From assembly GCA_910575665.1 (NCBI GenBank), contig CAJTFB010000013.1, positions 1 to 64,000 of the forward strand: DNA of 64,000 nt, in the 5' to 3' direction. The notes under the pieces are model-generated. The model had not been told where the DNA came from. It did no database searches and was given only the letters and a program-made list of their open reading frames with translations. Of the stretch, positions 1-64,000 are shown one piece after another. Position numbers and translations under genes: made by a program. Source of the stretch: Eubacteriaceae bacterium. Its GTDB lineage: Bacteria > Bacillota > Clostridia > Lachnospirales > Lachnospiraceae. Each line of letters opens with the position of its first letter. Within the stretch, counting starts at the first letter, position 1.

Positions 1-77
1 AACAGGAAGAACATCTCTGCTCCTCCTGCATTTGTATCGTCACTTTCACTGCTGTGATTTATTCTGTTTGTATTCAT
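1..77 (-). CDS. Possible N-terminus of a gene leaving the window
   Basis: Reading the minus strand from an ATG at 77, an open frame begins MNTNRINHSSESDD and is still open at the window edge. A GGGGAAAG stretch lies directly before the ATG, so a ribosome site is only weakly supported. About 25 residues are visible, polar and without a recognisable motif, so no family can be named. It would be divergent from the NUDIX gene. It could equally be chance coding in an intergenic region. Confidence 0.3.
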   Translation of the reverse strand, partial: MNTNRINHSSESDDTNAGGAEMFFL

Positions 78-173
78 CTTTCCCCTTCAGGCGGGAATCT
101 CGGATTACATTTCACGCGTTTTTCAAAAAAGGCTCAAATATAACCCAAGTTTCCCGTTTTTACCCTGGAATTG

Positions 174-182
174 TGCTATAAT
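174..182 (+). promoter_or_regulatory. Extended -10 promoter for the NUDIX gene
   Basis: TGCTATAAT is a perfect extended -10 (TGN plus TATAAT). The -35 region 17 bases upstream is poor. A transcript from here would carry the palindrome at 197-297 in its leader. Confidence 0.5.
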
Positions 183-196
183 AGTTTCATACATAC

Positions 197-297
197 TAGC
201 TCGATGGCGCTAATTTGAACCCTGCCTCCGACTTATGATTTTCCAATTTGCTGCTAGCGCAGAACGAAACAGGGTTCAAATTGGCACCGTCGAGCTA
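197..297. repeat. MITE-like inverted repeat, copy 1
   Basis: Two 28-base arms (197-224 and 270-297) are inverted copies with three mismatches, two of which would be G-U pairs in RNA. The arms begin TAGCTCGA and end in GAACCCTG. The first 56 bases are almost the same as the left end of the longer element at 26772-26923. The right arm ends three bases before the GAAGGAG ribosome site of the NUDIX gene, so the hairpin would lie in its 5' leader. No target-site duplication is visible. Confidence 0.75.
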
Positions 298-314
298 AGA
301 GAAGGAGCACACCT

Positions 315-794
315 ATGAATAAATTACCCCTAACTACCCTATGCTATATTGAAAACGAAGACAGTTTCCTGATGATGCACCGTATTAAAAAGGAAAATGA
401 TATCAATAAGGATAAATGGATCGGTGTGGGCGGTCATTTTGAACCGGGAGAATCCCCGGATGATTGTCTCCGGCGGGAGGTTCTGGAAGAAACCGGACTG
501 ACGCTGACCGACTACCGGCTGCGGGGTATCATTACCTTTACTACCACCAACTGGCCCACCGAGTATATGTTTCTCTACACAGCCACGGCGGATACCCGCT
601 CCGTCATCCAGTGCAGCGAGGGGGAACTGGTCTGGGTTCCCAAATCCGGGATCCAGGATCTGAATCTTTGGGAGGGAGATAAAATATTTTTCCGGCTTCT
701 GGAGGAAGAACGGGAAATGTTCTCCCTGAAACTCACCTATGAAGAGGATACCCTGGTCTCCGCCGTGCTCGACGGAATCCCTCTAGTGTATTGA
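315..794 (+). CDS. NUDIX hydrolase, MutT/8-oxo-dGTP diphosphatase type
   Basis: 159 residues, the normal size of a single-domain NUDIX protein that hydrolyses nucleoside diphosphates linked to a second moiety. The NUDIX box is complete at about residues 40-62: GHFEPGE followed by REVLEETGL, giving the metal-binding REXXEE core. The N-terminal strand TTLCYIENEDSFLMMHR and the KWIGVGGH lead-in are typical of the MutT/YtkD branch, so an oxidised-nucleotide sanitising role is the best guess, but substrate cannot be read from sequence. GAAGGAG lies 8 bases before the ATG. The gene stands alone between a 5' palindrome and a perfect 18-bp palindrome that includes its stop codon. Confidence 0.85.
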   Translation: MNKLPLTTLCYIENEDSFLMMHRIKKENDINKDKWIGVGGHFEPGESPDDCLRREVLEETGLTLTDYRLRGIITFTTTNWPTEYMFLYTATADTRSVIQCSEGELVWVPKSGIQDLNLWEGDKIFFRLLEEEREMFSLKLTYEEDTLVSAVLDGIPLVY

Positions 795-828
795 CCTGTT
801 GATAATTATAAACAGGTCAATACACTAG
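783..828. repeat. Perfect 18-bp inverted repeat over the NUDIX stop codon
   Basis: CTAGTGTATTGACCTGTT (783-800) and its exact reverse complement (811-828) flank a 10-base loop. The TGA stop of the NUDIX gene lies inside the left arm. There is no T-run after it, so it is not a standard intrinsic terminator, though it may protect or end the transcript. Confidence 0.8.
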
Positions 829-853
829 ATACTGCGAAAGAAACAAATCATTC

Positions 854-882
854 TTGACATAAAATAAAGGGATAATTATAAT
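854..882 (+). promoter_or_regulatory. Consensus sigma-A promoter of kdgK
   Basis: TTGACA (854-859), a 17-base spacer and TATAAT (877-882): both hexamers perfect. It precedes the sugar kinase ATG by 36 bases. Confidence 0.85.
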
Positions 883-917
883 CATAATTAAGCATTCTAT
901 ATATGGAGGAATAAATC

Positions 918-1943
918 ATGTCTAAAAAAGTTGTAACCTTTGGAGAAATCATGCTGCGTCTTGCACCGGAGGGCTATACCCGTTTCGTACAGGCTGAGTC
1001 TTATGGCGCCACCTATGGCGGCGGTGAGGCAAATGTAGCCGTTTCCCTTGCAAATTACGGAATGGACGCCAGCTTTGTCACAAAGCTGCCGGCTCACGAG
1101 ATCGGACAAGCCGGTGTCAATTCCCTTCGCCGTTTTGGGGTGGACACGAAGGATATCACAAGAGGCGGTGACCGCGTCGGCATCTATTATCTGGAAAAAG
1201 GCGCCAGCCAGAGACCTTCCAAGGTCATCTATGACCGCGCTGGTTCCTCGATCGCCACTGCCACCACCGAAGATTTTAACTGGGATAAGATCTTTGAAGG
1301 AGCTGACTGGTTCCATTTTACCGGTATCACTCCTGCTCTCGGTGACAATGTCGCTGCCATCTGCCTGGAAGCCTGCAAGGCAGCAAAGGAAAAAGGGATC
1401 ACTGTCAGCTGTGACTTAAATTATCGAAATAAATTGTGGAGTAAGGAAAAAGCGGGAAAGGTAATGGGCGAGCTGTGCCAGTATGTAGACGTCTGCATTT
1501 CCAACGAAGAAGACGCCAATGATGTATTTGGTATCAAAGCTGCCGGCACCGACGTGACTGCCGGACAGGTGAACCATGAGGGTTACAAGGAAGTGGCAAA
1601 ACAGCTGGCAGACCGTTTTGGTTTTAAAAAGGTAGCCATCACCCTGCGTACTTCCATCTCCGCCAACGACAATAAATGGGCGGCCATGCTCTATGATGGA
1701 AATGACTACTATTTTTCAAAGCAGTACCTGATGCACATCGTAGACCGTGTGGGCGGCGGAGATTCCTTTGGCGGCGGACTGATCTACTCCTGCCTTCAGG
1801 ATATGGCACCACAGGACATCATTGAGTTTGCCGTGGCTGCCAGCTGTCTGAAACACAGCATCGAGGGCGACTTTAATCAGGTTTCTGTCGACGAGGTTAT
1901 GAAGCTGGCTGGCGGAGACGCTTCCGGCAGGGTTCAGAGATAA
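918..1943 (+). CDS. kdgK: PfkB-family sugar kinase, probable 2-keto-3-deoxygluconate kinase
   Basis: 341 residues, a full-length ribokinase/PfkB-fold enzyme. The N-terminal signature reads TFGEIMLRL, with the GGGEANVAVSLANYG substrate-side glycines. The C-terminal ATP/anion-hole motif is DRVGGGDSFGGG near residue 277-283, where Asp is the catalytic base. The sequence style (GEIMLRLAPEGYTRF, SCDLNYRNKLWS) fits 2-dehydro-3-deoxygluconate kinases, which phosphorylate KDG from pectin or uronic acid breakdown to KDPG. No KDPG aldolase is next to it, so the substrate is inferred. GGAGG precedes the ATG. It is transcribed alone from a consensus promoter and ends at a strong terminator. Confidence 0.88.
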   Translation: MSKKVVTFGEIMLRLAPEGYTRFVQAESYGATYGGGEANVAVSLANYGMDASFVTKLPAHEIGQAGVNSLRRFGVDTKDITRGGDRVGIYYLEKGASQRPSKVIYDRAGSSIATATTEDFNWDKIFEGADWFHFTGITPALGDNVAAICLEACKAAKEKGITVSCDLNYRNKLWSKEKAGKVMGELCQYVDVCISNEEDANDVFGIKAAGTDVTAGQVNHEGYKEVAKQLADRFGFKKVAITLRTSISANDNKWAAMLYDGNDYYFSKQYLMHIVDRVGGGDSFGGGLIYSCLQDMAPQDIIEFAVAASCLKHSIEGDFNQVSVDEVMKLAGGDASGRVQR

Positions 1944-1962
1944 CAAATAATTTATGGCAATT

Positions 1963-2009
1963 AAAAAGAATATGTATTTTCCTTTCTGGAAAATACATAT
2001 TCTTTTTTT
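1963..2009 (+). terminator. Intrinsic terminator after kdgK
   Basis: AAAGAATATGTATTTTCC pairs perfectly with GGAAAATACATATTCTTT across a 4-base loop, followed by a run of T. The sequence is symmetric enough to work in both directions. Confidence 0.92.
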
Positions 2010-2018
2010 ATCCTTATT

Positions 2019-2045
2019 AGGTCGATGGCGCGGATTTGAACCCTA
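2019..2045. repeat. Single arm of the TAGCTCGACGG repeat family
   Basis: TAGGTCGATGGCGCGGATTT followed by GAACCCTA matches one arm of the 197-297 element. No partner arm is nearby. The stop codon of the deacetylase gene (2043-2045) is the inner end of this arm. Confidence 0.6.
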
Positions 2046-2840
2046 CTTCCGCCAGCTCTGGGGGAAGGTATACTCTTCTCTTTCATCCAAGGTTCCAAAA
2101 GTGTAGCCTTTTTCTGCGATCAGGTCTATGATCTCTCCCAGAACTTCGGAAGTATTCTTCGTGGAATTGGAATCGTGAAGAAGGATAATGGGCTGGTCGT
2201 ACTTCTCCAGATCCTTCGCCACATTTTTATAAATGACCGCCTTCGGTACATTCTGTCCCACCGAATCCTCTCCGGAGACGTTCCAGTCATAACTCACTAC
2301 ATTTTCTTTTTTCAGCTTTGCCAGAAGATCGTCCACGATGGGGCACACATAACCATTGTTGCTGCCCCATGGAAAACGGTGCAATTTTGGTAAAATTCCT
2401 GTCACCTGCCGAATTCGCTCCCGACACTGATTGAAATCGTCAAAGAATGTCACTTCATTACAATACATCTCATCCTTTTTATGAGAAAAAGTATGAACCC
2501 CGATGCTGTGGCCTTCCTCTAATTCCCGCTTCACGATCTGCTCTCTCTCCGCAGTGATCTCATTTCCAACAAGAAAAAATGTCGCCTTTGCCTTTTTGTT
2601 CTTCAAAGTATCCAATATGTCCGGCGTAATTTCACTGGGACCATCATCGAAGGTCAGATACGCGATCTTTTCTAATTCTTCCTCCGGATCACTAGAGGAT
2701 TCCTTGAAAACTGCCACATTTTCTGCCGCCTCTTCCGGCGCATTTTTTTGAAATTCATGGAAGATCATTACACTCAAAATACAGACGCCAAATATGTAAA
2801 CTACCTTTTTCACCATATCACCCAATGAAACGATTCTCAT
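2043..2840 (-). CDS. Membrane-anchored polysaccharide deacetylase (NodB fold)
   Basis: 265 residues. A hydrophobic segment at about residues 10-28 anchors it to the membrane, then a short linker and a carbohydrate esterase 4 (NodB) domain. The metal and catalytic residues are seen: TFDDGPS near 63-69 (catalytic Asp plus metal Asp) and HTFSH at 116-120 (the HxxxH metal pair). Such enzymes remove acetyl groups from peptidoglycan or other N-acetyl sugars outside the cell. A TATAAT lies directly before the first ATG, so translation may really start at the ninth codon (ATG at 2816). The gene's 3' end coincides with a half copy of a dispersed repeat. Confidence 0.82.
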   Translation of the reverse strand: MRIVSLGDMVKKVVYIFGVCILSVMIFHEFQKNAPEEAAENVAVFKESSSDPEEELEKIAYLTFDDGPSEITPDILDTLKNKKAKATFFLVGNEITAEREQIVKRELEEGHSIGVHTFSHKKDEMYCNEVTFFDDFNQCRERIRQVTGILPKLHRFPWGSNNGYVCPIVDDLLAKLKKENVVSYDWNVSGEDSVGQNVPKAVIYKNVAKDLEKYDQPIILLHDSNSTKNTSEVLGEIIDLIAEKGYTFGTLDEREEYTFPQSWRK

Positions 2841-2880
2841 TTTATTATATTCTGCAGATGGAAAAAGGTTCTAAAATGAT

Positions 2881-3861
2881 TTATTCTTTGACTCTCAAGG
2901 TGATTTCTCCTGTGTGAAGTACCCTGACCTCCTTCCTGCCCTCTTCCTCCAGGCACTCCACCACAAGACCGCCATCATCGTCGATATCCAGCGCTCTTCC
3001 TTCTCTCCACACATCCTGTTCCAGAAAGCGTATTTCTTTTCCAATGACATTGGAATACTCCCGGTATTCCTTCATAAAGCTGCGGTCTGTAAGATGGGAA
3101 TAAATCTCCCAGAATTCATTGATGACTGCCGCAGCCAGCCGGTTTCGGGGCACACTGGTATCCTTCGCCACGCTGCCAGCTCGTTTCTCCAGATCCTGAG
3201 GAAAATCCTCGGTCTTGTAATTGATGCCGATGCCCACGACAACGGTGTCGATTTTTCCCACCTCAAAATCCGATACTGCTTCCGTTAGGATCCCGCAGAT
3301 CTTTCGGTCCTCCCAATAAACATCGTTCACCCATTTGATCTGAGGACAGATTCCGAGGACGTTTCGTATCCCGCGGCATACCGCCACGGACGCCGCTGTG
3401 GTGATCAGGATGGCATCGGAACCAGCCAGTTCTGGTTTCAGCAGTATGCTCATGTAGATACCAGTATTCGCCGGAGAATAAAAACTTCTTCCCAGCCGTC
3501 CCTTTCCCTTTGTCTGCTCTTCCGCCAGCAGGATCGTTCCATGGATACCATTTTCCAAGGCAATACGCTTCGCTTCTACATTTGTAGAATCAACAGTTTT
3601 AAAGACCTTGATCGGGAAATTTCGACACCTGTCGTCCAATTCCAGACGGATTCCCTCCTCGCTGAGCACATCCGTCATCTCCAGCAGCCGATACCCCCGG
3701 TTATTCACCGCTTCGATCTGATATCCTTCACTCTTTAATGCCTTAATCGCTTTCCAGATGGAGGTCCGGGAGACTCCCAGTTTTCCGGCGAGCTCTTCTC
3801 CCGACAGATCCTGTTCCCTGTTCGCTTCCAGGATCGAGAGCAAATCCTTCTTTACACTCAT
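2881..3861 (-). CDS. birA: Bifunctional biotin-protein ligase / biotin operon repressor
   Basis: 326 residues, full length for a class II BirA. An N-terminal winged helix-turn-helix (about 1-60, with SGEELAGKLGVSRTSIWKAI) precedes the ligase domain. That domain carries STNVEAKR, the biotinoyl-AMP loop TKGKGRLGRSFYSP near residue 117, and KWVNDVYW, which holds the biotin-binding lysine. A short C-terminal SH3-like domain follows. It activates biotin and loads it on carboxylase carrier proteins, and should also repress biotin uptake or synthesis genes. Its ATG overlaps the stop of the upstream U32 gene by 4 bases, so it is the last gene of the trmR-U32-birA operon. Confidence 0.93.
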   Translation of the reverse strand: MSVKKDLLSILEANREQDLSGEELAGKLGVSRTSIWKAIKALKSEGYQIEAVNNRGYRLLEMTDVLSEEGIRLELDDRCRNFPIKVFKTVDSTNVEAKRIALENGIHGTILLAEEQTKGKGRLGRSFYSPANTGIYMSILLKPELAGSDAILITTAASVAVCRGIRNVLGICPQIKWVNDVYWEDRKICGILTEAVSDFEVGKIDTVVVGIGINYKTEDFPQDLEKRAGSVAKDTSVPRNRLAAAVINEFWEIYSHLTDRSFMKEYREYSNVIGKEIRFLEQDVWREGRALDIDDDGGLVVECLEEEGRKEVRVLHTGEITLRVKE

Positions 3862-5093
3862 TCTTCCCCCTCTTTTCGTATGATATCAAAGGGTTCTAGA
3901 GTACACTCTGTACATATGGTGATACTCTGTCCTGGATGGGGACAGCTTTCCATCTCATTTCCATCCTCATCCCGCAGGGCAAGAACTTTCGTCCTTATAT
4001 TTTCCCCGGAAGGCTTCATGATCTCCACCTCATCCCCCACGGAAAATTTATTTTTCTGTTCAAACACGCCTGAACCATCTGAATCAACGCAGCTGATCAT
4101 TCCAAGATAGACATACCCTTTGACATAGGTATTATGATCGTAAATCTGGCTTTCATGGGAAGTAGGACCGAAGAAAAATCCAGTGGTAAACTGCCGGTAG
4201 GTGCATTTTGCGATCTCTTCCTTGTAATACGAAATATTCTTCTCGTATTTTTCTGGATCTTCAAAATAATCATCCAAAGCCTTACGGTAAGTCCGAGAAA
4301 CCACGGCTACATACAATGCGGTTTTCATCCGTCCCTCGATCTTAAAGCTGTCAATCCCCGCTTTTACCAGCTCCGGAATGTGCTCGATCATACACAGATC
4401 TTTGGAATTGAATATATAGGTTCCCCGCTCATTTTCCTCCACGGGAAGATACTCACCGGGACGTTTCTCCTCCATAATATAATATTTCCAGCGGCAGGGA
4501 TGGGTGCAGGCGCCGAGATTGGCGTCTCTTCCGGTAAAATAATTGCTCAGCAGGCAGCGCCCCGAATAGGAAATACACATAGCACCGTGGACAAAGGTCT
4601 CAATCTCCAGATCCTCCGGTATATTGTCCCGGATATCACCGATCTCTTCTAAGGAGAGCTCCCTGGCGGTCACAACCCTCACCGCCCCCTGGTCTTTCCA
4701 AAAACGAAAAGTCATACAATTGACATTGTTGCTCTGAGTACTGATATGAATATCAATCTCCGGGCACACCTCTCTGGCAATGGAAAAAACGCCAGGGTCC
4801 GATATAATCAGCGCATCCGGTCCGATATCTTTCAGCTCATAAAAATAATCCCGCACGCCCTCTAAATCCCGGTTATGTGCGGTGATGTTTGCGGTCACAT
4901 AAACTTTCTTCCCCCGACTGTGGGCATATTCGATCCCTTTTTTCATATCCTCAGTGGAAAAGTTTTTCGCCTTTGCCCGGAGTCCATACATCTCTCCTCC
5001 AATGTAAACAGCGTCTGCTCCATATTCCACCGCTGTCTTCAGCACCTCCAGACTGTTTGCCGGCGCCAATATCTCCGGTTTTTTTCCTTTCAT
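3858..5093 (-). CDS. trhP: U32 family protein, probable tRNA U34 hydroxylase (TrhP/YrrO-like)
   Basis: 411 residues. The U32 signature is intact: ETFVHGAMCISYSGRCLLS, followed by GACTHPCRW, giving four conserved cysteines that could bind an iron-sulfur cluster. The N-terminal barrel starts KPEILAPANSLEVLKTAVEYGADAVYIGG. Although named peptidases, the members next to trmR are known in Bacillus (YrrN/YrrO) to hydroxylate uridine 34 of tRNA using prephenate, making the substrate of TrmR. Here the gene directly follows trmR with a 4-base overlap, which supports that role. Only one U32 gene is present, where Bacillus has two. A peptidase role cannot be excluded from sequence alone. Confidence 0.85.
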   Translation of the reverse strand: MKGKKPEILAPANSLEVLKTAVEYGADAVYIGGEMYGLRAKAKNFSTEDMKKGIEYAHSRGKKVYVTANITAHNRDLEGVRDYFYELKDIGPDALIISDPGVFSIAREVCPEIDIHISTQSNNVNCMTFRFWKDQGAVRVVTARELSLEEIGDIRDNIPEDLEIETFVHGAMCISYSGRCLLSNYFTGRDANLGACTHPCRWKYYIMEEKRPGEYLPVEENERGTYIFNSKDLCMIEHIPELVKAGIDSFKIEGRMKTALYVAVVSRTYRKALDDYFEDPEKYEKNISYYKEEIAKCTYRQFTTGFFFGPTSHESQIYDHNTYVKGYVYLGMISCVDSDGSGVFEQKNKFSVGDEVEIMKPSGENIRTKVLALRDEDGNEMESCPHPGQSITICTECTLEPFDIIRKEGEE

Positions 5094-5764
5094 CGCTTTC
5101 TCCTTTCCGTCGGTTCACACCGCTTTGTACTCACTGTAACACCATCCCCCGCAGACAGACATATCGTCTCTAGCTCATCCATATGGGTAATGGTATATAA
5201 ATATTCCCGCATCCTGCTGTGGATCGTCCGGTCGCGTCTCACCACAGCATAACGGGATTCCAAAATATCGCAGTCATGCAGTATATTATCGGACACAAGA
5301 ACTCCGCCCGGTTCCAGCAGCCTAAGCAAAAAAGGCAGAAAATTCATATACTGCCCCTTTGCCGCATCCATAAATATAAAATCGTAGTGTTCTCCTTCTT
5401 TGACAAGCTGCTCAAGGATCTGGGCAGCATCTCCCTCCACCAGCCGGATCTTCTCCTCTGGATCGTATTTACTGAGATTTTTCCTTGCCTCTACGAGCCG
5501 CATCTTCACCTTCTCAATGGTGGTAATCCGGGATTCCGGAGGTAGGCACTCTTTCATAAATAGTGCCGAATAACCGATGGCGGTCCCTACCTCAAGGACA
5601 CGAGCGGGTTTTCCGGTCCGCAGAAGATATCGCAAAAGATCTCTTGTCCCTCTTCGAATAACAGGCACTTCATTCCGAAGTGCCTCTTTTTCCAAATTGA
5701 TTATATAGTCCGGAAGTTCCGGGCGAAGTGTGTCAAAAAACACTTCAATTCTTTCTTTTTTCAT
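5090..5764 (-). CDS. trmR: tRNA 5-hydroxyuridine methyltransferase (O-methyltransferase family 3)
   Basis: 224 residues, a class I SAM-dependent methyltransferase of the COMT/YrrM type. The SAM loop reads VLEVGTAIGYSALFM, the acidic residue after strand two is in ITTIEKVKMR, and the metal-site motif FIFMDAAKGQY follows. In Bacillus the orthologue TrmR methylates 5-hydroxyuridine at tRNA position 34 to 5-methoxyuridine. The gene lies between a short MltG-like gene (20-base overlap) and the U32 hydroxylase (4-base overlap), the same order as yrrL-yrrM-yrrN/O. Without this context it would be called a catechol-type O-methyltransferase. Confidence 0.87.
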   Translation of the reverse strand: MKKERIEVFFDTLRPELPDYIINLEKEALRNEVPVIRRGTRDLLRYLLRTGKPARVLEVGTAIGYSALFMKECLPPESRITTIEKVKMRLVEARKNLSKYDPEEKIRLVEGDAAQILEQLVKEGEHYDFIFMDAAKGQYMNFLPFLLRLLEPGGVLVSDNILHDCDILESRYAVVRRDRTIHSRMREYLYTITHMDELETICLSAGDGVTVSTKRCEPTERRKR

Positions 5765-6164
5765 CCGTCGACACCTTTTTTACAATTTCCCCTAGTATCT
5801 CTTTATAAGTCATACTTGTATTCAGATTATAACTGCCTGCTGCCACGATGTTCGTATCACTCAGTGACAGTTTTAGCCGGATATAAAAGGAATAGGCATT
5901 GGGCACGATGCCCTCCCGTTCCAGATTTTTTGCTATGGTAAGAGAATCCTCCGCCTTCTGTATGACAAATACTTTATCCTGCCCCGGCGGCGCTTCTGCC
6001 ATGACCTCGCCAAATACCTCATTGGCAAAAGAATAGGTAAACTTACACACCTCCACCGTCGCAAAGACAATAACGACGTAGAAGATCATATTTAATACAA
6101 GGATCAGTATCCCCCGGATCACCAGGAGCACTGTCGCGTTTCCCTTTTCTGTTTGTCCAGCCAT
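5745..6164 (-). CDS. Short MltG/YceG-like membrane protein without the catalytic domain
   Basis: 139 residues from the ATG at 6164, which sits 8 bases after GGAG; a GTG three codons earlier is less likely. One transmembrane segment (about residues 15-40) is followed by a LysM-like domain: VFVIQKAEDSLTIAKNLEREGIVPNAYSFYIRLKLS and AAGSYNLNTSMTYKEIL. These are the features of the N-terminal half of MltG, the endolytic murein transglycosylase that sets glycan length. The catalytic domain with its conserved Glu is absent. The position, directly before trmR, is the same as yrrL (mltG) in Bacillus. It may regulate or scaffold cell-wall synthesis rather than cut glycans. Confidence 0.75.
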   Translation of the reverse strand: MAGQTEKGNATVLLVIRGILILVLNMIFYVVIVFATVEVCKFTYSFANEVFGEVMAEAPPGQDKVFVIQKAEDSLTIAKNLEREGIVPNAYSFYIRLKLSLSDTNIVAAGSYNLNTSMTYKEILGEIVKKVSTDEKRKN

Positions 6165-6186
6165 GACAACCACTCCGTTTCGCTGT

Positions 6187-7905
6187 TTATACCTCCATGA
6201 TAATCGGAAGTATCATCGGATTTCGTTTTGTTTTCTTCCAGAGGAAATCGTTCAGAGAATCCTTGATCTCCGCCTTGATCCTCCCCCAGTCTGTCACTCC
6301 TCTGTCATAGATCCGATCCAGGGCGATGTTCACGATCTCCAGACACTCATCCATAAGATTTTCTGCCTCTCTTACATACACAAACCCTCTGGATACGATA
6401 TCTGGTCCAGAAATCACCTGATTCGATCCCTTCTCCAGTGTGAGAACCACCACCAACAGCCCATTTTCTGAAAGATGCTGTCTGTCACGAAGCACGATAT
6501 TTCCCACGTCTCCAACTCCGAGACCATCTACCATGATTCCCTGTGCCTGTACTTCTCCGGCAAATCTCGCCCCTTCTTCTTTCAGCTCCAGCACCTTGCC
6601 GGAACTCATGATCACTACATTTTCCTTCGGGATTCCCATCTCCTGCGCCAGCTCACTATGACGGAGCAGATGACGATACTCACCATGAACCGGAATGGCA
6701 AATTTGGGACGAACCAGAGAGTAGATCAGCTTTAATTCTTCCTGGCATGCATGTCCAGACACATGAGCATCCTGAAAGATTACTTTCGCCCCTTTCATGG
6801 ATAACTCGTTGATCACCTTCGACACACTTTTTTCGTTTCCTGGGATCGGATTGGAACTAAATATAACCAGATCCCCTGGCTTGATCGCTATTTTTCTGTG
6901 AATGGATGCCGCGATACGGGATAATGCCGCCATAGACTCTCCCTGGCTTCCCGTAGTGATCAAAACGATCTGCTCATCCGTATAATTTTTCATCTCTTCA
7001 ATACTGATAATAATATTATCTGGCGCCTGGATATAACCGAGCTCCACGGCCACGTTAATGATATTAACCATGCTTCGTCCCTCGACGATCACTTTCCGCT
7101 TATGCTTGTGAGCGGAATTGATGATCTGCTGCACACGGTCTACATTCGAAGCAAAGGTAGCCACAATGATCCGGCTCTTTTCATTTTCATCAAATATTGA
7201 GTCAAACGTTTTTCCCACTGATTTCTCCGACATCGTAAATCCCGGCTTCAATACATTGGTACTGTCTGCCATCAGTGCAAGCACACCCTTTTTCCCCAAT
7301 TCCCCAAAGCGGGCAAGATCGATGCTGTCTCCATAAACTGGTGTAAAATCCACCTTAAAGTCACCTGTGTGGACGATGACACCTGCCGGTGTATAGATCG
7401 CAAGGGCTGCTGAATCTGCAATACTGTGGTTCGTCCGAATAAACTCGATGCGAAAATCTCCCAGATTGATATACTGTCCGTAGGTTACTACTTTTCTTCT
7501 CACCACCCCGAGAAGATTGTGTTCTTTTAATTTATTCTCAATAATCGCCATCGTCAGTTTTGTCGCATATACTGGCGCGTTCAGTTCCTTCAATATATAC
7601 GGCAGAGCGCCAATATGATCCTCATGTCCGTGGGTGATCACAAACCCTTTCACCTTCTCCCTGTGATCCTTCAAGTATGTCACATCCGGTATCACCAGAT
7701 CGACTCCCAGCATATCATCCTCTGGAAAAGCAAGCCCGCAGTCCACCACAATAATACTGTCATCCGTCTCAAATGCGGTTATATTCATACCAATCTGTTC
7801 TAATCCACCCAATGGTATGATACGTACCTTCTCATTTCCTGTTTTCGCTTTCTTTCTCAAAATTACACCTCTCAATTCTTTCTTAGTATGATTTTCCTCA
7901 ATCAT
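6187..7905 (-). CDS. rnj: Ribonuclease J
   Basis: 572 residues, full length. The metallo-beta-lactamase core has HGHEDHIGALPY (the HxHxDH zinc motif), HTGDFKVD and VHGEYRHL, and the beta-CASP motifs HVSGHA and SSNPIPGNE are present. RNase J combines endonuclease with 5'-to-3' exonuclease activity and governs mRNA decay and rRNA maturation in Firmicutes. The ATG at 7905 follows the yrzB stop by two bases and has no clear ribosome site. A TTG at 7860 preceded by GAGAGGTG is a possible alternative start that would only remove a polar tail. It lies between yrzB and the short mltG-like gene. Confidence 0.93.
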   Translation of the reverse strand: MIEENHTKKELRGVILRKKAKTGNEKVRIIPLGGLEQIGMNITAFETDDSIIVVDCGLAFPEDDMLGVDLVIPDVTYLKDHREKVKGFVITHGHEDHIGALPYILKELNAPVYATKLTMAIIENKLKEHNLLGVVRRKVVTYGQYINLGDFRIEFIRTNHSIADSAALAIYTPAGVIVHTGDFKVDFTPVYGDSIDLARFGELGKKGVLALMADSTNVLKPGFTMSEKSVGKTFDSIFDENEKSRIIVATFASNVDRVQQIINSAHKHKRKVIVEGRSMVNIINVAVELGYIQAPDNIIISIEEMKNYTDEQIVLITTGSQGESMAALSRIAASIHRKIAIKPGDLVIFSSNPIPGNEKSVSKVINELSMKGAKVIFQDAHVSGHACQEELKLIYSLVRPKFAIPVHGEYRHLLRHSELAQEMGIPKENVVIMSSGKVLELKEEGARFAGEVQAQGIMVDGLGVGDVGNIVLRDRQHLSENGLLVVVLTLEKGSNQVISGPDIVSRGFVYVREAENLMDECLEIVNIALDRIYDRGVTDWGRIKAEIKDSLNDFLWKKTKRNPMILPIIMEV

Positions 7906-7907
7906 TT

Positions 7908-8189
7908 TTACATTTCTATGTCTATATCTTCTAACAGTTCTTCAAAATATTTCGATATGATCAGCAATTCTTTTTCATCTTCCACCACATCATACAATAT
8001 TTCTCCGTCCTCTTCTTCGCCGTTCACACGCAGAATAAACGCATCCGCTTCCTCTTCGGTATCCTCATCCGGTGCTGCCTCTGAGACAAGAAGATATTCT
8101 CTTCCTGCGATCTCTGCTTTTTCCCACACAAAAAAAGCCTCCTCGCTGCCATCCTCAGCAGTAAGCGTAATCTGACTATTTTCTTTCAT
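7908..8189 (-). CDS. yrzB: DUF1292 protein, YrzB family
   Basis: 93 residues, strongly acidic, with two EED-rich stretches and the family pattern FFVWEKAEIAGREYLLVSEAAP...DAFILRVNGEEEDGEILYDVVEDEKE. Members are small cytoplasmic proteins of unknown role found beside ireB and ruvX throughout Firmicutes, the same setting as here. GAGGAAACG precedes the ATG. The spacing to rnj is two bases, so they are co-transcribed. Confidence 0.85.
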   Translation of the reverse strand: MKENSQITLTAEDGSEEAFFVWEKAEIAGREYLLVSEAAPDEDTEEEADAFILRVNGEEEDGEILYDVVEDEKELLIISKYFEELLEDIDIEM

Positions 8190-8316
8190 CGTTTCCTCAT
8201 TTCTGCACGAAACTTAAGTTCCGTGGCTTTTTTTCGCATAATCAAAATCGTGGCAGACAGTACACAGCCACAAACTTGTCTCTATTATTTTTTCCTTTGT
8301 GCAAGATGAATTCCCT

Positions 8317-8736
8317 TCACCTTAGCGAATCCAGATATCCCTGCAGAATAAACACCGCCGCTATCTTATCCACGTATGCTTTCCGATTCTCACGGCGTAC
8401 TCCACCCTCCTTTAGAACCTCCATCGCAGATACAGTAGTCAGTCTTTCATCCCACAGGACCACCTCTAATCCCGTTCTTTTCTCAAGTTTTTCCTTAAAC
8501 TCTTCCGTCCGTTCAACGCGTTCTCCCAATGTATTGTTCATATTCTTGGGATATCCCAACACGATCTTATCCACCTCATACTCCGCAATGATTTCTTCCA
8601 ATCTTGCAAGAGTCTGACGTAGTTTGGTTTCACTTTTTCTTTTTATTACTTCTACGGGCTGCGCTGTGATAAGCAGTGCATCACTGACTGCCACACCCAC
8701 CGTCACAGATCCGTAGTCAAGTCCTAATATTCTCAT
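8317..8736 (-). CDS. ruvX: Putative pre-16S rRNA nuclease / Holliday-junction resolvase YqgF
   Basis: 139 residues, the standard length. The RNase H-like fold is marked by [16 protein letters not shown] at the N-terminus (first acidic residue Asp7), [10 protein letters not shown] in the middle, DERLTT, and a last acidic motif [16 protein letters not shown]. YqgF proteins mature the 5' end of 16S rRNA and were earlier proposed to resolve Holliday junctions. Neighbours yrzB and ireB confirm orthology. A long palindromic element lies between it and ireB. Confidence 0.9.
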
Positions 8737-8857
8737 ATATATTTATATTTCCTTGGGCTCCGTCTTCTATTGCCCCTATCAGCCTGCCAGGCAGATTACC
8801 AAATTCACTCGTTCCGGGCATGCCCTGCGCTCCTGTGGGGCGTTTGCCACATTTCCC

Positions 8858-9082
8858 TCCGGTTTGGGAATTTGTACAAGCTTGGGGAAACTGCTTACTC
8901 AGCTTAAGTATCTACACTTTCTTTTGGAACAGTCTGGCTTCGCCAGATTCTGTCCCCCGGGCCGTTGGCAATCTGCATGAAGGCATGCGATTGTCAACGG
9001 CCCGGGGGACAGGTGCTTCCGCACCTGTTCCAAAAGTAATGTACACATATTATTTGCTGATAACTAAATTCCCCATATAAAT
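8858..9082. repeat. Large nested palindrome with cloverleaf centre
   Basis: This fills most of the gene-free stretch 8737-9110. Outermost arms: CTCCGGTTTGGGAATTT (8858-8874) against AAATTCCCAAACCAGAG (9066-9082). Inside, CTTTTGGAACAG (8921-8932) pairs perfectly with CTGTTCCAAAAG (9025-9036). Between these lie a small hairpin TCTGGC-TTC-GCCAGA (8933-8947), a central stem (8950-8979 with 8984-9012) that pairs over about 28 positions with one mismatch and one bulge, and a second small hairpin at 9011-9026. Folded, it gives a cloverleaf. No coding potential was seen. Confidence 0.75.
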
Positions 9083-9110
9083 TCCCAAACCAGAGGCCAG
9101 CGCGGCTCAC

Positions 9111-9371
9111 TTATTTCAAGTTGTTCTTTATATAATCTTCTAAAAACAGTTCGATGATTTCATCTCGCTCTGCCCGCATAATCAAGCTTCTTGCCCCTTT
9201 ATGGCTAGTTATATAAGTGGGATCTCCTGACATCAGATAACCTACGATCTGATTGACCGGGTTATACCCCTTTTCTGTAAGTGCCGCATATACCGATGCG
9301 ATCACATCTCTTACATCAAAATCTTTTTCTACATCTACTTTAAAAAGCTGGGTATTATTCATTTCTTGCAT
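9111..9371 (-). CDS. ireB: IreB family regulatory phosphoprotein (UPF0297)
   Basis: 86 residues from the ATG at 9371. That start has GGGGG six bases before it; an ATG four codons earlier has no ribosome site. The family core GYNPVNQIVGYLMSGDPTYITSHKGARSLI is complete, as is the ERDEIIE tail. IreB is a small phosphorylation target of the PASTA kinase IreK in enterococci and negatively affects cephalosporin resistance. It is found next to ruvX across Firmicutes, as here. A threonine-rich N-terminus like that phosphorylated in Enterococcus is only partly present (NNTQ). Confidence 0.9.
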   Translation of the reverse strand: MQEMNNTQLFKVDVEKDFDVRDVIASVYAALTEKGYNPVNQIVGYLMSGDPTYITSHKGARSLIMRAERDEIIELFLEDYIKNNLK

Positions 9372-9418
9372 ATTGTCCCCCATTCTGAAACATTTACTTT
9401 ATTAAATATAAAAAGTTC

Positions 9419-9517
9419 AATTAAAATACTCATGGGACCAAAAAGTATTTTGCCCCAGCTGTCCCCCGTCGGAACTGCTTTTTCATCTCAACGCTTTTAC
9501 CCTGGTATCATTTTAAT
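9419..9517. repeat. Palindromic element of the GGGACCAAAAG family, copy 1
   Basis: The left end AATTAAAATACTCATGGGA mirrors the right end CCCTGGTATCATTTTAATA. Inside the left part GGGACCAAAAAGTATTTTG followed by CCCC makes its own hairpin. Related hairpins occur at 18912-18953 and 25915-25946. It fills the gap between mtaB and ireB. Confidence 0.45.
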
Positions 9518-9545
9518 ATAAGTATCTTAAATTCGCAATAGTTTT

Positions 9546-10862
9546 TTATATTAAATTTGTCTTCTGGATTCGGATACTGCCAATTCCATTCTCCGTAAAT
9601 CCCGCCGTCTCTGCCTCATTCCGGGGAATCTTAACCATCACATACCGCTCGTTATGTCCGGTCAGATATTCCTTCCCGTCGATGCTGCGTATCTCCTCAA
9701 AGAGTATTTTTTCCTCTCTTCCCATAAACCATTCCTCATATTGGACTTTCCCCTGCTCGGCATCTGCCATCAGCATCTCGCTGCGTTGGTGTTTGACTTC
9801 CGGAGGCACTTGGTCTTTCATGCCCGCCGCCTTCGTGCCACTTCGGACACTGTAAGAAAAAACATGAACATCCGCAAATCCGATCTCTTTGACAAATTCC
9901 CTTGTGCACTCAAATTCCCCCTCGGTCTCCCCTGGAAACCCAACGATCACATCTGTGGTAATGGCAGGATGTTCAAAATATCTTCGCAATATGTCACATT
10001 TTTCTTTATAAGTCGCTGCCGTATAATGTCGGTTCATCCGTCTCAAAGTGGAATCACAGCCACTCTGGAGGGAAAGATGAAAATGAGGGCACAACTTCGT
10101 CACCGCCATCAAGCCCTCCATAAATTCTGTACAGATGATACGCGGTTCCAGAGATCCCAGCCGGATTCGCTCAATTCCCTGGATCTCATTGATCTTCTTT
10201 AGAAGCTCTACCAATGGTCTCCCTTTAAGGGCGACAAACTGTTTTTCATCCGAACGGTCCACGCCGTAGGAGGACAGATGGATTCCTGTGATGACCACCT
10301 CTTTGTATCCGTCTTTCGCCACCGAACGGATTTCTTTCAGGATATCCTCCTCTTCCCGGCTGGAAAGAACGCCACCTCCCCGTACATAGGGAATCATACA
10401 ATAGCTGCAGAACTGATTGCAGCCGTCTTGAATCTTGATATATTTTCTTGTGCGGTCCCGCACAGGATCGCTCTGCCCGCCGCAGACTGCTTGTGGGATG
10501 AGATTCTCTGACACACCCCGACTCTTCATATATTCCAGTACTTTTTGTGCGATACTTCCCTTGTCATGGTTAGAAAATACCACATCCACAGAGGGATCTT
10601 TGAGAAGCTCTTCCCCTCCGCTCTCCACGTAGCACCCCACCGCTGCCACGATACTCTGGGGATTTTTTTTCTTTGCCCGATGCAGCATCTGTCTGGATTT
10701 GCGATCAGCGATATTTGTAACCGTACAGGTATTGATAATACAGATATCTGCCGCTTGTCCAAACTCTACAATGTCGATTCCATGCTTTTGAAAATCTGCC
10801 ATCATTTTTTCTGTTTCATAAAAATTCACTTTACAACCAAGGGTTAAAAATGCAGCTTTCAT
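9546..10862 (-). CDS. mtaB: tRNA t6A37 methylthiotransferase MtaB
   Basis: 438 residues. Three parts are seen: the UPF0004 domain with its three cluster cysteines (TLGCKVN, NTCTVT, AAVGCYVE), the radical SAM domain with CNQFCSYC (CxxxCxxC) near residue 147-154, and a C-terminal TRAM domain ending near LTGHNERYVMVKIP. MtaB adds a methylthio group to t6A37 in tRNAs reading ANN codons. The MtaB type is preferred over MiaB because of the short N-terminus MKAAFLTLGCKVN and the overall length. The ATG begins immediately after a gene-free region that holds the divergent HPr-like promoter. Confidence 0.92.
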   Translation of the reverse strand: MKAAFLTLGCKVNFYETEKMMADFQKHGIDIVEFGQAADICIINTCTVTNIADRKSRQMLHRAKKKNPQSIVAAVGCYVESGGEELLKDPSVDVVFSNHDKGSIAQKVLEYMKSRGVSENLIPQAVCGGQSDPVRDRTRKYIKIQDGCNQFCSYCMIPYVRGGGVLSSREEEDILKEIRSVAKDGYKEVVITGIHLSSYGVDRSDEKQFVALKGRPLVELLKKINEIQGIERIRLGSLEPRIICTEFMEGLMAVTKLCPHFHLSLQSGCDSTLRRMNRHYTAATYKEKCDILRRYFEHPAITTDVIVGFPGETEGEFECTREFVKEIGFADVHVFSYSVRSGTKAAGMKDQVPPEVKHQRSEMLMADAEQGKVQYEEWFMGREEKILFEEIRSIDGKEYLTGHNERYVMVKIPRNEAETAGFTENGIGSIRIQKTNLI

Positions 10863-10978
10863 AAATTTTTATTGCGCTTTTGGTATTTTTTCTGCAATTT
10901 TCCAAAGAGCGCATTTTCCTTTCTACATTTTGCACAAAAATTATCTCTATTTTTCTCGCAAGTGGTCACTTTTTTCTA

Positions 10979-11007
10979 TTGACATAATATAGGTTACATA
11001 ATAGTAT
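10979..11007 (+). promoter_or_regulatory. Sigma-A promoter of the HPr-like gene
   Basis: TTGACA (10979-10984), 17 bases, then TAGTAT (11002-11007), which overlaps a perfect TATAAT at 11005-11010. An AGGAGG-type site precedes the ATG at 11064. Confidence 0.65.
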
Positions 11008-11063
11008 AATAACTGGAAGATGTTTGTAGCAGCTTTCAAAATAATAGAAAAGGAGGAATTATT

Positions 11064-11294
11064 ATGAAAACAGTTAAAATATCTTTGAATTCCATTGATA
11101 AAGTAAAAGCATTTGTCAATGAAGTTACCAAATTCGACGCAGAATTTGATCTTGTTTCAGGAAGATATGTGATCGACGCAAAATCCATCATGGGTATTTT
11201 CAGCCTTGATCTTTCCAAGCCCATCGACCTGAATATCCACAGCGAAAACGATGTAGACGAGATTCTTTCCAAACTGGAACCATTTATCGTCTGA
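11064..11294 (+). CDS. HPr-fold protein lacking the phosphorylatable histidine
   Basis: 76 residues, close to the 85-90 of HPr. The second half matches the HPr fold well: the stretch AKSIMGIFSLDLSKPIDL is almost the classic AKSIMGVMSLG around Ser46, the site of HPr kinase. In the first half, where HPr has GLHARPA with the active His15, this protein has NSIDKVKAFVNEVTKF with no histidine. It therefore cannot take phosphate from enzyme I. It may be a regulatory HPr relative that keeps the serine site. It is the only plus-strand gene in this block, with its own promoter and terminator. Confidence 0.8.
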   Translation: MKTVKISLNSIDKVKAFVNEVTKFDAEFDLVSGRYVIDAKSIMGIFSLDLSKPIDLNIHSENDVDEILSKLEPFIV

Positions 11295-11340
11295 TTGGAA
11301 TTTGTTACATCACATATGGGGTACCAAAAGTACAATGTGG

Positions 11341-11378
11341 GGACTGTGAGACCTGGGTTTCAGGAGGCAGTCCTTTTT
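11341..11378 (+). terminator. Terminator after the HPr-like gene
   Basis: GGACTG pairs with CAGTCC around an inner CCTG/CAGG stem and is followed by TTTTT. It overlaps the last codon of the convergent thiI gene. Confidence 0.65.
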
Positions 11379-12558
11379 ACATTTTCACGGTTAGGATCTC
11401 CCTCTCTGACACTGCTTTTTCAAACATTTCATCGATCTTTTCTTCCAGATTTCTCTCGGATTTTTCGATCTTATACAGATCTGGTTTTGTCACAGGATGT
11501 TTCGCCACAAAGGTGGTACAGCAGTCCTCGTATGGAAGGATCGAGGTCTCGAAGGTATTGATTTTCTCCGCAATATCAATAATATCCTGTTTGTCAAATG
11601 CAATCACCGGGCGGAATACCGGCATTGTACATACTGCATTGGTGGCCACCAGGCTCTGCATAGTCTGACTCGCCACCTGCCCCACACTTTCACCGGTGAT
11701 CAGGGACATACAATCTGTCTCACCGGCGATCTGCTCTGCAATTTTCATCATATAACGTCTCATAATAATCGTAAGCTCGTCATGGGGGCACTTATCGTAT
11801 ATATACATCTGAATATCAGTAAAATTCACCACATGGAGACGGATCTCTCCCGCGTAATCACTGACCAGCTCCGCCAGATCCACCACCTTCTGTTTCGCCC
11901 GCTCGCTGGTATACGGCGGCGCATGAAAATAAACGGCCTCGATGCGCACGCCTCTCTTTGCCATCATGTAACCAGCCACAGGACTGTCTATGCCGCCGGA
12001 TAACAGAAGCATTGCCTTTCCACTGGTTCCCACAGGCATCCCTCCCGGTCCTTTGATACTGCTCACATACACATAAGCGCGGTGGCGGATCTCAATATTT
12101 ACGGAAACTTCTGGCTGATGCACGTCCACTTTGGCGCCTGGCATATGGTCGATGATATACGCCCCGGCCTCCCGGCAGATCTCCGGGCTCGTCATCACAT
12201 AATTCTTATCGCTTCTCTTGGCAAATACTTTGAAGGTAAATTCCCTGTCTCCTAGTTCTTCCTTCATATGATCCACCAATTCTTTGCACACAGTCTCAAA
12301 GGTCTTGTCCTCTACCAGCACCACCGGACAGATATGGGCGATGCCAAAACATTTACTGAGCTGCTCGATCACCTCGTCAAAATCATATTCACTTTTTGCT
12401 TCTACATAGATCCTGCCGTTTTCCCGCTCTACAAGAAATTCTCCCTCACACTTTTCCAATTTCTCCTTTACCCTATCCCGGAGGGCATCTTCAAACATAT
12501 ATCTGTTTTTTCCCTTGATCCCAATCTCTGAATATTTGATTAAAAATGCTTTTACCAT
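11377..12558 (-). CDS. thiI: tRNA 4-thiouridine synthetase ThiI (no rhodanese domain)
   Basis: 393 residues, the size of the short ThiI form. An N-terminal ferredoxin-like plus THUMP region (about 1-165, starting MVKAFLIKYSEIGIKGKNR) binds tRNA. The PP-loop LLLSGGIDSPVAGYMM near residue 184 adenylates U8. A cysteine pair in PYEDCCTTFVAKHP lies in the C-terminal part. The rhodanese domain of the E. coli enzyme is missing, as is usual in Firmicutes, where a dedicated cysteine desulfurase supplies sulfur. That desulfurase gene lies directly upstream. Confidence 0.94.
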   Translation of the reverse strand: MVKAFLIKYSEIGIKGKNRYMFEDALRDRVKEKLEKCEGEFLVERENGRIYVEAKSEYDFDEVIEQLSKCFGIAHICPVVLVEDKTFETVCKELVDHMKEELGDREFTFKVFAKRSDKNYVMTSPEICREAGAYIIDHMPGAKVDVHQPEVSVNIEIRHRAYVYVSSIKGPGGMPVGTSGKAMLLLSGGIDSPVAGYMMAKRGVRIEAVYFHAPPYTSERAKQKVVDLAELVSDYAGEIRLHVVNFTDIQMYIYDKCPHDELTIIMRRYMMKIAEQIAGETDCMSLITGESVGQVASQTMQSLVATNAVCTMPVFRPVIAFDKQDIIDIAEKINTFETSILPYEDCCTTFVAKHPVTKPDLYKIEKSERNLEEKIDEMFEKAVSEREILTVKM

Positions 12559-12644
12559 TTTATAATTTCCTCATTTCCTTACATACTTATAAACTGCTGC
12601 CATAGGCGGCACAAAACATTTCATGACTCTGCTCGCTGTTTTAG

Positions 12645-13811
12645 TCATCTCCTGACATAACGCCTCAGCACCGGCAGAAGTTCCTTTAACTGTTCCACCG
12701 CATACCGCAATTCTTCCTCTGTGGTATTTACGGAAAGGCTGAATCGGATCGTGGCGTCCAGTAGTTCCTTTCTGACTCCGATCGCCTGCAGGGTGGAGCT
12801 GATGCCCGGATGATTGGAGGAACAGGCGGAACCAGATGATACGTATACTCCCTTTTCTTCCAGCGCATGCAAGAGAACCTCGCTGCGAATCCCCTCTATG
12901 CCTGCGCTCACGATATGCGGCGCCGTATTTTCCAGCACTTCCTTCCGGCAGGCGTGGATGTGCACCCCTTCGATCTGCTCCAAAAGCCCGATCAGAAGCC
13001 GTTTTTTATCATACATCTGCTGAACCTTCTCACGGTGATCCTGATACATCATTTCCGCCGCCAGGGCCAGTCCCGCAGCACCAGGTACATTTTCTGTGCC
13101 AGAACGCCTCCCCTGCTGCTGACCGCCCCCGTGAATCAGTGGGTGGAGCCGGACTCCATCCGCCATATACAAAAATCCCGTCCCCTTCGGTCCATGTATC
13201 TTATGACCACTGGCAGAGAGCAGATCAATGTTCAGCTTTTTGGGATGAATGGTCATCTTTCCATATGCCTGTATGGCATCTACGTGAAACAATATATCTT
13301 TATTATATTCTTTGATACTGCTCCCAATACTCCCCACATCCAATACGGCGCCCACTTCGTTATTGACCATCATCACGGACACCAGTACCGTATCCTCCCG
13401 GAGTGCCTCTCTGAGCTTCTTGGGATCTATATGCCCCATTCTATCCACCGGAAGATAGGTGACCTCACAGTCGTAATTTTCTTCTAAATAAAGGCAGGGT
13501 TGATGCACCGCCGCGTGCTCAAAACAGGTCGTGACCACATGCTTTCCCCGCCGCCTGTTTGCCATCACGCCTCCGATGATCGCCATATTGTTGCTCTCTG
13601 TTCCCCCGGAAGTAAATATGATATTTTTCCGGCTGCATTTCAGCGTGGCTGCGATCTTATCTCCCGCCTCTCTGATATACCGTTCCGCCTCCACTCCCTT
13701 TGTATGAAGGGAAGAGGGGTTTCCATAGTCCACACACATGATCTGGCGGACCAGATCTCCCACCTCATCGAAGGCTTTTGTGGTGGCCGCATTATCCAAA
13801 TATGCCTCCAT
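12645..13811 (-). CDS. Cysteine desulfurase (NifS/IscS class), partner of ThiI
   Basis: 388 residues from the ATG at 13811, which has AGGAGAGG ten bases upstream; a TTG three codons earlier is too close to that site. The PLP-dependent fold type I motifs are visible: LDNAATT at the N-terminus, SGGTESNNMA, the PLP lysine in SASGHKIHGPKG near residue 200, and the catalytic cysteine in SSGSACSSNHPG. It takes sulfur from cysteine and passes it as persulfide. The short extended loop and the place between rsmE and thiI suggest it is the NifZ-like donor for 4-thiouridine rather than the main Fe-S cluster desulfurase. Confidence 0.9.
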   Translation of the reverse strand: MEAYLDNAATTKAFDEVGDLVRQIMCVDYGNPSSLHTKGVEAERYIREAGDKIAATLKCSRKNIIFTSGGTESNNMAIIGGVMANRRRGKHVVTTCFEHAAVHQPCLYLEENYDCEVTYLPVDRMGHIDPKKLREALREDTVLVSVMMVNNEVGAVLDVGSIGSSIKEYNKDILFHVDAIQAYGKMTIHPKKLNIDLLSASGHKIHGPKGTGFLYMADGVRLHPLIHGGGQQQGRRSGTENVPGAAGLALAAEMMYQDHREKVQQMYDKKRLLIGLLEQIEGVHIHACRKEVLENTAPHIVSAGIEGIRSEVLLHALEEKGVYVSSGSACSSNHPGISSTLQAIGVRKELLDATIRFSLSVNTTEEELRYAVEQLKELLPVLRRYVRR

Positions 13812-13816
13812 GTATG

Positions 13817-14572
13817 TCAAACCTCTCCTGCATAGTCTTTTTCTATCTGAAACATCAGTACGGACAGGATTGCAAGTCCTGCCGTCTCCGTCCGTAAGAT
13901 CCGCCTGCCCAGAGATACCGGCAGGGCACCAGCTTCCATCGCCTGTTCCACCTCACCTCGCTCAAATCCCCCCTCCGGACCGATAAAGATACCGATAGAG
14001 GCCCCCTGTACGATCTGGCTCATCGTCTTTGCCGTCTCTGACATATCATCGTACAACTCGTAGGGAATGATACAGTGTTCCAGCCAATGGGCCTGTGTAC
14101 ATGCCTCACCAAAGGAAACCACTTCTTCCACCTCCGGCACAATGCCCCGCCCGCTCTGTTTGGCGGCGGCCTCGGCAATGCTCTGCCAGCGCTGTCTCTT
14201 TCTTTCTGCCTTTTTATAATCCAGACGCACCACAGACCGTCTGGTGCGCACCGGAACAATCCTGGCGGCTCCCAGTTCTACCGCCTTCTGAATGATCAGT
14301 TCCATCTTGTCCGCCTTGGGAAGGGCCTGAAACAGCACAATCTCCACAGGAAGTTCTGTTCTTACCAGCTCTTTCTTTTCGATGTCCAGCAGCACCCTGT
14401 CCGGTTCGATACCACGTATGATACAATGATAATCCGTCCCCCGTCCATCGGTGATCATGATATGCCCGCCGTTTCCCATACGCAGTACATTTTTGATGTG
14501 ATTTACATCATCCCCAGCTATCTCCGCCGTATTATCAAAAATCTGCTCCATTGGAACAAAAAAACGATACAC
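13817..14572 (-). CDS. rsmE: 16S rRNA m3U1498 methyltransferase RsmE
   Basis: 251 residues from a GTG start at 14572. This start gives the usual N-terminus VYRFFVP and has AGGAG nine bases upstream; an open frame extends 36 codons further but matches nothing in the family. The SPOUT-fold C-terminus shows the trefoil-knot SAM site FIGPEGGFERGEVEQA and SLGRRILRTETA. RsmE methylates U1498 in the ribosomal decoding region. Its stop is five bases before the desulfurase ATG, forming the rsmE-desulfurase-thiI operon. Confidence 0.93.
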   Translation of the reverse strand: MYRFFVPMEQIFDNTAEIAGDDVNHIKNVLRMGNGGHIMITDGRGTDYHCIIRGIEPDRVLLDIEKKELVRTELPVEIVLFQALPKADKMELIIQKAVELGAARIVPVRTRRSVVRLDYKKAERKRQRWQSIAEAAAKQSGRGIVPEVEEVVSFGEACTQAHWLEHCIIPYELYDDMSETAKTMSQIVQGASIGIFIGPEGGFERGEVEQAMEAGALPVSLGRRILRTETAGLAILSVLMFQIEKDYAGEV

Positions 14573-14729
14573 CTGCCCAATCTCCTCTCTGGTTCCAACC
14601 AGGGCGTGCCTTGAACGCAGTTTCAAACACCCCCTGGCAACACAATAAGCACAAGCATTCGTGCCCTGCGGCAACTCCAATGCCTGTGCTCAAAGTGAAC
14701 CTATACAACATGTAATTCTTCTGAAGTCC

Positions 14730-15467
14730 TTATTTCAGAACACCAGTACTTGAATACAATGATCTTCCTGCATTCGTCATCATCTGATTGGATGCAAGAT
14801 TAACAAGACCGTTTGCCCTCTGGGCATGACGATCTGCCAAACCGCCGCTTCCCTTAAAAAGAGATTTAATATCGGTCAAATTTGCCTTTGCAAATTTGTC
14901 CTTATCAACTGTTATCTTATTATCCGTGCCGATGGTGATTCCCATCTTCTCCAGCTGCTTTGCACGGGCTTTTGTATCATCTGTCATCCAGGATACACTT
15001 TTGGATATGCTGGTAAGACTGCTCTTCTTTGCGCTATCCACTACGGCATTGTAGCTGTCTGCCATCTTTTTCACAGCATCGTAGATCTCATCCCTGCTGC
15101 TCTTGTCAAAATCCATGTTTGCCAGTGCGCTAGCGTCTGTACTAAGGGTTTTGGAAGTGCTCTTAACGCTGGAAAGCGCTTTTTCTGCTTCCGTATCCTT
15201 TGCATCCACTTTCACCTCAGGAGTAACATATCTCTTGCGGATATCATCCCAGGTTGGAGAATTGTCACTACTACTACTGCTACTTTTTGTTGTCTCTTTG
15301 TCATTGCCTACTTTTTCATAATAGGACTTCAGCATCTTGGTATAGACGCCACTTTTCATCAGTCCCAGATCCCCAAGATTAGAAGCGGAAAAAAAGCTTC
15401 CTGACCAGATAGAATTTCGGCTTCCAAACAAAGAATTTGCAAGTGAATTATTAAACATTGCACACAT
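14730..15467 (-). CDS. Orphan protein with FliD C-terminal-like region
   Basis: 245 residues, no signal peptide, Ser/Lys/Asp-rich and mostly helical. The segment at about 165-215 (LEKMGITIGTDNKITVDKDKF, then DIKSLFKGSGGLADR) closely follows the pattern of the C-terminal domain of flagellar cap protein FliD, where a short hairpin ending in TVDE precedes a helix ending in LF-G. The N-terminal motif SASNLGDLGLMKSGVYTKMLKSYY resembles a flagellin/hook-type secretion start. No flagellar gene is near. GGAG lies nine bases before the ATG. It may be an exported filament-type protein or a domesticated relic. Confidence 0.65.
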   Translation of the reverse strand: MCAMFNNSLANSLFGSRNSIWSGSFFSASNLGDLGLMKSGVYTKMLKSYYEKVGNDKETTKSSSSSSDNSPTWDDIRKRYVTPEVKVDAKDTEAEKALSSVKSTSKTLSTDASALANMDFDKSSRDEIYDAVKKMADSYNAVVDSAKKSSLTSISKSVSWMTDDTKARAKQLEKMGITIGTDNKITVDKDKFAKANLTDIKSLFKGSGGLADRHAQRANGLVNLASNQMMTNAGRSLYSSTGVLK

Positions 15468-15542
15468 AATCCTCGACTCCTTTCTAAAAAAAACTTCCTG
15501 ACAACCTCCTTGCCATCAGGTCTTTATCTTTGTTATCGACAA

Positions 15543-17030
15543 TTATAACATAAAACTAAAGTCTTTTCCATATACTTTTTTCATTCCTTTGACAATAGCT
15601 TCCCTGTCACTATAATGATACTTGACTCCATTGATCTCCTGATATTCTTCATGTCCCTTTCCTAGAAGAATAATCATATCCCCTTTTTCCGCGTGTTTCA
15701 GGGCATAAACCACAGCCTCTTCCCGGTCAGGAATCACCACATATGCTCCCTCTGACTTTTCCATCCCTACCTTGATATCCTCTATGATATCCATAACATT
15801 TTCCCGTCGGGGATTATCGCTGGTGATTATGGCAAGCTCCGACATCCTTCCAATCACCTCTCCCATCTCATAGCGTCTGACCTTACTTCGGTTCCCACCA
15901 CAGCCAAAAATACTCACAATGCGATGAGGATTGTATTCCCTCAATGTAGAAAGAACACTTTCTGAACTGACACCATTATGGGCAAAATCAATCAACACAG
16001 AAAAATCCTCAGAGACTGGCATCACTTCCACCCTGCCCTGCACCTTCACATGTTCCAGAGCATGAAGAATGACTTCTTTTGGCATTCCCAGTGCCACACC
16101 AGTACACGCCGCGCACAATGCATTATAAATATTAAAACGTCCTGGAAGACCTACGACGATCTCGCCTTTCATGACCCCTTCCGCCTGAAATTCCATGGAA
16201 AGCTCACCGCCCTTGGAGACATGGCGGATGTCATGTGCCCGCATGTCAGCTTCTTCCGACGTCCCAAAGGTAACGATACGACAGGTAGCATGTTTTACAA
16301 TATCATCATAGTGCTCATCATCCCGGTTAATAATACCGGTTTTACAGCGTCGGAACAGCTCGGCCTTGCAGGAGAGGTATTCCTCAAAATTTTCATGTTC
16401 TCCTGGTCCAATGTGGTCCGGCGATATATTGGTGAATACACCATAATCAAATTCGATGCCCGCCACGCGGTCCATCTTGATTCCCTGGGAGGAAACCTCC
16501 ATAACCATATATTCGCAGCCTTCCTTCACCATCATGGCAAACAGCTTCTGGAGCTCATAAGATTCCGGCGTCGTGTGCTCGGTGGGGACAGATTTTCCGT
16601 TCATGAAAGCTCCCACTGTGCCGATGATCCCACAGGTCTTTCCTGATTTCTCGATGATATCCCGCACCATGTGCTCGGTGGTAGACTTGCCTTTGGTTCC
16701 AGTAATTCCCACAGTGATCATTTTTTTCGCCGGATAATCAAAATAGGCAGCGGACATAAGACTTAACGCTTTTCGCCCACTTTCTACCATAAGAACCGTG
16801 ATATCCCTATTTTCTACATCTGTCTCCTTTTCCACCACGATGACTTCAGTCCCCGCCTCTACCGCACTTACGATAAAGTTATGGCCATCCACCAAGGTTC
16901 CCTGAATCGCCACAAACATTCCACCCTTTACGGTTTTACGGGAATCATAGGCGATATCAGCCACATCCTTGTCCAACGTCCCCTGTAGTATCTTATATTC
17001 TACATCTGTAAGAATTTGCTCCAGTCTCAT
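15543..17030 (-). CDS. murE: UDP-MurNAc-tripeptide synthetase, meso-DAP adding (MurE)
   Basis: 495 residues, full length. The three Mur ligase domains are recognisable: an N-terminal substrate domain, a central ATPase with GITGTKGKSTTEHMV (P-loop near 108-116), and a C-terminal domain. The DNPR motif near residue 407, which reads the meso-diaminopimelate side chain, is present, so DAP rather than lysine is expected in the peptidoglycan. It acts in the cytoplasm on UDP-MurNAc-Ala-Glu. It stands outside any division-wall cluster. Confidence 0.92.
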   Translation of the reverse strand: MRLEQILTDVEYKILQGTLDKDVADIAYDSRKTVKGGMFVAIQGTLVDGHNFIVSAVEAGTEVIVVEKETDVENRDITVLMVESGRKALSLMSAAYFDYPAKKMITVGITGTKGKSTTEHMVRDIIEKSGKTCGIIGTVGAFMNGKSVPTEHTTPESYELQKLFAMMVKEGCEYMVMEVSSQGIKMDRVAGIEFDYGVFTNISPDHIGPGEHENFEEYLSCKAELFRRCKTGIINRDDEHYDDIVKHATCRIVTFGTSEEADMRAHDIRHVSKGGELSMEFQAEGVMKGEIVVGLPGRFNIYNALCAACTGVALGMPKEVILHALEHVKVQGRVEVMPVSEDFSVLIDFAHNGVSSESVLSTLREYNPHRIVSIFGCGGNRSKVRRYEMGEVIGRMSELAIITSDNPRRENVMDIIEDIKVGMEKSEGAYVVIPDREEAVVYALKHAEKGDMIILLGKGHEEYQEINGVKYHYSDREAIVKGMKKVYGKDFSFML

Positions 17031-17098
17031 GTCCTGCCTCCTATCTTTTCCACCATTTCACTTAGGGTGTGTCAATCTACCTCAATATATATGTCAGA

Positions 17099-18883
17099 CT
17101 ACATAAAAAACCTGTCATTTAATATACGTCTGCGAAACAGTTTATATGCTCTTTTTGAAAGTTTTCTCTTCATCTGCCGCTTTACTTTTGCCCGGTTAAT
17201 CGTACGGGAAATCATGTTCACCTCTGCCTCCCTGCGGCTGGCAGAAAAAGTCATAATCCGCTTGCTTCCTGGCACACGACGCCATTTTTCCCACTGGATC
17301 GGCACATTTCCCTGACCATCGATGCCGTTGGGATTACCAGTATGGCAGAAATTACTCACATACTGACGCATCACACTGGTAAGGGCCTGTCTTCCCGGAA
17401 GATTGGCTCTCGTATAAATGCTGTCGCTGGTGCCTGCCTCTCCCTTCTTGTATCGTCCCAAAAGAAAATCGACATCCATCCCATGGATCGCCCCCACATA
17501 GCGGGCATAATTTGATCCCACTACACGGCGGTCCTCTCCCCACTTGAAGCGATAGGTATAAAAGTCCTCATGATAAGGATCAATAGATAATTTATTTGCC
17601 AGACGCTCCAGATAAAAAGAGGTCTGTAGTTTGCTTCCGTACTCCTTTGACTTTTTTAGAAGCCGGTAAAACTGCGCCCTGTTTTTAAATGTCTTGGGGT
17701 TTTTCACCAGAATCCGATGTAATGTTTTGTAGGAAACATTGGCAAACTCCGAATTGTTGCTGCCAAGTATCATCGGCACCCGGTTATAGTCGCCGTACTC
17801 CAGCACGTCAAAGCCAGCCTTCGGAATTACTTTGCCGTCACGGAAATTTTGAGGAAAATTCGTCAGCCGCAAGGAAGTGGCACCTGCCATCTTCTTTACT
17901 TCTTTGTCGGAAAGACTGTACAATAATTTGTTCAGTTTCTTCTTGCCGATCCTTTTTACGTATTTGAGTGCCCTCTTCTGATTGGAAAAGCGCCCCCTTC
18001 GGACGAGGATCTTCGCCAGCTTTTGATTGGACCATCTTCTCCCCTCTCTGACAGAGCAGGTGGTCATTCCACCGCTAAAACTGATCACTTTGTGAAACAA
18101 TCCTTTCATAGCCGGAGAGATCACACAGTTCAGTGCGTCCCTGGCTCCTGCCGAAAAACCAGATAAGGTGACATTCTGCTTATCCCCGCCAAATGCTTCA
18201 ATATTGTTCCGCACCCATTCCAGTGCCAGCTTGATATCCAGCATGGCAAAATTACCGCTGTCTGTCATCCGGTCCCCTGTCTGCAGCCCCCTGGACTGGA
18301 GCCATCCGAAGGCTCCCTGGCGGAATTCTACAGAGACGACGATCACCCCGGTTTCTTTCACAAAGGAGCTAAAGCTTCGGTTTGCCGTACCTCCAACGTT
18401 GCCGCCTCCATGCAAAAACACCATTACTGGCATTTTTTCTTCTTTTGAAACCGGCTTATAAATATTCACAAACAGACAATCGTCACCCTTTCCCTTGCGC
18501 GGTCTTTTACAGGAACGGGTACGACTCCAGGAATCCGGCGCCGTTGGCGCCTTCCACCGCTCAGTCTGTCCATAGGGCACTCCTAACCAAATATAGGCTT
18601 TGTTGGTTTTCTTCCCCTCGATCTGGCCAGACATGGTGGTAACAATTCTTGGATTTTCATTTTGAGGAGTCAGGGCACCTCCCGTCACAGACTGACCGCT
18701 GACCACCTGCCCACTCGCAACTTGCCCACTCACAGCATTACCGCTCACAGCCCCATTTGTGGCAGTCCCGTCTGCCACCATATTTTCTGCCCTTACCATG
18801 CTTACTCCCATCGTAAAGGAAATGATAGCTGCCGACAATATAAGTGTCGTCAGCATATATATAAATAAATTTTGTCTTTTCAT
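17099..18883 (-). CDS. Secreted type-B carboxylesterase
   Basis: 594 residues. A signal peptide (about 1-31) is followed by a low-complexity linker of repeated VSGQ/VSGN units (about 40-68), common in Lachnospiraceae surface proteins. The alpha/beta-hydrolase domain has the oxyanion-hole motif FLHGGGNVGG, the nucleophile elbow GFSAG with Ser near residue 244, a Glu in GSNNSEFAN and the histidine of AIHGMDVDF. The C-terminus is rich in Lys/Arg (RAKVKRQMKRKLSKRAYKLF), unusual for the family and possibly a wall- or surface-binding tail. Likely substrates are ester-linked plant or drug-like molecules; it is not assignable further. Confidence 0.85.
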   Translation of the reverse strand: MKRQNLFIYMLTTLILSAAIISFTMGVSMVRAENMVADGTATNGAVSGNAVSGQVASGQVVSGQSVTGGALTPQNENPRIVTTMSGQIEGKKTNKAYIWLGVPYGQTERWKAPTAPDSWSRTRSCKRPRKGKGDDCLFVNIYKPVSKEEKMPVMVFLHGGGNVGGTANRSFSSFVKETGVIVVSVEFRQGAFGWLQSRGLQTGDRMTDSGNFAMLDIKLALEWVRNNIEAFGGDKQNVTLSGFSAGARDALNCVISPAMKGLFHKVISFSGGMTTCSVREGRRWSNQKLAKILVRRGRFSNQKRALKYVKRIGKKKLNKLLYSLSDKEVKKMAGATSLRLTNFPQNFRDGKVIPKAGFDVLEYGDYNRVPMILGSNNSEFANVSYKTLHRILVKNPKTFKNRAQFYRLLKKSKEYGSKLQTSFYLERLANKLSIDPYHEDFYTYRFKWGEDRRVVGSNYARYVGAIHGMDVDFLLGRYKKGEAGTSDSIYTRANLPGRQALTSVMRQYVSNFCHTGNPNGIDGQGNVPIQWEKWRRVPGSKRIMTFSASRREAEVNMISRTINRAKVKRQMKRKLSKRAYKLFRRRILNDRFFM

Positions 18884-18911
18884 TTGCAGCCTCTTTTGTA
18901 AAGTATTTTAT

Positions 18912-18953
18912 ATAATGATGCTGGGATCAAAAACTTTTGTCCCTGGTATCATA
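18912..18953. repeat. Palindromic element of the GGGACCAAAAG family, copy 2
   Basis: ATGATGCTGGGATCAAAAA mirrors CTTTTGTCCCTGGTATCAT with a few mismatches. It lies between the esterase and the Cof phosphatase and would form a hairpin about 18 pairs long. Confidence 0.5.
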
Positions 18954-19752
18954 TAATATTAAAATGCTTCATGGCATTGGCGATGCCATCCTCCATCACT
19001 GGATCGGTCACATAGTCCACCTGGTCAAACAGGATCGGGTTTCCTCCGCCCATCGCTACGGAAAGCCCCGCCGCCTGCAGCATGGAAATATCGTTGGCAC
19101 TGTCACCAAAGGCTATGCTCTGCCCGATATCAATGCCCAACCGCTGACAGACAAATTGAATCCCCGTAGCTTTGGATATCCCTCTTGGCACCACTTCATA
19201 AAAGGTGGGATCTCTTAATATGAACTCGAAATCCTTTTCGTATTTGTGCCGAAAGCTTTCCATATCTGAGCTCTCATCAAACCAGAGAGCCATCTTGTCA
19301 AAAGAAAATTCCTCTTCCCAAAAGCACTGGGTTCTGGCAGAAAAACTCGTTTTTTCTGCAAAGATTCCATTTTCCTTAAAGATACTCTTTACCACCGGCA
19401 TCCAGTAATCGTGGCGGAATGCAGAGCATTCCTTGCCCTCCAGTACACCATCGATGTGATACCGCATCAGATCCTGCACCACTTCTTTCTGGAGCTCCTC
19501 CGGCAAAACATGGTGATAGACCTCTTCTCCCCCGATCTCAATATAGGTACCGCAGCCTCCCACCATTCCGTCAAATCCCAAGGCCATGATGTCCTCTGGA
19601 ATGATCGCAAGACATCTGCCAGAACACAAAAACAGCAGACTGCCATTTTCTTTTGCCTTCTTTAATGCCTGTACCGCACTCTTCGGCACAATATCTTTTT
19701 CCTCGTCGATTAGGGTACCATCTATATCAAAAAACAGAATACGCTTATCCAT
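18949..19752 (-). CDS. Cof-type HAD phosphatase
   Basis: 267 residues with the HAD motifs in order: LFFDIDGTLID (nucleophile and general acid Asp), LCSGR, the lysine of GISKATGIQF, and FGDSANDISML. The class IIB cap places it with Cof/YidA-type sugar-phosphate or flavin-nucleotide phosphatases. Substrate cannot be read from the sequence. It lies downstream of citrate synthase in the same direction, with a 38-base gap. Confidence 0.88.
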   Translation of the reverse strand: MDKRILFFDIDGTLIDEEKDIVPKSAVQALKKAKENGSLLFLCSGRCLAIIPEDIMALGFDGMVGGCGTYIEIGGEEVYHHVLPEELQKEVVQDLMRYHIDGVLEGKECSAFRHDYWMPVVKSIFKENGIFAEKTSFSARTQCFWEEEFSFDKMALWFDESSDMESFRHKYEKDFEFILRDPTFYEVVPRGISKATGIQFVCQRLGIDIGQSIAFGDSANDISMLQAAGLSVAMGGGNPILFDQVDYVTDPVMEDGIANAMKHFNII

Positions 19753-19790
19753 ATCCTTTTCTTCCTCTCTTCCTAGCCCGCTGACTCCAG

Positions 19791-21164
19791 TCAGCGCTCA
19801 TCTGGACTGCGGTAGTCTTTGTGAACACCTACAAACTTGTACGCTGGGCGGATAATCTTGCCGTCATTCACCAGCTCTTCCAGCCGGTGGGCGCACCATC
19901 CTGAGATGCGTGCCACCGCAAAAATCGGAGTAAAAAGCTCTCTCGGAATACCAAGCATAGTATATACAAAGCCGCTGTAAAAGTCAACGTTGGCACACAC
20001 CGGCTTAAACAGTCTTCGCTGTTTCATGATCAGCTTTGCGGCAATCTTTTCCACAGTTTCATAGAGCTTATATTCCTCCACCAGCCCTTTTTCCACGGAT
20101 AATCTTTTGGCATATTTTTTGAGGATTACTTCCCGCGGATCGGACTCGGTATAGACTGCATGTCCCATTCCATAGATCAATCCGCTACCATCAAAAGCCT
20201 CTTTATTCAATATCTTTTTTAAATATTCCGCGATCTGTGTCTTATCCGACCAGTCCTCACAATGCTCCTTGATATCATCAAACATCTGAAGCACCTTCAG
20301 ATTCGCCCCTCCATGCCTCGGTCCTTTCAGTGAGGCAATAGCGGCGGAGATCGCAGAATATGTATCCGTTCCCGACGACGTCACCACATGGTTCGTAAAA
20401 GTAGAGTTATTGCCCCCACCGTGCTCGGCGTGAAGCACCAGTGCGATATCCAGCACTTTTGCCTCCAGGGCGGTAAATTCTCCGTCGGGACGAATCATCT
20501 GTAATATATTTTCTGCGGTAGAGAATTTTTTCACCGGAGTCCGAATCACCAGGTCGTCATCAAATTTAAAGTGCCGGTAAGCATGATAGGCATACACCGC
20601 AATCACCGGCAACTTACTGATCAGCTGCAGGGACTGTCTCAGCACATTAGGCACCGAGATATCATCTGGATCATCATCGTAAGAATACAGCGTCAGCACA
20701 CTTTTCTGCAGCGCATTCATTATATTTTCGCTGGGCGCCTTCATGATGACATCCCTCACAAACTGGGCGGACAGCTCCTGAAGGCTGGATAAGATCCGCA
20801 CAAAGCTCTTGAACTGCTTTTTCCCGGGAAGCTCCCCAAATAAAAGCAGATAGGTCGTCTCCTCAAAGGCAAACCGCCGGCTCTGGTAATTTTTCACCAG
20901 ATCCTTCACATTATATCCCTGATAATACAATTTACCCTCTGCCGGAACTTTGACTCCATCAACGTACTCGTAGGAAACTACGTCGGCAATCTCCGTCAAG
21001 CCTGTAAGCACACCCTTTCCATTGGAATCACGAAGCCCCCTCTTCACATCATAATCTGCATAATAATCCGGATTGATCGCTCCGGAAAGCATACAGTAAT
21101 TCACCAGTTCTTCTAATTTGGTATTTAATTCATCTTCCAGCTGCATCATCGATTTGTTATCCAT
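19791..21164 (-). CDS. gltA: Citrate synthase
   Basis: 457 residues from the ATG at 21164, which follows GGAGG by five bases; a TTG four codons earlier overlaps that site. The family motifs are seen: LVLHAEHGGGNNSTF with one catalytic histidine, LKGPRHGGAN, and GMGHAVYTESDPR with the second. It condenses acetyl-CoA and oxaloacetate to citrate, in anaerobes usually to make 2-oxoglutarate for glutamate. The long N-terminal part (about 60 residues before the first conserved block) is typical of the clostridial si-type branch. No aconitase or isocitrate dehydrogenase is next to it. Confidence 0.9.
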   Translation of the reverse strand: MDNKSMMQLEDELNTKLEELVNYCMLSGAINPDYYADYDVKRGLRDSNGKGVLTGLTEIADVVSYEYVDGVKVPAEGKLYYQGYNVKDLVKNYQSRRFAFEETTYLLLFGELPGKKQFKSFVRILSSLQELSAQFVRDVIMKAPSENIMNALQKSVLTLYSYDDDPDDISVPNVLRQSLQLISKLPVIAVYAYHAYRHFKFDDDLVIRTPVKKFSTAENILQMIRPDGEFTALEAKVLDIALVLHAEHGGGNNSTFTNHVVTSSGTDTYSAISAAIASLKGPRHGGANLKVLQMFDDIKEHCEDWSDKTQIAEYLKKILNKEAFDGSGLIYGMGHAVYTESDPREVILKKYAKRLSVEKGLVEEYKLYETVEKIAAKLIMKQRRLFKPVCANVDFYSGFVYTMLGIPRELFTPIFAVARISGWCAHRLEELVNDGKIIRPAYKFVGVHKDYRSPDER

Positions 21165-21222
21165 CGTTTCCTCCAATCATATACTCTCCCAACACATATT
21201 ATCTATGTCATTATACTGTAGT

Positions 21223-21269
21223 AAAAAGCGCACAAACCACAATGATTTCACCATCGTAATCTGTGCACA
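21223..21269 (-). terminator. Probable terminator after greA
   Basis: On the minus strand GCACAGATTACGAT pairs imperfectly with ATCATTGTGGTTTGTGC, followed by CTTTTTTAC. It lies between greA and citrate synthase. Confidence 0.55.
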
Positions 21270-21310
21270 AAAACATTATAGCATAGTTTCTTATTCTATG
21301 CAAACAATGG

Positions 21311-21811
21311 CTAAAATTTCCTTATCTGCTCTGACTCATCGTCGCTTTTCCGGATCTCCCGGATCTGTATATAATAACCGGTTCCGGCATTTACTTCCAC
21401 CTTCACCCGGTCCCCGGCCTTATGTTTCATCAATGCCTTTCCCACCGGGGATTCTATGCTGATCATATGGTTTCTGGCATCGCTTCGCACCGTGGTGACA
21501 ATCTTATATTCCTCCTCACAGTCCTCTTCCTCAAACCAGACTTTCACCGTATCATTGAGCCCCACTTCCTGTTCCGTGGAGTCGTCCTCTACGATCTGGG
21601 CGGTCTTGATCATCCGCTCCAGATAGCGGATACGGCTCTCGTTCTCATTTTTAAATTTTTTCGCCGCCTTATACTCAAAATTCTCACTCAGATCTCCATG
21701 GGCTCTTGCTTCTTTTACATCCTCCAGCGCCTCTTTGCGCACCACCAGCTTGCGGTGCTCGATTTCCTGTTCCATTTTTTCAATGTCTTTTCTGGTTAAT
21801 TTGTCGTACAT
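21311..21811 (-). CDS. greA: Transcription elongation factor GreA family
   Basis: 166 residues from the ATG at 21811, directly after an AGGGGG site; another ATG lies four codons upstream without one. The N-terminal coiled coil (about 5-75) carries the tip motif DLSENFEYKAAK, with the acidic pair that enters the RNA polymerase secondary channel. The C-terminal FKBP-like domain ends with SPVGKALMKHKAGDRVKVEV. It rescues backtracked polymerase by stimulating transcript cleavage. The KKFKNENESRIRYLERMI stretch is slightly divergent, so a Gre-like paralogue is possible. Confidence 0.86.
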   Translation of the reverse strand: MYDKLTRKDIEKMEQEIEHRKLVVRKEALEDVKEARAHGDLSENFEYKAAKKFKNENESRIRYLERMIKTAQIVEDDSTEQEVGLNDTVKVWFEEEDCEEEYKIVTTVRSDARNHMISIESPVGKALMKHKAGDRVKVEVNAGTGYYIQIREIRKSDDESEQIRKF

Positions 21812-21992
21812 AATCCCCCTCATTTCCGCACTGTTTTTTACTGATTAAATGAATGACAATGCTATCCTATTATACCTTTTGCCATGTTTATCTGTCCAGA
21901 GTTTTTTCCCCGCATTTCAAAAAACTAGTTCAATCTTTCATGTTTTTTCTTCCAATTATTACCTTTTACTTGTTTTCTTATTTTGCTATAAG

Positions 21993-22001
21993 TGATATAA
22001 T
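21993..22001 (+). promoter_or_regulatory. Extended -10 promoter of the small secreted protein
   Basis: TGATATAAT is a perfect extended -10. The -35 region is T-rich and poor. The ATG is at 22059, with AGGAGG ten bases before it. Confidence 0.55.
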
Positions 22002-22058
22002 GGAAATGTATAAATTTAGTAATTAAACTAATTTACAGAAAAAGGAGGTATATCAAAG

Positions 22059-22448
22059 ATGCAAAGAATTGAAAAAATGCTTTTGGCATTGGCAGTTGTT
22101 GTTTTGGTTTTTGGCGGGACGAATGCGTTTGCAACATCCAGGGGATGTTCCTTGAATAGTGCGAAAACAGTAGAAACTACAAATTCCTGTACTGTAAAAT
22201 CCAGTACAGGAACCTATAAGGTAACGGCAAATCATAGTCCAAAATCAAACAGTAGTGAGTTGATAATTGGTTTGAATGAGTGGAATGTGGCTATTTCTGC
22301 TTATAAGTATAGGCAGATATTTACACTTCCAAAAAACACTACAACCATCAAATATCCAGCCTATCGGACTGGTAAATGGGCAAAACTCCGTCTAACTGCT
22401 AGTTCAAACAGCGCGACAGGTACAGGACTCATATCTAATGAGTTCTAA
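22059..22448 (+). CDS. Small secreted protein of unknown function
   Basis: 129 residues. The signal peptide is clear (residues 1-25, LLALAVVVLVFGGTNAFA, with AFA before the cut). The mature part of about 104 residues is Ser/Thr/Asn-rich with two cysteines (CSLN and SCTV), a YKVTANHSPKS segment and basic-aromatic patches (YKYRQIF, KWAKLRL). No known family was recognised; the composition fits a small beta-sandwich secreted by Gram-positives. A strong terminator separates it from the ABC genes that follow in the same direction, so read-through may link them. It could be cargo, a ligand or a sensor partner for that transporter. Confidence 0.7.
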   Translation: MQRIEKMLLALAVVVLVFGGTNAFATSRGCSLNSAKTVETTNSCTVKSSTGTYKVTANHSPKSNSSELIIGLNEWNVAISAYKYRQIFTLPKNTTTIKYPAYRTGKWAKLRLTASSNSATGTGLISNEF

Positions 22449-22453
22449 TATGG

Positions 22454-22495
22454 TTTTACAGGGAACTGTTTTAAAAACAGTTCCCTGTAAAAAAA
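22454..22495 (+). terminator. Intrinsic terminator between the secreted protein and ABC genes
   Basis: TTTTACAGGGAACTGTTT pairs with AAACAGTTCCCTGTAAAA and runs into further A/T. A bidirectional-type hairpin of about 18 pairs. Confidence 0.8.
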
Positions 22496-22510
22496 TCTAG
22501 GAGGAGAATC

Positions 22511-24313
22511 ATGTTTTTCCTTAAATGCAAACAATTTTTCAAATCACCAGTTCTAGTTCTTGCAACTGTTCTCTATTTTACCTGGATCATAAAAAAACTA
22601 TTACCTGGTATGATCTCCGAAGAGGGCTCCGTCGCAGATGCGATGACCTTTCCTCTGGTTTTTATTCCAGTATCTTTTGTGTTTTTTATGTTTTTTTCCT
22701 ATGCGCTTTTTTCCAGAGAGGGCAAAAGCAAGGTGAATGAGGTTATCCTGACATGCAGAAACGGTAAAGTAAGAAGCTGTTTTTGTGATCTTTGCCTGAT
22801 CCTTTTTATCAATGCCTTTTTACTGCTGTTATTCATTTTGTTTCTGGGGCTGCAGTGTGACAAAGCGTTAGGCTCTGTTCAGATGGATGTGCTCTGGTTT
22901 GGGATCCGCTGTTATCTGATTCACATCATTTTAGTAAATATATTTGCCTCCTTAACCGGTATGGCAGTTTCCCTTATCAAAAACGAGATCAAGGCATTTG
23001 CCGTTATGATCCTTCTCTGCTGTTGTTTCAGTCAGTTTTTTCTGGAATCTTTTTATAGGCTGACAGGAGATCATCTGGATCTGCAGCATATGATGGACCT
23101 CTTTGGATTGACCACCAGAATGTATCATGCCACAGCGGATTATGATTATATTTTTTCCGTCGAAAGCGTTGATCTGCAGCGCATCCTGTTCTGGATTTTC
23201 CTGGTGCTTACCATCTTAGCCTATCATTTATTACAGAGAAAAAAACGGTTCTTTGCCTCCTGCTGTGGAGCCGTTACGGTGTTGCTTTTGGTGTTGTATA
23301 TGCTTCCCAATGGCGCCAGCTATATTAATATAGATATGAATGCTGAAAACATTTCGGATGCCTATGATGAAGAAGACAGGTATTATACTACACATACGGA
23401 GCAGACCGGCAGTTTGGAACATCATGAATCAGAGGAAGATTTTAAGATCACGAAATATGTGGCAGACATTCATGTGAACCGGATCCTAAAAGCCGATGTG
23501 GAGGTTTATGTGGATAAGCCGGAACTGGAAACTTATATGTTTTCCCTGCGCCATGAGTACAGGGTTACCTCTGTCGAGGACGAACGTGGGGAACAGCTAA
23601 ACTATCGCCAGGAAGGCGACTGGATCACCCTTCAGCCGGAGGATGCCGGGAAACATTCTAAATTTGTTTTCCATTATCAGGGTGCCTCCAAGAAATTTTA
23701 TTCGACATCCCAGGCGGTCCGTCTACCTGCCTATTTGGCTTACCTTCCCTTTTCAGGGAAAAGATATCTGTTTCTGGACTTTGTACAAAAATATGGAGAA
23801 CAAGATGTGTCCCAGGTCTTGTATGACGGACCTGTGCTGGAAGGACCTGGTTATAAAACAGAATATGATATAACGGTTGACAGTAGTCTAAAACTGTACA
23901 GCAATCTGCCGGAAATAGAGTCCAACCATTTTCATGGTATCAGTGATGGTGTTACCCTGATGGCAAATACTTTTTTAAATGCGGAAGAGATATCCGGCGT
24001 AAGGGTGGTGCATTCAAAAGCAGATCCTAGATATTTCCTCCATAACGCTGAAACAGATGATGATATGAGAAAAATGTGGAAAAGTTTTATTGTCGAAAAT
24101 GATCTGCAGGGAAAGACGATTTTTGCATTGGGGGTTGTACATGGATTGGATGATAACTATAGATATTTTGGCGAGGATCATCTGGTGCTGATGGCTCCCT
24201 GTACGGACCAGTACCAGACCTTTCTTAAAACCGGAAAGCATCCCTATTATGAGGAATTGACGGAAGAAGAAATATTAAAGGACCTGGAACCTCTTAACAA
24301 TATCACAGAGTAG
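22511..24313 (+). CDS. ABC-2-like permease with a large M1-type ectodomain
   Basis: 600 residues. Six or so membrane segments occupy roughly residues 10-265, including one short loop with FSREGKSKVNEVILTCR, a feature of ABC-2 exporters of the YhaP/aminopeptidase-linked type. From about 285 on the protein is extracytoplasmic: a beta-rich region (TKYVADIHVNRILKADVEVYV, VTSVEDERGEQLNYRQEGDWITL) that resembles the N-terminal domain of M1 aminopeptidases. No HExxH zinc motif is present, so it is not an active M1 peptidase. AGGAG precedes the ATG. It forms an operon with the ATPase and the second permease. Confidence 0.72.
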   Translation: MFFLKCKQFFKSPVLVLATVLYFTWIIKKLLPGMISEEGSVADAMTFPLVFIPVSFVFFMFFSYALFSREGKSKVNEVILTCRNGKVRSCFCDLCLILFINAFLLLLFILFLGLQCDKALGSVQMDVLWFGIRCYLIHIILVNIFASLTGMAVSLIKNEIKAFAVMILLCCCFSQFFLESFYRLTGDHLDLQHMMDLFGLTTRMYHATADYDYIFSVESVDLQRILFWIFLVLTILAYHLLQRKKRFFASCCGAVTVLLLVLYMLPNGASYINIDMNAENISDAYDEEDRYYTTHTEQTGSLEHHESEEDFKITKYVADIHVNRILKADVEVYVDKPELETYMFSLRHEYRVTSVEDERGEQLNYRQEGDWITLQPEDAGKHSKFVFHYQGASKKFYSTSQAVRLPAYLAYLPFSGKRYLFLDFVQKYGEQDVSQVLYDGPVLEGPGYKTEYDITVDSSLKLYSNLPEIESNHFHGISDGVTLMANTFLNAEEISGVRVVHSKADPRYFLHNAETDDDMRKMWKSFIVENDLQGKTIFALGVVHGLDDNYRYFGEDHLVLMAPCTDQYQTFLKTGKHPYYEELTEEEILKDLEPLNNITE

Positions 24314-24335
24314 ACAGATAAGGAGATTGGGGATT

Positions 24336-25178
24336 GTGATAGAAATCAAACATTTATGTAAAAATTTTGGAAGAAAAAAGGTTTTAAAAAATATCAATTG
24401 TGAACTCAGTGAGGGGATTTACGGACTGCTGGGGCCGAATGGCTCCGGAAAGACGACGCTGATGAGGTGTCTGACGAATCTATATCCATTGACCTCCGGT
24501 GAGATCCGGATCAATGGAATTTCCTCCAAACGGGGAAGTAAGCTCCGCATAGGCTATCTTCCGCAGTTTTTTGGTTTGTATAAAGAACTAACGGTAAAAG
24601 ATTCCATGCGGCTCTTTTGTAATCTGAAGAAGGTAAAAAGCTCTGATGAGGAAGAAATTATTGAGAAGTGTCTGAACGCTGTAAATATGAGCCAGTATCA
24701 GGACGTCTCGGGAAGGAAATTATCCGGCGGGATGATCCGCCGGGTGGGGATTGCCCAGGCACTGATCCATGAACCGGAATTGGTTTTGTTCGACGAGCCC
24801 ACTGCCGGGCTGGACCCGGAGGAACGGATGCATTTTAAAAAGGTGATATCCCAGCTAGACAAAAAAGAAACGGTGCTTATCTCCACCCATATCGTAGAGG
24901 ATATCGAGGCGAGCTGTGACCATGTAATCGTTATGAACCACGGGGAGATCTGCTGTGTTCTCAGCTGCAAAGAGCTTGTCAGTATCGCAGAGGGTAAAGT
25001 TTATGCGTGTAAAAAGGGAGATGAACAGCAGATCCATGGTAAGTATTTTATAGAGAAACAATATGAAGAAAATGGCGAAATTTTTTACCGCATCCTGACA
25101 AATGAAGCCTGTGAGATACTGACGCCAGTATCACCAGTTCTTGAGGATGGTTATATGTGTGTCATAAAGAAGATATAG
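24336..25178 (+). CDS. ABC transporter ATP-binding protein
   Basis: 280 residues from a GTG at 24336, ten bases after AAGGAG; a TTG three codons earlier is too near that site. All NBD motifs are present: Walker A GPNGSGKT, Q-loop LPQFFGLYKEL, signature LSGGMIRRVGIAQAL, Walker B LVLFDEPTAGLD and the H-loop STHIVEDIE. The family branch (PLTSGEIRINGISSK, VGYLPQ-like) is that of ABC-2 type exporters. It drives the two permeases encoded on either side. The C-terminal 70 residues form an extra domain of unknown role. Confidence 0.9.
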   Translation: MIEIKHLCKNFGRKKVLKNINCELSEGIYGLLGPNGSGKTTLMRCLTNLYPLTSGEIRINGISSKRGSKLRIGYLPQFFGLYKELTVKDSMRLFCNLKKVKSSDEEEIIEKCLNAVNMSQYQDVSGRKLSGGMIRRVGIAQALIHEPELVLFDEPTAGLDPEERMHFKKVISQLDKKETVLISTHIVEDIEASCDHVIVMNHGEICCVLSCKELVSIAEGKVYACKKGDEQQIHGKYFIEKQYEENGEIFYRILTNEACEILTPVSPVLEDGYMCVIKKI

Positions 25179-25191
25179 GAGAAGATAGAAT

Positions 25192-25842
25192 ATGATGAAA
25201 CGATTCTGGCTGCAGTTAAAGGGAATGGGAATTATGTTTTTTCTGCCAATACTTGGCTATCTTTTATTTATTCCATTTTGCGTCATGATCTTAAATAGAA
25301 ATGTGGAGGAAGCGGAACGGAGATTCTTTGCGGCGCAGCATATGTGTTATCAGTTTATCCCCATCTTATCGACAATCTGGATGTATATGTTTCAAAAGGA
25401 GTATGTGGAAGGGGAGGGCCGGGAAATCCTCATTTTGGGGAGAAAGATTCCCCTATTCAGTTTCATATACTGGATTCTGAATCTGCCCTTTATCTGGGCT
25501 TCCCTACATATACTGAAAGATACAGAAGGGTACCGCGAAGATCTGTTTTATGAAATGCTGGTGGCCAGCTTTATGATCTGCGGCCTTGTATTCTTTTTAA
25601 ACTTTGCCATAAGCAGCATCGCCCTGTCGATCCTGCTTGTGGTCCTCTATATCTGGTTATCCAATGTGGATATTGAAAACGTACTTGTTTTCCGTGACGG
25701 CCTGCAGGACGTCCAGCAAGCGTCCCAATATCTTTATGTAGTTTTGAAGGGCGGAGGCCTGATGAGCGAACAAACGGCTGTATATAGTGCCATGGGAGCG
25801 CTGTTCTGGCTGTGTGGTCTGTTTAAAGCCAGGAGGCTGTAG
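25192..25842 (+). CDS. ABC-2-like membrane protein
   Basis: 216 residues, with about six hydrophobic segments and a loop FQKEYVEGEGREILILGRK. That loop matches the cytosolic loop in the larger permease (FSREGKSKVNEVILTCR), so the two are probably paralogous halves of one exporter. AGGAG lies ten bases before the ATGATG start. It is the last gene of the three-gene ABC operon. The substrate is unknown. Confidence 0.75.
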   Translation: MMKRFWLQLKGMGIMFFLPILGYLLFIPFCVMILNRNVEEAERRFFAAQHMCYQFIPILSTIWMYMFQKEYVEGEGREILILGRKIPLFSFIYWILNLPFIWASLHILKDTEGYREDLFYEMLVASFMICGLVFFLNFAISSIALSILLVVLYIWLSNVDIENVLVFRDGLQDVQQASQYLYVVLKGGGLMSEQTAVYSAMGALFWLCGLFKARRL

Positions 25843-25914
25843 GGAAGCCGGGGAGGTATAGGGCGCATTTCAAACTTGCATATCATAAGGTGCTATGATA
25901 GACTTATGCTATGA

Positions 25915-25946
25915 TGTTAGGGGCAAAGGGTATTTTGCCCCCAACA
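25915..25946. repeat. Palindrome of the GGGACCAAAAG family, copy 3
   Basis: TGTTAGGGGCAAA pairs with TTTGCCCCCAACA around a GGGTAT loop. GTATTTTGCCCC is identical to the centre of the 9419-9517 copy. It lies just before the ribosome site of the Uma2 gene. Two short CTATGAT direct repeats precede it. Confidence 0.6.
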
Positions 25947-25965
25947 AATGAAAGGAAGTGTTATC

Positions 25966-26526
25966 ATGTCACCTGCATTGGCGCAAGAAAAACTTTATAC
26001 TGTCGATGACATTTATTCCCTGCCGGATGGGCAACGTGCGGAACTGGTCGATGGCCAGATTTATTACATGGCACCGCCAAGCAGAAAACATCAAGAGATC
26101 TCTGGAGAACTTTTTGGCATCATCCGGGAATACATCAGATCAAAAAACGGTTCATGCAGACCATACATTGCTCCCTTTGCCGTATTCTTAAATGAAGATG
26201 ATAGGAACTATGTAGAACCGGATATCTGCGTCATATGTGATCCTGACATGTTGAACGACAAAGGATGCAGCGGTGCCCCAGACTGGATCATCGAAATCGT
26301 ATCGCCGGGCAGCCGGCGAATGGACTATTTTACAAAACTTTTTAAATACCGCACTGCCGGTGTGCGTGAATACTGGATCGTGGATCCAGACAGAAACCGT
26401 ATTACTGTATACGATTTCGAGTCAGAGGATACCCAGGACTATACTTTTTCCAGCGCAGTAAAAACAGGTATTTATGAGGATCTGATTATCGACTTCTCCG
26501 AACTTGCTGGTCTGCTGGATCTCTGA
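25966..26526 (+). CDS. Uma2 family (DUF820) putative restriction endonuclease
   Basis: 186 residues from the ATG at 25966, which has AAGGAAG seven bases before it; an ATG six codons earlier lacks one. The Uma2 fold is a PD-(D/E)xK nuclease: YVEPDICVI gives the first acidic residue and PDWIIEIVSPGSRRMDYFTKLFKY the E-x-V-S-P motif and following lysine. Members are very common in Cyanobacteria and Lachnospiraceae; their cellular role is unknown. A palindrome lies directly upstream, and a decayed gene and a MITE-like element follow. Confidence 0.85.
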   Translation: MSPALAQEKLYTVDDIYSLPDGQRAELVDGQIYYMAPPSRKHQEISGELFGIIREYIRSKNGSCRPYIAPFAVFLNEDDRNYVEPDICVICDPDMLNDKGCSGAPDWIIEIVSPGSRRMDYFTKLFKYRTAGVREYWIVDPDRNRITVYDFESEDTQDYTFSSAVKTGIYEDLIIDFSELAGLLDL

Positions 26527-26550
26527 GCCTTATCAGAAGCACGAACGACT

Positions 26551-26730
26551 TTATAAATTCCCCTGGTCCCATTCCGTAGACCAGAAATCCCTGCTGCTTA
26601 ATTCTGGTAAAGCACTTACATCCACACCGTAATGTTCTGGCAGGGCTGTCAGCTGTCTGCGGATACTGTTACATTTTTCTATTCATTCGATAATTGTCCT
26701 GTAGATGATCTGCGAGATTTTTCATGTCTT
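26551..26730 (-). pseudogene. Decayed gene fragment
   Basis: On the minus strand two coding-like pieces are seen in different frames: MKNLADHLQDNYRMNRKM, and then QLTALPEHYGVDVSALPEL ending in a TAA at 26551. Their amino-acid content looks like real protein, but the frames are broken. No family was recognised. Together with the MITE-like element it fills the gene-free stretch 26527-27047. Confidence 0.35.
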
Positions 26731-26771
26731 TTATGATTATCTGATTGAGGGAAAAGAATAACCGGGACAGA

Positions 26772-26923
26772 TAGCTCGACGGCGCCAATTTGAACCCTGC
26801 CTCCGACTTGTGATTTCACAATTTGCTACGTCAATATCAATCAACGTACCTCCATTCCGTTTCCTTGTAAATTGGAAAATCACAAGCGGTGGTCGAAGAT
26901 TTCGGATTGGCGCCGTCGAGCTA
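26772..26923. mobile_element. MITE-like element, longest copy (152 bp)
   Basis: The terminal arms, about 57 bases each, are inverted and imperfect: TAGCTCGACGGCGCCAAT at the left and ATTGGCGCCGTCGAGCTA at the right, with a second paired block CTTGTGATTT/AAAATCACAAG inside. There is no open frame that could encode a transposase. The left 56 bases match the 197-297 element almost exactly. It lies at the 3' boundary of the AT-rich helicase operon. No target duplication was seen. Confidence 0.7.
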
Positions 26924-27047
26924 GAGTACACCGCTCCGGTGTCATTTTCATATATAAGGAAAAAAGAAGAAAATAAGGAAGATACTATAACTGCACATCA
27001 TATCGTTACAAACTCCTAAACAACCAAAAGCAATACGTCATTGCAAA

Positions 27048-27986
27048 CTAATCAACTACAAAAAATTTATTAAGACATGAGTCCCCGATCTCCCTTAACA
27101 TATATACCCTTTTATTTTCAATCAAATGAAAAACATTATCTGTATAACGTCTCTGGCCTACTATCCATAATTTCCGTTTTGCTCTGGAAAAAGCAACATT
27201 GAGGCGTTTGTAATTTGCAAAAAAGAAACTGGTTCCCCAATTTCTCGTAATAGAAAAAATCACCACGTCACTGTCACGTCCCTGTATAGAATCCACCGTA
27301 TCAATTCTAATTTTTAGATATCTTTTCATTTCTTTGATATCCTTATCTCCAGTCAGCATTTGAATTAATTTGGATTTCTGGCCTTTATATGGTGCAATAA
27401 CGCTAAGCTGCTTCTTTTTTCCCAAATTTGCGCATATGGCTGCCTCCTCTTTTAATATTTTCTTTATAACACTAATTTCATCCAAATTGAATGGCGAATG
27501 TTTCTTTTCCATAGTAGAGACATCTGGCCATTTATTTTCCGTTAAATAATCCGCCCAGACAACACTTTCAGGAATAGAATTATTTTCTATTCCATTCAGC
27601 AATTTTCCCTGGTAAAAATATTTACTAACTATGGCAGATATTTCATCTGACATCCTGTATTGCCTATTCAACATGACAAATGCATGTGCGGGAATCCTAT
27701 TGTATACTTCTTCAATGTATGTATCCGTTTCAATATGCTTGACTCCAGTCTCTTCCATCGCCTGTCGGTCCAACTCTGTATATACCGGGGACAACTGCAC
27801 CGGATCACCAACCATCACTGCCCTTTTTCCCCAGATTAAGGCAAGGATGATTTCAGGAAAAGAAATCTTAGAGTTTTCATCTATAATCACATAATCAAAT
27901 GGATATTTAGCATTAAAAGAAACACCACCTATTCCATTGCAAGTAATGCCCACAAATCTACTAGTATAAAATAACATATCTCTCAT
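27048..27986 (-). CDS. UPF1-like SF1 helicase, C-terminal part (split by UAG)
   Basis: 312 residues from the first ATG after the interruption. It holds helicase motifs II to VI: VIIDENSKIS (Walker B, DEN instead of DEA), VGDPVQLSP, IAPYKGQKSKLI, DTVDSIQGRDSDVVIFS and NVAFSRAKRKLWIVG. The upstream piece at 28008-28652 carries Walker A. The two pieces are in the same reading frame, separated by one TAG and six further sense codons before this ATG plus one (IESNPRR). Either the gene is newly broken, read through, or translated as two polypeptides: GAAGG lies before an ATG at 27977. A last gene of the five-gene AT-rich operon. Confidence 0.8.
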   Translation of the reverse strand: MRDMLFYTSRFVGITCNGIGGVSFNAKYPFDYVIIDENSKISFPEIILALIWGKRAVMVGDPVQLSPVYTELDRQAMEETGVKHIETDTYIEEVYNRIPAHAFVMLNRQYRMSDEISAIVSKYFYQGKLLNGIENNSIPESVVWADYLTENKWPDVSTMEKKHSPFNLDEISVIKKILKEEAAICANLGKKKQLSVIAPYKGQKSKLIQMLTGDKDIKEMKRYLKIRIDTVDSIQGRDSDVVIFSITRNWGTSFFFANYKRLNVAFSRAKRKLWIVGQRRYTDNVFHLIENKRVYMLREIGDSCLNKFFVVD

Positions 27987-28007
27987 CCTTCGAGGATTAC
28001 TTTCTAT

Positions 28008-28652
28008 CTATTTTTTGAGAAAATCAGCAACACCATGAGGTATCTCCTTATGCAACAAACGTTCCCGATAGTCTAACAAAACTTTATTTGCCTGAAATCT
28101 TTCCCTTGTTTTTTCCTCATCAAATTCTTTATCATTAATCCGCAATCCCATAAAATTTAAGAATTTATTTTCTAAATTATGAAAAATATTATTTACTGCC
28201 ACATGTGTTTCCGAACATACTAAAATTCTGGCCTCTGATTCCTTCAAAAGAATCTGACTGCATATTTCCGTTATGACACTTGTTTTTCCCGTACCAGGAG
28301 GCCCCTGTATCAACGTAAAGCACTGACCACTTAAGGCCATATTTACTGCCATTTTTTGCGAATCATTTAATTTATCCGAAGAAAAGTTATTTAATCTGAT
28401 ATGTTCTTGAGAAATAGATTCTGGATGAATGAAGGCCAATAACAACTGAGGATTTGCAAAAACTCCTGAGCGCACATTGTACAATGCTTGTTTTTGACGG
28501 CGTATTTTTGCCAAGTTTCCAATTTGTTTTTCCTTCTCCTCATGAATTTGAATCAATTCCTCCCTTTTATTCAAATATTTAAGCCAATCCTGAATTTCCG
28601 TATTCCATCTAACAAAAGCTTCCTCACGCGTCATATGGCCTCTCCTTTTCAT
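28008..28652 (-). CDS. UPF1-like SF1 helicase, N-terminal part (split by UAG)
   Basis: 214 residues ending at TAG. A helical lead (about 1-90) comes before the Q-motif LNDSQKMAVNMAL and Walker A GPPGTGKTSVITEI near residue 115, then motif Ia ILVCSETHVAVNNI. The first ATG overlaps the stop of the upstream gene (ATGA); an ATG at 28634 has AGGAGAGG in front and may be the real start. Joined with the next frame it would make about 530 residues, shorter than most UPF1/DNA2-type proteins but with every SF1 motif. Such helicases act on RNA or DNA and recur in antiphage systems. Confidence 0.8.
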   Translation of the reverse strand: MKRRGHMTREEAFVRWNTEIQDWLKYLNKREELIQIHEEKEKQIGNLAKIRRQKQALYNVRSGVFANPQLLLAFIHPESISQEHIRLNNFSSDKLNDSQKMAVNMALSGQCFTLIQGPPGTGKTSVITEICSQILLKESEARILVCSETHVAVNNIFHNLENKFLNFMGLRINDKEFDEEKTRERFQANKVLLDYRERLLHKEIPHGVADFLKK

Positions 28653-28996
28653 AATATCACTTTTTGCTGTCCATCAAAATTCTTCAATATTCGTCCGACG
28701 GCATCTTTCGCTTTTTCCTGCTTGTCAAAAAACGTAATTTGCTCGTCCTCTAGCATATTACCAACCTTCAAAACCTCGGATGTCAACTGACATTCCCCCG
28801 TATTCATGTGAATAAATATCAATCCATTATTATGTAATTTTGCAAGTGAATCTGCTATGATTCTATATGGAAAAACATCTAAAACATTACTTATTTTCTT
28901 TCCATCATCAATACCGCATTGTATCAAATCAAAAACTAACCTATCGCAGATATTATATTCAAATCCCAATTTCAAAACAAAAATATTTTTCTCCAC
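28649..28996 (-). CDS. Small winged-helix-like protein of the helicase operon
   Basis: 115 residues from a GTG at 28996 with GGAGGT six bases upstream; an earlier GTG has no site. The middle, FDLIQCGIDDGKKISNVLDVFPYRIIADSLAKLHNNGLIFIHMNTGECQL in outline, reads like a winged helix: helix, recognition helix, then a beta-hairpin wing. The C-terminus ends with DAVGRILKNFDGQQKVIL. No family was recognised. It overlaps the helicase start by 4 bases and begins 3 bases after the coiled-coil gene, so it is translationally coupled to both and is likely a DNA- or protein-binding adaptor for the helicase. Confidence 0.65.
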   Translation of the reverse strand: MEKNIFVLKLGFEYNICDRLVFDLIQCGIDDGKKISNVLDVFPYRIIADSLAKLHNNGLIFIHMNTGECQLTSEVLKVGNMLEDEQITFFDKQEKAKDAVGRILKNFDGQQKVIL

Positions 28997-28998
28997 GC

Positions 28999-30267
28999 CT
29001 ACACCTCCAATAAGTTCTGACACGAATCCATCAACTCATCAAATTTTTTATCCATATATTCTTTCTTCTGATTACGAATTTCTTTTATTTTAGCAAAATA
29101 TGACCGCTTTTTTTTCCATAATATATCAATCTCCGATTGCAGTTCTGCAATGTCTTCCTGCAAACTAATATATTGGGCACTTAAATTTTCTTGTTCTTTC
29201 TTATATTTATCAATCTCCTCATTTCTTCTATCCTGATTGGCCTGATAATAATTGATTTGTTCCTGAACAGTTTGCCATTCACTATTACAACCTTTCTCTT
29301 TTCTCTTATTTATATCACGCTCATATTGCGCATGATCTATATCGGAACTTAAGCTTTTTAGTCTGGCAATTTTTTCACCAAACTCCGGGTCATGCTTATG
29401 AGATATTTTAATCGCCTTAACAATCCGATCAAGCCTTTTATGTTCTTGACAAAGTGCATTATTTCTTTTATTTGCCTTATCAGCTTCTCCATGATAGTAT
29501 CTTTCGCGTTGTTCTATTTCTTTTATTTGAGCAATACACTCCTGCTTTTTCACCACATCAGACTTGTTCTCCTCAATCAAAGCATTTTTTTTGCATTTAA
29601 TATCTTTTTGTGTATTTTTGACAGTTCTTATTGCTGAAATCTTTTCATCTCTTTTCGTTTCCCTATCCTTAATCTCCGCTGTTATTAAATCCACATCCCG
29701 CTGGATAATTGATATTTGATTTTCATATTCCTTGCATTCCCTGCTATTGCTAAAATAATTCAACCAAATCTTATGTGTATCTTTTTTTAATTGTTTTTTT
29801 CTATCATCTACTTGTTGCTGTTGTTCCTTCAACGCATTCATTCTATGCTTCAAAACTTCATTTGCCTGCTCAAATGCTGCTATACCTGTTTTACAGTCTT
29901 CTACCCTTCCAAAAAGTTGTTTTCTTACAATTTTTAACTGCCACAATTCTTCTTGAAATATTTTTAATTCTTCTTCCACAGTTTTTGCGGCATACCATGC
30001 CTTTTTTGCGGCATCGTCAGAACTGTCATGCCACAATTTCTTCTGCAAATCATTATACTTTACCTTGCCAGCTTTTTTCCCTATATCCTCTGGGACTATT
30101 TCCAGCAATTTCTGATTCTGGAACAAAATCAGATAATTATACTGCGTATCCTCCATAGCATCTTTTATCAAATCAATCAGTTGCTTGCATTCATAAATGG
30201 ATGATTTATAATTTTTTTTCCATTGTTTAATCATATGTATTCTTGTGTTACATAATTTTTGATTCAT
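28999..30267 (-). CDS. Long coiled-coil protein of the helicase operon
   Basis: 422 residues from the ATG at 30267, which has AGGA seven bases before it (a GTG two codons earlier is the alternative). From about residue 85 to the end it is an almost unbroken coiled coil rich in Glu, Lys and Gln (EEELKIFQEELWQLKIVRKQL, AQYISLQEDIAELQSEIDIL). There is no Walker motif, so it is not an SMC ATPase. The N-terminal 80 residues are a short helical domain. It overlaps the upstream small gene by 4 bases. It looks like a scaffold or sensor arm; no family was recognised. Confidence 0.7.
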   Translation of the reverse strand: MNQKLCNTRIHMIKQWKKNYKSSIYECKQLIDLIKDAMEDTQYNYLILFQNQKLLEIVPEDIGKKAGKVKYNDLQKKLWHDSSDDAAKKAWYAAKTVEEELKIFQEELWQLKIVRKQLFGRVEDCKTGIAAFEQANEVLKHRMNALKEQQQQVDDRKKQLKKDTHKIWLNYFSNSRECKEYENQISIIQRDVDLITAEIKDRETKRDEKISAIRTVKNTQKDIKCKKNALIEENKSDVVKKQECIAQIKEIEQRERYYHGEADKANKRNNALCQEHKRLDRIVKAIKISHKHDPEFGEKIARLKSLSSDIDHAQYERDINKRKEKGCNSEWQTVQEQINYYQANQDRRNEEIDKYKKEQENLSAQYISLQEDIAELQSEIDILWKKKRSYFAKIKEIRNQKKEYMDKKFDELMDSCQNLLEV

Positions 30268-30557
30268 ATACACATCCTGCTTTTTTTCTTCAAAATACGA
30301 ATTCCAAAATTACACTGGGAATAATCCAGCAAAACTCCCAACAAACTATTATATAGTTCTCTGGCATTTTCATATTCCTCAACCTTTTCCTGCATAAGCC
30401 TGTTATAAGCCCTATTAAGATAGTTCCCGTAATCTGAAACTTCCACCTGCTTCTCACTAATATATCGCTGCATATCTTCAGCAAGAACTTTTACATTCTC
30501 TCCTTTTTCCCGAAGCACGGTCGCATAAAATCTTGCCAATCTCTTTTTAAATAACAT
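30264..30557 (-). CDS. Small helical protein of the helicase operon
   Basis: 97 residues, highly charged and helical (LFKKRLARFYATVLREKGENVKVLAEDMQRY, YNRLMQEKVEEYENARELY). No membrane segment and no known family. It lies between the large first gene (4-base gap) and the coiled-coil gene (4-base overlap). GAGGTGAGAGA precedes the ATG. It probably binds one of its neighbours. Confidence 0.62.
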   Translation of the reverse strand: MLFKKRLARFYATVLREKGENVKVLAEDMQRYISEKQVEVSDYGNYLNRAYNRLMQEKVEEYENARELYNSLLGVLLDYSQCNFGIRILKKKSRMCI

Positions 30558-30561
30558 TCTC

Positions 30562-31845
30562 TCACCTCAATAACGGAATAATATCTTCTGCATGTACTTT
30601 TGCAATAAAAGTATCTTCATTTAACTGTTCAATTATTGAACTCACCATTTTCTTTACTGTATCCGTCTCGCTCCCATCGGACAAATCCATTGTTTGTAAT
30701 ACATGAATAAACTTTTCATTGACTTCTCTTTTGTGCCTCTGGCTTTCGATAGTAATTTTCTGTTCTCTTTCAATTTTTCGCAACTCCGAACGTTTTGTCT
30801 CAATTTCACCATTAATATATTTGGCAACAGAAAGGTATTGTTGATATTGCTCTTCCACTCCTTGTTGAATTTTTAACTGAAAATCACTTTTAAGTTCCTG
30901 CATCGCCACATTATATTTCACCTCCAATTGCGCTATTCGCTGTTTCTGCATATCAAGCATCGTCTGCTTCAACTGATATGCCTTGAAATCCCATTCTTTT
31001 CTCCTATCCACAAACTCTTTTTCCATATTTATCAAAACTTTTTTTCGATAATTATACTCTTCAAAATCAGAAATTATATTATACATTGGTACCAGCCCCT
31101 TTAAACTGAAGCCTGATGTTCCCTGAAAATCAGAAATACCATCTATAATTTGAAGCGGCACCACGGAAACGCCATCTAGAAATTCTAACTGATGATAATA
31201 TGATACAAGGGAATCCTCAATCCTTGCATAGGCATCTTTTTGTGCATTATTAATAATTGTAGTCCGAATACATGCAGTCACGCCAGTACAAAACATGCTT
31301 CCCATGATTACTCCTGCAGGCGAAGCAAGCATACTACCAAGTGTTGCTCCCAAACCAACAATATCATTACATATCCTTCTCCCAAATCCCCAAGCTGCTC
31401 CCGTTAGACTTCCTAAAACATTATCCAATGCAGATTTAGAAGTTCTTTCAATAAGTTGGTCTGCATCTATCTCGCCTGTATAATGCTTATAGGCACTTCT
31501 CGAAAAATCATATAAAAATCCACTTGTAAAGTCGACAGACACCTCTCCTATTGTCTCCAGCCCCAAGGCTTCTTTCAAAACGGAACTTATTCCGGTCTTG
31601 GTTCCGTCATGTAACGCCTCTGTCATAGAATTGCTTAAAACCCTCACAAACTCTTTATAAGACAACTCATCTGAATTTTTATAAAACAAATTAACAAGTC
31701 CCTCAAAGGTATTTAATGTAAAACTTGCAACCATACTTCCACCAACATCTATAGCCGCTTCCTGTCCTGCAATAACCTTGTATACATCTTCATTTATCAA
31801 TTGCAAAGGTGCATATCCTATTCCTTGATATTCTTGTTCTTTCAT
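30562..31845 (-). CDS. Glycine-rich membrane/coiled-coil protein, first gene of the helicase operon
   Basis: 427 residues in two halves. The first, to about residue 265, holds a glycine- and alanine-rich hydrophobic stretch (GSLTGAAWGFG, DIVGLGATLGSMLASPAGVIMGSM) of the kind seen in glycine-zipper or pore-type membrane segments. The second, about 275-400, is a coiled coil (MEKEFVDRRKEWDFKAY, EIETKRSELRKIEREQK). No signal peptide and no known family was recognised. It starts the AT-rich operon; GGGGAT lies before the ATG. A membrane-acting effector or anchor is one reading; nothing in the sequence proves it. Confidence 0.65.
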   Translation of the reverse strand: MKEQEYQGIGYAPLQLINEDVYKVIAGQEAAIDVGGSMVASFTLNTFEGLVNLFYKNSDELSYKEFVRVLSNSMTEALHDGTKTGISSVLKEALGLETIGEVSVDFTSGFLYDFSRSAYKHYTGEIDADQLIERTSKSALDNVLGSLTGAAWGFGRRICNDIVGLGATLGSMLASPAGVIMGSMFCTGVTACIRTTIINNAQKDAYARIEDSLVSYYHQLEFLDGVSVVPLQIIDGISDFQGTSGFSLKGLVPMYNIISDFEEYNYRKKVLINMEKEFVDRRKEWDFKAYQLKQTMLDMQKQRIAQLEVKYNVAMQELKSDFQLKIQQGVEEQYQQYLSVAKYINGEIETKRSELRKIEREQKITIESQRHKREVNEKFIHVLQTMDLSDGSETDTVKKMVSSIIEQLNEDTFIAKVHAEDIIPLLR

Positions 31846-32012
31846 CTATATCCCCATCCTTAGTCTTTTAATACACATTAAATCAAAATAATAAATTGAT
31901 ACACTCCTTGTGCCGTTAATATGGGCAAAATAAGAGTATATGCAACCTACTTTACCCTACAAAAAACCTTTTCTTTCAAAAATCTCCCCTTTCCTCTGCT
32001 GATACCATTTCC

Positions 32013-32442
32013 TCATTGCAGAAATAAATTCTTCCCTACTTCGTATGCACCCTTTTCATGCAAAAAATATACAACCTGTGCTTCCAACTTGCCAATTTCC
32101 TGTTTAACTGATTTTACAACAAATAGGACAGAAACAATAAATTGTCTACTAAATAATCTCCCGTAATTGTATTTTGGTAACGGTTGCTTAATTCGATTTC
32201 TGTTCCAGCATAGTCATATTCCTTCTTGAAGAATTTTTTTACCAAATGAAACATCGTCTTCAAATTATAACGTTTCATTTTTTCTTTTATCTGTTCTTCA
32301 GTAAAAAAGTCAGGAAAATATTGCAACATAGTTTTTCGAGTTGTCTTCCTCTAAAAACCCAGAGGCACCGCCTGTCCTCAGAATTAATCTTGCTCTTGTA
32401 AGCTTTCCAAAGCTCTGTATCTTCCAGATTCTTAGAGTGCAT
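32013..32442 (-). pseudogene. Frameshifted remnant of a small unknown gene
   Basis: An ATG at 32442 has a strong AAGGAGGAG site and opens MHSKNLEDTELWKAYKSKIN; that frame stops at 32287. The reading then continues in a second frame with MLQYFPDFFTEEQIKEKMKRYNL to 32114, and in a third with VKQEIGKLEAQVVYFLHEKG to a stop at 32013. All three pieces look protein-like, so a gene of about 140 residues with two frameshifts is likely. No family was recognised. Apart from this the gene-free stretch 31846-32662 holds only AT-rich sequence and, at 32620-32640, a short GTGGCA/TGCCAC hairpin. Confidence 0.4.
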
Positions 32443-32662
32443 TCTTTCATCTCCTCCTTGGTTTTCTGACATACTTATCAGTGTCCTCAAACATATTATA
32501 ACACCTTTCCTCCTATTTTTCCATATTTTGTCGCCAACGACATGAATTTGCGACGAACGACATGCCACTCCCCCTTGCCTCTCACCCAGATTTCTGCTAA
32601 ACTTATAGAAAAATACCAGGTGGCATGTATTTTGCCACAACTTACAGATCCAGGAGAACGCT

Positions 32663-33457
32663 ATGAAACCAGGGGTATACACGGCAACAAAAAAAGACGG
32701 AACCTTATATTACCGCAGTTCCATCACATATCAAAATAAACATATCAGTCTCGGCAGTTTTTCTACAGAAGATGCTGCCAGTCTCGCCTATCATCTGGCA
32801 GATTCCATTCTCCAGGATGCCAAATACACTCTGGAGGATTTTTCCTCATGTCCCCAGGCTCTTTCTTTTCGCAAATGGGTAACGCTTATCAATTTTCGGG
32901 ACAATGGGATCTATATAAAGACGCCGGTCTATCTGCACGAGAAATATTTTCATTACTATTTTTCACCGGAAGATTATTATATTTTCGATATTGACGATCT
33001 CTTTTACTATTCCACCCACACCATAACGAGGCGGGGCGGGCATCTCTTTGTCAGCGATTACGGTATGCAGGTAAACATTCTGTCCCGGTACGGCATAAAA
33101 AATTATGGGGTAGCAGGAAGGGATTTTCTTTTCGTCAATGGAAATATGCGGGATTTCCGCTATGAAAATATCGAGATTATCAATCGCTATCATGGTGTCT
33201 TCCGAAAAACACACCAGGGAAAAACCCTGTATGAAACGCGCATTCACTGGAAAAGCGACTTTATCGTAGGACGCTATGAATCAGAGACCGATGCCGCCGT
33301 TGCCTACAACAAAGCGGCATCGGTGCTGATCCGAAAAGGATACGATAAAAAATATCCTGTCAACTATGTAGAAGAGCTCTCCCCGGCAGAGTACAAAAAC
33401 CGTCTGGAAAAGCTGAAGATCTCAAAGACGATCACAGATCTGAAGGAACTGATCTGA
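32663..33457 (+). CDS. Double AP2-like DNA-binding protein with HNH-like centre
   Basis: 264 residues. Two AP2/integrase-like three-strand-plus-helix units are visible: residues about 4-50 (GVYTATKKDGTLYYRSSITY, LGSFSTEDAASLAYHLAD) and about 183-230 (GVFRKTHQGKTLYETRIHW, VGRYESETDAAVAYNKAA). Between them lies a stretch ending FVNGNMRDFRYENIEIINRY, which has the shape of the second half of an HNH homing nuclease (NG...D.R..N) but lacks the catalytic His pair. Bacterial AP2 proteins are mostly phage or homing-nuclease derived. GGAG lies before the ATG. It may be a domesticated regulator or an inactive homing enzyme. Confidence 0.7.
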   Translation: MKPGVYTATKKDGTLYYRSSITYQNKHISLGSFSTEDAASLAYHLADSILQDAKYTLEDFSSCPQALSFRKWVTLINFRDNGIYIKTPVYLHEKYFHYYFSPEDYYIFDIDDLFYYSTHTITRRGGHLFVSDYGMQVNILSRYGIKNYGVAGRDFLFVNGNMRDFRYENIEIINRYHGVFRKTHQGKTLYETRIHWKSDFIVGRYESETDAAVAYNKAASVLIRKGYDKKYPVNYVEELSPAEYKNRLEKLKISKTITDLKELI

Positions 33458-33475
33458 TATGTCCCGTGATAAGAA

Positions 33476-33808
33476 TCACACCAAAGCCCCCATGAAATAC
33501 AGGATCAGATAGATGATGATAATGACCCCATTAAAGACCGAACCAATCGTGGGGGTGGTGACATAGATGTCCTCTCGTTTCAGACATCTCAGCGAAAGCA
33601 CAAAGCCCGTCACGGAGAGCAGTAAATTCAAGATGCCCAGGTATCCGTACATGATTCCGCCATTTCCTTTTTCCATGCCGGAACACACAAACAATATGAT
33701 CATCATGGCAAAAGACAACGCCGCCAGCAGGGCAGACAGAATCCCCTGCAGCGGATGCTTTTTATCTGTAAACTGAATCTTTCTTCTCTTCCCGATACGA
33801 ATCTGCAT
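33476..33808 (-). CDS. Small membrane protein, DUF6142-like
   Basis: 110 residues with three hydrophobic segments (about 23-43, 53-72 and 88-107). Short basic N-terminus RIGKRRKIQFTDKKHPLQG. This resembles small Lachnospiraceae membrane proteins grouped as DUF6142, with no known function. It is downstream of a VanZ-like gene with a 12-base gap, so the two are likely co-transcribed after pheT. Confidence 0.65.
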   Translation of the reverse strand: MQIRIGKRRKIQFTDKKHPLQGILSALLAALSFAMMIILFVCSGMEKGNGGIMYGYLGILNLLLSVTGFVLSLRCLKREDIYVTTPTIGSVFNGVIIIIYLILYFMGALV

Positions 33809-33820
33809 ATATTTCCTCCA

Positions 33821-34297
33821 TTACGAAGCGCTATTTTTCCTGCGTACGAAGTTCCAGATAAACCGGCAGATACCATAACATAGATACCCCAGTACGACGC
33901 CTATCGTATTCAAAAACAGGTCATCCACATCAAAACATCCAACCTTCGTCACCAGCTGTACGGTCTCCACCACCAGACTGAACAAAAAGCCGAGGAGAGT
34001 TATCTTCAAAAAATCCAGAAAATATCCACGGCGCCTTTTTTCCAGGCTCGGCACAAAAAAACCAAAGGGCATGAACACTACCACATTTCCCACCAGATTG
34101 ATCATGACAAAACCAAATCCCAGGATATCCCGGTGACGGATGTACCGGGTAATCTCCCGGAACAACACAAGGTTGTACTGATAATCAGTGTAATGGGTAG
34201 TGCGCCCATATTCTTCACTGAAAAACAGAAAATAAATCAGAAGTACCATGTAACCGATAAAGGCAAGTGCCAGTAAGTTACGAATCAATTTTTTCAA
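33821..34297 (-). CDS. VanZ family membrane protein
   Basis: 158 residues, four to five membrane segments. The VanZ pattern is clear: YNLVLFREITRYI, LVGNVVVFMPFGFFVP, and VETVQLVTKVGCFDVDDLFLNTIGVVLGY with its conserved Asp-Asp-Asn motif. VanZ gives low-level teicoplanin resistance in enterococci; most homologues have no known role. It lies 20 bases after pheT on the same strand. Confidence 0.88.
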   Translation of the reverse strand: MKKLIRNLLALAFIGYMVLLIYFLFFSEEYGRTTHYTDYQYNLVLFREITRYIRHRDILGFGFVMINLVGNVVVFMPFGFFVPSLEKRRRGYFLDFLKITLLGFLFSLVVETVQLVTKVGCFDVDDLFLNTIGVVLGYLCYGICRFIWNFVRRKNSAS

Positions 34298-34317
34298 AAC
34301 AATCCCTCCAAGGAATA

Positions 34318-36756
34318 TTATTGACGTATTTTTACTCCTAAGCTTTCCATTTTCTTCAGTATTTTATCCATCACCGCCGTCACGTCCTTATCCTCCAGCG
34401 TGCGGTCCGCGGCACGGAATAGAATGGAATAAGCCAGTGACTTCTCATCTGCTGCCAGCTGCTCTCCTTCGTACACATCGAACAGTTTATAACTCTCCAG
34501 AATCTTTCCGCCATTTTTACGGATGATCTCCTCCACCTGTCCGGCGAGAACATTCTTCTTCATCACAAGGGAGATATCTCTCGTGACAGCAGGGAATTTG
34601 GCAACTCCTTTATATTTGATATCAAAATCCGCCAGCTCCGCCAGCATCTCCACGTCCAGAACCGCCACATAGGCCTTGGTTCCAATGCTGTAATGATCCA
34701 ATACTTCCGGATGTACCTCACCCAGAAATCCCAGCGTCCTGCCCTCCAGTACAATATCCGCCCGGCGCCCCGGATGTAAGTAGGGACGGTCATCCTCCGG
34801 TGTGTAGGAAAGGGTCTTATGAATTCCCAGTTTATCAAAAATTCCCTCTACCACACCTTTCATGTCGAAGAAATCACCCTCTCCGTACATTCCCAGTGTC
34901 AGCTGCAGACGCTCCTCCGGAAGCTCCTCCAAAGGAAGGCTCTTGGGCAGATAAATGTTCGCCAGTTCATACAGCCTTACATCCTTATTTCTGCGGTTGT
35001 AGTTGGTGGAAAGGGAAGTCAGCATTCCATTCAGCGACAGGGTTCTCATGATACTGTAATCCTCTCCCAGAGGGTTAGAGATCACAATCGCCTTTCTCAC
35101 GTCGCTTTGCTCCGGAATCAACAGTTTGTCGAATACTTTTGGACTCTCAAAAGAATAACTCATTCCCTCACAGAAGCCCGCCTGCTCTACTACATTTCTC
35201 GCAATGTTACTGATCTCTGTCTGATAAGATAATTTTCCGGCTGTCGCCTCACCGCTGGGAAGGGTGGCAGGAATTTTGTCATAGCCATAAAATCTTGCCA
35301 CTTCCTCTGCCAGATCAGCCAGACGGTGAACATCCTGTCTCCAGGTTGGCACATGCACCAGCCGTTTTTCCCGGTCCACCGGAAGACATACCATCTCAAA
35401 ATAACGGATCATTTCTTCTTCACTGATGTCGGTTCCCAGAAGGGCATTGATCTTTTCCGGATCGTATGCCACGGTCTCCTCTTCCCGTTTTACCGGATAA
35501 ATATCCACACAGCCGCCTACAACGGTGCCGGCGCCCAGCTCCTCGATCAGCTGGCAGGCGCGGTTCATCGCCTCCAGGGTGGTATTGGGATCCAGTCCTT
35601 TTTCAAACTTCGCCTGGGCGTCGGTACGCATGCCCAGCTTTTTCCCGGACAGACGAATATTGGTGCCGTCAAAGCACGCCGCCTCAAAAAGCATCGTTTT
35701 CACGTCATCGGTGATCTTGGAATTTTCTCCACCCATGATGCCGGCGATGCCCACTGCCTTCTCTCCGTCGCAGATCATCAGTATGGAATCATCCAGCTGG
35801 CGCTCCTGTCCATCCAGGGTCATAAAGGTCTCTCCCTGCTTTGCATTTCTCACAACGATCTTTCTGCCGGCAATGGTATCCAGATCATAGGCATGCATTG
35901 GCTGGGAGTATTCCTCCATCACATAGTTGGTGATATCCACAATATTGTTGATGGGACGGATTCCGCATGCCGCCAGTCTTCTCTGCATCCACTCCGGTGA
36001 CGGCGCCAGCTTGATATCTTTTACCACCCGCGCCACATACCGGGAACAGAGCTCCTTATTTTCTATCTCTACAGAAATATAATCTTCTGCCTTCTCGTCG
36101 TTGCCCACTGCTTTTACCTCCGGCGGACAGAAGGGTTTGCGGAAGGTCGCCGCTGCCTCTCTGGCGATACCGATCACGCCAAAGCAGTCCACGCGGTTAG
36201 AGGTCACCTCGTATTCAAAATTGGCATCCCGCAGTCCCAGAAGCGCGATGGCGTCGCTGCCCACCGGCGCATCTTTATATTCGAGATTGTCACTGAGGAT
36301 ATAAATCCCATTTTCCGGAGCGTCGGGATAAAAATCTCTGGAAGATCCCAGTTCCTCGATGGAACACATCATGCCACAGGACTCCACACCGCGAAGTTTT
36401 CCCTTTTTGATCTTGATGCCTCCCGGTGTCTTAGATCCATCATGACCGCCTGCCACACGGCCCCCGTCAAGCACCACAGGAACTTTCTGCCCCTCTTTCA
36501 CATTGGGCGCTCCCGTCACGATCTGTACCTGGGTTCCCTGCTCATCCACTGATACCTGGCAGACAACCAGCTTATCCGCATCCGGATGCTTTTCGATCTT
36601 ATCAATCCTTCCCACGATAATCTGATCCAGATCCTCGTCAAATTTTTCATATCCCTCCACTTTGGTACCAGACAGGGTCATGGCGTCCATGTACTCCTTT
36701 TCGGTACATTCCAGTTCCGGAACATATGCTTTTATCCACGATAATGGTGTATTCAT
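34318..36756 (-). CDS. pheT: Phenylalanine-tRNA ligase beta subunit
   Basis: 812 residues, full length. From the N-terminus: a tRNA-binding OB domain (about 40-150, with VCQVSVDEQGTQVQIVTGAPNV), the B3/B4 editing domain, B5, the catalytic-like core and the C-terminal ferredoxin-fold anticodon-binding domain (KYKGVAKFPAVTRDISLVM). It pairs with PheS into an alpha2-beta2 enzyme and edits Tyr-tRNA(Phe). It is directly downstream of pheS (59-base gap) under the same T-box control. Confidence 0.96.
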   Translation of the reverse strand: MNTPLSWIKAYVPELECTEKEYMDAMTLSGTKVEGYEKFDEDLDQIIVGRIDKIEKHPDADKLVVCQVSVDEQGTQVQIVTGAPNVKEGQKVPVVLDGGRVAGGHDGSKTPGGIKIKKGKLRGVESCGMMCSIEELGSSRDFYPDAPENGIYILSDNLEYKDAPVGSDAIALLGLRDANFEYEVTSNRVDCFGVIGIAREAAATFRKPFCPPEVKAVGNDEKAEDYISVEIENKELCSRYVARVVKDIKLAPSPEWMQRRLAACGIRPINNIVDITNYVMEEYSQPMHAYDLDTIAGRKIVVRNAKQGETFMTLDGQERQLDDSILMICDGEKAVGIAGIMGGENSKITDDVKTMLFEAACFDGTNIRLSGKKLGMRTDAQAKFEKGLDPNTTLEAMNRACQLIEELGAGTVVGGCVDIYPVKREEETVAYDPEKINALLGTDISEEEMIRYFEMVCLPVDREKRLVHVPTWRQDVHRLADLAEEVARFYGYDKIPATLPSGEATAGKLSYQTEISNIARNVVEQAGFCEGMSYSFESPKVFDKLLIPEQSDVRKAIVISNPLGEDYSIMRTLSLNGMLTSLSTNYNRRNKDVRLYELANIYLPKSLPLEELPEERLQLTLGMYGEGDFFDMKGVVEGIFDKLGIHKTLSYTPEDDRPYLHPGRRADIVLEGRTLGFLGEVHPEVLDHYSIGTKAYVAVLDVEMLAELADFDIKYKGVAKFPAVTRDISLVMKKNVLAGQVEEIIRKNGGKILESYKLFDVYEGEQLAADEKSLAYSILFRAADRTLEDKDVTAVMDKILKKMESLGVKIRQ

Positions 36757-36815
36757 TCTACTAACCTCTTTTCTTTTATTTACGGATGTCCGTCGGCACT
36801 GCGCCGCATCCTATA

Positions 36816-37835
36816 CTAAAACTGCTCCAGAAAACGCTTGTCATTTTCATAGAGAAGACGCATATCGTCAATTTCGTATTTCAGCAGTGCGATTCGCTCC
36901 AAACCAACTCCGAAAGCAAAACCTGTGTATTCTTCCGGATCGATGTGGCTCATCTCCAATACGTGGGGATGAACCATTCCGCAGCCCAGGATCTCAATCC
37001 AGCCCTCGCCCTTACAGAAACGGCAACCCTTTCCGCCGCACTTAAAGCAGGTCACATCCATCTCCGCGCTCGGCTCTGTAAATGGGAAATGATGGGGGCG
37101 GAATTTTACCTTTGTTCCCTCTCCAAACAGCTCTCTGGCAAATTCTGACAGGGTGCCCTTCAGATCTGCAAAGGTGATATTTTTATCAATCACAAGTCCC
37201 TCGATCTGATGAAAGGATGGAGAATGGGTGGCGTCCACCTCATCGGAACGGAATACTCTTCCCGGTGCGATCATGCGGATCGGAAGCTTTCCTTCCTCCA
37301 TCACCCGAACCTGTACCGAAGAGGTCTGGGTACGCAGCAAAAATTTATCATTGATATAAAAGGTATCCTGCTCATCCTTCGCCGGATGGTTCGCCGGGAT
37401 ATTCAATGCCTCAAAGTTATAATAATCATATTCCACTTCGGGGCCTTCCACAACCTCATAACCAAGTCCCACAAATATTTTTTCCACTTCTTCCAGCGCA
37501 ATGGTATTCGGGTGTCTATGTCCCAGTTTCGGTTTCTTTCCCGGAAGAGTCACATCGATCACTTCGGCTTTCATCTTCTCTTCGCGGAGAGCTTTAGCAA
37601 ATGCTGTTTTTTTCGCCTCCAGCTTTGCCTCGATGTCTTTTCTCGCCTCGTTCACCAGCTGGCCTACCTTCGGCCGATCCTCCGGCGCCACATCTTTCAT
37701 AGATTTAAGCACGCTGGTAAGTTCTCCTTTTTTTCCAAGAAATGCCACCCGGATATCATTCAGCTTATCCAGTCCTTCAGATGTCTCGATCTGAGACAGG
37801 GCATCCTTCATGATCTTTTCAAGTTTTTCTTTCAT
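36816..37835 (-). CDS. pheS: Phenylalanine-tRNA ligase alpha subunit
   Basis: 339 residues from the ATG at 37835 (N-terminus [17 protein letters not shown]), the usual PheS start with GAGGAG just before it. The open frame runs 97 codons further upstream, but that stretch is the T-box leader. Class II synthetase motifs are seen: [12 protein letters not shown] and the motif-3 sequence [20 protein letters not shown]. An insertion [16 protein letters not shown] may bind zinc, as seen in other Clostridia. It forms the catalytic subunit. Confidence 0.96.
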
Positions 37836-37989
37836 GATCTCCTCATTTCCGCAGGATACATATTTTATCCTGCTGCTTCGTTTTATAGTCTGTATCCAGA
37901 AATAACATGCAAGGTGCGGCTGAGAAACGCGCACCTCTAAAGAATTGCCTTCGCCATTCTTTGGCTCCGCAGGGTGAACTTTCCTACTA

Positions 37990-38330
37990 AAATAAAAAAG
38001 TCCGTCCCCCACAGGCATGTTCTCCATGCTTACAAGGGACGGACTTACATCTCCGCGGTACCACCCTGATTCCCACCACTCACAGAAAAGCTCTTTTTCT
38101 CTTCCCTGATCACAGCAGGCACTCATTATCGCTTAACGCGCAGCCACGCCGCTCCCTACTGAATTTCAGAAACGGAACTCCGGTGTGAATGTCAATGACC
38201 CAGGGAACCTGACAGAACTTTCAGCCGGCGATTCTGTCTCTCTGATGGAAATGGATCACATCTGGAGAAATACCTCCTGCACCATCTTCGTCTTTATCAA
38301 TTTTGATTAATGGTATCACATTATGGGCCG
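37990..38330 (-). ncRNA. T-box riboswitch leader of pheST
   Basis: The minus strand holds the T-box core AGGGTGGTACCGCGG (38053-38067), which pairs with the acceptor end of uncharged tRNA. Downstream is a terminator: AAGTCCGTCCC (37998-38008) with GGGACGGACTT (38036-38046), then a T-run. Upstream, the long structured leader (stem I region) begins near 38330. UUC triplets that could read tRNA(Phe) are present, but I could not settle which one is the specifier. Uncharged tRNA(Phe) should open the terminator and raise pheST expression. It accounts for most of the gene-free stretch 37836-38427. Confidence 0.92.
37993..38046 (-). terminator. T-box-controlled terminator
   Basis: An 11-pair stem followed by a T-run on the minus strand, mutually exclusive with the antiterminator that uses the T-box core. 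Confidence 0.85.
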
Positions 38331-38427
38331 TGATGTCAATAATTTTTTCGTTCGCATTCCAGATAATCTGTCAAGCACTTCCAATGCTATCATACCCTTT
38401 ATTGGTCAATATACTTTCATTAACTTT

Positions 38428-38688
38428 TCACCACTTCCTCCTCACATGGGGACAATACCCCTTTTTTCTCACCGCCCGCACTGCCACATAACAGCCGCAC
38501 TGTCCGCAGAGCCCGCTGCGAAGCTCCGGACAGGTGTCACAAATCAAAAGCCTTCTCTCATGCTCCTGGGGAGATACCTTGTCTTCCTCTGGAATGTTGG
38601 CGATGTAATCCTCCAGCTTGACCCGTTCCTTTTCCAGCATCTCCTTTGTCCACATACATTTGCGGCAAAATGGTATCTGTTTTCCCAT
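38428..38688 (-). CDS. Small Cys-rich protein, DUF6171-like
   Basis: 86 residues from the ATG at 38688, which follows AGGGGG. Eight cysteines stand in pairs: FCRKCMW near the N-terminus, then CDTC, CGQCGC and one near the end (KKGYCPH). This looks like one or two zinc-ribbon sites. Similar small proteins in Lachnospiraceae are grouped as DUF6171 with no known role. It stands between the GH51 gene and the T-box leader, in the same direction. Confidence 0.7.
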   Translation of the reverse strand: MGKQIPFCRKCMWTKEMLEKERVKLEDYIANIPEEDKVSPQEHERRLLICDTCPELRSGLCGQCGCYVAVRAVRKKGYCPHVRRKW

Positions 38689-38775
38689 GATCCCCCTCAT
38701 TTCTCCAATCCACGGTACTCTCCGCCCAGATCATTTAGGGGCGGCACAGACCGCCGCCCCATGCAATAAGATCCA

Positions 38776-40254
38776 TTATTTCAAAATCAGTGTCACCACA
38801 CTGCATGGCGGCATTTTCACTGACAGGCAGCCCTCTGCCAGAGAAGCTCCATCAAATTCTACCGGCTTCACCACATCCTCCTTCTCAAAGGAATTAAAAT
38901 CGTCCATCTTTCCAGTGAGAATCCTTCCGCTCACAGAGGAAAATTCACCTTCTACGCTTGTAGAAATCTCAATCTCTTCGGAAAGGGAAGCATTTGCCAG
39001 GGTAATGGTCAGCTCACCTTCTTCGTTGATGGAAGCAGAAGAAGAAATCAACGGAATGTTGTAACCTTCGCATTCTTCCATCGGAGTATCTACAAAGCAG
39101 TCTACAAGTGTAGCATTCTGGTGACGTTTGTACATCTCAAACACGTGATAGGTCGGTGTCTTTACGATTTTAGCACCTTCTGTCAGGATCACTGCCTGGA
39201 GTACATTTACTACCTGGGCGATGTTTGCCATAGAGATGCGGTCACAGTGACGGTTGAAGATATTCAGGTTCAATGCCGCTACCATGGCATCCCGCATCGT
39301 ATTCTGCTGATACAGAAATCCCGGATTTGTCCCCTCTTCTACCTGGAGCCAGGTGCCCCACTCGTCCACGATCAATTTAACCTTGTGCTCCGGATCGTAT
39401 TTGCTCATGATCTCCAGATGGCGGTCGATCATCTCCTCGATGCGCAGAGTCAAGTCAATGGTCTCATAGTATTCCTTCGCATCAAACTGCGTCGCCTTGC
39501 TTTTCTTCTCCCAGCCACAGGGCACGGTATAATAGTGCAGGCTGATGGCATCGGCAAAGCGGTCGCCGATAATACTCATGAGTTTATCCGTCCACTCATA
39601 ATTGGCCCCGTCCGGTCCGCAGGCGATCTTGTACAGCTTATTGTCGCCGTAATCCCGGCAGTATGTCTGGTATCTGCGGTAGATATTGGCATAGTAATCC
39701 GGCGTCATATTGCCGCCGCAGCCCCAGTTCTCATTGCCCACGCCAAAATATTTTACCTTCCAGGGCTCTTTTCTTCCATTTTTCTGGCGCAGTTTTGACA
39801 TCGGTGACTCTCCGTCAAAGGTCATGTACTCGATCCATTCTGACATCTCCCGCACGGACCCGCTGCCCACATTTCCATTTATGTAGGGCTCACAACCCAG
39901 CTGATCGCAGAGCTCAAAAAATTCATGGGTTCCAAAGCTGTTATCTTCTACCACACCGCCCCAGTGGGTATTGATCATGCGCTTTCTGTTCTCCTTCTCG
40001 CCGATTCCATCCATCCAGTGGTACTCATCGGCAAAACATCCGCCCGGCCAGCGAAGCACCGGAATCTCCAATTCCTTCAATGCCTCTACCACATCGTTTC
40101 TCATTCCATTTGTGTTAGGGATCTCAGAATCCTCTCCCACAAAAATTCCCTCATAGATACATCTTCCCAAATGCTCCGAAAAATGACCGTAAATTTCCTT
40201 GTTAATCTTTCCCATTTTACGTTTTGCGTTAATCATTCCTGTAACCTTTTTCAT
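38776..40254 (-). CDS. abfA: Intracellular alpha-L-arabinofuranosidase, GH51
   Basis: 492 residues, no signal peptide, so intracellular. The GH51 barrel is clear: [28 protein letters not shown], the acid/base Glu in GVGNENWG near residue 175 and the nucleophile Glu in VDEWGTW near 293. The C-terminal beta domain ends with the usual [12 protein letters not shown]. It removes terminal arabinose from imported arabino-oligosaccharides from plant hemicellulose or pectin. No arabinose catabolic gene is adjacent. Confidence 0.94.
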
Positions 40255-40377
40255 GGTAATATCCTCCTGATTATATTGTTTTCATCGATATCTGGACATT
40301 TGCCCTTGTATCATCATACATAACAAAGCTGCCAAAGAAAATAGATTATTTTGGTGCGCTTATGTATTTTTTTGTAA

Positions 40378-40506
40378 TTAGATCGACGGCCAATATTTCT
40401 CAAAATCCTCGACATCAGCTGTACATGCAGAGCGCGCCAAGAAACTTCGTTCCTCCCTGCTGATACGCTCCTGTAGCTCCTCACTGAGCCCATTATAGGC
40501 CGCCAT
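40378..40506 (-). CDS. Possible 42-residue protein with repeat-derived C-terminus
   Basis: An open frame MAAYNGLSEELQERISREER ending YWPSI. The composition is protein-like and the start lies 12 bases after the pdxK stop, but there is no good ribosome site. The last codons and the TAA are a degenerate arm of the TAGCTCGACGG repeat family (40378-40396). It may be the tail of a deleted gene or a real small protein. Nothing else is seen in the gap 40255-40517. Confidence 0.35.
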   Translation of the reverse strand: MAAYNGLSEELQERISREERSFLARSACTADVEDFEKYWPSI

Positions 40507-40517
40507 ATATAATCTCG

Positions 40518-41348
40518 CTATCGTAATTTATGAAGTACCTCTTCAAAACACACCCCATCTGTCTCTGGTATATCAAATGACTCCGTCACACGGATACACT
40601 CCTGCACAAAAGCCGCCGCCTTACGGACAGAGGTCTCAAAATCCACCCCATTGACACAGTCGGCGGCGATAATGGATGAGAAAATGTCTCCGGTGCCGGA
40701 ACGCACCTTCCCCACCCTTTTCTGCCGCAACAGCTTACATTCTCCAGGAACCTCACTTACTGCATTGGAGATGAACTGTCCGGAATCCAATCCAGATACC
40801 ACGATCTTCTTCGCTCCCAGCTCCCGCAGACGCGCCATCATCTCCAGCAGTTCTTTCCGCTGCCAATTCTTATCCTTAAAGGGCATCCCGGTGAGCATAC
40901 AAGCTTCCGTAACATTGGGTGTGAGAATATCGGCATACTCTACCAAATGCTTCATCTTGTCGCACATTTCCTCTGTATAGGTGGGATAGGCTTTTCCATT
41001 TTCCCCCATAACCGGATCGATAATCACCTGGGTTCTCTCATCCCGGAACTGACGGATAAATTCCCGCACAATCTCGATCTGTTCCGCCGATCCCAGGAAC
41101 CCGCTGGCAATGCCCTCAAAACGGAGATCCAGTTTTTCCCATTCCTCCATAAACCTCGGCATCTTATCCGTAAAATCATTATAATAATAGGATGGAAAAC
41201 CCGTATGGTTGGAAAATATGGAAGTTGGCAGCAGACAGGCCTGTACTCTCATATGGGAAATCACCGGAAGGGATACTGCCGCAGAACACCTTCCAAAACC
41301 CGATATATCATTGATGACAGCTATTTTTTTCTGTTTATTGTGCGACAT
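40518..41348 (-). CDS. pdxK: Pyridoxal/pyridoxamine kinase
   Basis: 276 residues from the ATG at 41348, with AGGAG eight bases upstream. Ribokinase-fold B6 kinase: VINDISGFGRCSAAVSLPVIS at the N-terminus, the family motif IDPVMGENGKAYPTY, LTPNVTEACMLTGMPF, and the anion hole GTGDIFSSIIAA with the catalytic Asp. It phosphorylates pyridoxal, pyridoxine or pyridoxamine in the salvage of vitamin B6. The start overlaps the end of the symporter gene by 14 bases, so the two are translationally coupled. Confidence 0.9.
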   Translation of the reverse strand: MSHNKQKKIAVINDISGFGRCSAAVSLPVISHMRVQACLLPTSIFSNHTGFPSYYYNDFTDKMPRFMEEWEKLDLRFEGIASGFLGSAEQIEIVREFIRQFRDERTQVIIDPVMGENGKAYPTYTEEMCDKMKHLVEYADILTPNVTEACMLTGMPFKDKNWQRKELLEMMARLRELGAKKIVVSGLDSGQFISNAVSEVPGECKLLRQKRVGKVRSGTGDIFSSIIAADCVNGVDFETSVRKAAAFVQECIRVTESFDIPETDGVCFEEVLHKLR

Positions 41349-42759
41349 TGCTTCCACTCCTATATTTTCCAAAAAAATCTTTTGTCTCTCTCACAACCAC
41401 GCCACCAAGGGCAAATAGCGCGATCATATTCGGTATGGCCATCAAACTGTTAAAAATATCTGCTATGGTCCACACCGCGGCTACCGTCATATACGGTCCG
41501 ATGAATACCGCGGCGATGTAGAGCCAGCGGTATACTTTTACCACCTTCCGGCTTCCCGACAGATATTCTAGACACCGTTCCGAATAGTAATCCCAGCCCA
41601 GAATCGTCGTAAAGGCAAAAAATACGAGACAGAGCATCAGGATAAAAGAGGCTGCCTGCGCCGGAATCGGCAAGCCATTTTGAAAGGCATAGGTGGTGAC
41701 CTGTACTCCCTCCAGCCCTTCCACTCGCCAGGCCCCAGTGAGAACGATGGATATCCCCGTCATAGAACAGATGATAATTGTATCGATAAAGGTCCCTGTC
41801 ATGGACACAAGCCCCTGTCTCACCGGTTCCTTCGTCTGGGCTGCTGCCGCTGCGATGGGCGCCGATCCCAGTCCCGCTTCATTAGAGAAAATTCCCCTGG
41901 CAACTCCCTTCTGTACCGCAACAATCATGCTTCCCACGACCCCTCCTGTCACGGCAGAGGGATCAAAAGCTCCCCGCAGAATTTCTCCCACAGCCGCCGG
42001 GATCTCTGTAATATTGCACACCATAAGGACGACACAGAACAATATGTAAGTAACAGCCATCAACGGTACTACCACCTGAGACACGCTAGCGATCCTGCGG
42101 ATTCCCCCGATGACCACCAACGCCACACATATGGCAAGGAGTATTGAGGAAATAACTACCGTCCAGGAATACTCTCCCAGCCCAGGGATATTTACAGTAT
42201 GTACCTGATCTGGATCAAAAAAGCCTTGAATCGCCGATGAAATACCGTTGACCTGGGAAAATGTTCCGATTCCAAAAAGCCCCACACAGGCGCCAAAGAA
42301 GGCAAATATTTTTGCCAGCGGCCGCCACTTTTTCCCCATACCCATTTCGATATAGTAAAATGGTCCACCCAATACATGGCCATCTTGATCCACCGTCCGG
42401 TATTTCACCGCGAGAAGTCCCTCTGCATACTTGGTCGCCATACCAAAAAGAGCCGCTGTCACCATCCAAAAAAGAGCTCCTGGTCCCCCCAGGCAGATGG
42501 CAGTCGCCACACCCACGATATTTCCTGTGCCGATGGTGGCAGATAAAGCCGTGCACAGTGCCGCAAAAGAAGTGACTTCACCGGTTCCTCCCTCTTCATT
42601 TTTCACCATCCACTTGAGAGCCAAGGGCAGCCTTCGCATCTGCATGAACCCCAGCCGGAATGTCAGATACAATCCTCCGGCAAGGATCAGAACCATAAGT
42701 GGAACACCCGTTATAAACTCATTTATCGCTACAAGAATTTCATCGATCTGTGACAACAT
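41335..42759 (-). CDS. Amino acid carrier, alanine/glycine:cation symporter (AGCS)
   Basis: 474 residues from the ATG at 42759, which has GGAGGAGG ten bases before it; the frame is open 21 codons further without a site. About ten to eleven membrane segments. The family marks are seen: GGPGALFWMVTAALFGMATKYAEG, VKYR...GGPFYYIEMG, and VARGIFSNEAGLGSAPIAAAAA. AGCS proteins take up alanine or glycine with sodium. It is coupled to pdxK, which is an unusual pairing; B6-dependent alanine metabolism is one possible link. Confidence 0.92.
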   Translation of the reverse strand: MLSQIDEILVAINEFITGVPLMVLILAGGLYLTFRLGFMQMRRLPLALKWMVKNEEGGTGEVTSFAALCTALSATIGTGNIVGVATAICLGGPGALFWMVTAALFGMATKYAEGLLAVKYRTVDQDGHVLGGPFYYIEMGMGKKWRPLAKIFAFFGACVGLFGIGTFSQVNGISSAIQGFFDPDQVHTVNIPGLGEYSWTVVISSILLAICVALVVIGGIRRIASVSQVVVPLMAVTYILFCVVLMVCNITEIPAAVGEILRGAFDPSAVTGGVVGSMIVAVQKGVARGIFSNEAGLGSAPIAAAAAQTKEPVRQGLVSMTGTFIDTIIICSMTGISIVLTGAWRVEGLEGVQVTTYAFQNGLPIPAQAASFILMLCLVFFAFTTILGWDYYSERCLEYLSGSRKVVKVYRWLYIAAVFIGPYMTVAAVWTIADIFNSLMAIPNMIALFALGGVVVRETKDFFGKYRSGSNVAQ

Positions 42760-42944
42760 AAAATTACTTCCTCCTCCAAATCCTGTTAAAAAGATAATAA
42801 CGATTTTAAGTAAAAAAGTCAAGCCAAAGCAAAATACTACTTCCCATTTTATGAAACATTTGTTATACTTAGCTCAATGGAAATATTTATTCAACATTAA
42901 GGAATATGATAAAGGGATACAACAGAGAGAATGGGGGACTGACT

Positions 42945-44225
42945 ATGATCCGGGAAGTAGATTATGCTACATATGCCGTTGATCATCGTGATAATTTGCG
43001 TATTATCAGTTTTAACGATTATTTTACAAAACTTACAGGCTTTACCGCCCAAGATGTCTATGCTGGTAAAATGACTTTACGGGACCTGATTCCCCCCAGC
43101 ATATGGGAAGAATATATGATAGCAGTAAACCGCGCCTCGAAGACTGATGATGGTTCTGGGTATTTTGAACATCCGATTCTTTGTAAAGATGGCAACAGCC
43201 TGGTGGTACTCTGCTATGGCAAACTTCGGGACGATGGCTCCGATGTCAGTGATATTTTGATTACAGATATCACAAGTCATATTGAAGCACATAATGCAGT
43301 AGTTCAACAGGAAAAAGAACTCCGCCTGCTACTTAAAAAATTAAGCATCATTTCAGAGAGGAAAGAAGAGTATACGGTGGACTATAATTATACCACCGAC
43401 CATTTTGACATTACCATCATTAAAAATGGAGAGGCGAGGAACATATACTCCGTAGACAATTATTTAGAGAATCTTTACCAGATACCAACGATTCACCCGG
43501 ATGATCTGGAAGACTATGCCAACATCCTGCGCAATCTACCCAATCTAAAAGAAGGTTTTGCCTTTGATTTTCGAAGTTCACTGTTCACCGAGGGAAAATT
43601 CTGCTGGTACCGTACCACCTACGCTCCGTATCACGATAAGGAAACCGATGAAACACATATCATCGGACGAATCGTAAATATCGATGAAGAGGTTATGAGG
43701 AATCAGGAATTGAAAAGACAGGCACAGATCGATACACTGACTTCTCTGTATAACCAGGGAACCTCACGTAATAAAATAGATGAAATTGCTCTTCAAAATC
43801 CAGAAAACTGTATCAACGCGTTTATTATTATGGATCTGGATAATTTCAAATATGTCAATGATAACTACGGACATATCCGGGGAGATGATGTCTTAAAACA
43901 TGTCGGAAAAACTTTGCGGCAGTTTTTCAAATTTGGCACCGACATCATCGGTCGCCTTGGCGGCGATGAATTTGTTATTTTTATGAGAGATGTGCCATCT
44001 ATCAGCCGCATCAAAAAATACTGCAATGACTTGTGCCATGAACTGAGCAAACCTTTATGTTTTCAAGAAGATGACATACGTATCACCATAAGTGTGGGAA
44101 TCGCCATTCAAAACAACGGGCCAGATAGTTTTGACCACCTGTATAAGTGTGCAGATGACGCCCTGTACCAGAAGAAAAAAGAGGGAAAGAATGGTTTTTG
44201 TTTTTACAGACAAACAAAGAATTAA
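42945..44225 (+). CDS. Diguanylate cyclase with PAS sensors (GGDEF)
   Basis: 426 residues from the ATG at 42945, after GGGGGAC; an earlier ATG has no site. An N-terminal PAS domain (about 10-120, ISFNDYFTKLTGFTAQDVYAG) and a second PAS-like region (about 140-270, ending EETHIIGRIVNIDEE) precede a GGDEF domain. The catalytic site reads RLGGDEFVIF, intact, with the metal Asp in IMDLDNFKYVND. No RxxD inhibition site stands five residues before it. No membrane segment: a soluble sensor that makes cyclic di-GMP. It is monocistronic. Confidence 0.9.
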   Translation: MIREVDYATYAVDHRDNLRIISFNDYFTKLTGFTAQDVYAGKMTLRDLIPPSIWEEYMIAVNRASKTDDGSGYFEHPILCKDGNSLVVLCYGKLRDDGSDVSDILITDITSHIEAHNAVVQQEKELRLLLKKLSIISERKEEYTVDYNYTTDHFDITIIKNGEARNIYSVDNYLENLYQIPTIHPDDLEDYANILRNLPNLKEGFAFDFRSSLFTEGKFCWYRTTYAPYHDKETDETHIIGRIVNIDEEVMRNQELKRQAQIDTLTSLYNQGTSRNKIDEIALQNPENCINAFIIMDLDNFKYVNDNYGHIRGDDVLKHVGKTLRQFFKFGTDIIGRLGGDEFVIFMRDVPSISRIKKYCNDLCHELSKPLCFQEDDIRITISVGIAIQNNGPDSFDHLYKCADDALYQKKKEGKNGFCFYRQTKN

Positions 44226-44230
44226 ATAGA

Positions 44231-44280
44231 AAAATCCCCCATCAGTTGAAAATCCATTTCATCTGATGGGGGATTTTTTT
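44231..44280. terminator. Bidirectional terminator between convergent genes
   Basis: AAAAATCCCCCATCAG pairs with CTGATGGGGGATTTTTT across a 17-base loop. T-runs on both strands serve the GGDEF gene and the secreted deacetylase. Confidence 0.9.
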
Positions 44281-45463
44281 AGTCAACCCTAAAATATTTT
44301 ACGCCCTTCATCAACTTCTTACCGCGAATGGCAAATAGTTCGGATACAGACACCACTTGGATTCCCTTCTCCTGAAAATAAGCGAGAATCTCAGGCACAG
44401 CATCTGCTGTCTTCTCATAAGCGGAATGCATATTGATAATATCTCCATCTCTGGCTTTTTTCACATTTGCCACAATCTGCTCCTTTGTTACTTCTGGCTT
44501 ATAATCATGGCTCCAGTTCGACACGTCAATGATCGGAGCATCGATCACTTCAAACATCGTATCGCCGTATGCTACATTCGGCGCCCGGAACAGAAAACTG
44601 GAATACCCGCTCATCTCTTTGAGAATAGCGTCCGTTTTTTCAAGCTTCTCTATAATCTGTTCCGCACTTGCTTTATCCAGACTGGCATAATCATAGGAAT
44701 GGTTGGCGATCTCAAATCCCCAGTCCAATGCCTGCTGTACTTCCTGTCTGCACTCCTCACTTTTTACAATATTGCCGCCGATATAGAAAAATGTCGCATG
44801 AGCTCCCACATCCTTAAGGGCCTGCTGGATCCTCAGACCATAATCTACAAAGTCCTTGCCATTACCACCAGGACCATCGTCAAATGTCATGGCTACAACA
44901 GGCTTTGATGGATCAATATTTTTCTCAATCCAAGCCCGGTCCAGACCCTCATAACGGAATTCACCTGGCTCCAGAGGTTCTTCCGGTTCCGGAGTTTCTG
45001 TTGCCTCTGGAGTAGCAGCCGGAGTCTCCATCGGACTTGCTGACGGTGCCGGAGTCAGAGTACCAGCGGGTGTCAATGTTGGCACCGCCGGCGTCACCGT
45101 TGCTGTCGGTGCCGTCGTCGGTACAGTCGGTTTCTTCGTGTTTGCTTTTTTAATGGTAACCTGACAGGTAAGTTTTTTGTTTCCTATCTTCGCCAAAACA
45201 ACTGCTTTTCCCTGTTTTTTTGCCTTTACCACTACACTCGTTTTCTTTTTACCAGATAGTGATATGTACTTTTTCCCACTCTTAATAGACCATTTCACCT
45301 TTTTCGCAGTATTCTTCACTTCCAACTTCTTCTTCTGCCCAACCTTTAACGTAATCTTTTTGCTGCTTAACTTCATTTTTTTCGCCGCGGACACCGGTAC
45401 TGTGATCCCCGCTACAAGAGAACACACCAGAACCAGGCTCAAACCTTTCACCATTTTCTTCAT
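44279..45463 (-). CDS. Secreted polysaccharide deacetylase with Ig-like domain
   Basis: 394 residues from the ATG at 45463 (MKKMVKGLSLVL), which begins a clear signal peptide ending VPVSA; an ATG three codons earlier sits only two bases from AGGAGG. Parts: a Lys-rich Ig-like (BIG_2) domain (KLSSKKITLKVGQKKKLEV), a Thr/Pro/Ala linker, and a NodB deacetylase domain with MTFDDGPGG, HSYDY (HxxxY rather than HxxxH), and FRAPNVAYG. The C-terminal catalytic histidine is in IINMHSAYE. The change in the metal pair may alter activity. It probably works on wall polysaccharide outside the cell. Confidence 0.87.
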   Translation of the reverse strand: MKKMVKGLSLVLVCSLVAGITVPVSAAKKMKLSSKKITLKVGQKKKLEVKNTAKKVKWSIKSGKKYISLSGKKKTSVVVKAKKQGKAVVLAKIGNKKLTCQVTIKKANTKKPTVPTTAPTATVTPAVPTLTPAGTLTPAPSASPMETPAATPEATETPEPEEPLEPGEFRYEGLDRAWIEKNIDPSKPVVAMTFDDGPGGNGKDFVDYGLRIQQALKDVGAHATFFYIGGNIVKSEECRQEVQQALDWGFEIANHSYDYASLDKASAEQIIEKLEKTDAILKEMSGYSSFLFRAPNVAYGDTMFEVIDAPIIDVSNWSHDYKPEVTKEQIVANVKKARDGDIINMHSAYEKTADAVPEILAYFQEKGIQVVSVSELFAIRGKKLMKGVKYFRVD

Positions 45464-45563
45464 GAGTAACATGACCTCCTTATAAATTTGACACAACGTA
45501 ACTTGTATCCATCTTATAACATTTTGAGGGTCAGGTCAACACTCATTTAATGGTTATTTTACC

Positions 45564-45627
45564 TAACTCAACGGCGCGAATTTGAACCCGCCATTCATGG
45601 TGGGTTCAAATTCGCGCCGTTGAGCTA
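45564..45627. repeat. TAGCTCGACGG family palindrome, 64 bp
   Basis: The two 26-base arms match with a single mismatch: TAACTCAACGGCGCG at the left, CGCGCCGTTGAGCTA at the right, with GGGTTCAAATT in the right arm. It begins three bases after the trkH stop codon. A 12-base loop separates the arms. Confidence 0.85.
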
Positions 45628-45630
45628 ACT

Positions 45631-47070
45631 TTATTTTTTCCAGGTAGCTTTTGAAAACAGCAGCAAAATTGGGAAAAGTTCCAGTCTTCCCGCAATCATA
45701 TCAAATATTAAAACACATTTTGAAAACGGGGAGAAAATGGAAAAGTTCTCCATCGGTCCCACCGCATTAAATCCTGGTCCCACATTATTGATGGTAGCAG
45801 ACACACCTGAAAAATTGGTTGTAAAATCAAATCCATCCATGCTCACCAGTAAAACAGAAACCGCATAGGTAAGAATATAAGCCACCAAAAACACATTTAC
45901 GGAACGGATCACCTCGTGCTCCACCTTCCTGCCATCCACCGAAACTTTATAGATGTTCCTGGGATGAACCATGACTTTCAATTCCTTACAGAATGTCTTT
46001 AACCATATAATCATACGGGAGACTTTCATTCCTCCGCCAGTACTTCCGGCACAGGCACCAACAAACATCAGCATGAGCAATATTGTTTTGGAAAACTCTG
46101 GCCACTGGTTAAAGTCCACAGTGGAAAATCCCGTTGTTGTGATAATGGAAGCTACCTGAAATGCCGAATGCTTTACCGCTTCAAAAATGCTTCCATACAT
46201 GTGGCGTACATTAACACTGATCGCCGCCGCTGCCACCAGGATAATCAGAATATATGCCCTGACTTCCGCCATCCGCAGGGCGTCTTTCCAGCGTTTTCCA
46301 ATGATCACCAGATAATAAAATGTAAAGTTCACACCAAAGGCGATCATAAATATAGTTACTACGATTTGTATATAGGATGAAAATCCTGCGATGCTGTCAC
46401 TATAAATACCAAAACCACCAGTACCCGCGGTTCCAAATGTCGTCGTCATGGCATCGTAGACACTCATCTTGCCCGCCAGCAGAAAAAGAAATTCTAACAC
46501 CGACAGAGCGATGTACATTCCATATAAAATCTTCGCCGTAGACTTGATCCTGGGAACTAGTTTCCCCACTGTAGGTCCTGGGCTTTCCGCTTTCATCAGA
46601 TACATATTGCGTCCGTCCGCCAAAGGAACTACCGCCATCATAAATACCAGGACACCCATACCGCCGATCCAGTGGGTAAAGGTCCGCCAAAAGTTGACGG
46701 CCTTGGACATCACTCCCACATCTGCCAAAATCGTAGCTCCCGTAGTCGTAAATCCGGAAGCCGTCTCAAAGACCGCATCCACAAAAGAAGGAATCGCCCC
46801 GGACATCACAAAAGGCAGCGCTCCGAACAAACTAAGCAAAAACCAACTGAGCGCCACGATCACAAACCCTTCTCTTGCATACAATGACTTATTTTTAGGC
46901 CGGAATCGGGTAATGATAAATCCCAGTACAAGACAGATCAGGGAAGACAGAGCAAAATAAAGCGCATCTTCTTCCCGATAAATCAATCCTACCAAACACG
47001 GCAGTAGTAAAAATGCTCCCTCAAAGTCAAGAAGCCAGCCAAGAAAATAAATAACGATGCGAATATTCAT
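45631..47070 (-). CDS. trkH: Potassium uptake protein, TrkH family
   Basis: 479 residues with four repeats of membrane helix, pore loop, membrane helix. Pore-filter stretches are seen, for example [13 protein letters not shown] and [14 protein letters not shown] and [14 protein letters not shown]. TrkH/KtrB proteins admit potassium and are gated by TrkA/KtrA rings. The gene directly follows trkA, with a 15-base gap. A perfect-type hairpin follows its stop codon. Confidence 0.94.
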
Positions 47071-47085
47071 CTCATGCTTACTCCT

Positions 47086-48453
47086 TTACTGCTTTCTTAC
47101 GCTAATCACATCTCGGATATCTTTCAGTCCCAGCGTCGTGGTCACCACCACCACCGAGTCTCCCACGCGCATTTCATCCTTTCCTCTCGGAATGATGATC
47201 TGTCGTCCACGTATGATACAGGCCACCAGTGTGTTTTCCTTGATCTTAAGCTTTTCTAGCGGAATTCCTGGCAGCTCTGAACTATCTTTCACTACAAACT
47301 CCAGAGCCTCCGCCTTATCATCCAGAATCCGGTACATCGTCTCCACATTGCAGCCGATGGAATTTTTCATCGCCCGCACAAACTGAAGGATATACAGCGC
47401 CGTGATCTTCTTCGGATATACGGTGGTATCCAGATCCAATTCCTTGATCACACGGTCAAAATCCATCCGGTTAATCTTTGTCGCGATCTTTCCAGAAGTC
47501 TGGCTTCTGGCAAAGAGCGAAAGCATAACATTTTCTTCATCAATATTGGTCAGCGCCACAAAAGCCTCTGCCTGCCCCACACCCTCTTCGATCAACACGA
47601 TCTGTTCCGAACCGTCGGCATGTATGATCTGTGCCTTTGGCAGCAGCTCCGAAAGCAGGTTGCACCGCTCCTCATTCTGCTCGATCAGTTTGATCCCGAT
47701 GCCCATGGGCTGGAGCAGCTTCGCGAGATAATACCCGGTATCTCCTCCCCCTACGATCATCGTATCCTTGACCTGATGTGTCTCAATCCCAATCTTCTTA
47801 AAGAAATCACTGGCCTTCTTCGGTCCGGCGATAATGGACACCACATCCTTCTCCTGTAACCGAAAATCTCCCTTCGGGATAAAGATCTCCCCATCTCTCT
47901 CCACGGCACAAACCAGCACATCCGCCCCTAGTTTCGGTGCAATATTCATGACCAGCATGCCATTCAGGCGGGATTCCCCCGGCACACGGAACTTCAACAT
48001 CTCCACCCGTCCCTTGGCAAAAGTATCGATTTTAATCGCCGATGGAAACCGCAGCACCCTTGCGATCTCCTGCGCCGCCGCAAATTCCGGGTTGATGGTC
48101 ATCGCCAACCCCAGCGCGCCCTTCACAAAGCCGATCTCCTCACTATACTCCGGATTCCTAACCCGCGCTATGGTCTGGCAGTTTCCCGCCCGTTTCGCAA
48201 TTAGACAACACAACAGGTTCAGTTCATCCGATCCCGTAACCGCAATCAGTATATCCGCCTTCTCGATGCCCGCCTCCATCTGGGTCTTATAACTGGCTCC
48301 GTTTCCCACAACTCCCATCACATCAAATTTATTTGACAGCGACTCCACCTCTGCATACCGGCGATCGATCACTGTCACCTCATTATCTTCTTTGTTCAGC
48401 TCCTCTGCCAGCGTCTTGCCAACCTTACCGCAGCCCACAATGATAATCTTCAT
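47086..48453 (-). CDS. trkA: Potassium channel regulator TrkA
   Basis: 455 residues, a tandem of two RCK modules. Each has a Rossmann nucleotide loop (IIIVGCGKVGKTLAEEL at the start, TMIVGGGDTGYYLAKLL near residue 230) and a C-terminal ligand domain (FRVPGESRLNGM and VVKDSSELPGIPL). It binds NAD(H) or ATP and gates the TrkH pore. Being the first gene of the pair, it likely sets the operon promoter region at 48454-48540. Confidence 0.94.
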   Translation of the reverse strand: MKIIIVGCGKVGKTLAEELNKEDNEVTVIDRRYAEVESLSNKFDVMGVVGNGASYKTQMEAGIEKADILIAVTGSDELNLLCCLIAKRAGNCQTIARVRNPEYSEEIGFVKGALGLAMTINPEFAAAQEIARVLRFPSAIKIDTFAKGRVEMLKFRVPGESRLNGMLVMNIAPKLGADVLVCAVERDGEIFIPKGDFRLQEKDVVSIIAGPKKASDFFKKIGIETHQVKDTMIVGGGDTGYYLAKLLQPMGIGIKLIEQNEERCNLLSELLPKAQIIHADGSEQIVLIEEGVGQAEAFVALTNIDEENVMLSLFARSQTSGKIATKINRMDFDRVIKELDLDTTVYPKKITALYILQFVRAMKNSIGCNVETMYRILDDKAEALEFVVKDSSELPGIPLEKLKIKENTLVACIIRGRQIIIPRGKDEMRVGDSVVVVTTTLGLKDIRDVISVRKQ

Positions 48454-48563
48454 TTTCTTTTGATTCTCCTCTTATCCTCTTGAAAAGTAATGTGTTTCCC
48501 TAATGAATAAAGTATCATATCAGGAGGAAAAAGTCAATGAAGGGTACATCCTCCTTCTCAACC

Positions 48564-49865
48564 CTAGATTTCCAATTTTTTCTTTAATTCCTGTAAGTTT
48601 CCCTCGATCTTATCCACATTCACAAAATGCAAGTTGACAGTTGTTCCATCACCACTTTCAAACCGGATAGGGTCATGGCCTCTCATCTCATCATTCATTG
48701 GATACAACAGCCAGATCTCAGATGTTTGATATTTTTTTGAATAAGCATACATCTGATACATATCAGCCTGGGATATTCCATAATTGGCACGCTCATTGTC
48801 GATGAGACTTTTCCACTTGGTGTCTAAAATAACGGTCCGTTCCCCTTTTCTCATTACAATATCTGGTCTAAGCGCAAACTGACGCCTCGGTTTCTCAAAA
48901 AGATAATGGCCCCTATCCTGACTGGAAACATCCCAACCGTCCAGGCACATAACCTTTTTTAATTGCCGTGCCACATAGCTCTCATATACCCTTTCCATCG
49001 GAAACAACAGTGCCCTTGATGTTGTGGAGCCAGAAAACGTTGTAAAACTCTTGTTCATCAAAAATACCCTAGACCATTGCAACAACCCTTCATAGTATTT
49101 TGTGTTTCTATTTGTTACCACGTTCGAAAAATCCTTCTCATAGTTTGTCGATGCCTGAACCATTTCAAATGCAGTAAGAAGCTGCCTTATCTCTTTCGAG
49201 TTTTCGGCACTGGAGGTCAACTTTTGTAACTTCGATAACGTCGCTTTCACAAGCTTGTTTTCTGGCATGTTCGGATGGAATTCCTCGTATGCGACGTAAA
49301 AGCGCTCTCTGTGAGCCAAATTTGCTCTCACGTGCTGATTTACAAGAAGTTTTCCCTTGTAATAACGCTGATTATCCTCTTGCTCTATGTAAGCGGACTG
49401 AATACCTCGCTTTACCAACTGTCTTGCTTCCTGTAAGTACATATTGATAAACAACTCATACAAATTCATCTGATCAACTTTCAGAGAAGCATCGTGAAAC
49501 ACCTTACTCGGAAAGTCTTTCATGCTGCGGAGCATTCGGAGGAACACTTTCTTTGTCTGGGCATTTCCTTCGTCTTCACCATCACCTAAAAAGATCTTTG
49601 GCAAGATCTGAATCTGAAAACCATTGTTCATCTGTATCAATCCAACATAATTTTTAATAGAAACAACTTCACCTATATTTCGTCGGCAGCCAATTGTCAT
49701 AAAATCTAATATTCCTGCACTCTCCTCGTCTCCAGAAAACTCTCGAATAAATGCTACCAAATTGTCGAATTCTTTCCGATTCAAATATTTATATTTTTCG
49801 TCATTCTTGTAATCCTCGTTACAGATAATTGAGTCAAACTCTTTTACCTCAAAAGGTTTACTCAT
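48564..49865 (-). CDS. mcrC: McrC, nuclease subunit of a type IV restriction system
   Basis: 433 residues. An N-terminal beta domain and a middle helical part (YYKGKLLVNQHVRANLAHRERFYVAYEEF, a family hallmark) lead to a PD-(D/E)xK nuclease. Its core reads FALRPDIVMRKGERTVILDTKWKSL, with Asp, Asp and Lys in place. McrC cuts DNA after stimulating the GTPase McrB on modified (usually 5-methyl- or hydroxymethyl-cytosine) DNA. It directly follows mcrB (14-base gap) and overlaps nothing else. Confidence 0.94.
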   Translation of the reverse strand: MSKPFEVKEFDSIICNEDYKNDEKYKYLNRKEFDNLVAFIREFSGDEESAGILDFMTIGCRRNIGEVVSIKNYVGLIQMNNGFQIQILPKIFLGDGEDEGNAQTKKVFLRMLRSMKDFPSKVFHDASLKVDQMNLYELFINMYLQEARQLVKRGIQSAYIEQEDNQRYYKGKLLVNQHVRANLAHRERFYVAYEEFHPNMPENKLVKATLSKLQKLTSSAENSKEIRQLLTAFEMVQASTNYEKDFSNVVTNRNTKYYEGLLQWSRVFLMNKSFTTFSGSTTSRALLFPMERVYESYVARQLKKVMCLDGWDVSSQDRGHYLFEKPRRQFALRPDIVMRKGERTVILDTKWKSLIDNERANYGISQADMYQMYAYSKKYQTSEIWLLYPMNDEMRGHDPIRFESGDGTTVNLHFVNVDKIEGNLQELKKKLEI

Positions 49866-49879
49866 GTCGTCACCACACT

Positions 49880-52000
49880 TTACAGAATTTCTTTATAGCT
49901 ATTGAGGTTCGTAAAAGCCGTCTGATTGATCGAGTATCTCTTCTCTGGAAGATCTATAACATCCTCAACGTTTCCTTTAAAAATGTCCTTTGCTACTACC
50001 TTATGATCAACTATAAACTTCAATTCGCTGCTGCTCTTTGCATTGTCACCAAGTACAAGTTGTATCTTCTTATAATCTTCATAGAAGTATTCCTGCAAAA
50101 GCGGAATGACCGACTTCTCAAAGATTGACTGCAACTTTTCAATCGTGGCATTCTCCCCCTGAAGTTCCGTAAAAAAGGCATGTCCGATGGTGTGCTCTCT
50201 ATCATACAAGAATGTGATACGCTCATTTATCTTCTCAAGCATTGCTGCCACATTCAAATCTTCTACCTTATCCGCATGAATGTCTACAAGCACCTGTGTA
50301 TCCGGCATCATTTCGATAAACTGGAATCGTCTACGAAGTGCAGTATCCATCAGTGCAATAGAACGATCTGCCGTATTCATCGTTCCCAATATGTAGACAT
50401 TAGATGGAACAGTAAATTCCTTACCTGAATATGGTAATACAGCGGATGCCTCTTCTGGCATTCCCTCTCTCTTTGTGCACTCTATCAGAGTAATCAATTC
50501 TCCGAATATTTTAGAGATATTTCCGCGATTGATTTCATCAATAATAAAAATATGTGGTTCGGCAATACATTTTTCCGCCTTTTCACAAAATTTCTTAAAT
50601 ATTCCCGGTTCTATGGTATATCCAATTTCCCCTTTTACATCATCGACTACAGGTTTAATGCCTTCTATAAACTCCTCATAGCCGTATGACTGATGAAATG
50701 TAGTAAATGCAATCCTTCCTGCTTTCTTAAGTTCATTATATCTTGCCATTACAGCAGCATAATCTGTAAGCTCTTCCCGTGACATTCCATCACAGATTGC
50801 TACTGCATAGATTGCAGAATTATAGGTTTTTCCTGTTCCAGGAGGGCCATACAATATTAAATTTTTATCATATGCCATGTTATATGCTTCTTCCATTTCC
50901 TGGAACACACCCCTTTCCTCTAATTTTTTAATTGCTTCCATCAATGGCTCTCTCAGTTTATAGCTAAATGTGCCTTCACTACCTGTCGGTAAAGCTTTAC
51001 CCCAAAACAAAACCGGCCAATACTGATTTTCCCCAGTTTCTCTAGTATGAAGTGGGCAGTTTGTTTCCTTATGTACTGCCTCAGCCACATGAGTCGCATT
51101 CCTATTATAGTGCGAAGCAGCGCTTCCATACTTATTTGCAATCTGCTTGCAAGAGGCAACTCCACCCATTAAATACAAATAATATATAGTATCGAGCCAT
51201 GTACGTTTTACCAGGTTTTCATCACCAAGTATCCTCTCATATTCCTCTTCTATAATCCCCGGGTCATATTCAGAAAGACTTGGAAAATACTCCATTGTTT
51301 CAATACCAATCACATACTCATAATAAGGAATAAGAGCTTCTATCACTTTTGATATCTCTGTGTGATAATATAGATTTGTCTCATCGCCTTTGCGTTCAAC
51401 AAATTTGCATATTTGTACTTTCTTTATCTTGCCGCTAACCACTTCCTGTTTTATTTCTTCTTGAGATTCATTGATAACGACAGGATTTCCCCATTCATTG
51501 CTACCAGACACATAGACAAGCCCTGCTGCCGTATTAAGCGGAAGATCTAAATGTGAATGATACTGACTCATCTCCTCCTTATTTGTACCATCATTTTTTA
51601 TTTCCAAGCTGACTCTATATCTCGTGCTATCTTTCTTAATTCGTTCCACAAAAACAGAAATACTTATCGGAATATCAGCATATTTACTATACTTAAGCTG
51701 CGCCCACAAATATCGTCGCGTCTTGATATTCGAGCTATCAAGCCAAGTCATTGGCATATATTTATCTAACTTATATTTTTCGGCAAAAACTGTCGCCATT
51801 TTTTTTAGTTCAGCAATTGCAACTCGTCCTCTTTGCTTCACCTCTAAAAGTCGTTGTTTTTCTTTTTCCTCAATTCCATCCGCCTCAGGATTTGAATATG
51901 GAACACCTGCATTGTCCCTTAAGTAATTTAATACTCCAATATAATTAACCTCTGTATTTTCTTCAAATGTTATCCCGTACTGATTATCCAATCGTATCAC
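49880..52000 (-). CDS. mcrB: McrB, GTPase subunit of a type IV restriction system
   Basis: 706 residues. The C-terminal AAA+ domain has Walker A LYGPPGTGKTYNSA near residue 385, Walker B HIFIIDEINRGNISKIFGEL and the GTP-specific GTMNTADRS near 543, the mark of McrB over other AAA proteins. The long N-terminal part (about 1-370) carries the DNA-target module: an MrcB/DUF3578-like segment around residues 60-190 and a wHTH-type region (YYLYLMGGVASCKQIANKYG) that differ from the E. coli domain, so the recognised modification is unknown. An arm of the dispersed repeat family lies 24 bases upstream of the start. Confidence 0.93.
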   Translation of the reverse strand: MIRLDNQYGITFEENTEVNYIGVLNYLRDNAGVPYSNPEADGIEEKEKQRLLEVKQRGRVAIAELKKMATVFAEKYKLDKYMPMTWLDSSNIKTRRYLWAQLKYSKYADIPISISVFVERIKKDSTRYRVSLEIKNDGTNKEEMSQYHSHLDLPLNTAAGLVYVSGSNEWGNPVVINESQEEIKQEVVSGKIKKVQICKFVERKGDETNLYYHTEISKVIEALIPYYEYVIGIETMEYFPSLSEYDPGIIEEEYERILGDENLVKRTWLDTIYYLYLMGGVASCKQIANKYGSAASHYNRNATHVAEAVHKETNCPLHTRETGENQYWPVLFWGKALPTGSEGTFSYKLREPLMEAIKKLEERGVFQEMEEAYNMAYDKNLILYGPPGTGKTYNSAIYAVAICDGMSREELTDYAAVMARYNELKKAGRIAFTTFHQSYGYEEFIEGIKPVVDDVKGEIGYTIEPGIFKKFCEKAEKCIAEPHIFIIDEINRGNISKIFGELITLIECTKREGMPEEASAVLPYSGKEFTVPSNVYILGTMNTADRSIALMDTALRRRFQFIEMMPDTQVLVDIHADKVEDLNVAAMLEKINERITFLYDREHTIGHAFFTELQGENATIEKLQSIFEKSVIPLLQEYFYEDYKKIQLVLGDNAKSSSELKFIVDHKVVAKDIFKGNVEDVIDLPEKRYSINQTAFTNLNSYKEIL

Positions 52001-52024
52001 CTCTATACTTTATATATATGTGCC

Positions 52025-52043
52025 TAGCTCGACGGCACCAATT
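52025..52043. repeat. Single arm of the TAGCTCGACGG repeat family
   Basis: TAGCTCGACGGCACCAATT, with no partner arm. It lies between the yjbR stop and the start of mcrB. Confidence 0.6.
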
Positions 52044-52073
52044 GTAGTGCTACCAACGTAAACCTTTCTCCTG

Positions 52074-52403
52074 CTACTTCCTTGTCAATCCATAGCTCTC
52101 CCGAATCATCCGCTTAACATCCTCCTCTGGCACAGTGCCGTCTAAAATGATCGAATTCCAATATTTCTTATTCAGATGATAAGCTGGAATCACCGAATCA
52201 AATGCCTTACGCCAGAAATCCCGCCATTCGGGATCACACTTGACATTGATCCATATATTTCCCTCCCGCTCAAAGATCCAGGCAAATACCTTACGGCTGT
52301 CGTTATGGCGGATCACCGTCCAGTTTGGGTCCCGAAAGGGATAATCCTCATAGCAGCCGCCCAATGACAGGCAATACTGAATAGCGTCTTGTCGTGTCCT
52401 CAT
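52074..52403 (-). CDS. MmcQ/YjbR family protein
   Basis: 109 residues from the ATG at 52403, six bases after GGAGG; the frame is open 15 codons further. The CyaY-like/YjbR fold pattern is complete: QYCLSLGGCYEDYPFRDPNWTVIRHNDSRKVFAWIFER, KCDPEWRDFWR, VIPAYHLNKKYWNSIILDG. These proteins resemble double-wing DNA-binding folds; their function is not settled. Monocistronic. Confidence 0.87.
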   Translation of the reverse strand: MRTRQDAIQYCLSLGGCYEDYPFRDPNWTVIRHNDSRKVFAWIFEREGNIWINVKCDPEWRDFWRKAFDSVIPAYHLNKKYWNSIILDGTVPEEDVKRMIRESYGLTRK

Positions 52404-52542
52404 TTTTTTCCTCCGGTGCTCAAAGTTCCCAATCTGTTTTATGTTCATTAAAACTTATTCTATCATAAATCATTACCTCTTTCCATCTTTTTCTACTCCC
52501 CTCCTCTTTTCCTGATTCCAGCACCCCAGGACGCTCAAACGA

Positions 52543-52571
52543 TTGACACCAACCTCTCCCTATGTTAAGAT
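52543..52571 (+). promoter_or_regulatory. Sigma-A promoter of the amino-acid ABC operon
   Basis: TTGACA (52543-52548), 17 bases, TAAGAT (52566-52571). The first gene starts at 52666, with GAAGCGAGG-type site before it. Confidence 0.7.
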
Positions 52572-52665
52572 ATTCCTTGTTATGATATTACATACCGTCC
52601 TGTTTTCTGTCCCATGAAGGATCTGGCAAAACACCGGCGGTACAAGAAAAGAAGCGAGGTATATT

Positions 52666-53481
52666 ATGAAAAAGAAATTACTGGCATTACTGCTTATGAG
52701 CGCATGTGTATTCACATCCCTTACCGGCTGCGGCGGGGAAGATGCAAAAGAAGGACAGACATCTTCCGGCGGACAGAAATTCACCGTAGGATTTGACGCG
52801 GAGTATCCACCTTATGGTTTTAAGGACGACAATGGGGATTACACCGGCTTTGACCTGGAACTGGCTGCCGAAGTGTGCAAATTAAACAACTGGGAACTAG
52901 TCAAACAGCCCATCGTCTGGGACAACAAGGACAACGAACTGAATTCCGGCGCCCTGGACTGCATCTGGAACGGTTTTACGATGAATGGCAGAGAGGATAA
53001 ATACACCTGGTCCGATCCTTACGTTGACAACAGCCAGGTGGTAGTTGTGGCAAAAGATTCCGGCATCTCTGCTCCCGCCGATCTGAAGGATAAAACCGTC
53101 GGTGTTCAGGCCGCATCCGCTGCCCTGGATCTTCTGAAGAGCGACGAAGAGGGCGGACAAAAAGCACTTTCCGACACCTTCAAGGCACTTCAGGAGTTTG
53201 CTGACTACAACACCGCTTTCGTGGAGCTGGAGGCAGGTTCCATCGATGCCATCGCCATGGATATCGGTGTGGCACAGTACCAGATCAAAAACCGCGGAGA
53301 CGGCAAATACATCATTCTGGAGGAGCACCTCAACTCAGAAAAATATGCCATAGGATTCAAACTCGGCAACGAAGAACTTCGTGACAAAGTGAACAAATCC
53401 CTTCACGACCTGAAAGCGAATGGCAAATTTGATGAGTTGGCAAAGAAATATGAATTAAGCGAAATGACCTGCTTAGAATAA
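52666..53481 (+). CDS. Amino acid ABC transporter substrate-binding lipoprotein
   Basis: 271 residues. The signal peptide ends in a lipobox SLTGC, so the mature protein is lipid-anchored outside the membrane. Family 3 solute-binding fold: TVGFDAEYPPYGFKDDNGDYTGFDLELAAEV, the ligand-binding stretch IWNGFTMNGRE, and IAMDIGVAQY. It delivers a polar amino acid (glutamine, histidine, cystine and similar) to the permease encoded next. First gene of a complete three-gene importer. Confidence 0.92.
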   Translation: MKKKLLALLLMSACVFTSLTGCGGEDAKEGQTSSGGQKFTVGFDAEYPPYGFKDDNGDYTGFDLELAAEVCKLNNWELVKQPIVWDNKDNELNSGALDCIWNGFTMNGREDKYTWSDPYVDNSQVVVVAKDSGISAPADLKDKTVGVQAASAALDLLKSDEEGGQKALSDTFKALQEFADYNTAFVELEAGSIDAIAMDIGVAQYQIKNRGDGKYIILEEHLNSEKYAIGFKLGNEELRDKVNKSLHDLKANGKFDELAKKYELSEMTCLE

Positions 53482-53494
53482 GGAGCAATTACAT

Positions 53495-54142
53495 ATGAGT
53501 TTTTCCATGATGCTTTCCCAGATGTCTGAGGGTATGTTAAATACCCTCGGCGTCTTTATTCTCACCCTTCTGTTTTCCATGCCCCTCGGTTTTGTAGTGG
53601 CATTTGGCAGAATGTCAAAATGTCGGCCGGTCAGCGGCTTTACCCGCATCTTTATTTCCATCATGCGGGGGACGCCTCTGATGCTGCAGCTTATGGTGGT
53701 GTACTTTTTTCCCTATTACCTGTTCGGTCTTTCCATCGGAGCCTGGCGGTTTCCTGCCATCATCCTTGGATTTTCCATTAACTATGCGGCATATTTCGCC
53801 GAAATATACCGCTCAGGAATCGAAGCGATCCCAAAGGGACAGTACGAAGCCGCTGCCATCCTGGGCTACAACAAGGTCCAGACCTTTTTAAAGATCATTC
53901 TTCCCCAGGTCATCAAGATCATTCTTCCTTCGGTGACCAACGAGGTCATTACCCTCGTCAAAGACACCTCTCTTGCCTACTCCCTTTCCTATATAGAAAT
54001 GTTCAGCATAGCAAAGCAGATCGCCGCAAGAGAGACCACTCTGATGCCTTTTGCCATCTCCGCTGTCTTCTATTACATCTTCAACCTTCTGGTAACATTT
54101 GTGATGGAAAAGCTGGAGAAAAAAATGAATTACTATAAATAG
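53495..54142 (+). CDS. Amino acid ABC transporter permease
   Basis: 215 residues, five membrane segments, HisM/GlnP type. The EAA loop is clear: [34 protein letters not shown]. The N-terminal [14 protein letters not shown] motif is a family mark. It works as a homodimer with the ATPase encoded next. GGAG precedes the ATG. Confidence 0.93.
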
Positions 54143-54150
54143 AGGAGGAA

Positions 54151-54915
54151 ATGGCTTTGAATTATCTACTGGAAATGAATCATGTAAAAAAATCCTTTGC
54201 GGATCTGGAAGTGCTCAAGGATATTTCCCTAAAGGTAGCGGAGGGCGAAGTGCTCTCTATCATCGGTCCCTCCGGTTCCGGCAAATCCACCCTCCTGCGA
54301 TGTGCCACCCTGCTGGAGAAAATGGATTACGGAGATCTGAGCTATCTGGGCAAAACTGCTGCCTTCATCTGGGGAAATACCTGTGTCTATGCCAAAAATG
54401 CAGAACTTGAGACCATAAAAGAATCCTTTGGACTGGTTTTTCAGAACTTTAACCTGTTTCCTCACTACACCGTTATAAAAAATATTACGGACGCGCCTCT
54501 TCATGTGCAGAAACGCCCAAAGGCAGAAGTCATGAAAGAAGCAGTAGATCTTTTGCAGAAAATGGGGTTGAGCGATAAAGCGGACTATTATCCCCACCAG
54601 CTCTCCGGCGGACAGCAGCAACGCGTCGCCATCGCCAGAGCACTGGCGCTGAACCCAAAGGTTCTCTTCTTCGACGAACCAACCTCTGCGCTGGATCCGG
54701 AACTCACCGGAGAAGTCCTGAAAGTGATCCGCTCCCTGGCAGAAGCCAAAATGACGATGGTGATCGTAACCCACGAGATGGAATTCGCCAAAAATATATC
54801 TGACCGTATCATTTTCATGGATCAGGGCGTGATCGCAGTGGAAGGCACTCCAGAAGAGGTATTCCATTCCGATCATGTGAGGATGAACGAGTTTCTGGGA
54901 AAACTGAATCGGTAA
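54151..54915 (+). CDS. Amino acid ABC transporter ATP-binding protein
   Basis: 254 residues, GlnQ/HisP type. Walker [11 protein letters not shown]-loop [13 protein letters not shown], signature [15 protein letters not shown], Walker [14 protein letters not shown] and the H-loop [10 protein letters not shown]. The stretch before the Q-loop is longer than usual ([20 protein letters not shown]). The ATG is only two bases from AGGAGG; a TTG at 54157 has better spacing. Last gene of the importer operon. Confidence 0.92.
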
Positions 54916-54925
54916 GATGCAAAAG

Positions 54926-54949
54926 ATGGGAGGGGCCAGTCCCTCCCAT
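54926..54949. terminator. Probable bidirectional terminator
   Basis: ATGGGAGGG pairs with CCCTCCCAT around a short loop, between the convergent ABC ATPase and TPR genes. The T-run is weak. Confidence 0.55.
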
Positions 54950-54956
54950 TCTCTAT

Positions 54957-56702
54957 CTAATCTCTCATAGCTTCCTCCAGAAACTGTTTAAAATCCTTTT
55001 CTGGGTAATTCTCTGTATATATCTTCTCAAGGCTTTTATAACAACTATCTGTTTTCGGATGATTCCATCCAAGTTTGAAAAAACAAATCTTATATGCTTT
55101 CAAATAATAAATTACTGCTTCCTTATACTTTCCCTGTTTATCATATAAATACGCCAGATTATTATAACACGTAGCTGTGTCCAGATGCTCTTCTCCCAGT
55201 ATCTTTTCTTTTACACTAAGGCTCTTTTCATACAGTTTTTCCGCTTCCTTATACCTTCCCTGCCTCTCGTACACCCCTGCCAGATTATTATAGCTCGTGG
55301 CTGTGTCCGGATGCTCCTCTCCCAATATCTTTTCTGTTATTCTCAGGCTCTTTTCATGCAGTTCTTCCGCTTCCTTATATCTTCCCTGCCTCTCGTACAC
55401 CTCTGCCAGATTATTGTAGCTCTCAGCTGTGTTTGGATGCTCTTCTCCCAGCACCTTTTCTTTTATCCTTAGGCTCTTTTCATACAGCTCTTTCGCTTCC
55501 CTATACTTTCCCTGTAGGGTATACACCCCAGCCAGATTATTGTAGCTTGCAGCTGTGTTTGGATGCTCCTCCCCTTGTACTTTTTCATGTATTCTAAGAC
55601 TCTTTTCATACAATTCTTCCGCTTCTCTATACCTTCCCTGTAGGGTATACAGCACTGCCACATTATTATAATATGTAGCTATTCCTGGATGCTTCTTTCC
55701 CAATATCTTTTCATTGATACTAAGGCTCTTTTTATACAATTCTTCTGCATCCTTATACCTTCCTTGATCCTGATATACCCCTGCCAAATTATTATAACAC
55801 GTGGCTGTTTTCGGATGTTCCTCTCCCTGTTCTTTTACATGTATTTTCAAGCTCTTTTCATACAGTTCTTCCGCTTCCCTGTATCTCCCCTGGCTTTCAT
55901 ACACCCCTGCCAGATTATTGTAGCTCTCAGCTGTGTCAGGATGCTCCTCTCCCAACACCCTTTGTCTTATACTCAAACTCTTTTTATCCAGCTCCTCTGC
56001 TTCCTTATACCTTCCCTGGCCCTCATACACCTCTGCCAATTCAAAATAAATTTCTGCCATCTCCAAATGTTCTGGACCAAGCAGTTTCTCTTTTATCTTT
56101 CGCGCATGCAACAGCATTTTTTCACTCTCAGAATAATGCCCTTTGTCTTTCTCCTCTTTTGCCTGCTCGATCAAAACATATGCCTCTGCTAATTTTTGTT
56201 TTAATGCCTCCGGTTCCTCCACATTCTCTAACACCAGTTCATCTTCTTCAGGAATGATTTTTTCCTCTTTAACTGGTTCTGTCTCATGATCATCAAATAA
56301 AATGCGGAGCTTTACAAAAGAGTAAAAATCATATGCTCCACATACCAGGCTGTCATCCCCGTAAGGGGTGATAAGAAAGATGAAATTTTTTCCGAGCCCA
56401 TCAATCATATCCCTGCTAAAATTCAAACGCTTCAAACTCTCCTCATCCTGTAATGCAAGATGAAAGTTGGCGATCATAAATACCTTTGTCTCCGGCAGAC
56501 TGAGAACCCATTCCTGCAGATCACGAAAAATATAAGCCCCTGGACGTTGCTTATAATCGTAGACTTCTACTGCCCCTTTCCGGTAAATCCCGACAATTTC
56601 CTTTTGCATCTGCTCCTCTGCCACCACCAGATACAACCCCTGCTCTGAATTATTTATGATCCATCCCAGTGTCTGGAATCCATCCTGTCTATTCTCTGAC
56701 AT
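54957..56702 (-). CDS. Kinesin-light-chain type TPR protein, partner of the P-loop ATPase
   Basis: 581 residues. The N-terminal 145 residues form an alpha/beta domain (LGWIINNSEQGLYLVVAEEQMQKEIVG, FMIANFHLAL, LKRLNFSRDMIDGLGKNFIFLITPYGDDSLV) that looks like a P-loop-less NTPase fold; similar LN-x-RD modules sit before TPRs in other bacterial proteins. A linker leads to about eight 42-residue repeats (about 200-560) of the type YNNLAGVYERQGRYKEAEELYEKSL-EKILGEEHPDT. These are KLC-type TPRs that bind peptides or proteins. The start overlaps the stop of the upstream ATPase by 14 bases. A sensor for an ATPase effector is a fair reading. Confidence 0.85.
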   Translation of the reverse strand: MSENRQDGFQTLGWIINNSEQGLYLVVAEEQMQKEIVGIYRKGAVEVYDYKQRPGAYIFRDLQEWVLSLPETKVFMIANFHLALQDEESLKRLNFSRDMIDGLGKNFIFLITPYGDDSLVCGAYDFYSFVKLRILFDDHETEPVKEEKIIPEEDELVLENVEEPEALKQKLAEAYVLIEQAKEEKDKGHYSESEKMLLHARKIKEKLLGPEHLEMAEIYFELAEVYEGQGRYKEAEELDKKSLSIRQRVLGEEHPDTAESYNNLAGVYESQGRYREAEELYEKSLKIHVKEQGEEHPKTATCYNNLAGVYQDQGRYKDAEELYKKSLSINEKILGKKHPGIATYYNNVAVLYTLQGRYREAEELYEKSLRIHEKVQGEEHPNTAASYNNLAGVYTLQGKYREAKELYEKSLRIKEKVLGEEHPNTAESYNNLAEVYERQGRYKEAEELHEKSLRITEKILGEEHPDTATSYNNLAGVYERQGRYKEAEKLYEKSLSVKEKILGEEHLDTATCYNNLAYLYDKQGKYKEAVIYYLKAYKICFFKLGWNHPKTDSCYKSLEKIYTENYPEKDFKQFLEEAMRD

Positions 56703-58002
56703 CTTGAATCAACCCCTGTTCCCTGAAAAATTTAATAACCAACGGATGTACATTATGCCACCGTTTTCCGTTATATTCCAACACTACGGAGGCCTGGAGC
56801 ATATTCAGCAGCATCTCCTTGTCTTCGATGCGTTCCTTGTTCTCATTATATATATTTAATAAAAACGTATAATCCTTTTCCTCGATCCGTCTTGTCAGGA
56901 AGGTCTTTACCTCTTCCAGGGCACGCCCTGCATCTTCCATAGAGACTGTATCACTCCCCCTGCGCTTTGCCCGGTTTGCCGATGTATTGATCACATGAAA
57001 CAGATCCCGGAGGGAACCTCCCGTATACTGAATCAGTAAATCCACAACGCCACTCTCAAACAGGGCTAGATCTGCGCGCTTCTTTACGATATCACGTATG
57101 ATATCTATACCATCCTGGAAAAGCTCGCCTTCTATCGTCTCAATCTTTATCATAGGCAGTGTCTTGGTTGTAAAATAACTATCCATCGCCGAAAATCTTT
57201 TGTCATAAGAAAGACCGATGGGAAAAGTATAGATCACCGGAAAGGTCATTCCTGAAAGAATCGCCGCGTAATTATAAAATACCTTCCATGCGTCTTCCGG
57301 ATTCAGTTTATCCAAATCCTCAAAAATAATGATCGGATGCTTACCACCGGTTCTGCCGGTGATTTTTTCCGCTACCTTCCTTAAGATCCCGATCCATTCA
57401 CTGGAACGAATACTTATCTTATGTCTGTATTCTTTTCTTCTCTCTTCGTTCAATTTCAAGTCTGCCTTGATTTTTGCGAAGACATTTAGTAATCCTGCCA
57501 GTATCCCTCCGGTTTCGATAGACATCCCTGTCTCCACAGAAACTCCCCCTATTTCCTGGGACATCAACGTTTCTGTTCCCTCGTGCCAAAAATTCTTAAT
57601 GTTCTCAAGAACATCCTTCTCAATCTCACATTTTAATTCTTCCGCAATTTTTAACAGAGCTTCCCCCATCAATATAAAAAGATCAGAATATACAATATTA
57701 AACAGATCCAAATCCAGACTGCAGTTAACGGTCTTCACGGGATATCCGTCAACAGCCAGTCTTTCGGACATTCTATTTAACTCCGTACTTTTTCCGCATC
57801 CTCTGTGCCCCAATAGCAGGTAGGCGTCGCGTTCATCAAAGCTCCGGCAACTGTCATATATATCCTCAATGGGAGAATCGTACTTATCACTTGTACGATA
57901 TTCCATCGTATTGTCACAGTAAAATTCTTCCATCTGATCTGCCCGCAGGGGAGCCGGGGAAAAAGCATTTAAAATTTCCGAAATTCGATCTGCATATTTC
58001 AT
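56689..58002 (-). CDS. P-loop ATPase, partner of the TPR protein
   Basis: 437 residues. Walker A LLLGHRGCGKST at 62-73, Walker B IIIFEDLDKLNPEDAW near residue 228, and a sensor-like GGSLRDLFHVINTSANRAKRRG. The order and the IRSSEWIGILRKVAEKI helix suit an AAA/KAP- or STAND-type signalling ATPase. A hydrophobic Gly-rich stretch (GGVSVETGMSIETGGILAGLLNVFAKIK) at about 150-178 is too short to be sure of a membrane role. The C-terminal third is winged-helix-like (NLLQASVVLEYNGKRWHNVHPLVIKFF). It is the first gene of a two-gene operon with the TPR gene; no nuclease is nearby. Confidence 0.82.
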   Translation of the reverse strand: MKYADRISEILNAFSPAPLRADQMEEFYCDNTMEYRTSDKYDSPIEDIYDSCRSFDERDAYLLLGHRGCGKSTELNRMSERLAVDGYPVKTVNCSLDLDLFNIVYSDLFILMGEALLKIAEELKCEIEKDVLENIKNFWHEGTETLMSQEIGGVSVETGMSIETGGILAGLLNVFAKIKADLKLNEERRKEYRHKISIRSSEWIGILRKVAEKITGRTGGKHPIIIFEDLDKLNPEDAWKVFYNYAAILSGMTFPVIYTFPIGLSYDKRFSAMDSYFTTKTLPMIKIETIEGELFQDGIDIIRDIVKKRADLALFESGVVDLLIQYTGGSLRDLFHVINTSANRAKRRGSDTVSMEDAGRALEEVKTFLTRRIEEKDYTFLLNIYNENKERIEDKEMLLNMLQASVVLEYNGKRWHNVHPLVIKFFREQGLIQDVRE

Positions 58003-58090
58003 CTATTATTTCCTCCTGAAATTTTTTCAATTTCTATTATATATTATGCTATCCAAATCTGCAAAGCATTTTTCCGATAGACGAAGATTT

Positions 58091-58215
58091 TTACAGCCAT
58101 ACGCCCCAGTCTCCATAATGGAATGTGCCACTACCATGATGAAGTTTTCCGTCTGCCTTCAACTGCCCAAATGCTTCTCGCATACGTATCAATATTTCAG
58201 GCTTTATATCCAATG
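58091..58215 (-). pseudogene. C-terminal stump of a deleted metallo-beta-lactamase gene
   Basis: In the frame one step off the kinase C-terminus the minus strand reads LDIKPEILIRMREAFGQL, then a GSGTFHYGDWGVWL end and a TAA at 58091. That end fits the C-terminus of MBL-fold hydrolases whose N-terminal start is fused to the kinase just upstream. The zinc-binding middle is gone. Together they mark an internal deletion. Confidence 0.5.
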
Positions 58216-58871
58216 AATGATGAATAACAATGCGTTTCCTCCCAATGACGATATTCACTAATAATGTAAGTTTTTGTGTCTATTTTATCTATTGTAAACC
58301 AGTGGTCCATTCTTTTATCTATTTCTTCAATTTTTTTATTTTTAACATTTACTTCAACTTCAGTTATGTCAAACCAATAATCTTCATCAATAAGAAGATA
58401 GTCAATTTTATAATTCTGACACTGTCTCAATATTTCAGCATTATCCCTGCGCACTGCTTCTAGTGTACACCCCGCATCATCGATTCGATCTTCTATTACA
58501 CATGCATACTTTTTAATATCATCAAAATGATTCTTAATATACTTATCACTCATAACTAGGCAATAATATTTTATATTGTCCAAATACTCTGGTTCAAAAT
58601 CTTTCGACCAATCAAAAGGTATATAACATCCTTCCACAATAAGATTCTGCTTATTCTCAATCGCCGTCTTAATGATTTCGGTCACGATCGGCCATAGATA
58701 ATCTGTCAGAGCACTCTCGGCACTCACGGGAGTAAGCTCCGTATTTCCGCTTCGAATAAGTCCCATTTTTAAGTGGTCTATAGATAAATACGGATACTTA
58801 TATTTTTCCAGTAATTTTTGGGCAAGCGCCGTCTTTCCTGTATGGGACGCTCCTGTAATCAAAATTATCAT
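58197..58871 (-). CDS. P-loop kinase fused to the N-terminus of a lost MBL hydrolase
   Basis: 224 residues from the ATG at 58871, five bases after AAGGAGG. Walker A ITGASHTGKTALAQKLL at residues 5-21 begins a small kinase resembling 2-phosphoglycerate kinase-like or adenylylate-type ATPases; IVEGCYIPFDWS is the strand-3 region. The last 37 residues, MDHWFTIDKIDTKTYIISEY followed by RHWEETHCY, match the standard start of a metallo-beta-lactamase-fold hydrolase, then the frame ends soon after. A gene of that hydrolase, deleted in the middle, would explain this: its far end is still seen at 58091-58215. The kinase part is intact and may still work. Confidence 0.75.
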   Translation of the reverse strand: MIILITGASHTGKTALAQKLLEKYKYPYLSIDHLKMGLIRSGNTELTPVSAESALTDYLWPIVTEIIKTAIENKQNLIVEGCYIPFDWSKDFEPEYLDNIKYYCLVMSDKYIKNHFDDIKKYACVIEDRIDDAGCTLEAVRRDNAEILRQCQNYKIDYLLIDEDYWFDITEVEVNVKNKKIEEIDKRMDHWFTIDKIDTKTYIISEYRHWEETHCYSSFIGYKA

Positions 58872-58935
58872 TGGATCCTCCTTATTCTCTTTATACAACC
58901 AGCTTTTCCAGCACCTCTACAATTTCCTATTCCTT

Positions 58936-59484
58936 TCAAGTGGTCAACACAATAGAATTAATATTTTGTATCTGCTCTATGATAAAATCTACGTTTTCTT
59001 TAACAGATTTTGTTCCATCAATTCGTAAAACAGGACATTTTAAAGACTGCACCCATTCTTCAACAGTATTCTCGGATCTTGATTTAATAAGATCAAAGAA
59101 TTTTTCTTCTTGCTCATGTAAATCTCCACCTTTTAAAATTCTTTCACCAAATTTCTGAAAAGAACGATCTCTAACCCGCTGTATTCGAATATCCTTTGGA
59201 ACATCAATTAATACAACATATTGAAAAAACGGATAGATATTTTCTCCATAATCTCCTTTTACAGAGGCAAAAACAAAGTTTTCATGTGCCCTTATCTCAC
59301 TCCTAAGCAACCTTTCTACCTCCTCACGAGAACGTGGATTGGCATAAATATAATCTGGGTCTGTTTTAGGAAAATATAAATCCTCATTATCTATAAAGTG
59401 AAAATGCAGCTTTTTCGCAAGAGCTTTGCCTACTGTACTCTTTCCGCTGCCATTTAAGCCACATACGATAATCCCTGTTCCCAT
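58936..59484 (-). CDS. Small AAA/P-loop nucleoside-kinase-like protein
   Basis: 182 residues from the ATG at 59484, five bases after AAAGGAGG. Walker A VCGLNGSGKSTVGKAL at residues 6-21, an Asp pair in HFIDNEDLYF and the lid-like RVRDRSFQKFGERILKGGDLHEQEE. It looks like a shikimate- or adenylate-kinase relative of unknown substrate. It lies 64 bases upstream of the other kinase gene in the same direction; the two are not closely related. Confidence 0.78.
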   Translation of the reverse strand: MGTGIIVCGLNGSGKSTVGKALAKKLHFHFIDNEDLYFPKTDPDYIYANPRSREEVERLLRSEIRAHENFVFASVKGDYGENIYPFFQYVVLIDVPKDIRIQRVRDRSFQKFGERILKGGDLHEQEEKFFDLIKSRSENTVEEWVQSLKCPVLRIDGTKSVKENVDFIIEQIQNINSIVLTT

Positions 59485-59580
59485 AAGTTCCTCCTTTAAA
59501 AGTCCCATTATTATAACGATATAAATAGTATAACACAAAACATATGGAATTGGTAAACTAATTGAAATTCTTCAGAATAA

Positions 59581-60510
59581 TCACAGTTCACCTTGGGCAA
59601 ATAGGTTATCTTTTCCCATGCCGCATACGAATGGATTAGAGTCATAATAATGGCAGAAATCCAAAAAGTCAGAACGCTGTTGTGAATCCTTCATAATCTT
59701 TACAAGTAATTCATTCGGAAGAGTTCTTGCATATGCACCGGGACCTGCCATTTTAATATTTTTTACGCCATAACATTTCAGTATATTTTCTAATTCATCC
59801 GGCATAAAAGTGTATGTAATGCACCACGGTACACCCCCTTTTTCATACTCTTCAATTTCACTGTCGCCACCCATGAGTCCTTCCTTCCATAGCTTTATAA
59901 CGGCCTCCTTGCTGAAATGAAAAGCTTCGATTGCATTTGTTTTATTTCTGATGCACCATTTTACAAATGGATCATCACAGGTTTCATCTAATATGAACTG
60001 GTTTTTTTGTATTGGATTTGTTAAGTATGGAAGACACCCTAAACGACTTGATACACTTATCATAATTCGTTTGCGGCATATGCGTATAAGTTCGCTGATA
60101 ACCTTTTCCTGATTGGGATAAGTATATGAAATAGGGGCGTCAAAGGAAATCACCATATCAAAGGATTTATCGTTGAAAGCCTTCAAATCTTCCAATGCCC
60201 CGTTCACAAAGGTTATTTTATCAAGAACTCCTTCTTTTTCCGCCAATTCCTTTGCCTTATCTATCATAGGCTGTGATATATCAAAATGTGTAACCTCGCA
60301 ACCATGTTTTGCAAGGAGAATGGAAAATCTTCCACATCCTGCACCACCATCAAATACAGTCTTCATTCCATCCAAATGAGAGAGCAGTTCCTTTTCAATA
60401 TGGCTTTTTTGGATAATGTCATCAATAAAGGTTTCTTCGCGGTGACTTTCCAGTTCACCTTTATCCGGCATATTCCATAAACGTTCCGATATTTTTCTGC
60501 TATAATCCAT
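59581..60510 (-). CDS. Class I SAM-dependent methyltransferase
   Basis: 309 residues. Motif I VFDGGAGCGRFSILLAKHG near residue 52, the acidic end of strand two in VTHFDISQPMIDKA, motif II FDMVISFDAPISYTYP, and a helical C-terminal extension (about 190-309). No family-specific feature was seen, so substrate is unknown; the second half with EAFHFSKEAVIKLWKEG is unlike the small-molecule ubiquinone group. It is transcribed toward the two kinases (96-base gap). Confidence 0.8.
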   Translation of the reverse strand: MDYSRKISERLWNMPDKGELESHREETFIDDIIQKSHIEKELLSHLDGMKTVFDGGAGCGRFSILLAKHGCEVTHFDISQPMIDKAKELAEKEGVLDKITFVNGALEDLKAFNDKSFDMVISFDAPISYTYPNQEKVISELIRICRKRIMISVSSRLGCLPYLTNPIQKNQFILDETCDDPFVKWCIRNKTNAIEAFHFSKEAVIKLWKEGLMGGDSEIEEYEKGGVPWCITYTFMPDELENILKCYGVKNIKMAGPGAYARTLPNELLVKIMKDSQQRSDFLDFCHYYDSNPFVCGMGKDNLFAQGEL

Positions 60511-60612
60511 AAATATTTTTCTCCTTCTATAACTTTACTGTAATCAAACTGTCATTCCCTTTGTGGTATAGCGTAACATATCTTAATCCCGCCTTCCACC
60601 TCACACATTTTT

Positions 60613-60693
60613 ACAAAAAAACATGAGCCAATACAAAGGAGTTATCACCAAAAATACAATGTCGTTTTGCGAAAGTCCTTTGGTATCAGCTCA
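60613..60693 (-). terminator. Probable terminator after the HTH gene
   Basis: On the minus strand ATGAGCTGATACCAAAGGA pairs with TCCTTTGTATTGGCTCAT, followed by GTTTTTTTGTAA. The loop is long. It ends the transcript of the small HTH gene. Confidence 0.55.
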
Positions 60694-60728
60694 TATTTTT
60701 ACGAACAATAGATAGTCTGAAGGATATG

Positions 60729-61001
60729 CTATTGTTTTCTCATTTTTCTTAGGATACGCTGTATGCTTTTCTCTGACAGATAGTATTTACAAGCTAATTC
60801 CTCTGTCTTGCTTCCTGCAAGATAATCCTCGTATATTTGTCTGTCACGCCTCACAAGTTCCTGCTTAATTTTTGTGCCTGTTCCCCATGCCTGTCTATGT
60901 GATGATTTGCGCGGGATATAAATACTTTCTCCGTCAACATACTGTTGTATCAACTCTATTATCTCCATCGGCAGAATTTCTTCTGCTTTCAAATAGCCCA
61001 T
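60729..61001 (-). CDS. CD3324-family helix-turn-helix protein
   Basis: 90 residues. The family start MGYLKAEEILPMEIIELIQQYVDGESIYIPRKSS is clear, followed by RQAWGTGTKIKQELVRRDRQIY and a Mor-like helix-turn-helix, GSKTEELACKYYLSEKSIQRILRKM. These are small DNA-binding proteins of clostridia, mostly of unknown target. GGGAGG precedes the ATG. A palindrome lies directly upstream and could be its operator. Confidence 0.85.
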   Translation of the reverse strand: MGYLKAEEILPMEIIELIQQYVDGESIYIPRKSSHRQAWGTGTKIKQELVRRDRQIYEDYLAGSKTEELACKYYLSEKSIQRILRKMRKQ

Positions 61002-61033
61002 GTCTGCCTCCCTAAACTTTTATTTTTAGGAAT

Positions 61034-61079
61034 AGCATTGGCTATAACAAATACTTTTTATTGCAATAGCCAGTGCTAT
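61034..61079. repeat. Inverted repeat upstream of the HTH gene
   Basis: TAGCATTGGCTATA is mirrored by ATAGCCAGTGCTA across a 19-base AT-rich loop. Its place, 33 bases before the HTH gene start, fits an operator or a leader hairpin. Confidence 0.55.
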
Positions 61080-61206
61080 GCAAACATAACATATCGTCTC
61101 ATATTCAAATCCCCCTTCTTATCTTTTACAAGAAGATTGACCCTCTAGAAAAATGAATGTTGTCCTTTAACACTATTTTATTGTAATAGCTCACTGATAC
61201 TCTTTC

Positions 61207-64000
61207 TCATCTCCCAAAACACTCATTCACCAATTCTGCTAACTCCCCTTTCTTTGCTGCCTCTGCCGCATCCGCTTCTATAAAATTATTCACTTCCTCT
61301 TTCAAATCCTCATCAAATCCCAAAATATAATTGGTCGCAATCAGATAGATAATGCGGGTCGGCGCCATACCATACACCTGTTTCTGCAAAATATGACGAA
61401 TACGCTCTTTGTCATCAGGATATGTGGCTTTTATTGCTTCGCTGCGGTACAGGCGTTTTACAATCTCCGTAATATAAAGCCCGGATTTCATGTAAAGGTC
61501 TGCAAATGTTTTATCCGGATCATCAAAGCAGCCCGGATTATTTGCTTCCAGTTCTTCCACCATTTTTGCAACCACCCATTTAGGGGTAAAGATTTGATTG
61601 GTTTTCTGTGGTGGTATGTAGTCAAAAATATCTTCTTCCAAAGATTCATCAAAATAATTCGCCAGTTGTTGTTTCTTTTTCCAAAATTCCTCTATGGAAT
61701 CATTGAAAACTACTTCGTCAAACAAATGACCTTCAAAATACTCCGTCTCACCACTTTCAGGATTTTCATACTCTCCTCCATCACGCAAAAAACGGAAATC
61801 TTCTTCTGTAATTCCTGTTACCTCCAGAAATACATCGTCCTCTGTATAATCATCAAAATTAGCCAACGTCAGTTTACCATCGCCATACGCCATGATAAAG
61901 CTGGGAATGGTTCGGGAAAATCCACGCAAATGCGCACGTACTTCTTCCTCAACAGTGTTCTTCTCCTGCTCTGCTTTGTGCCGTTCTAATTGCTCCACCA
62001 GCTCTTTCGGCTTATCTTCTATGGTTTTCTGGACATTCTCCTGCACTGTTTTCACAAAAGCTTCCATCGCATCAGCCATATCTTGCTGAAATTCCTGTTC
62101 CGCTGCCTTAATGTCCTGTTCTGATTCTGCCTCTTTCTGTTTATGTTCAAATTCAGCTTTTGCTATCATAGCCTGCTGCTTATAGTCTCCCTGAATTTTT
62201 TCAAAAGAACGCTCTATATCCCGATTCACCTGCTTCTCTAAACGATTCTGCACACCCTTCCTCACCTCGTATTCATTGATAACAGGAGCAAGAACATTCT
62301 CTTTAATACTGTCTTTTACTGTATCTACTAACGTTTCTATCTGCTTGTCCACCTCATATGTTCCACTTTCTGTCAGGTTACTAACCTGTGACTGTACATC
62401 CTGCGCAAACTGTTCATATACTTTTGCACCAAATAAATCCTGTGTCTTTCCAATCACAACTTCTTTCGGAATTTCCACCTCTCCATTTTCATCCACAGCC
62501 ACATCAGACATTCCCTCCAATGCATCCTGTCTGCCTTTTTTTGATTCTTCATGAGCAGGCGTCAATTTTTCCACAATCTCTTTTACCACATTTGGCGCAC
62601 CGAATACATTGCTGATATTTTGGAACAGGAAATTAGACAGAAAACCTCGTCTGACAACTTCCTGACTTTTAATCTTTCTCGGAATGGACAAGACCGCTGC
62701 CGCATCCAGTTCTTCCATTGTTCCTTCTTCGTCCTCTCCAAGCACTGGAAAGAAGTTAAGAAGGCGTTTGATATTATCTTTTCGTTCATCACTCGTTCCA
62801 TTTCCACTTACCGTATCAGGTGATAAATTATTCGCAAATTCATCAAAAATAATCAGTGTACGTGCTGGATCAAAATCAAAAATATAAGCTGTTTCTTTAC
62901 GGTAACGCTGCCCATTTCGTGTCAGTATACAAGGATTCTGTGCCCGAAATGCTGCCTGCATATAAGAAGATGGGCTCTTCATATTGCAGAGCATAAGTAC
63001 ACCACTCCATTCCGGAACGGTCACTCCCACCGTAAGCTGACCGACACTGAGTGTAATCGTCTTGTCGTATTCCGCAATTGCTGTTTTTACTTTATTGTAG
63101 GAGCTCTCATTTTCTTCCTCTTTGCCCAACTTACTATCTCCTGCTGCCAAAACAACGTGATATTCCCCGAACACCTCATCTTCCTTTAAAAGTTTAGCCA
63201 ATGCCTTTGCACTGTTGACACGATTTAAAATCCACAGTGTGTGGGATAATTCCCCTCTCAATTCTGGCGTAGAGAATGGATATCTTTCCTGTGTACTCAA
63301 GGCATGGAGAAATTTACGAATCTCTTCCTCATGAATAAATTTACCGCTTTCACTGGTCATAAAAAATTCATTTAAATCAAACGCAAAGTCAACACCCCCT
63401 TCCTCATCCGGAAGATCCATCCCTCTTTTTATCTTATCATAAATCATGTTGGACAACTGGTAAGTATACATAGTAAGTCTTGGCAGCACCTCATATGGGT
63501 TATAATCATTCCTGTCCCATTTCTCCTTTGCCTCCTGCTCATCCGCATAAGACCAGTTAAAAATCTGATTTGGTGCAAACTGCTCATTTGCTAATGCCTT
63601 AAATGGCGTTCCTGATAAGTAAAGTGTATATTTACGGGTAATGTTAGAAAATGCCCTATCTGTCCTTATCGTGTCAACACCTTCCTGCGCCTCATCCACA
63701 ATTAACAGATCAAACTCCAAATCACTCATCCACTTTAGTTTTTTGTAGTCCCCGCCAAAATATACAGAACCCTTTAATCCCTGCAGGGACTCAAACGCAA
63801 CCATTCCCTTTAGATCTGTATCATCTAGAGGCATCATGGCTTTTGTATATTCATCTCTGGTCATAACTCCTGGCTTATCTTTTAATGCATCTGTATCTGA
63901 AACAAAACATAACTTATCTCTCCAGCCAATGAACCTGCGGAAATCATCTGCCCATGAATTTGCTATACTTGGTCTGTTTGTAACAATAAGCACTTTTGTA
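61207..64000 (-). CDS. Large helicase/methylase restriction-like protein (N-terminus outside window)
   Basis: The visible 930 residues begin inside the helicase domain at LIVTNRPSIANSWADDFRRF (motif Ia); Walker A lies beyond the edge. Then come the DEAH-like motif LLIVDEAQEG, LYLSGTPFKAL, motif V LSVGQLTVGVTVPEW and motif VI YMQAAFRAQNP, then a coiled coil (about 570-720). A partial N6-methylase follows: IFTPKWVVAKMVEEL and DLYMKSGLYITEIVKRLY, the SAM-site region. The frame ends about 60 residues later without an NPPY motif or a target-recognition domain. The order resembles single-chain type ISP restriction-modification enzymes, but the methylase looks cut short. Confidence 0.8.
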   Translation of the reverse strand, partial: TKVLIVTNRPSIANSWADDFRRFIGWRDKLCFVSDTDALKDKPGVMTRDEYTKAMMPLDDTDLKGMVAFESLQGLKGSVYFGGDYKKLKWMSDLEFDLLIVDEAQEGVDTIRTDRAFSNITRKYTLYLSGTPFKALANEQFAPNQIFNWSYADEQEAKEKWDRNDYNPYEVLPRLTMYTYQLSNMIYDKIKRGMDLPDEEGGVDFAFDLNEFFMTSESGKFIHEEEIRKFLHALSTQERYPFSTPELRGELSHTLWILNRVNSAKALAKLLKEDEVFGEYHVVLAAGDSKLGKEEENESSYNKVKTAIAEYDKTITLSVGQLTVGVTVPEWSGVLMLCNMKSPSSYMQAAFRAQNPCILTRNGQRYRKETAYIFDFDPARTLIIFDEFANNLSPDTVSGNGTSDERKDNIKRLLNFFPVLGEDEEGTMEELDAAAVLSIPRKIKSQEVVRRGFLSNFLFQNISNVFGAPNVVKEIVEKLTPAHEESKKGRQDALEGMSDVAVDENGEVEIPKEVVIGKTQDLFGAKVYEQFAQDVQSQVSNLTESGTYEVDKQIETLVDTVKDSIKENVLAPVINEYEVRKGVQNRLEKQVNRDIERSFEKIQGDYKQQAMIAKAEFEHKQKEAESEQDIKAAEQEFQQDMADAMEAFVKTVQENVQKTIEDKPKELVEQLERHKAEQEKNTVEEEVRAHLRGFSRTIPSFIMAYGDGKLTLANFDDYTEDDVFLEVTGITEEDFRFLRDGGEYENPESGETEYFEGHLFDEVVFNDSIEEFWKKKQQLANYFDESLEEDIFDYIPPQKTNQIFTPKWVVAKMVEELEANNPGCFDDPDKTFADLYMKSGLYITEIVKRLYRSEAIKATYPDDKERIRHILQKQVYGMAPTRIIYLIATNYILGFDEDLKEEVNNFIEADAAEAAKKGELAELVNECFGR

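Follow-up and report, generated by a model that had tools for sequence, protein, structure and literature searches.

Positions 27048-31845 of the stretch analysed here (64,000 nucleotides, hereafter the window) hold closely packed minus-strand genes in the list of open reading frames. An earlier note proposed that they form an undescribed defence system, which raises the questions of what these genes belong to and whether the set is intact here. With some reserve, we favour the reading that a divergent copy, probably inactivated, of a mobile defence module of four genes (A-B-C-D) lies here, a module akin to Mokosh and to the helicase-wHTH arm of CoCoNuTs (CnuH/CnuE) that lacks the kinase half, the fused effector of MkoB type and the McrB GTPase.

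Layout of the locus

The listed reading frames are separated, in order, by 4, -10, -25 and -4 bases, followed by 21 bases between both helicase pieces (Table 1); by coordinates, the overlap of the coiled-coil gene B comes to 4 bases if the gene is started at ATG 30267. The description as five tight minus-strand genes stands for packing and strand but not for gene count, the helicase being two ORFs split by a TAG. The operon is AT-rich as claimed (34.8% G+C vs 43.7% for the whole window), but it is not the sole such stretch, with 35.4% at 58197-60510 and 38.6% in the McrBC genes.

Table 1 Features of the locus in the window
Feature	Position	Strand	Basis or remarks
Gene A, 427 aa	30562..31845	-	Glycine-zipper hydrophobic segment and helical C-terminal half; without the ~210-aa N-terminal domain
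97-aa ORF, possible first part of B	30264..30557	-	ORF list, frame map
Gene B, coiled coil, 424 aa from GTG	28999..30273	-	Weak SMC-type matches; same position as B of relatives
Gene C, free-standing winged helix, 124 aa	28649..29023	-	Alignment, homologue model, weak MkoB match
Helicase D, first piece, 214 aa, Walker A and motif Ia	28008..28652	-	PF13086, MkoA
In-frame TAG interrupting helicase D	28008..28010	-	Frame reading; relatives without a stop there
Helicase D, second piece, 312 aa, motifs II-VI	27048..27986	-	PF13087, MkoA

The MITE-like element said to bound the operon (26768-26925) does exist as a repeat, but it has at least 10 other copies in the same genome, at 80-89% identity over positions 5-142 of 158 (40 of 66 candidates were scored, so the count is a lower bound); as a genome-wide repeat it was rejected as a mark of the locus. 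On the other flank, the two ORFs scanned from a frameshifted remnant (32013-32442) drew no match at E 1 from Pfam or PADLOC, and the best NCBIfam match had an E of 0.13. This remnant was rejected as the lost N-terminal domain of A, because tblastn with the first ~210 residues of five homologues of A gave zero matches in the window at E up to 1. McrC (PF10117, 1.1e-93) lies at 48567-49865 beside an AAA_5 protein at 49883-52000, at a distance of 16.7 kb that agrees with the earlier note; McrBC was rejected as a part of the module, since it belongs to the module in no opened relative.

Recurrence on mobile elements

The genes had been expected to recur together, and they do: in 8/8 opened loci that hold A, the four keep the same order and are not scattered, with B taken as whichever gene stands in that position. 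These are the window, plasmids of Streptococcus salivarius, Polaromonas and Acinetobacter (A. soli), Acetivibrio, a Lachnospiraceae MAG, Flavonifractor and a phage contig, with duplicate records of one locus counted once and one of the three A. soli records with A opened. The module spans Bacillota and Pseudomonadota. Three loci among the 30 helicase hits listed were opened from the helicase hit alone; those of Polaromonas and Acinetobacter had A alongside, and the Aliarcobacter locus had no A and a kinase-helicase instead. A and B are in pieces in A. soli, and S. salivarius B is annotated as two genes with its middle part in a third frame, so damage is not limited to the window; such fragmentation may come from sequencing error.

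The phage contig also carries portal, C5-methyltransferase and HNH genes, and recombinases and a transposase lie beside the Acetivibrio copy. On the S. salivarius plasmid, Gabija genes are found ~9 kb from the module; in A. soli, DUF262/HNH genes come immediately downstream of it. In a neighbour scan of 10 proteins from 5 loci, picked by eye and without a control, 8 matched; among these selected neighbours, defence-type genes are on or near 4/7 other loci, the Lachnospiraceae one being the PADLOC candidate PDC-S01 only. No McrB/CnuB or McrC/CnuC gene was found among the listed ORFs or annotations of the eight loci.

Window A was found in 0 of 298 other genomes of the family. In the phylum sample it matched 28/397 others at E 0.005-0.098, which we read as chance or coiled-coil matches, and the D profile at 1e-60 found 0/397. 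The second piece of D found 4/396 other family genomes at 1e-20, with open frames of 1051-1177 aa. As a single-sequence query, window A had no match in phage records, viral contigs or genome contigs; Polaromonas A had none in viral contigs, and the whole operon had none among plasmids by megablast. With the family and phylum scans nearly empty, the module looks rare, the pattern scans giving lower bounds on its frequency. Scans of Pfam, PADLOC, NCBIfam and other profiles placed none of A, B and C in a housekeeping family; searches of PDB sequences with these three proteins and with the A and C profiles gave a best E of 0.13, and a literature search of limited extent yielded no description of the four-gene set.

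A UPF1-like helicase interrupted by a stop codon

With AAA_11/AAA_12 domains and motifs I-VI (read from the alignment), D is a UPF1/DNA2-like SF1 helicase, and its profile hits SMUBP-2 (5e-61) and UPF1 (3e-58). The first piece in the window matches PF13086 (5.3e-19) and MkoA (1e-34) and aligns at 38% with the intact S. salivarius helicase; the second matches PF13087 (8.6e-38) and MkoA (1.1e-58). The in-frame TAG separates Walker A from motifs II-VI, whereas D is one continuous polypeptide in all seven relatives, with no stop in the TAG region; D is 495-585 aa long. A recoded TAG was rejected, as TAG is an ordinary terminator here and ends 15/47 long ORFs.

In a tree of 13 rows, D of the eight loci falls on one side of a branch (100/98), with five other helicases opposite. 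D thereby groups apart from four kinase-helicases, in a tree of few rows for which the program warns of long branches; the window helicase is itself a long branch.

A glycine-zipper protein without its N-terminal domain

Window A matches the S. salivarius plasmid (tblastn, E 2e-13, 97% of the query) and Polaromonas A (3.5e-08) and has the motif LxPxYN[IL]ISDxxEYxxRKK in common with the Bacillota members. It aligns with its homologues from homologue position 211 onward. The domain before that point (~210 aa), missing from window A, is present in A of the seven other loci, where it carries E, D and QxK residues and is accompanied by the glycine zipper. Among six A proteins and one AAA-operon protein, G[FY]xAE occurs in 7/7 N-terminal domains, as does QxK (6 by pattern, the phage-contig A by eye as QSKM); the conserved D was judged by eye. 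With the domain missing, the PD-(D/E)xK-type E...D...QxK residues are not present in window A.

The glycine-rich segment singled out in the earlier note is more than chance: it has 8 GxxxG-type pairs within 60 residues, a number that 2/300 shuffles reach, and the zippers of six A homologues and one related protein are matched by 0-1/300. Compared with the glycine-zipper proteins of AAA operons, the A profile scored a probability of 99.0 (E 8.4e-18, 349 columns). An AlphaFold2 model of Acetivibrio A (mean pLDDT 40.4, pTM 0.24) was too poor for a fold search. A nuclease fold is suggested by the conserved N-terminal residues and by a published statement on a relative, whose fold is called inactivated; nuclease activity and membrane action of A are putative. 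Three further weak matches were set aside: Flavonifractor A to LeoB (0.0022) and to phrog_16692 (2.5e-06, zipper segment only), and Polaromonas A to Metal_resist (7.6e-05, coil region).

Coiled-coil and winged-helix genes

Window B had no detectable pairwise similarity to S. salivarius B, and the B genes of the window and of Polaromonas are equivalent by position only. B measures 534-555 aa in four relatives, and the 97-aa ORF may possibly be its first part, 97+424 aa being close to that length; no sequence similarity between this ORF and B was found. The small helical protein claimed as a gene of its own is thus listed as a separate ORF but may be a piece of the coiled-coil gene, for which ATG 30267 is a likelier start than GTG.

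C, 124-161 aa long, aligns at 22% between the window and Acetivibrio, whose protein is a winged helix in an AlphaFold2 model (pLDDT 85.7) with the H-H-H-beta-hairpin order of such proteins; window C against S. salivarius C gave E 0.46 (BLASTP). In PADLOC the N-terminus of MkoB was matched by 3/8 C proteins (9.7e-05, 0.022 for the window, and 0.044) over about positions 16-90 of the 610-position model, and 5/8 had no match. The C profile against four proteins downstream of kinase-helicases (MkoB-type) reached a probability of 5.6, which is not significant.

Comparison with known systems

Within PADLOC, the best models for D are MkoA, by its helicase half, so that the module has in common with Mokosh (MkoA/MkoB; PDLC03920-03923) a UPF1-like helicase and, in the three C proteins noted above, a small winged helix like the N-terminus of MkoB. 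Matches to MkoA are confined to the helicase half (Flavonifractor D, 2.9e-111; Polaromonas D, 4.7e-101), and Flavonifractor D covers positions 557-1082 of the 1112-position model. The first half of that model, which we take to be a Ser/Thr kinase, is absent from module D; HRD and D[FY]G motifs occur in three kinase-helicase loci opened for comparison. The module further differs in that its wHTH protein has a gene of its own, which precedes the helicase gene and encodes no C-terminal part of MkoB, and in the addition of A and a coiled-coil gene.

The earlier comparison with CoCoNuT proved a useful lead. In excerpts of PMC11090510, helicases of D's family usually have as neighbour a gene in which an elongated wHTH is joined to an effector, a glycine-zipper protein with an (inactivated) PD-(D/E)xK fold is part of some CoCoNuT operons (extensions), and a related zipper is called bacteriocin-like. 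By description in these excerpts, the module resembles the cnuHE arm of Type II/III in its UPF1-like helicase and wHTH protein, and Type III-B in that the coiled-coil protein stands apart; for A, the likeness is to the glycine-zipper PD-(D/E)xK-fold protein of the SpoVK-type Type III-A extensions, by that description and through AAA-operon relatives. The differences are the absence of McrB/CnuB and McrC/CnuC from the eight loci and a wHTH that is unfused to an effector and lies on the helicase's other side.

Operons of Clostridia that pair an AAA protein with a nuclease-like glycine zipper encode a protein with the same N-terminal residues and zipper as A. The AAA protein encoded with it belongs to the CDC48/FtsH type, judged by Pfam AAA and lid domains in 2/3 scanned, and no UPF1-like helicase or C was noticed in the ORF lists of these operons. 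An operon in another genome of the same family comes close in a different way, with a winged helix (MkoB 3.5e-05), two short coiled-coil-like genes and a 1169-aa UPF1-like helicase; no A was noticed there, and the helicase groups with the kinase-helicases and not with D.

Discussion

The missing domain of A, the two frames at B and the interrupted D suggest that the window copy has probably decayed. The window pieces keep every helicase motif, something unusual in a pseudogene of long standing, and this counts against decay. The window copy could instead function in fragments: re-initiation at ATG 27977 would yield D as two polypeptides that assemble into one helicase, B would consist of two coupled proteins, and A would act at the membrane as an effector lacking the nuclease domain. 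This alternative, which agrees with our preferred reading on the module and differs on the window copy, we consider unlikely. In its favour, besides the kept motifs, ATG 27977 follows the TAG as the 11th codon and is preceded by a 5-base Shine-Dalgarno match (matches of at least 5 bases precede 19/419 internal in-frame ATGs), an ATGA overlap links the 97-aa ORF to ATG 30267, which has a 4-base match, and A is open over 427 codons behind a 6-base match. The Shine-Dalgarno argument was, however, made after the fact, the seven relatives have one uninterrupted D frame, no second genome with the same arrangement was found, and the window helicase sits on a long branch. Quite improbable is a bolder version, an undescribed defence system in which helicase and free winged helix control a nuclease-zipper effector through a coiled-coil bridge, the effector can be swapped between sensors of the helicase and AAA kinds, and the copy in the window is a living subtype without nuclease and with a two-piece helicase.

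A Mokosh system (or CoCoNuT fragment) reduced by the loss of components, in place of a distinct module, would account for the MkoA and MkoB matches. In its simple form this reading is opposed by the A-B-C-D order in all eight opened loci that hold A, across two phyla, and the separate grouping of D speaks against it within the limits of that tree; we think it has little chance of being right. A role other than defence, by which the module would serve its mobile elements (for instance in maintaining a plasmid or prophage, in competition, or in secreting a bacteriocin-like protein), seems doubtful to us. The clear contexts of the module are mobile elements, and the naming of the related zipper (in part of PMC11090510) fits such a role, but helicase-wHTH relatives are described as defence systems in excerpts of PMC11090510 and PMC11291487, and defence-type genes accompany some of the other loci. 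A defence role of the intact module is accordingly suggested by its relatives, its mobile contexts and its selected neighbours. Of the undescribed defence system first proposed, the recurrent mobile gene set, free of housekeeping families and sometimes near defence genes, holds up; an intact five-gene system in the window does not, given the TAG in the helicase, the truncated A and the possible B fragment.

In the intact form of the mobile four-gene module, D and the free winged helix C would act as a nucleic-acid sensor, B as a coiled-coil scaffold, and A as the effector, in which a nuclease-like domain is followed by a membrane segment with the glycine zipper. D and C engaging invading nucleic acid would switch on A, and active A would cut nucleic acid and/or damage the membrane.

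If the intact module defends against phages, it would add a kinase-free, McrB-free branch to the helicase systems of Mokosh and CoCoNuT, and one effector type, a nuclease-like domain with a glycine zipper, would be common to helicase-driven and AAA-driven operons. The intact plasmid and phage-contig copies are small enough for direct testing. The window copy would illustrate how such a module decays, or how it survives without its nuclease.

Gene content and state of the window operon

The earlier note had counted a single helicase gene in the operon, where we find two ORFs in one shared frame, split by an in-frame TAG at 28008-28010. Recoding of this codon is ruled out, since TAG is the terminator of 15 of the 47 long ORFs in the window. 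The note had also described the operon as markedly AT-rich. Its G+C content (34.8% vs 43.7% for the whole window) agrees with this description, although two other stretches of the window are AT-rich as well.

Coordinates of the operon genes and of further elements in the window and at related loci
Feature	Position	Strand	Length	Description
Operon	window 27048-31845	minus		closely set genes A, 97-aa ORF, B, C, helicase
Gene A	window 30562-31845	minus	427 aa	ORF list
97-aa ORF	window 30264-30557	minus	97 aa	ORF list
Gene B	window 28999-30273	minus	424 aa	ORF list
Gene C	window 28649-29023	minus	124 aa	ORF list
Helicase D, first piece	window 28652-28008	minus	214 aa
Helicase D, second piece	window 27986-27048	minus	312 aa
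Uma2-family putative endonuclease	window 25948-26526			PF05685 2e-33; PADLOC PDC-S03 1.2e-44
MITE-like element	window 26768-26925			terminal inverted repeats
264-aa protein	window 32663-33457		264 aa	weak AP2 match, E 0.013
McrBC pair	window 48564-52000			AT-rich; 16.7 kb from operon
Protein directly before phage A	L043:6241-7923		560 aa	no Pfam or PADLOC match at 0.001
Helicase operon, another genome of the family	L055:907-6546

Both helicase pieces match AAA_11/AAA_12 in Pfam, and their best PADLOC model is the helicase half of the Mokosh protein MkoA (1e-34 and 1.1e-58). A weak match to MkoB was returned by PADLOC for window C (E 0.022), and family scans gave weak SMC- and coiled-coil-type matches for window B. 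No weighty assignment was obtained in Pfam, NCBIfam, or PADLOC for A, the 97-aa ORF, B, or C of the window.

The missing A domain, the interruption of D, and the presence of two frames at the B position suggest that the window copy is decayed. Helicase motifs are nonetheless retained and the A frame is open, which argues against an old decay. The helicase may also be made in two pieces, with a start at 27977 that is preceded by a 5-base Shine-Dalgarno match; this match, noticed post hoc, is of a quality reached by 19 of 419 internal ATGs.

Other elements lie around the operon. The Uma2-family gene is situated just downstream, on the opposite strand, and the MITE-like element has at least 10 further copies in the same genome, spanning positions 5-142 of its 158. 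The 264-aa protein is perhaps homing-endonuclease-like.

Relatives of the module and conservation of gene order

A tblastn search of 72,556 plasmid records with window A returned a single match (E 2e-13), which spans 97% of the query sequence and lies on a Streptococcus salivarius plasmid. The best plasmid match of the window helicase falls in the same record (39.7%); three genes separate A from the helicase there, two of them coiled-coil-like and the third small. Relatives in Acetivibrio mesophilus, a Lachnospiraceae MAG, and Flavonifractor were found with a two-sequence A profile across 84,980 species (3 of 132 pattern matches), and a larger A profile added one viral contig (1 of 29 matches). 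With the S. salivarius helicase as query, 421 plasmid records were matched. Three loci among these were examined; A lies upstream of the helicase in two (Polaromonas and Acinetobacter), and the Aliarcobacter helicase locus has no A upstream.

In all eight examined loci holding A, the window included, the order is A, the B-position gene or its pieces, C, and D. A is marked by its glycine zipper, C has a winged-helix fold (as modelled for the Acetivibrio protein), and D belongs to the UPF1-like helicases. Aligned Bacillota B proteins, taken without the phage B, share 26-35% identity, a figure inflated by coiled coils; B of the window and of Polaromonas is equivalent to the others by position only. 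Window C aligns with Acetivibrio C at 22% identity; against the C protein of S. salivarius, BLASTP gave it no significant match (E 0.46).

Genomic surroundings and related operons

On the phage contig, genes for terminase-type (by eye), portal-type, C5-methyltransferase, and HNH proteins precede A, and capsid-type genes (by eye) follow D. In Acetivibrio, a pair of serine recombinase genes precedes the module, and a transposase gene follows it. When neighbours picked by eye, without a control set, were scanned for defence genes, 8 of 10 proteins from five loci were matched. GajA and GajB are located ~9 kb from the module on the circular S. salivarius plasmid, DUF262/HNH-type genes lie directly downstream of it in Acinetobacter soli, and the PADLOC candidate PDC-S01 lies upstream in the Lachnospiraceae MAG.

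Operons of other composition were also seen. Three loci in Clostridia (L050, L051, and L052) pair an AAA protein with an A-like nuclease-type/glycine-zipper protein; L050 and L052 contain a WYL-type regulator (by eye), and the L052 operon is followed by a pair of dynamin-family genes. Two Cronobacter plasmid loci encode a WYL regulator, an A-like 471-aa protein, and a 1069-aa protein annotated as hypothetical. The L055 helicase operon comprises two short coiled-coil-like genes, a winged-helix protein with an MkoB-like N-terminus (3.5e-05), and a 1169-aa UPF1-like helicase, in which no kinase motifs were seen in the first 160 residues.

Comparison with known systems and proposed working

By the features tested, the module is neither CoCoNuT nor Mokosh. 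CoCoNuT includes McrB, and none was seen in the module, so the first assignment fails. The second fails because the Mokosh helicase carries a kinase half and MkoB a C-terminal part, whereas the module has neither. The module is uncatalogued as judged from Pfam and PADLOC (genes of the window and two relatives), PHROGs (window A, plus the A, B, and C proteins from two relatives), and NCBIfam (window genes), and the literature searched yielded no description of it.

The mechanism of the module is most likely similar to that of the helicase-wHTH core found in both CoCoNuT and Mokosh. By analogy with such systems, we infer that D together with C would sense nucleic acid, that B would act as a bridge within the module, and that A may be a nuclease-like effector at the membrane.
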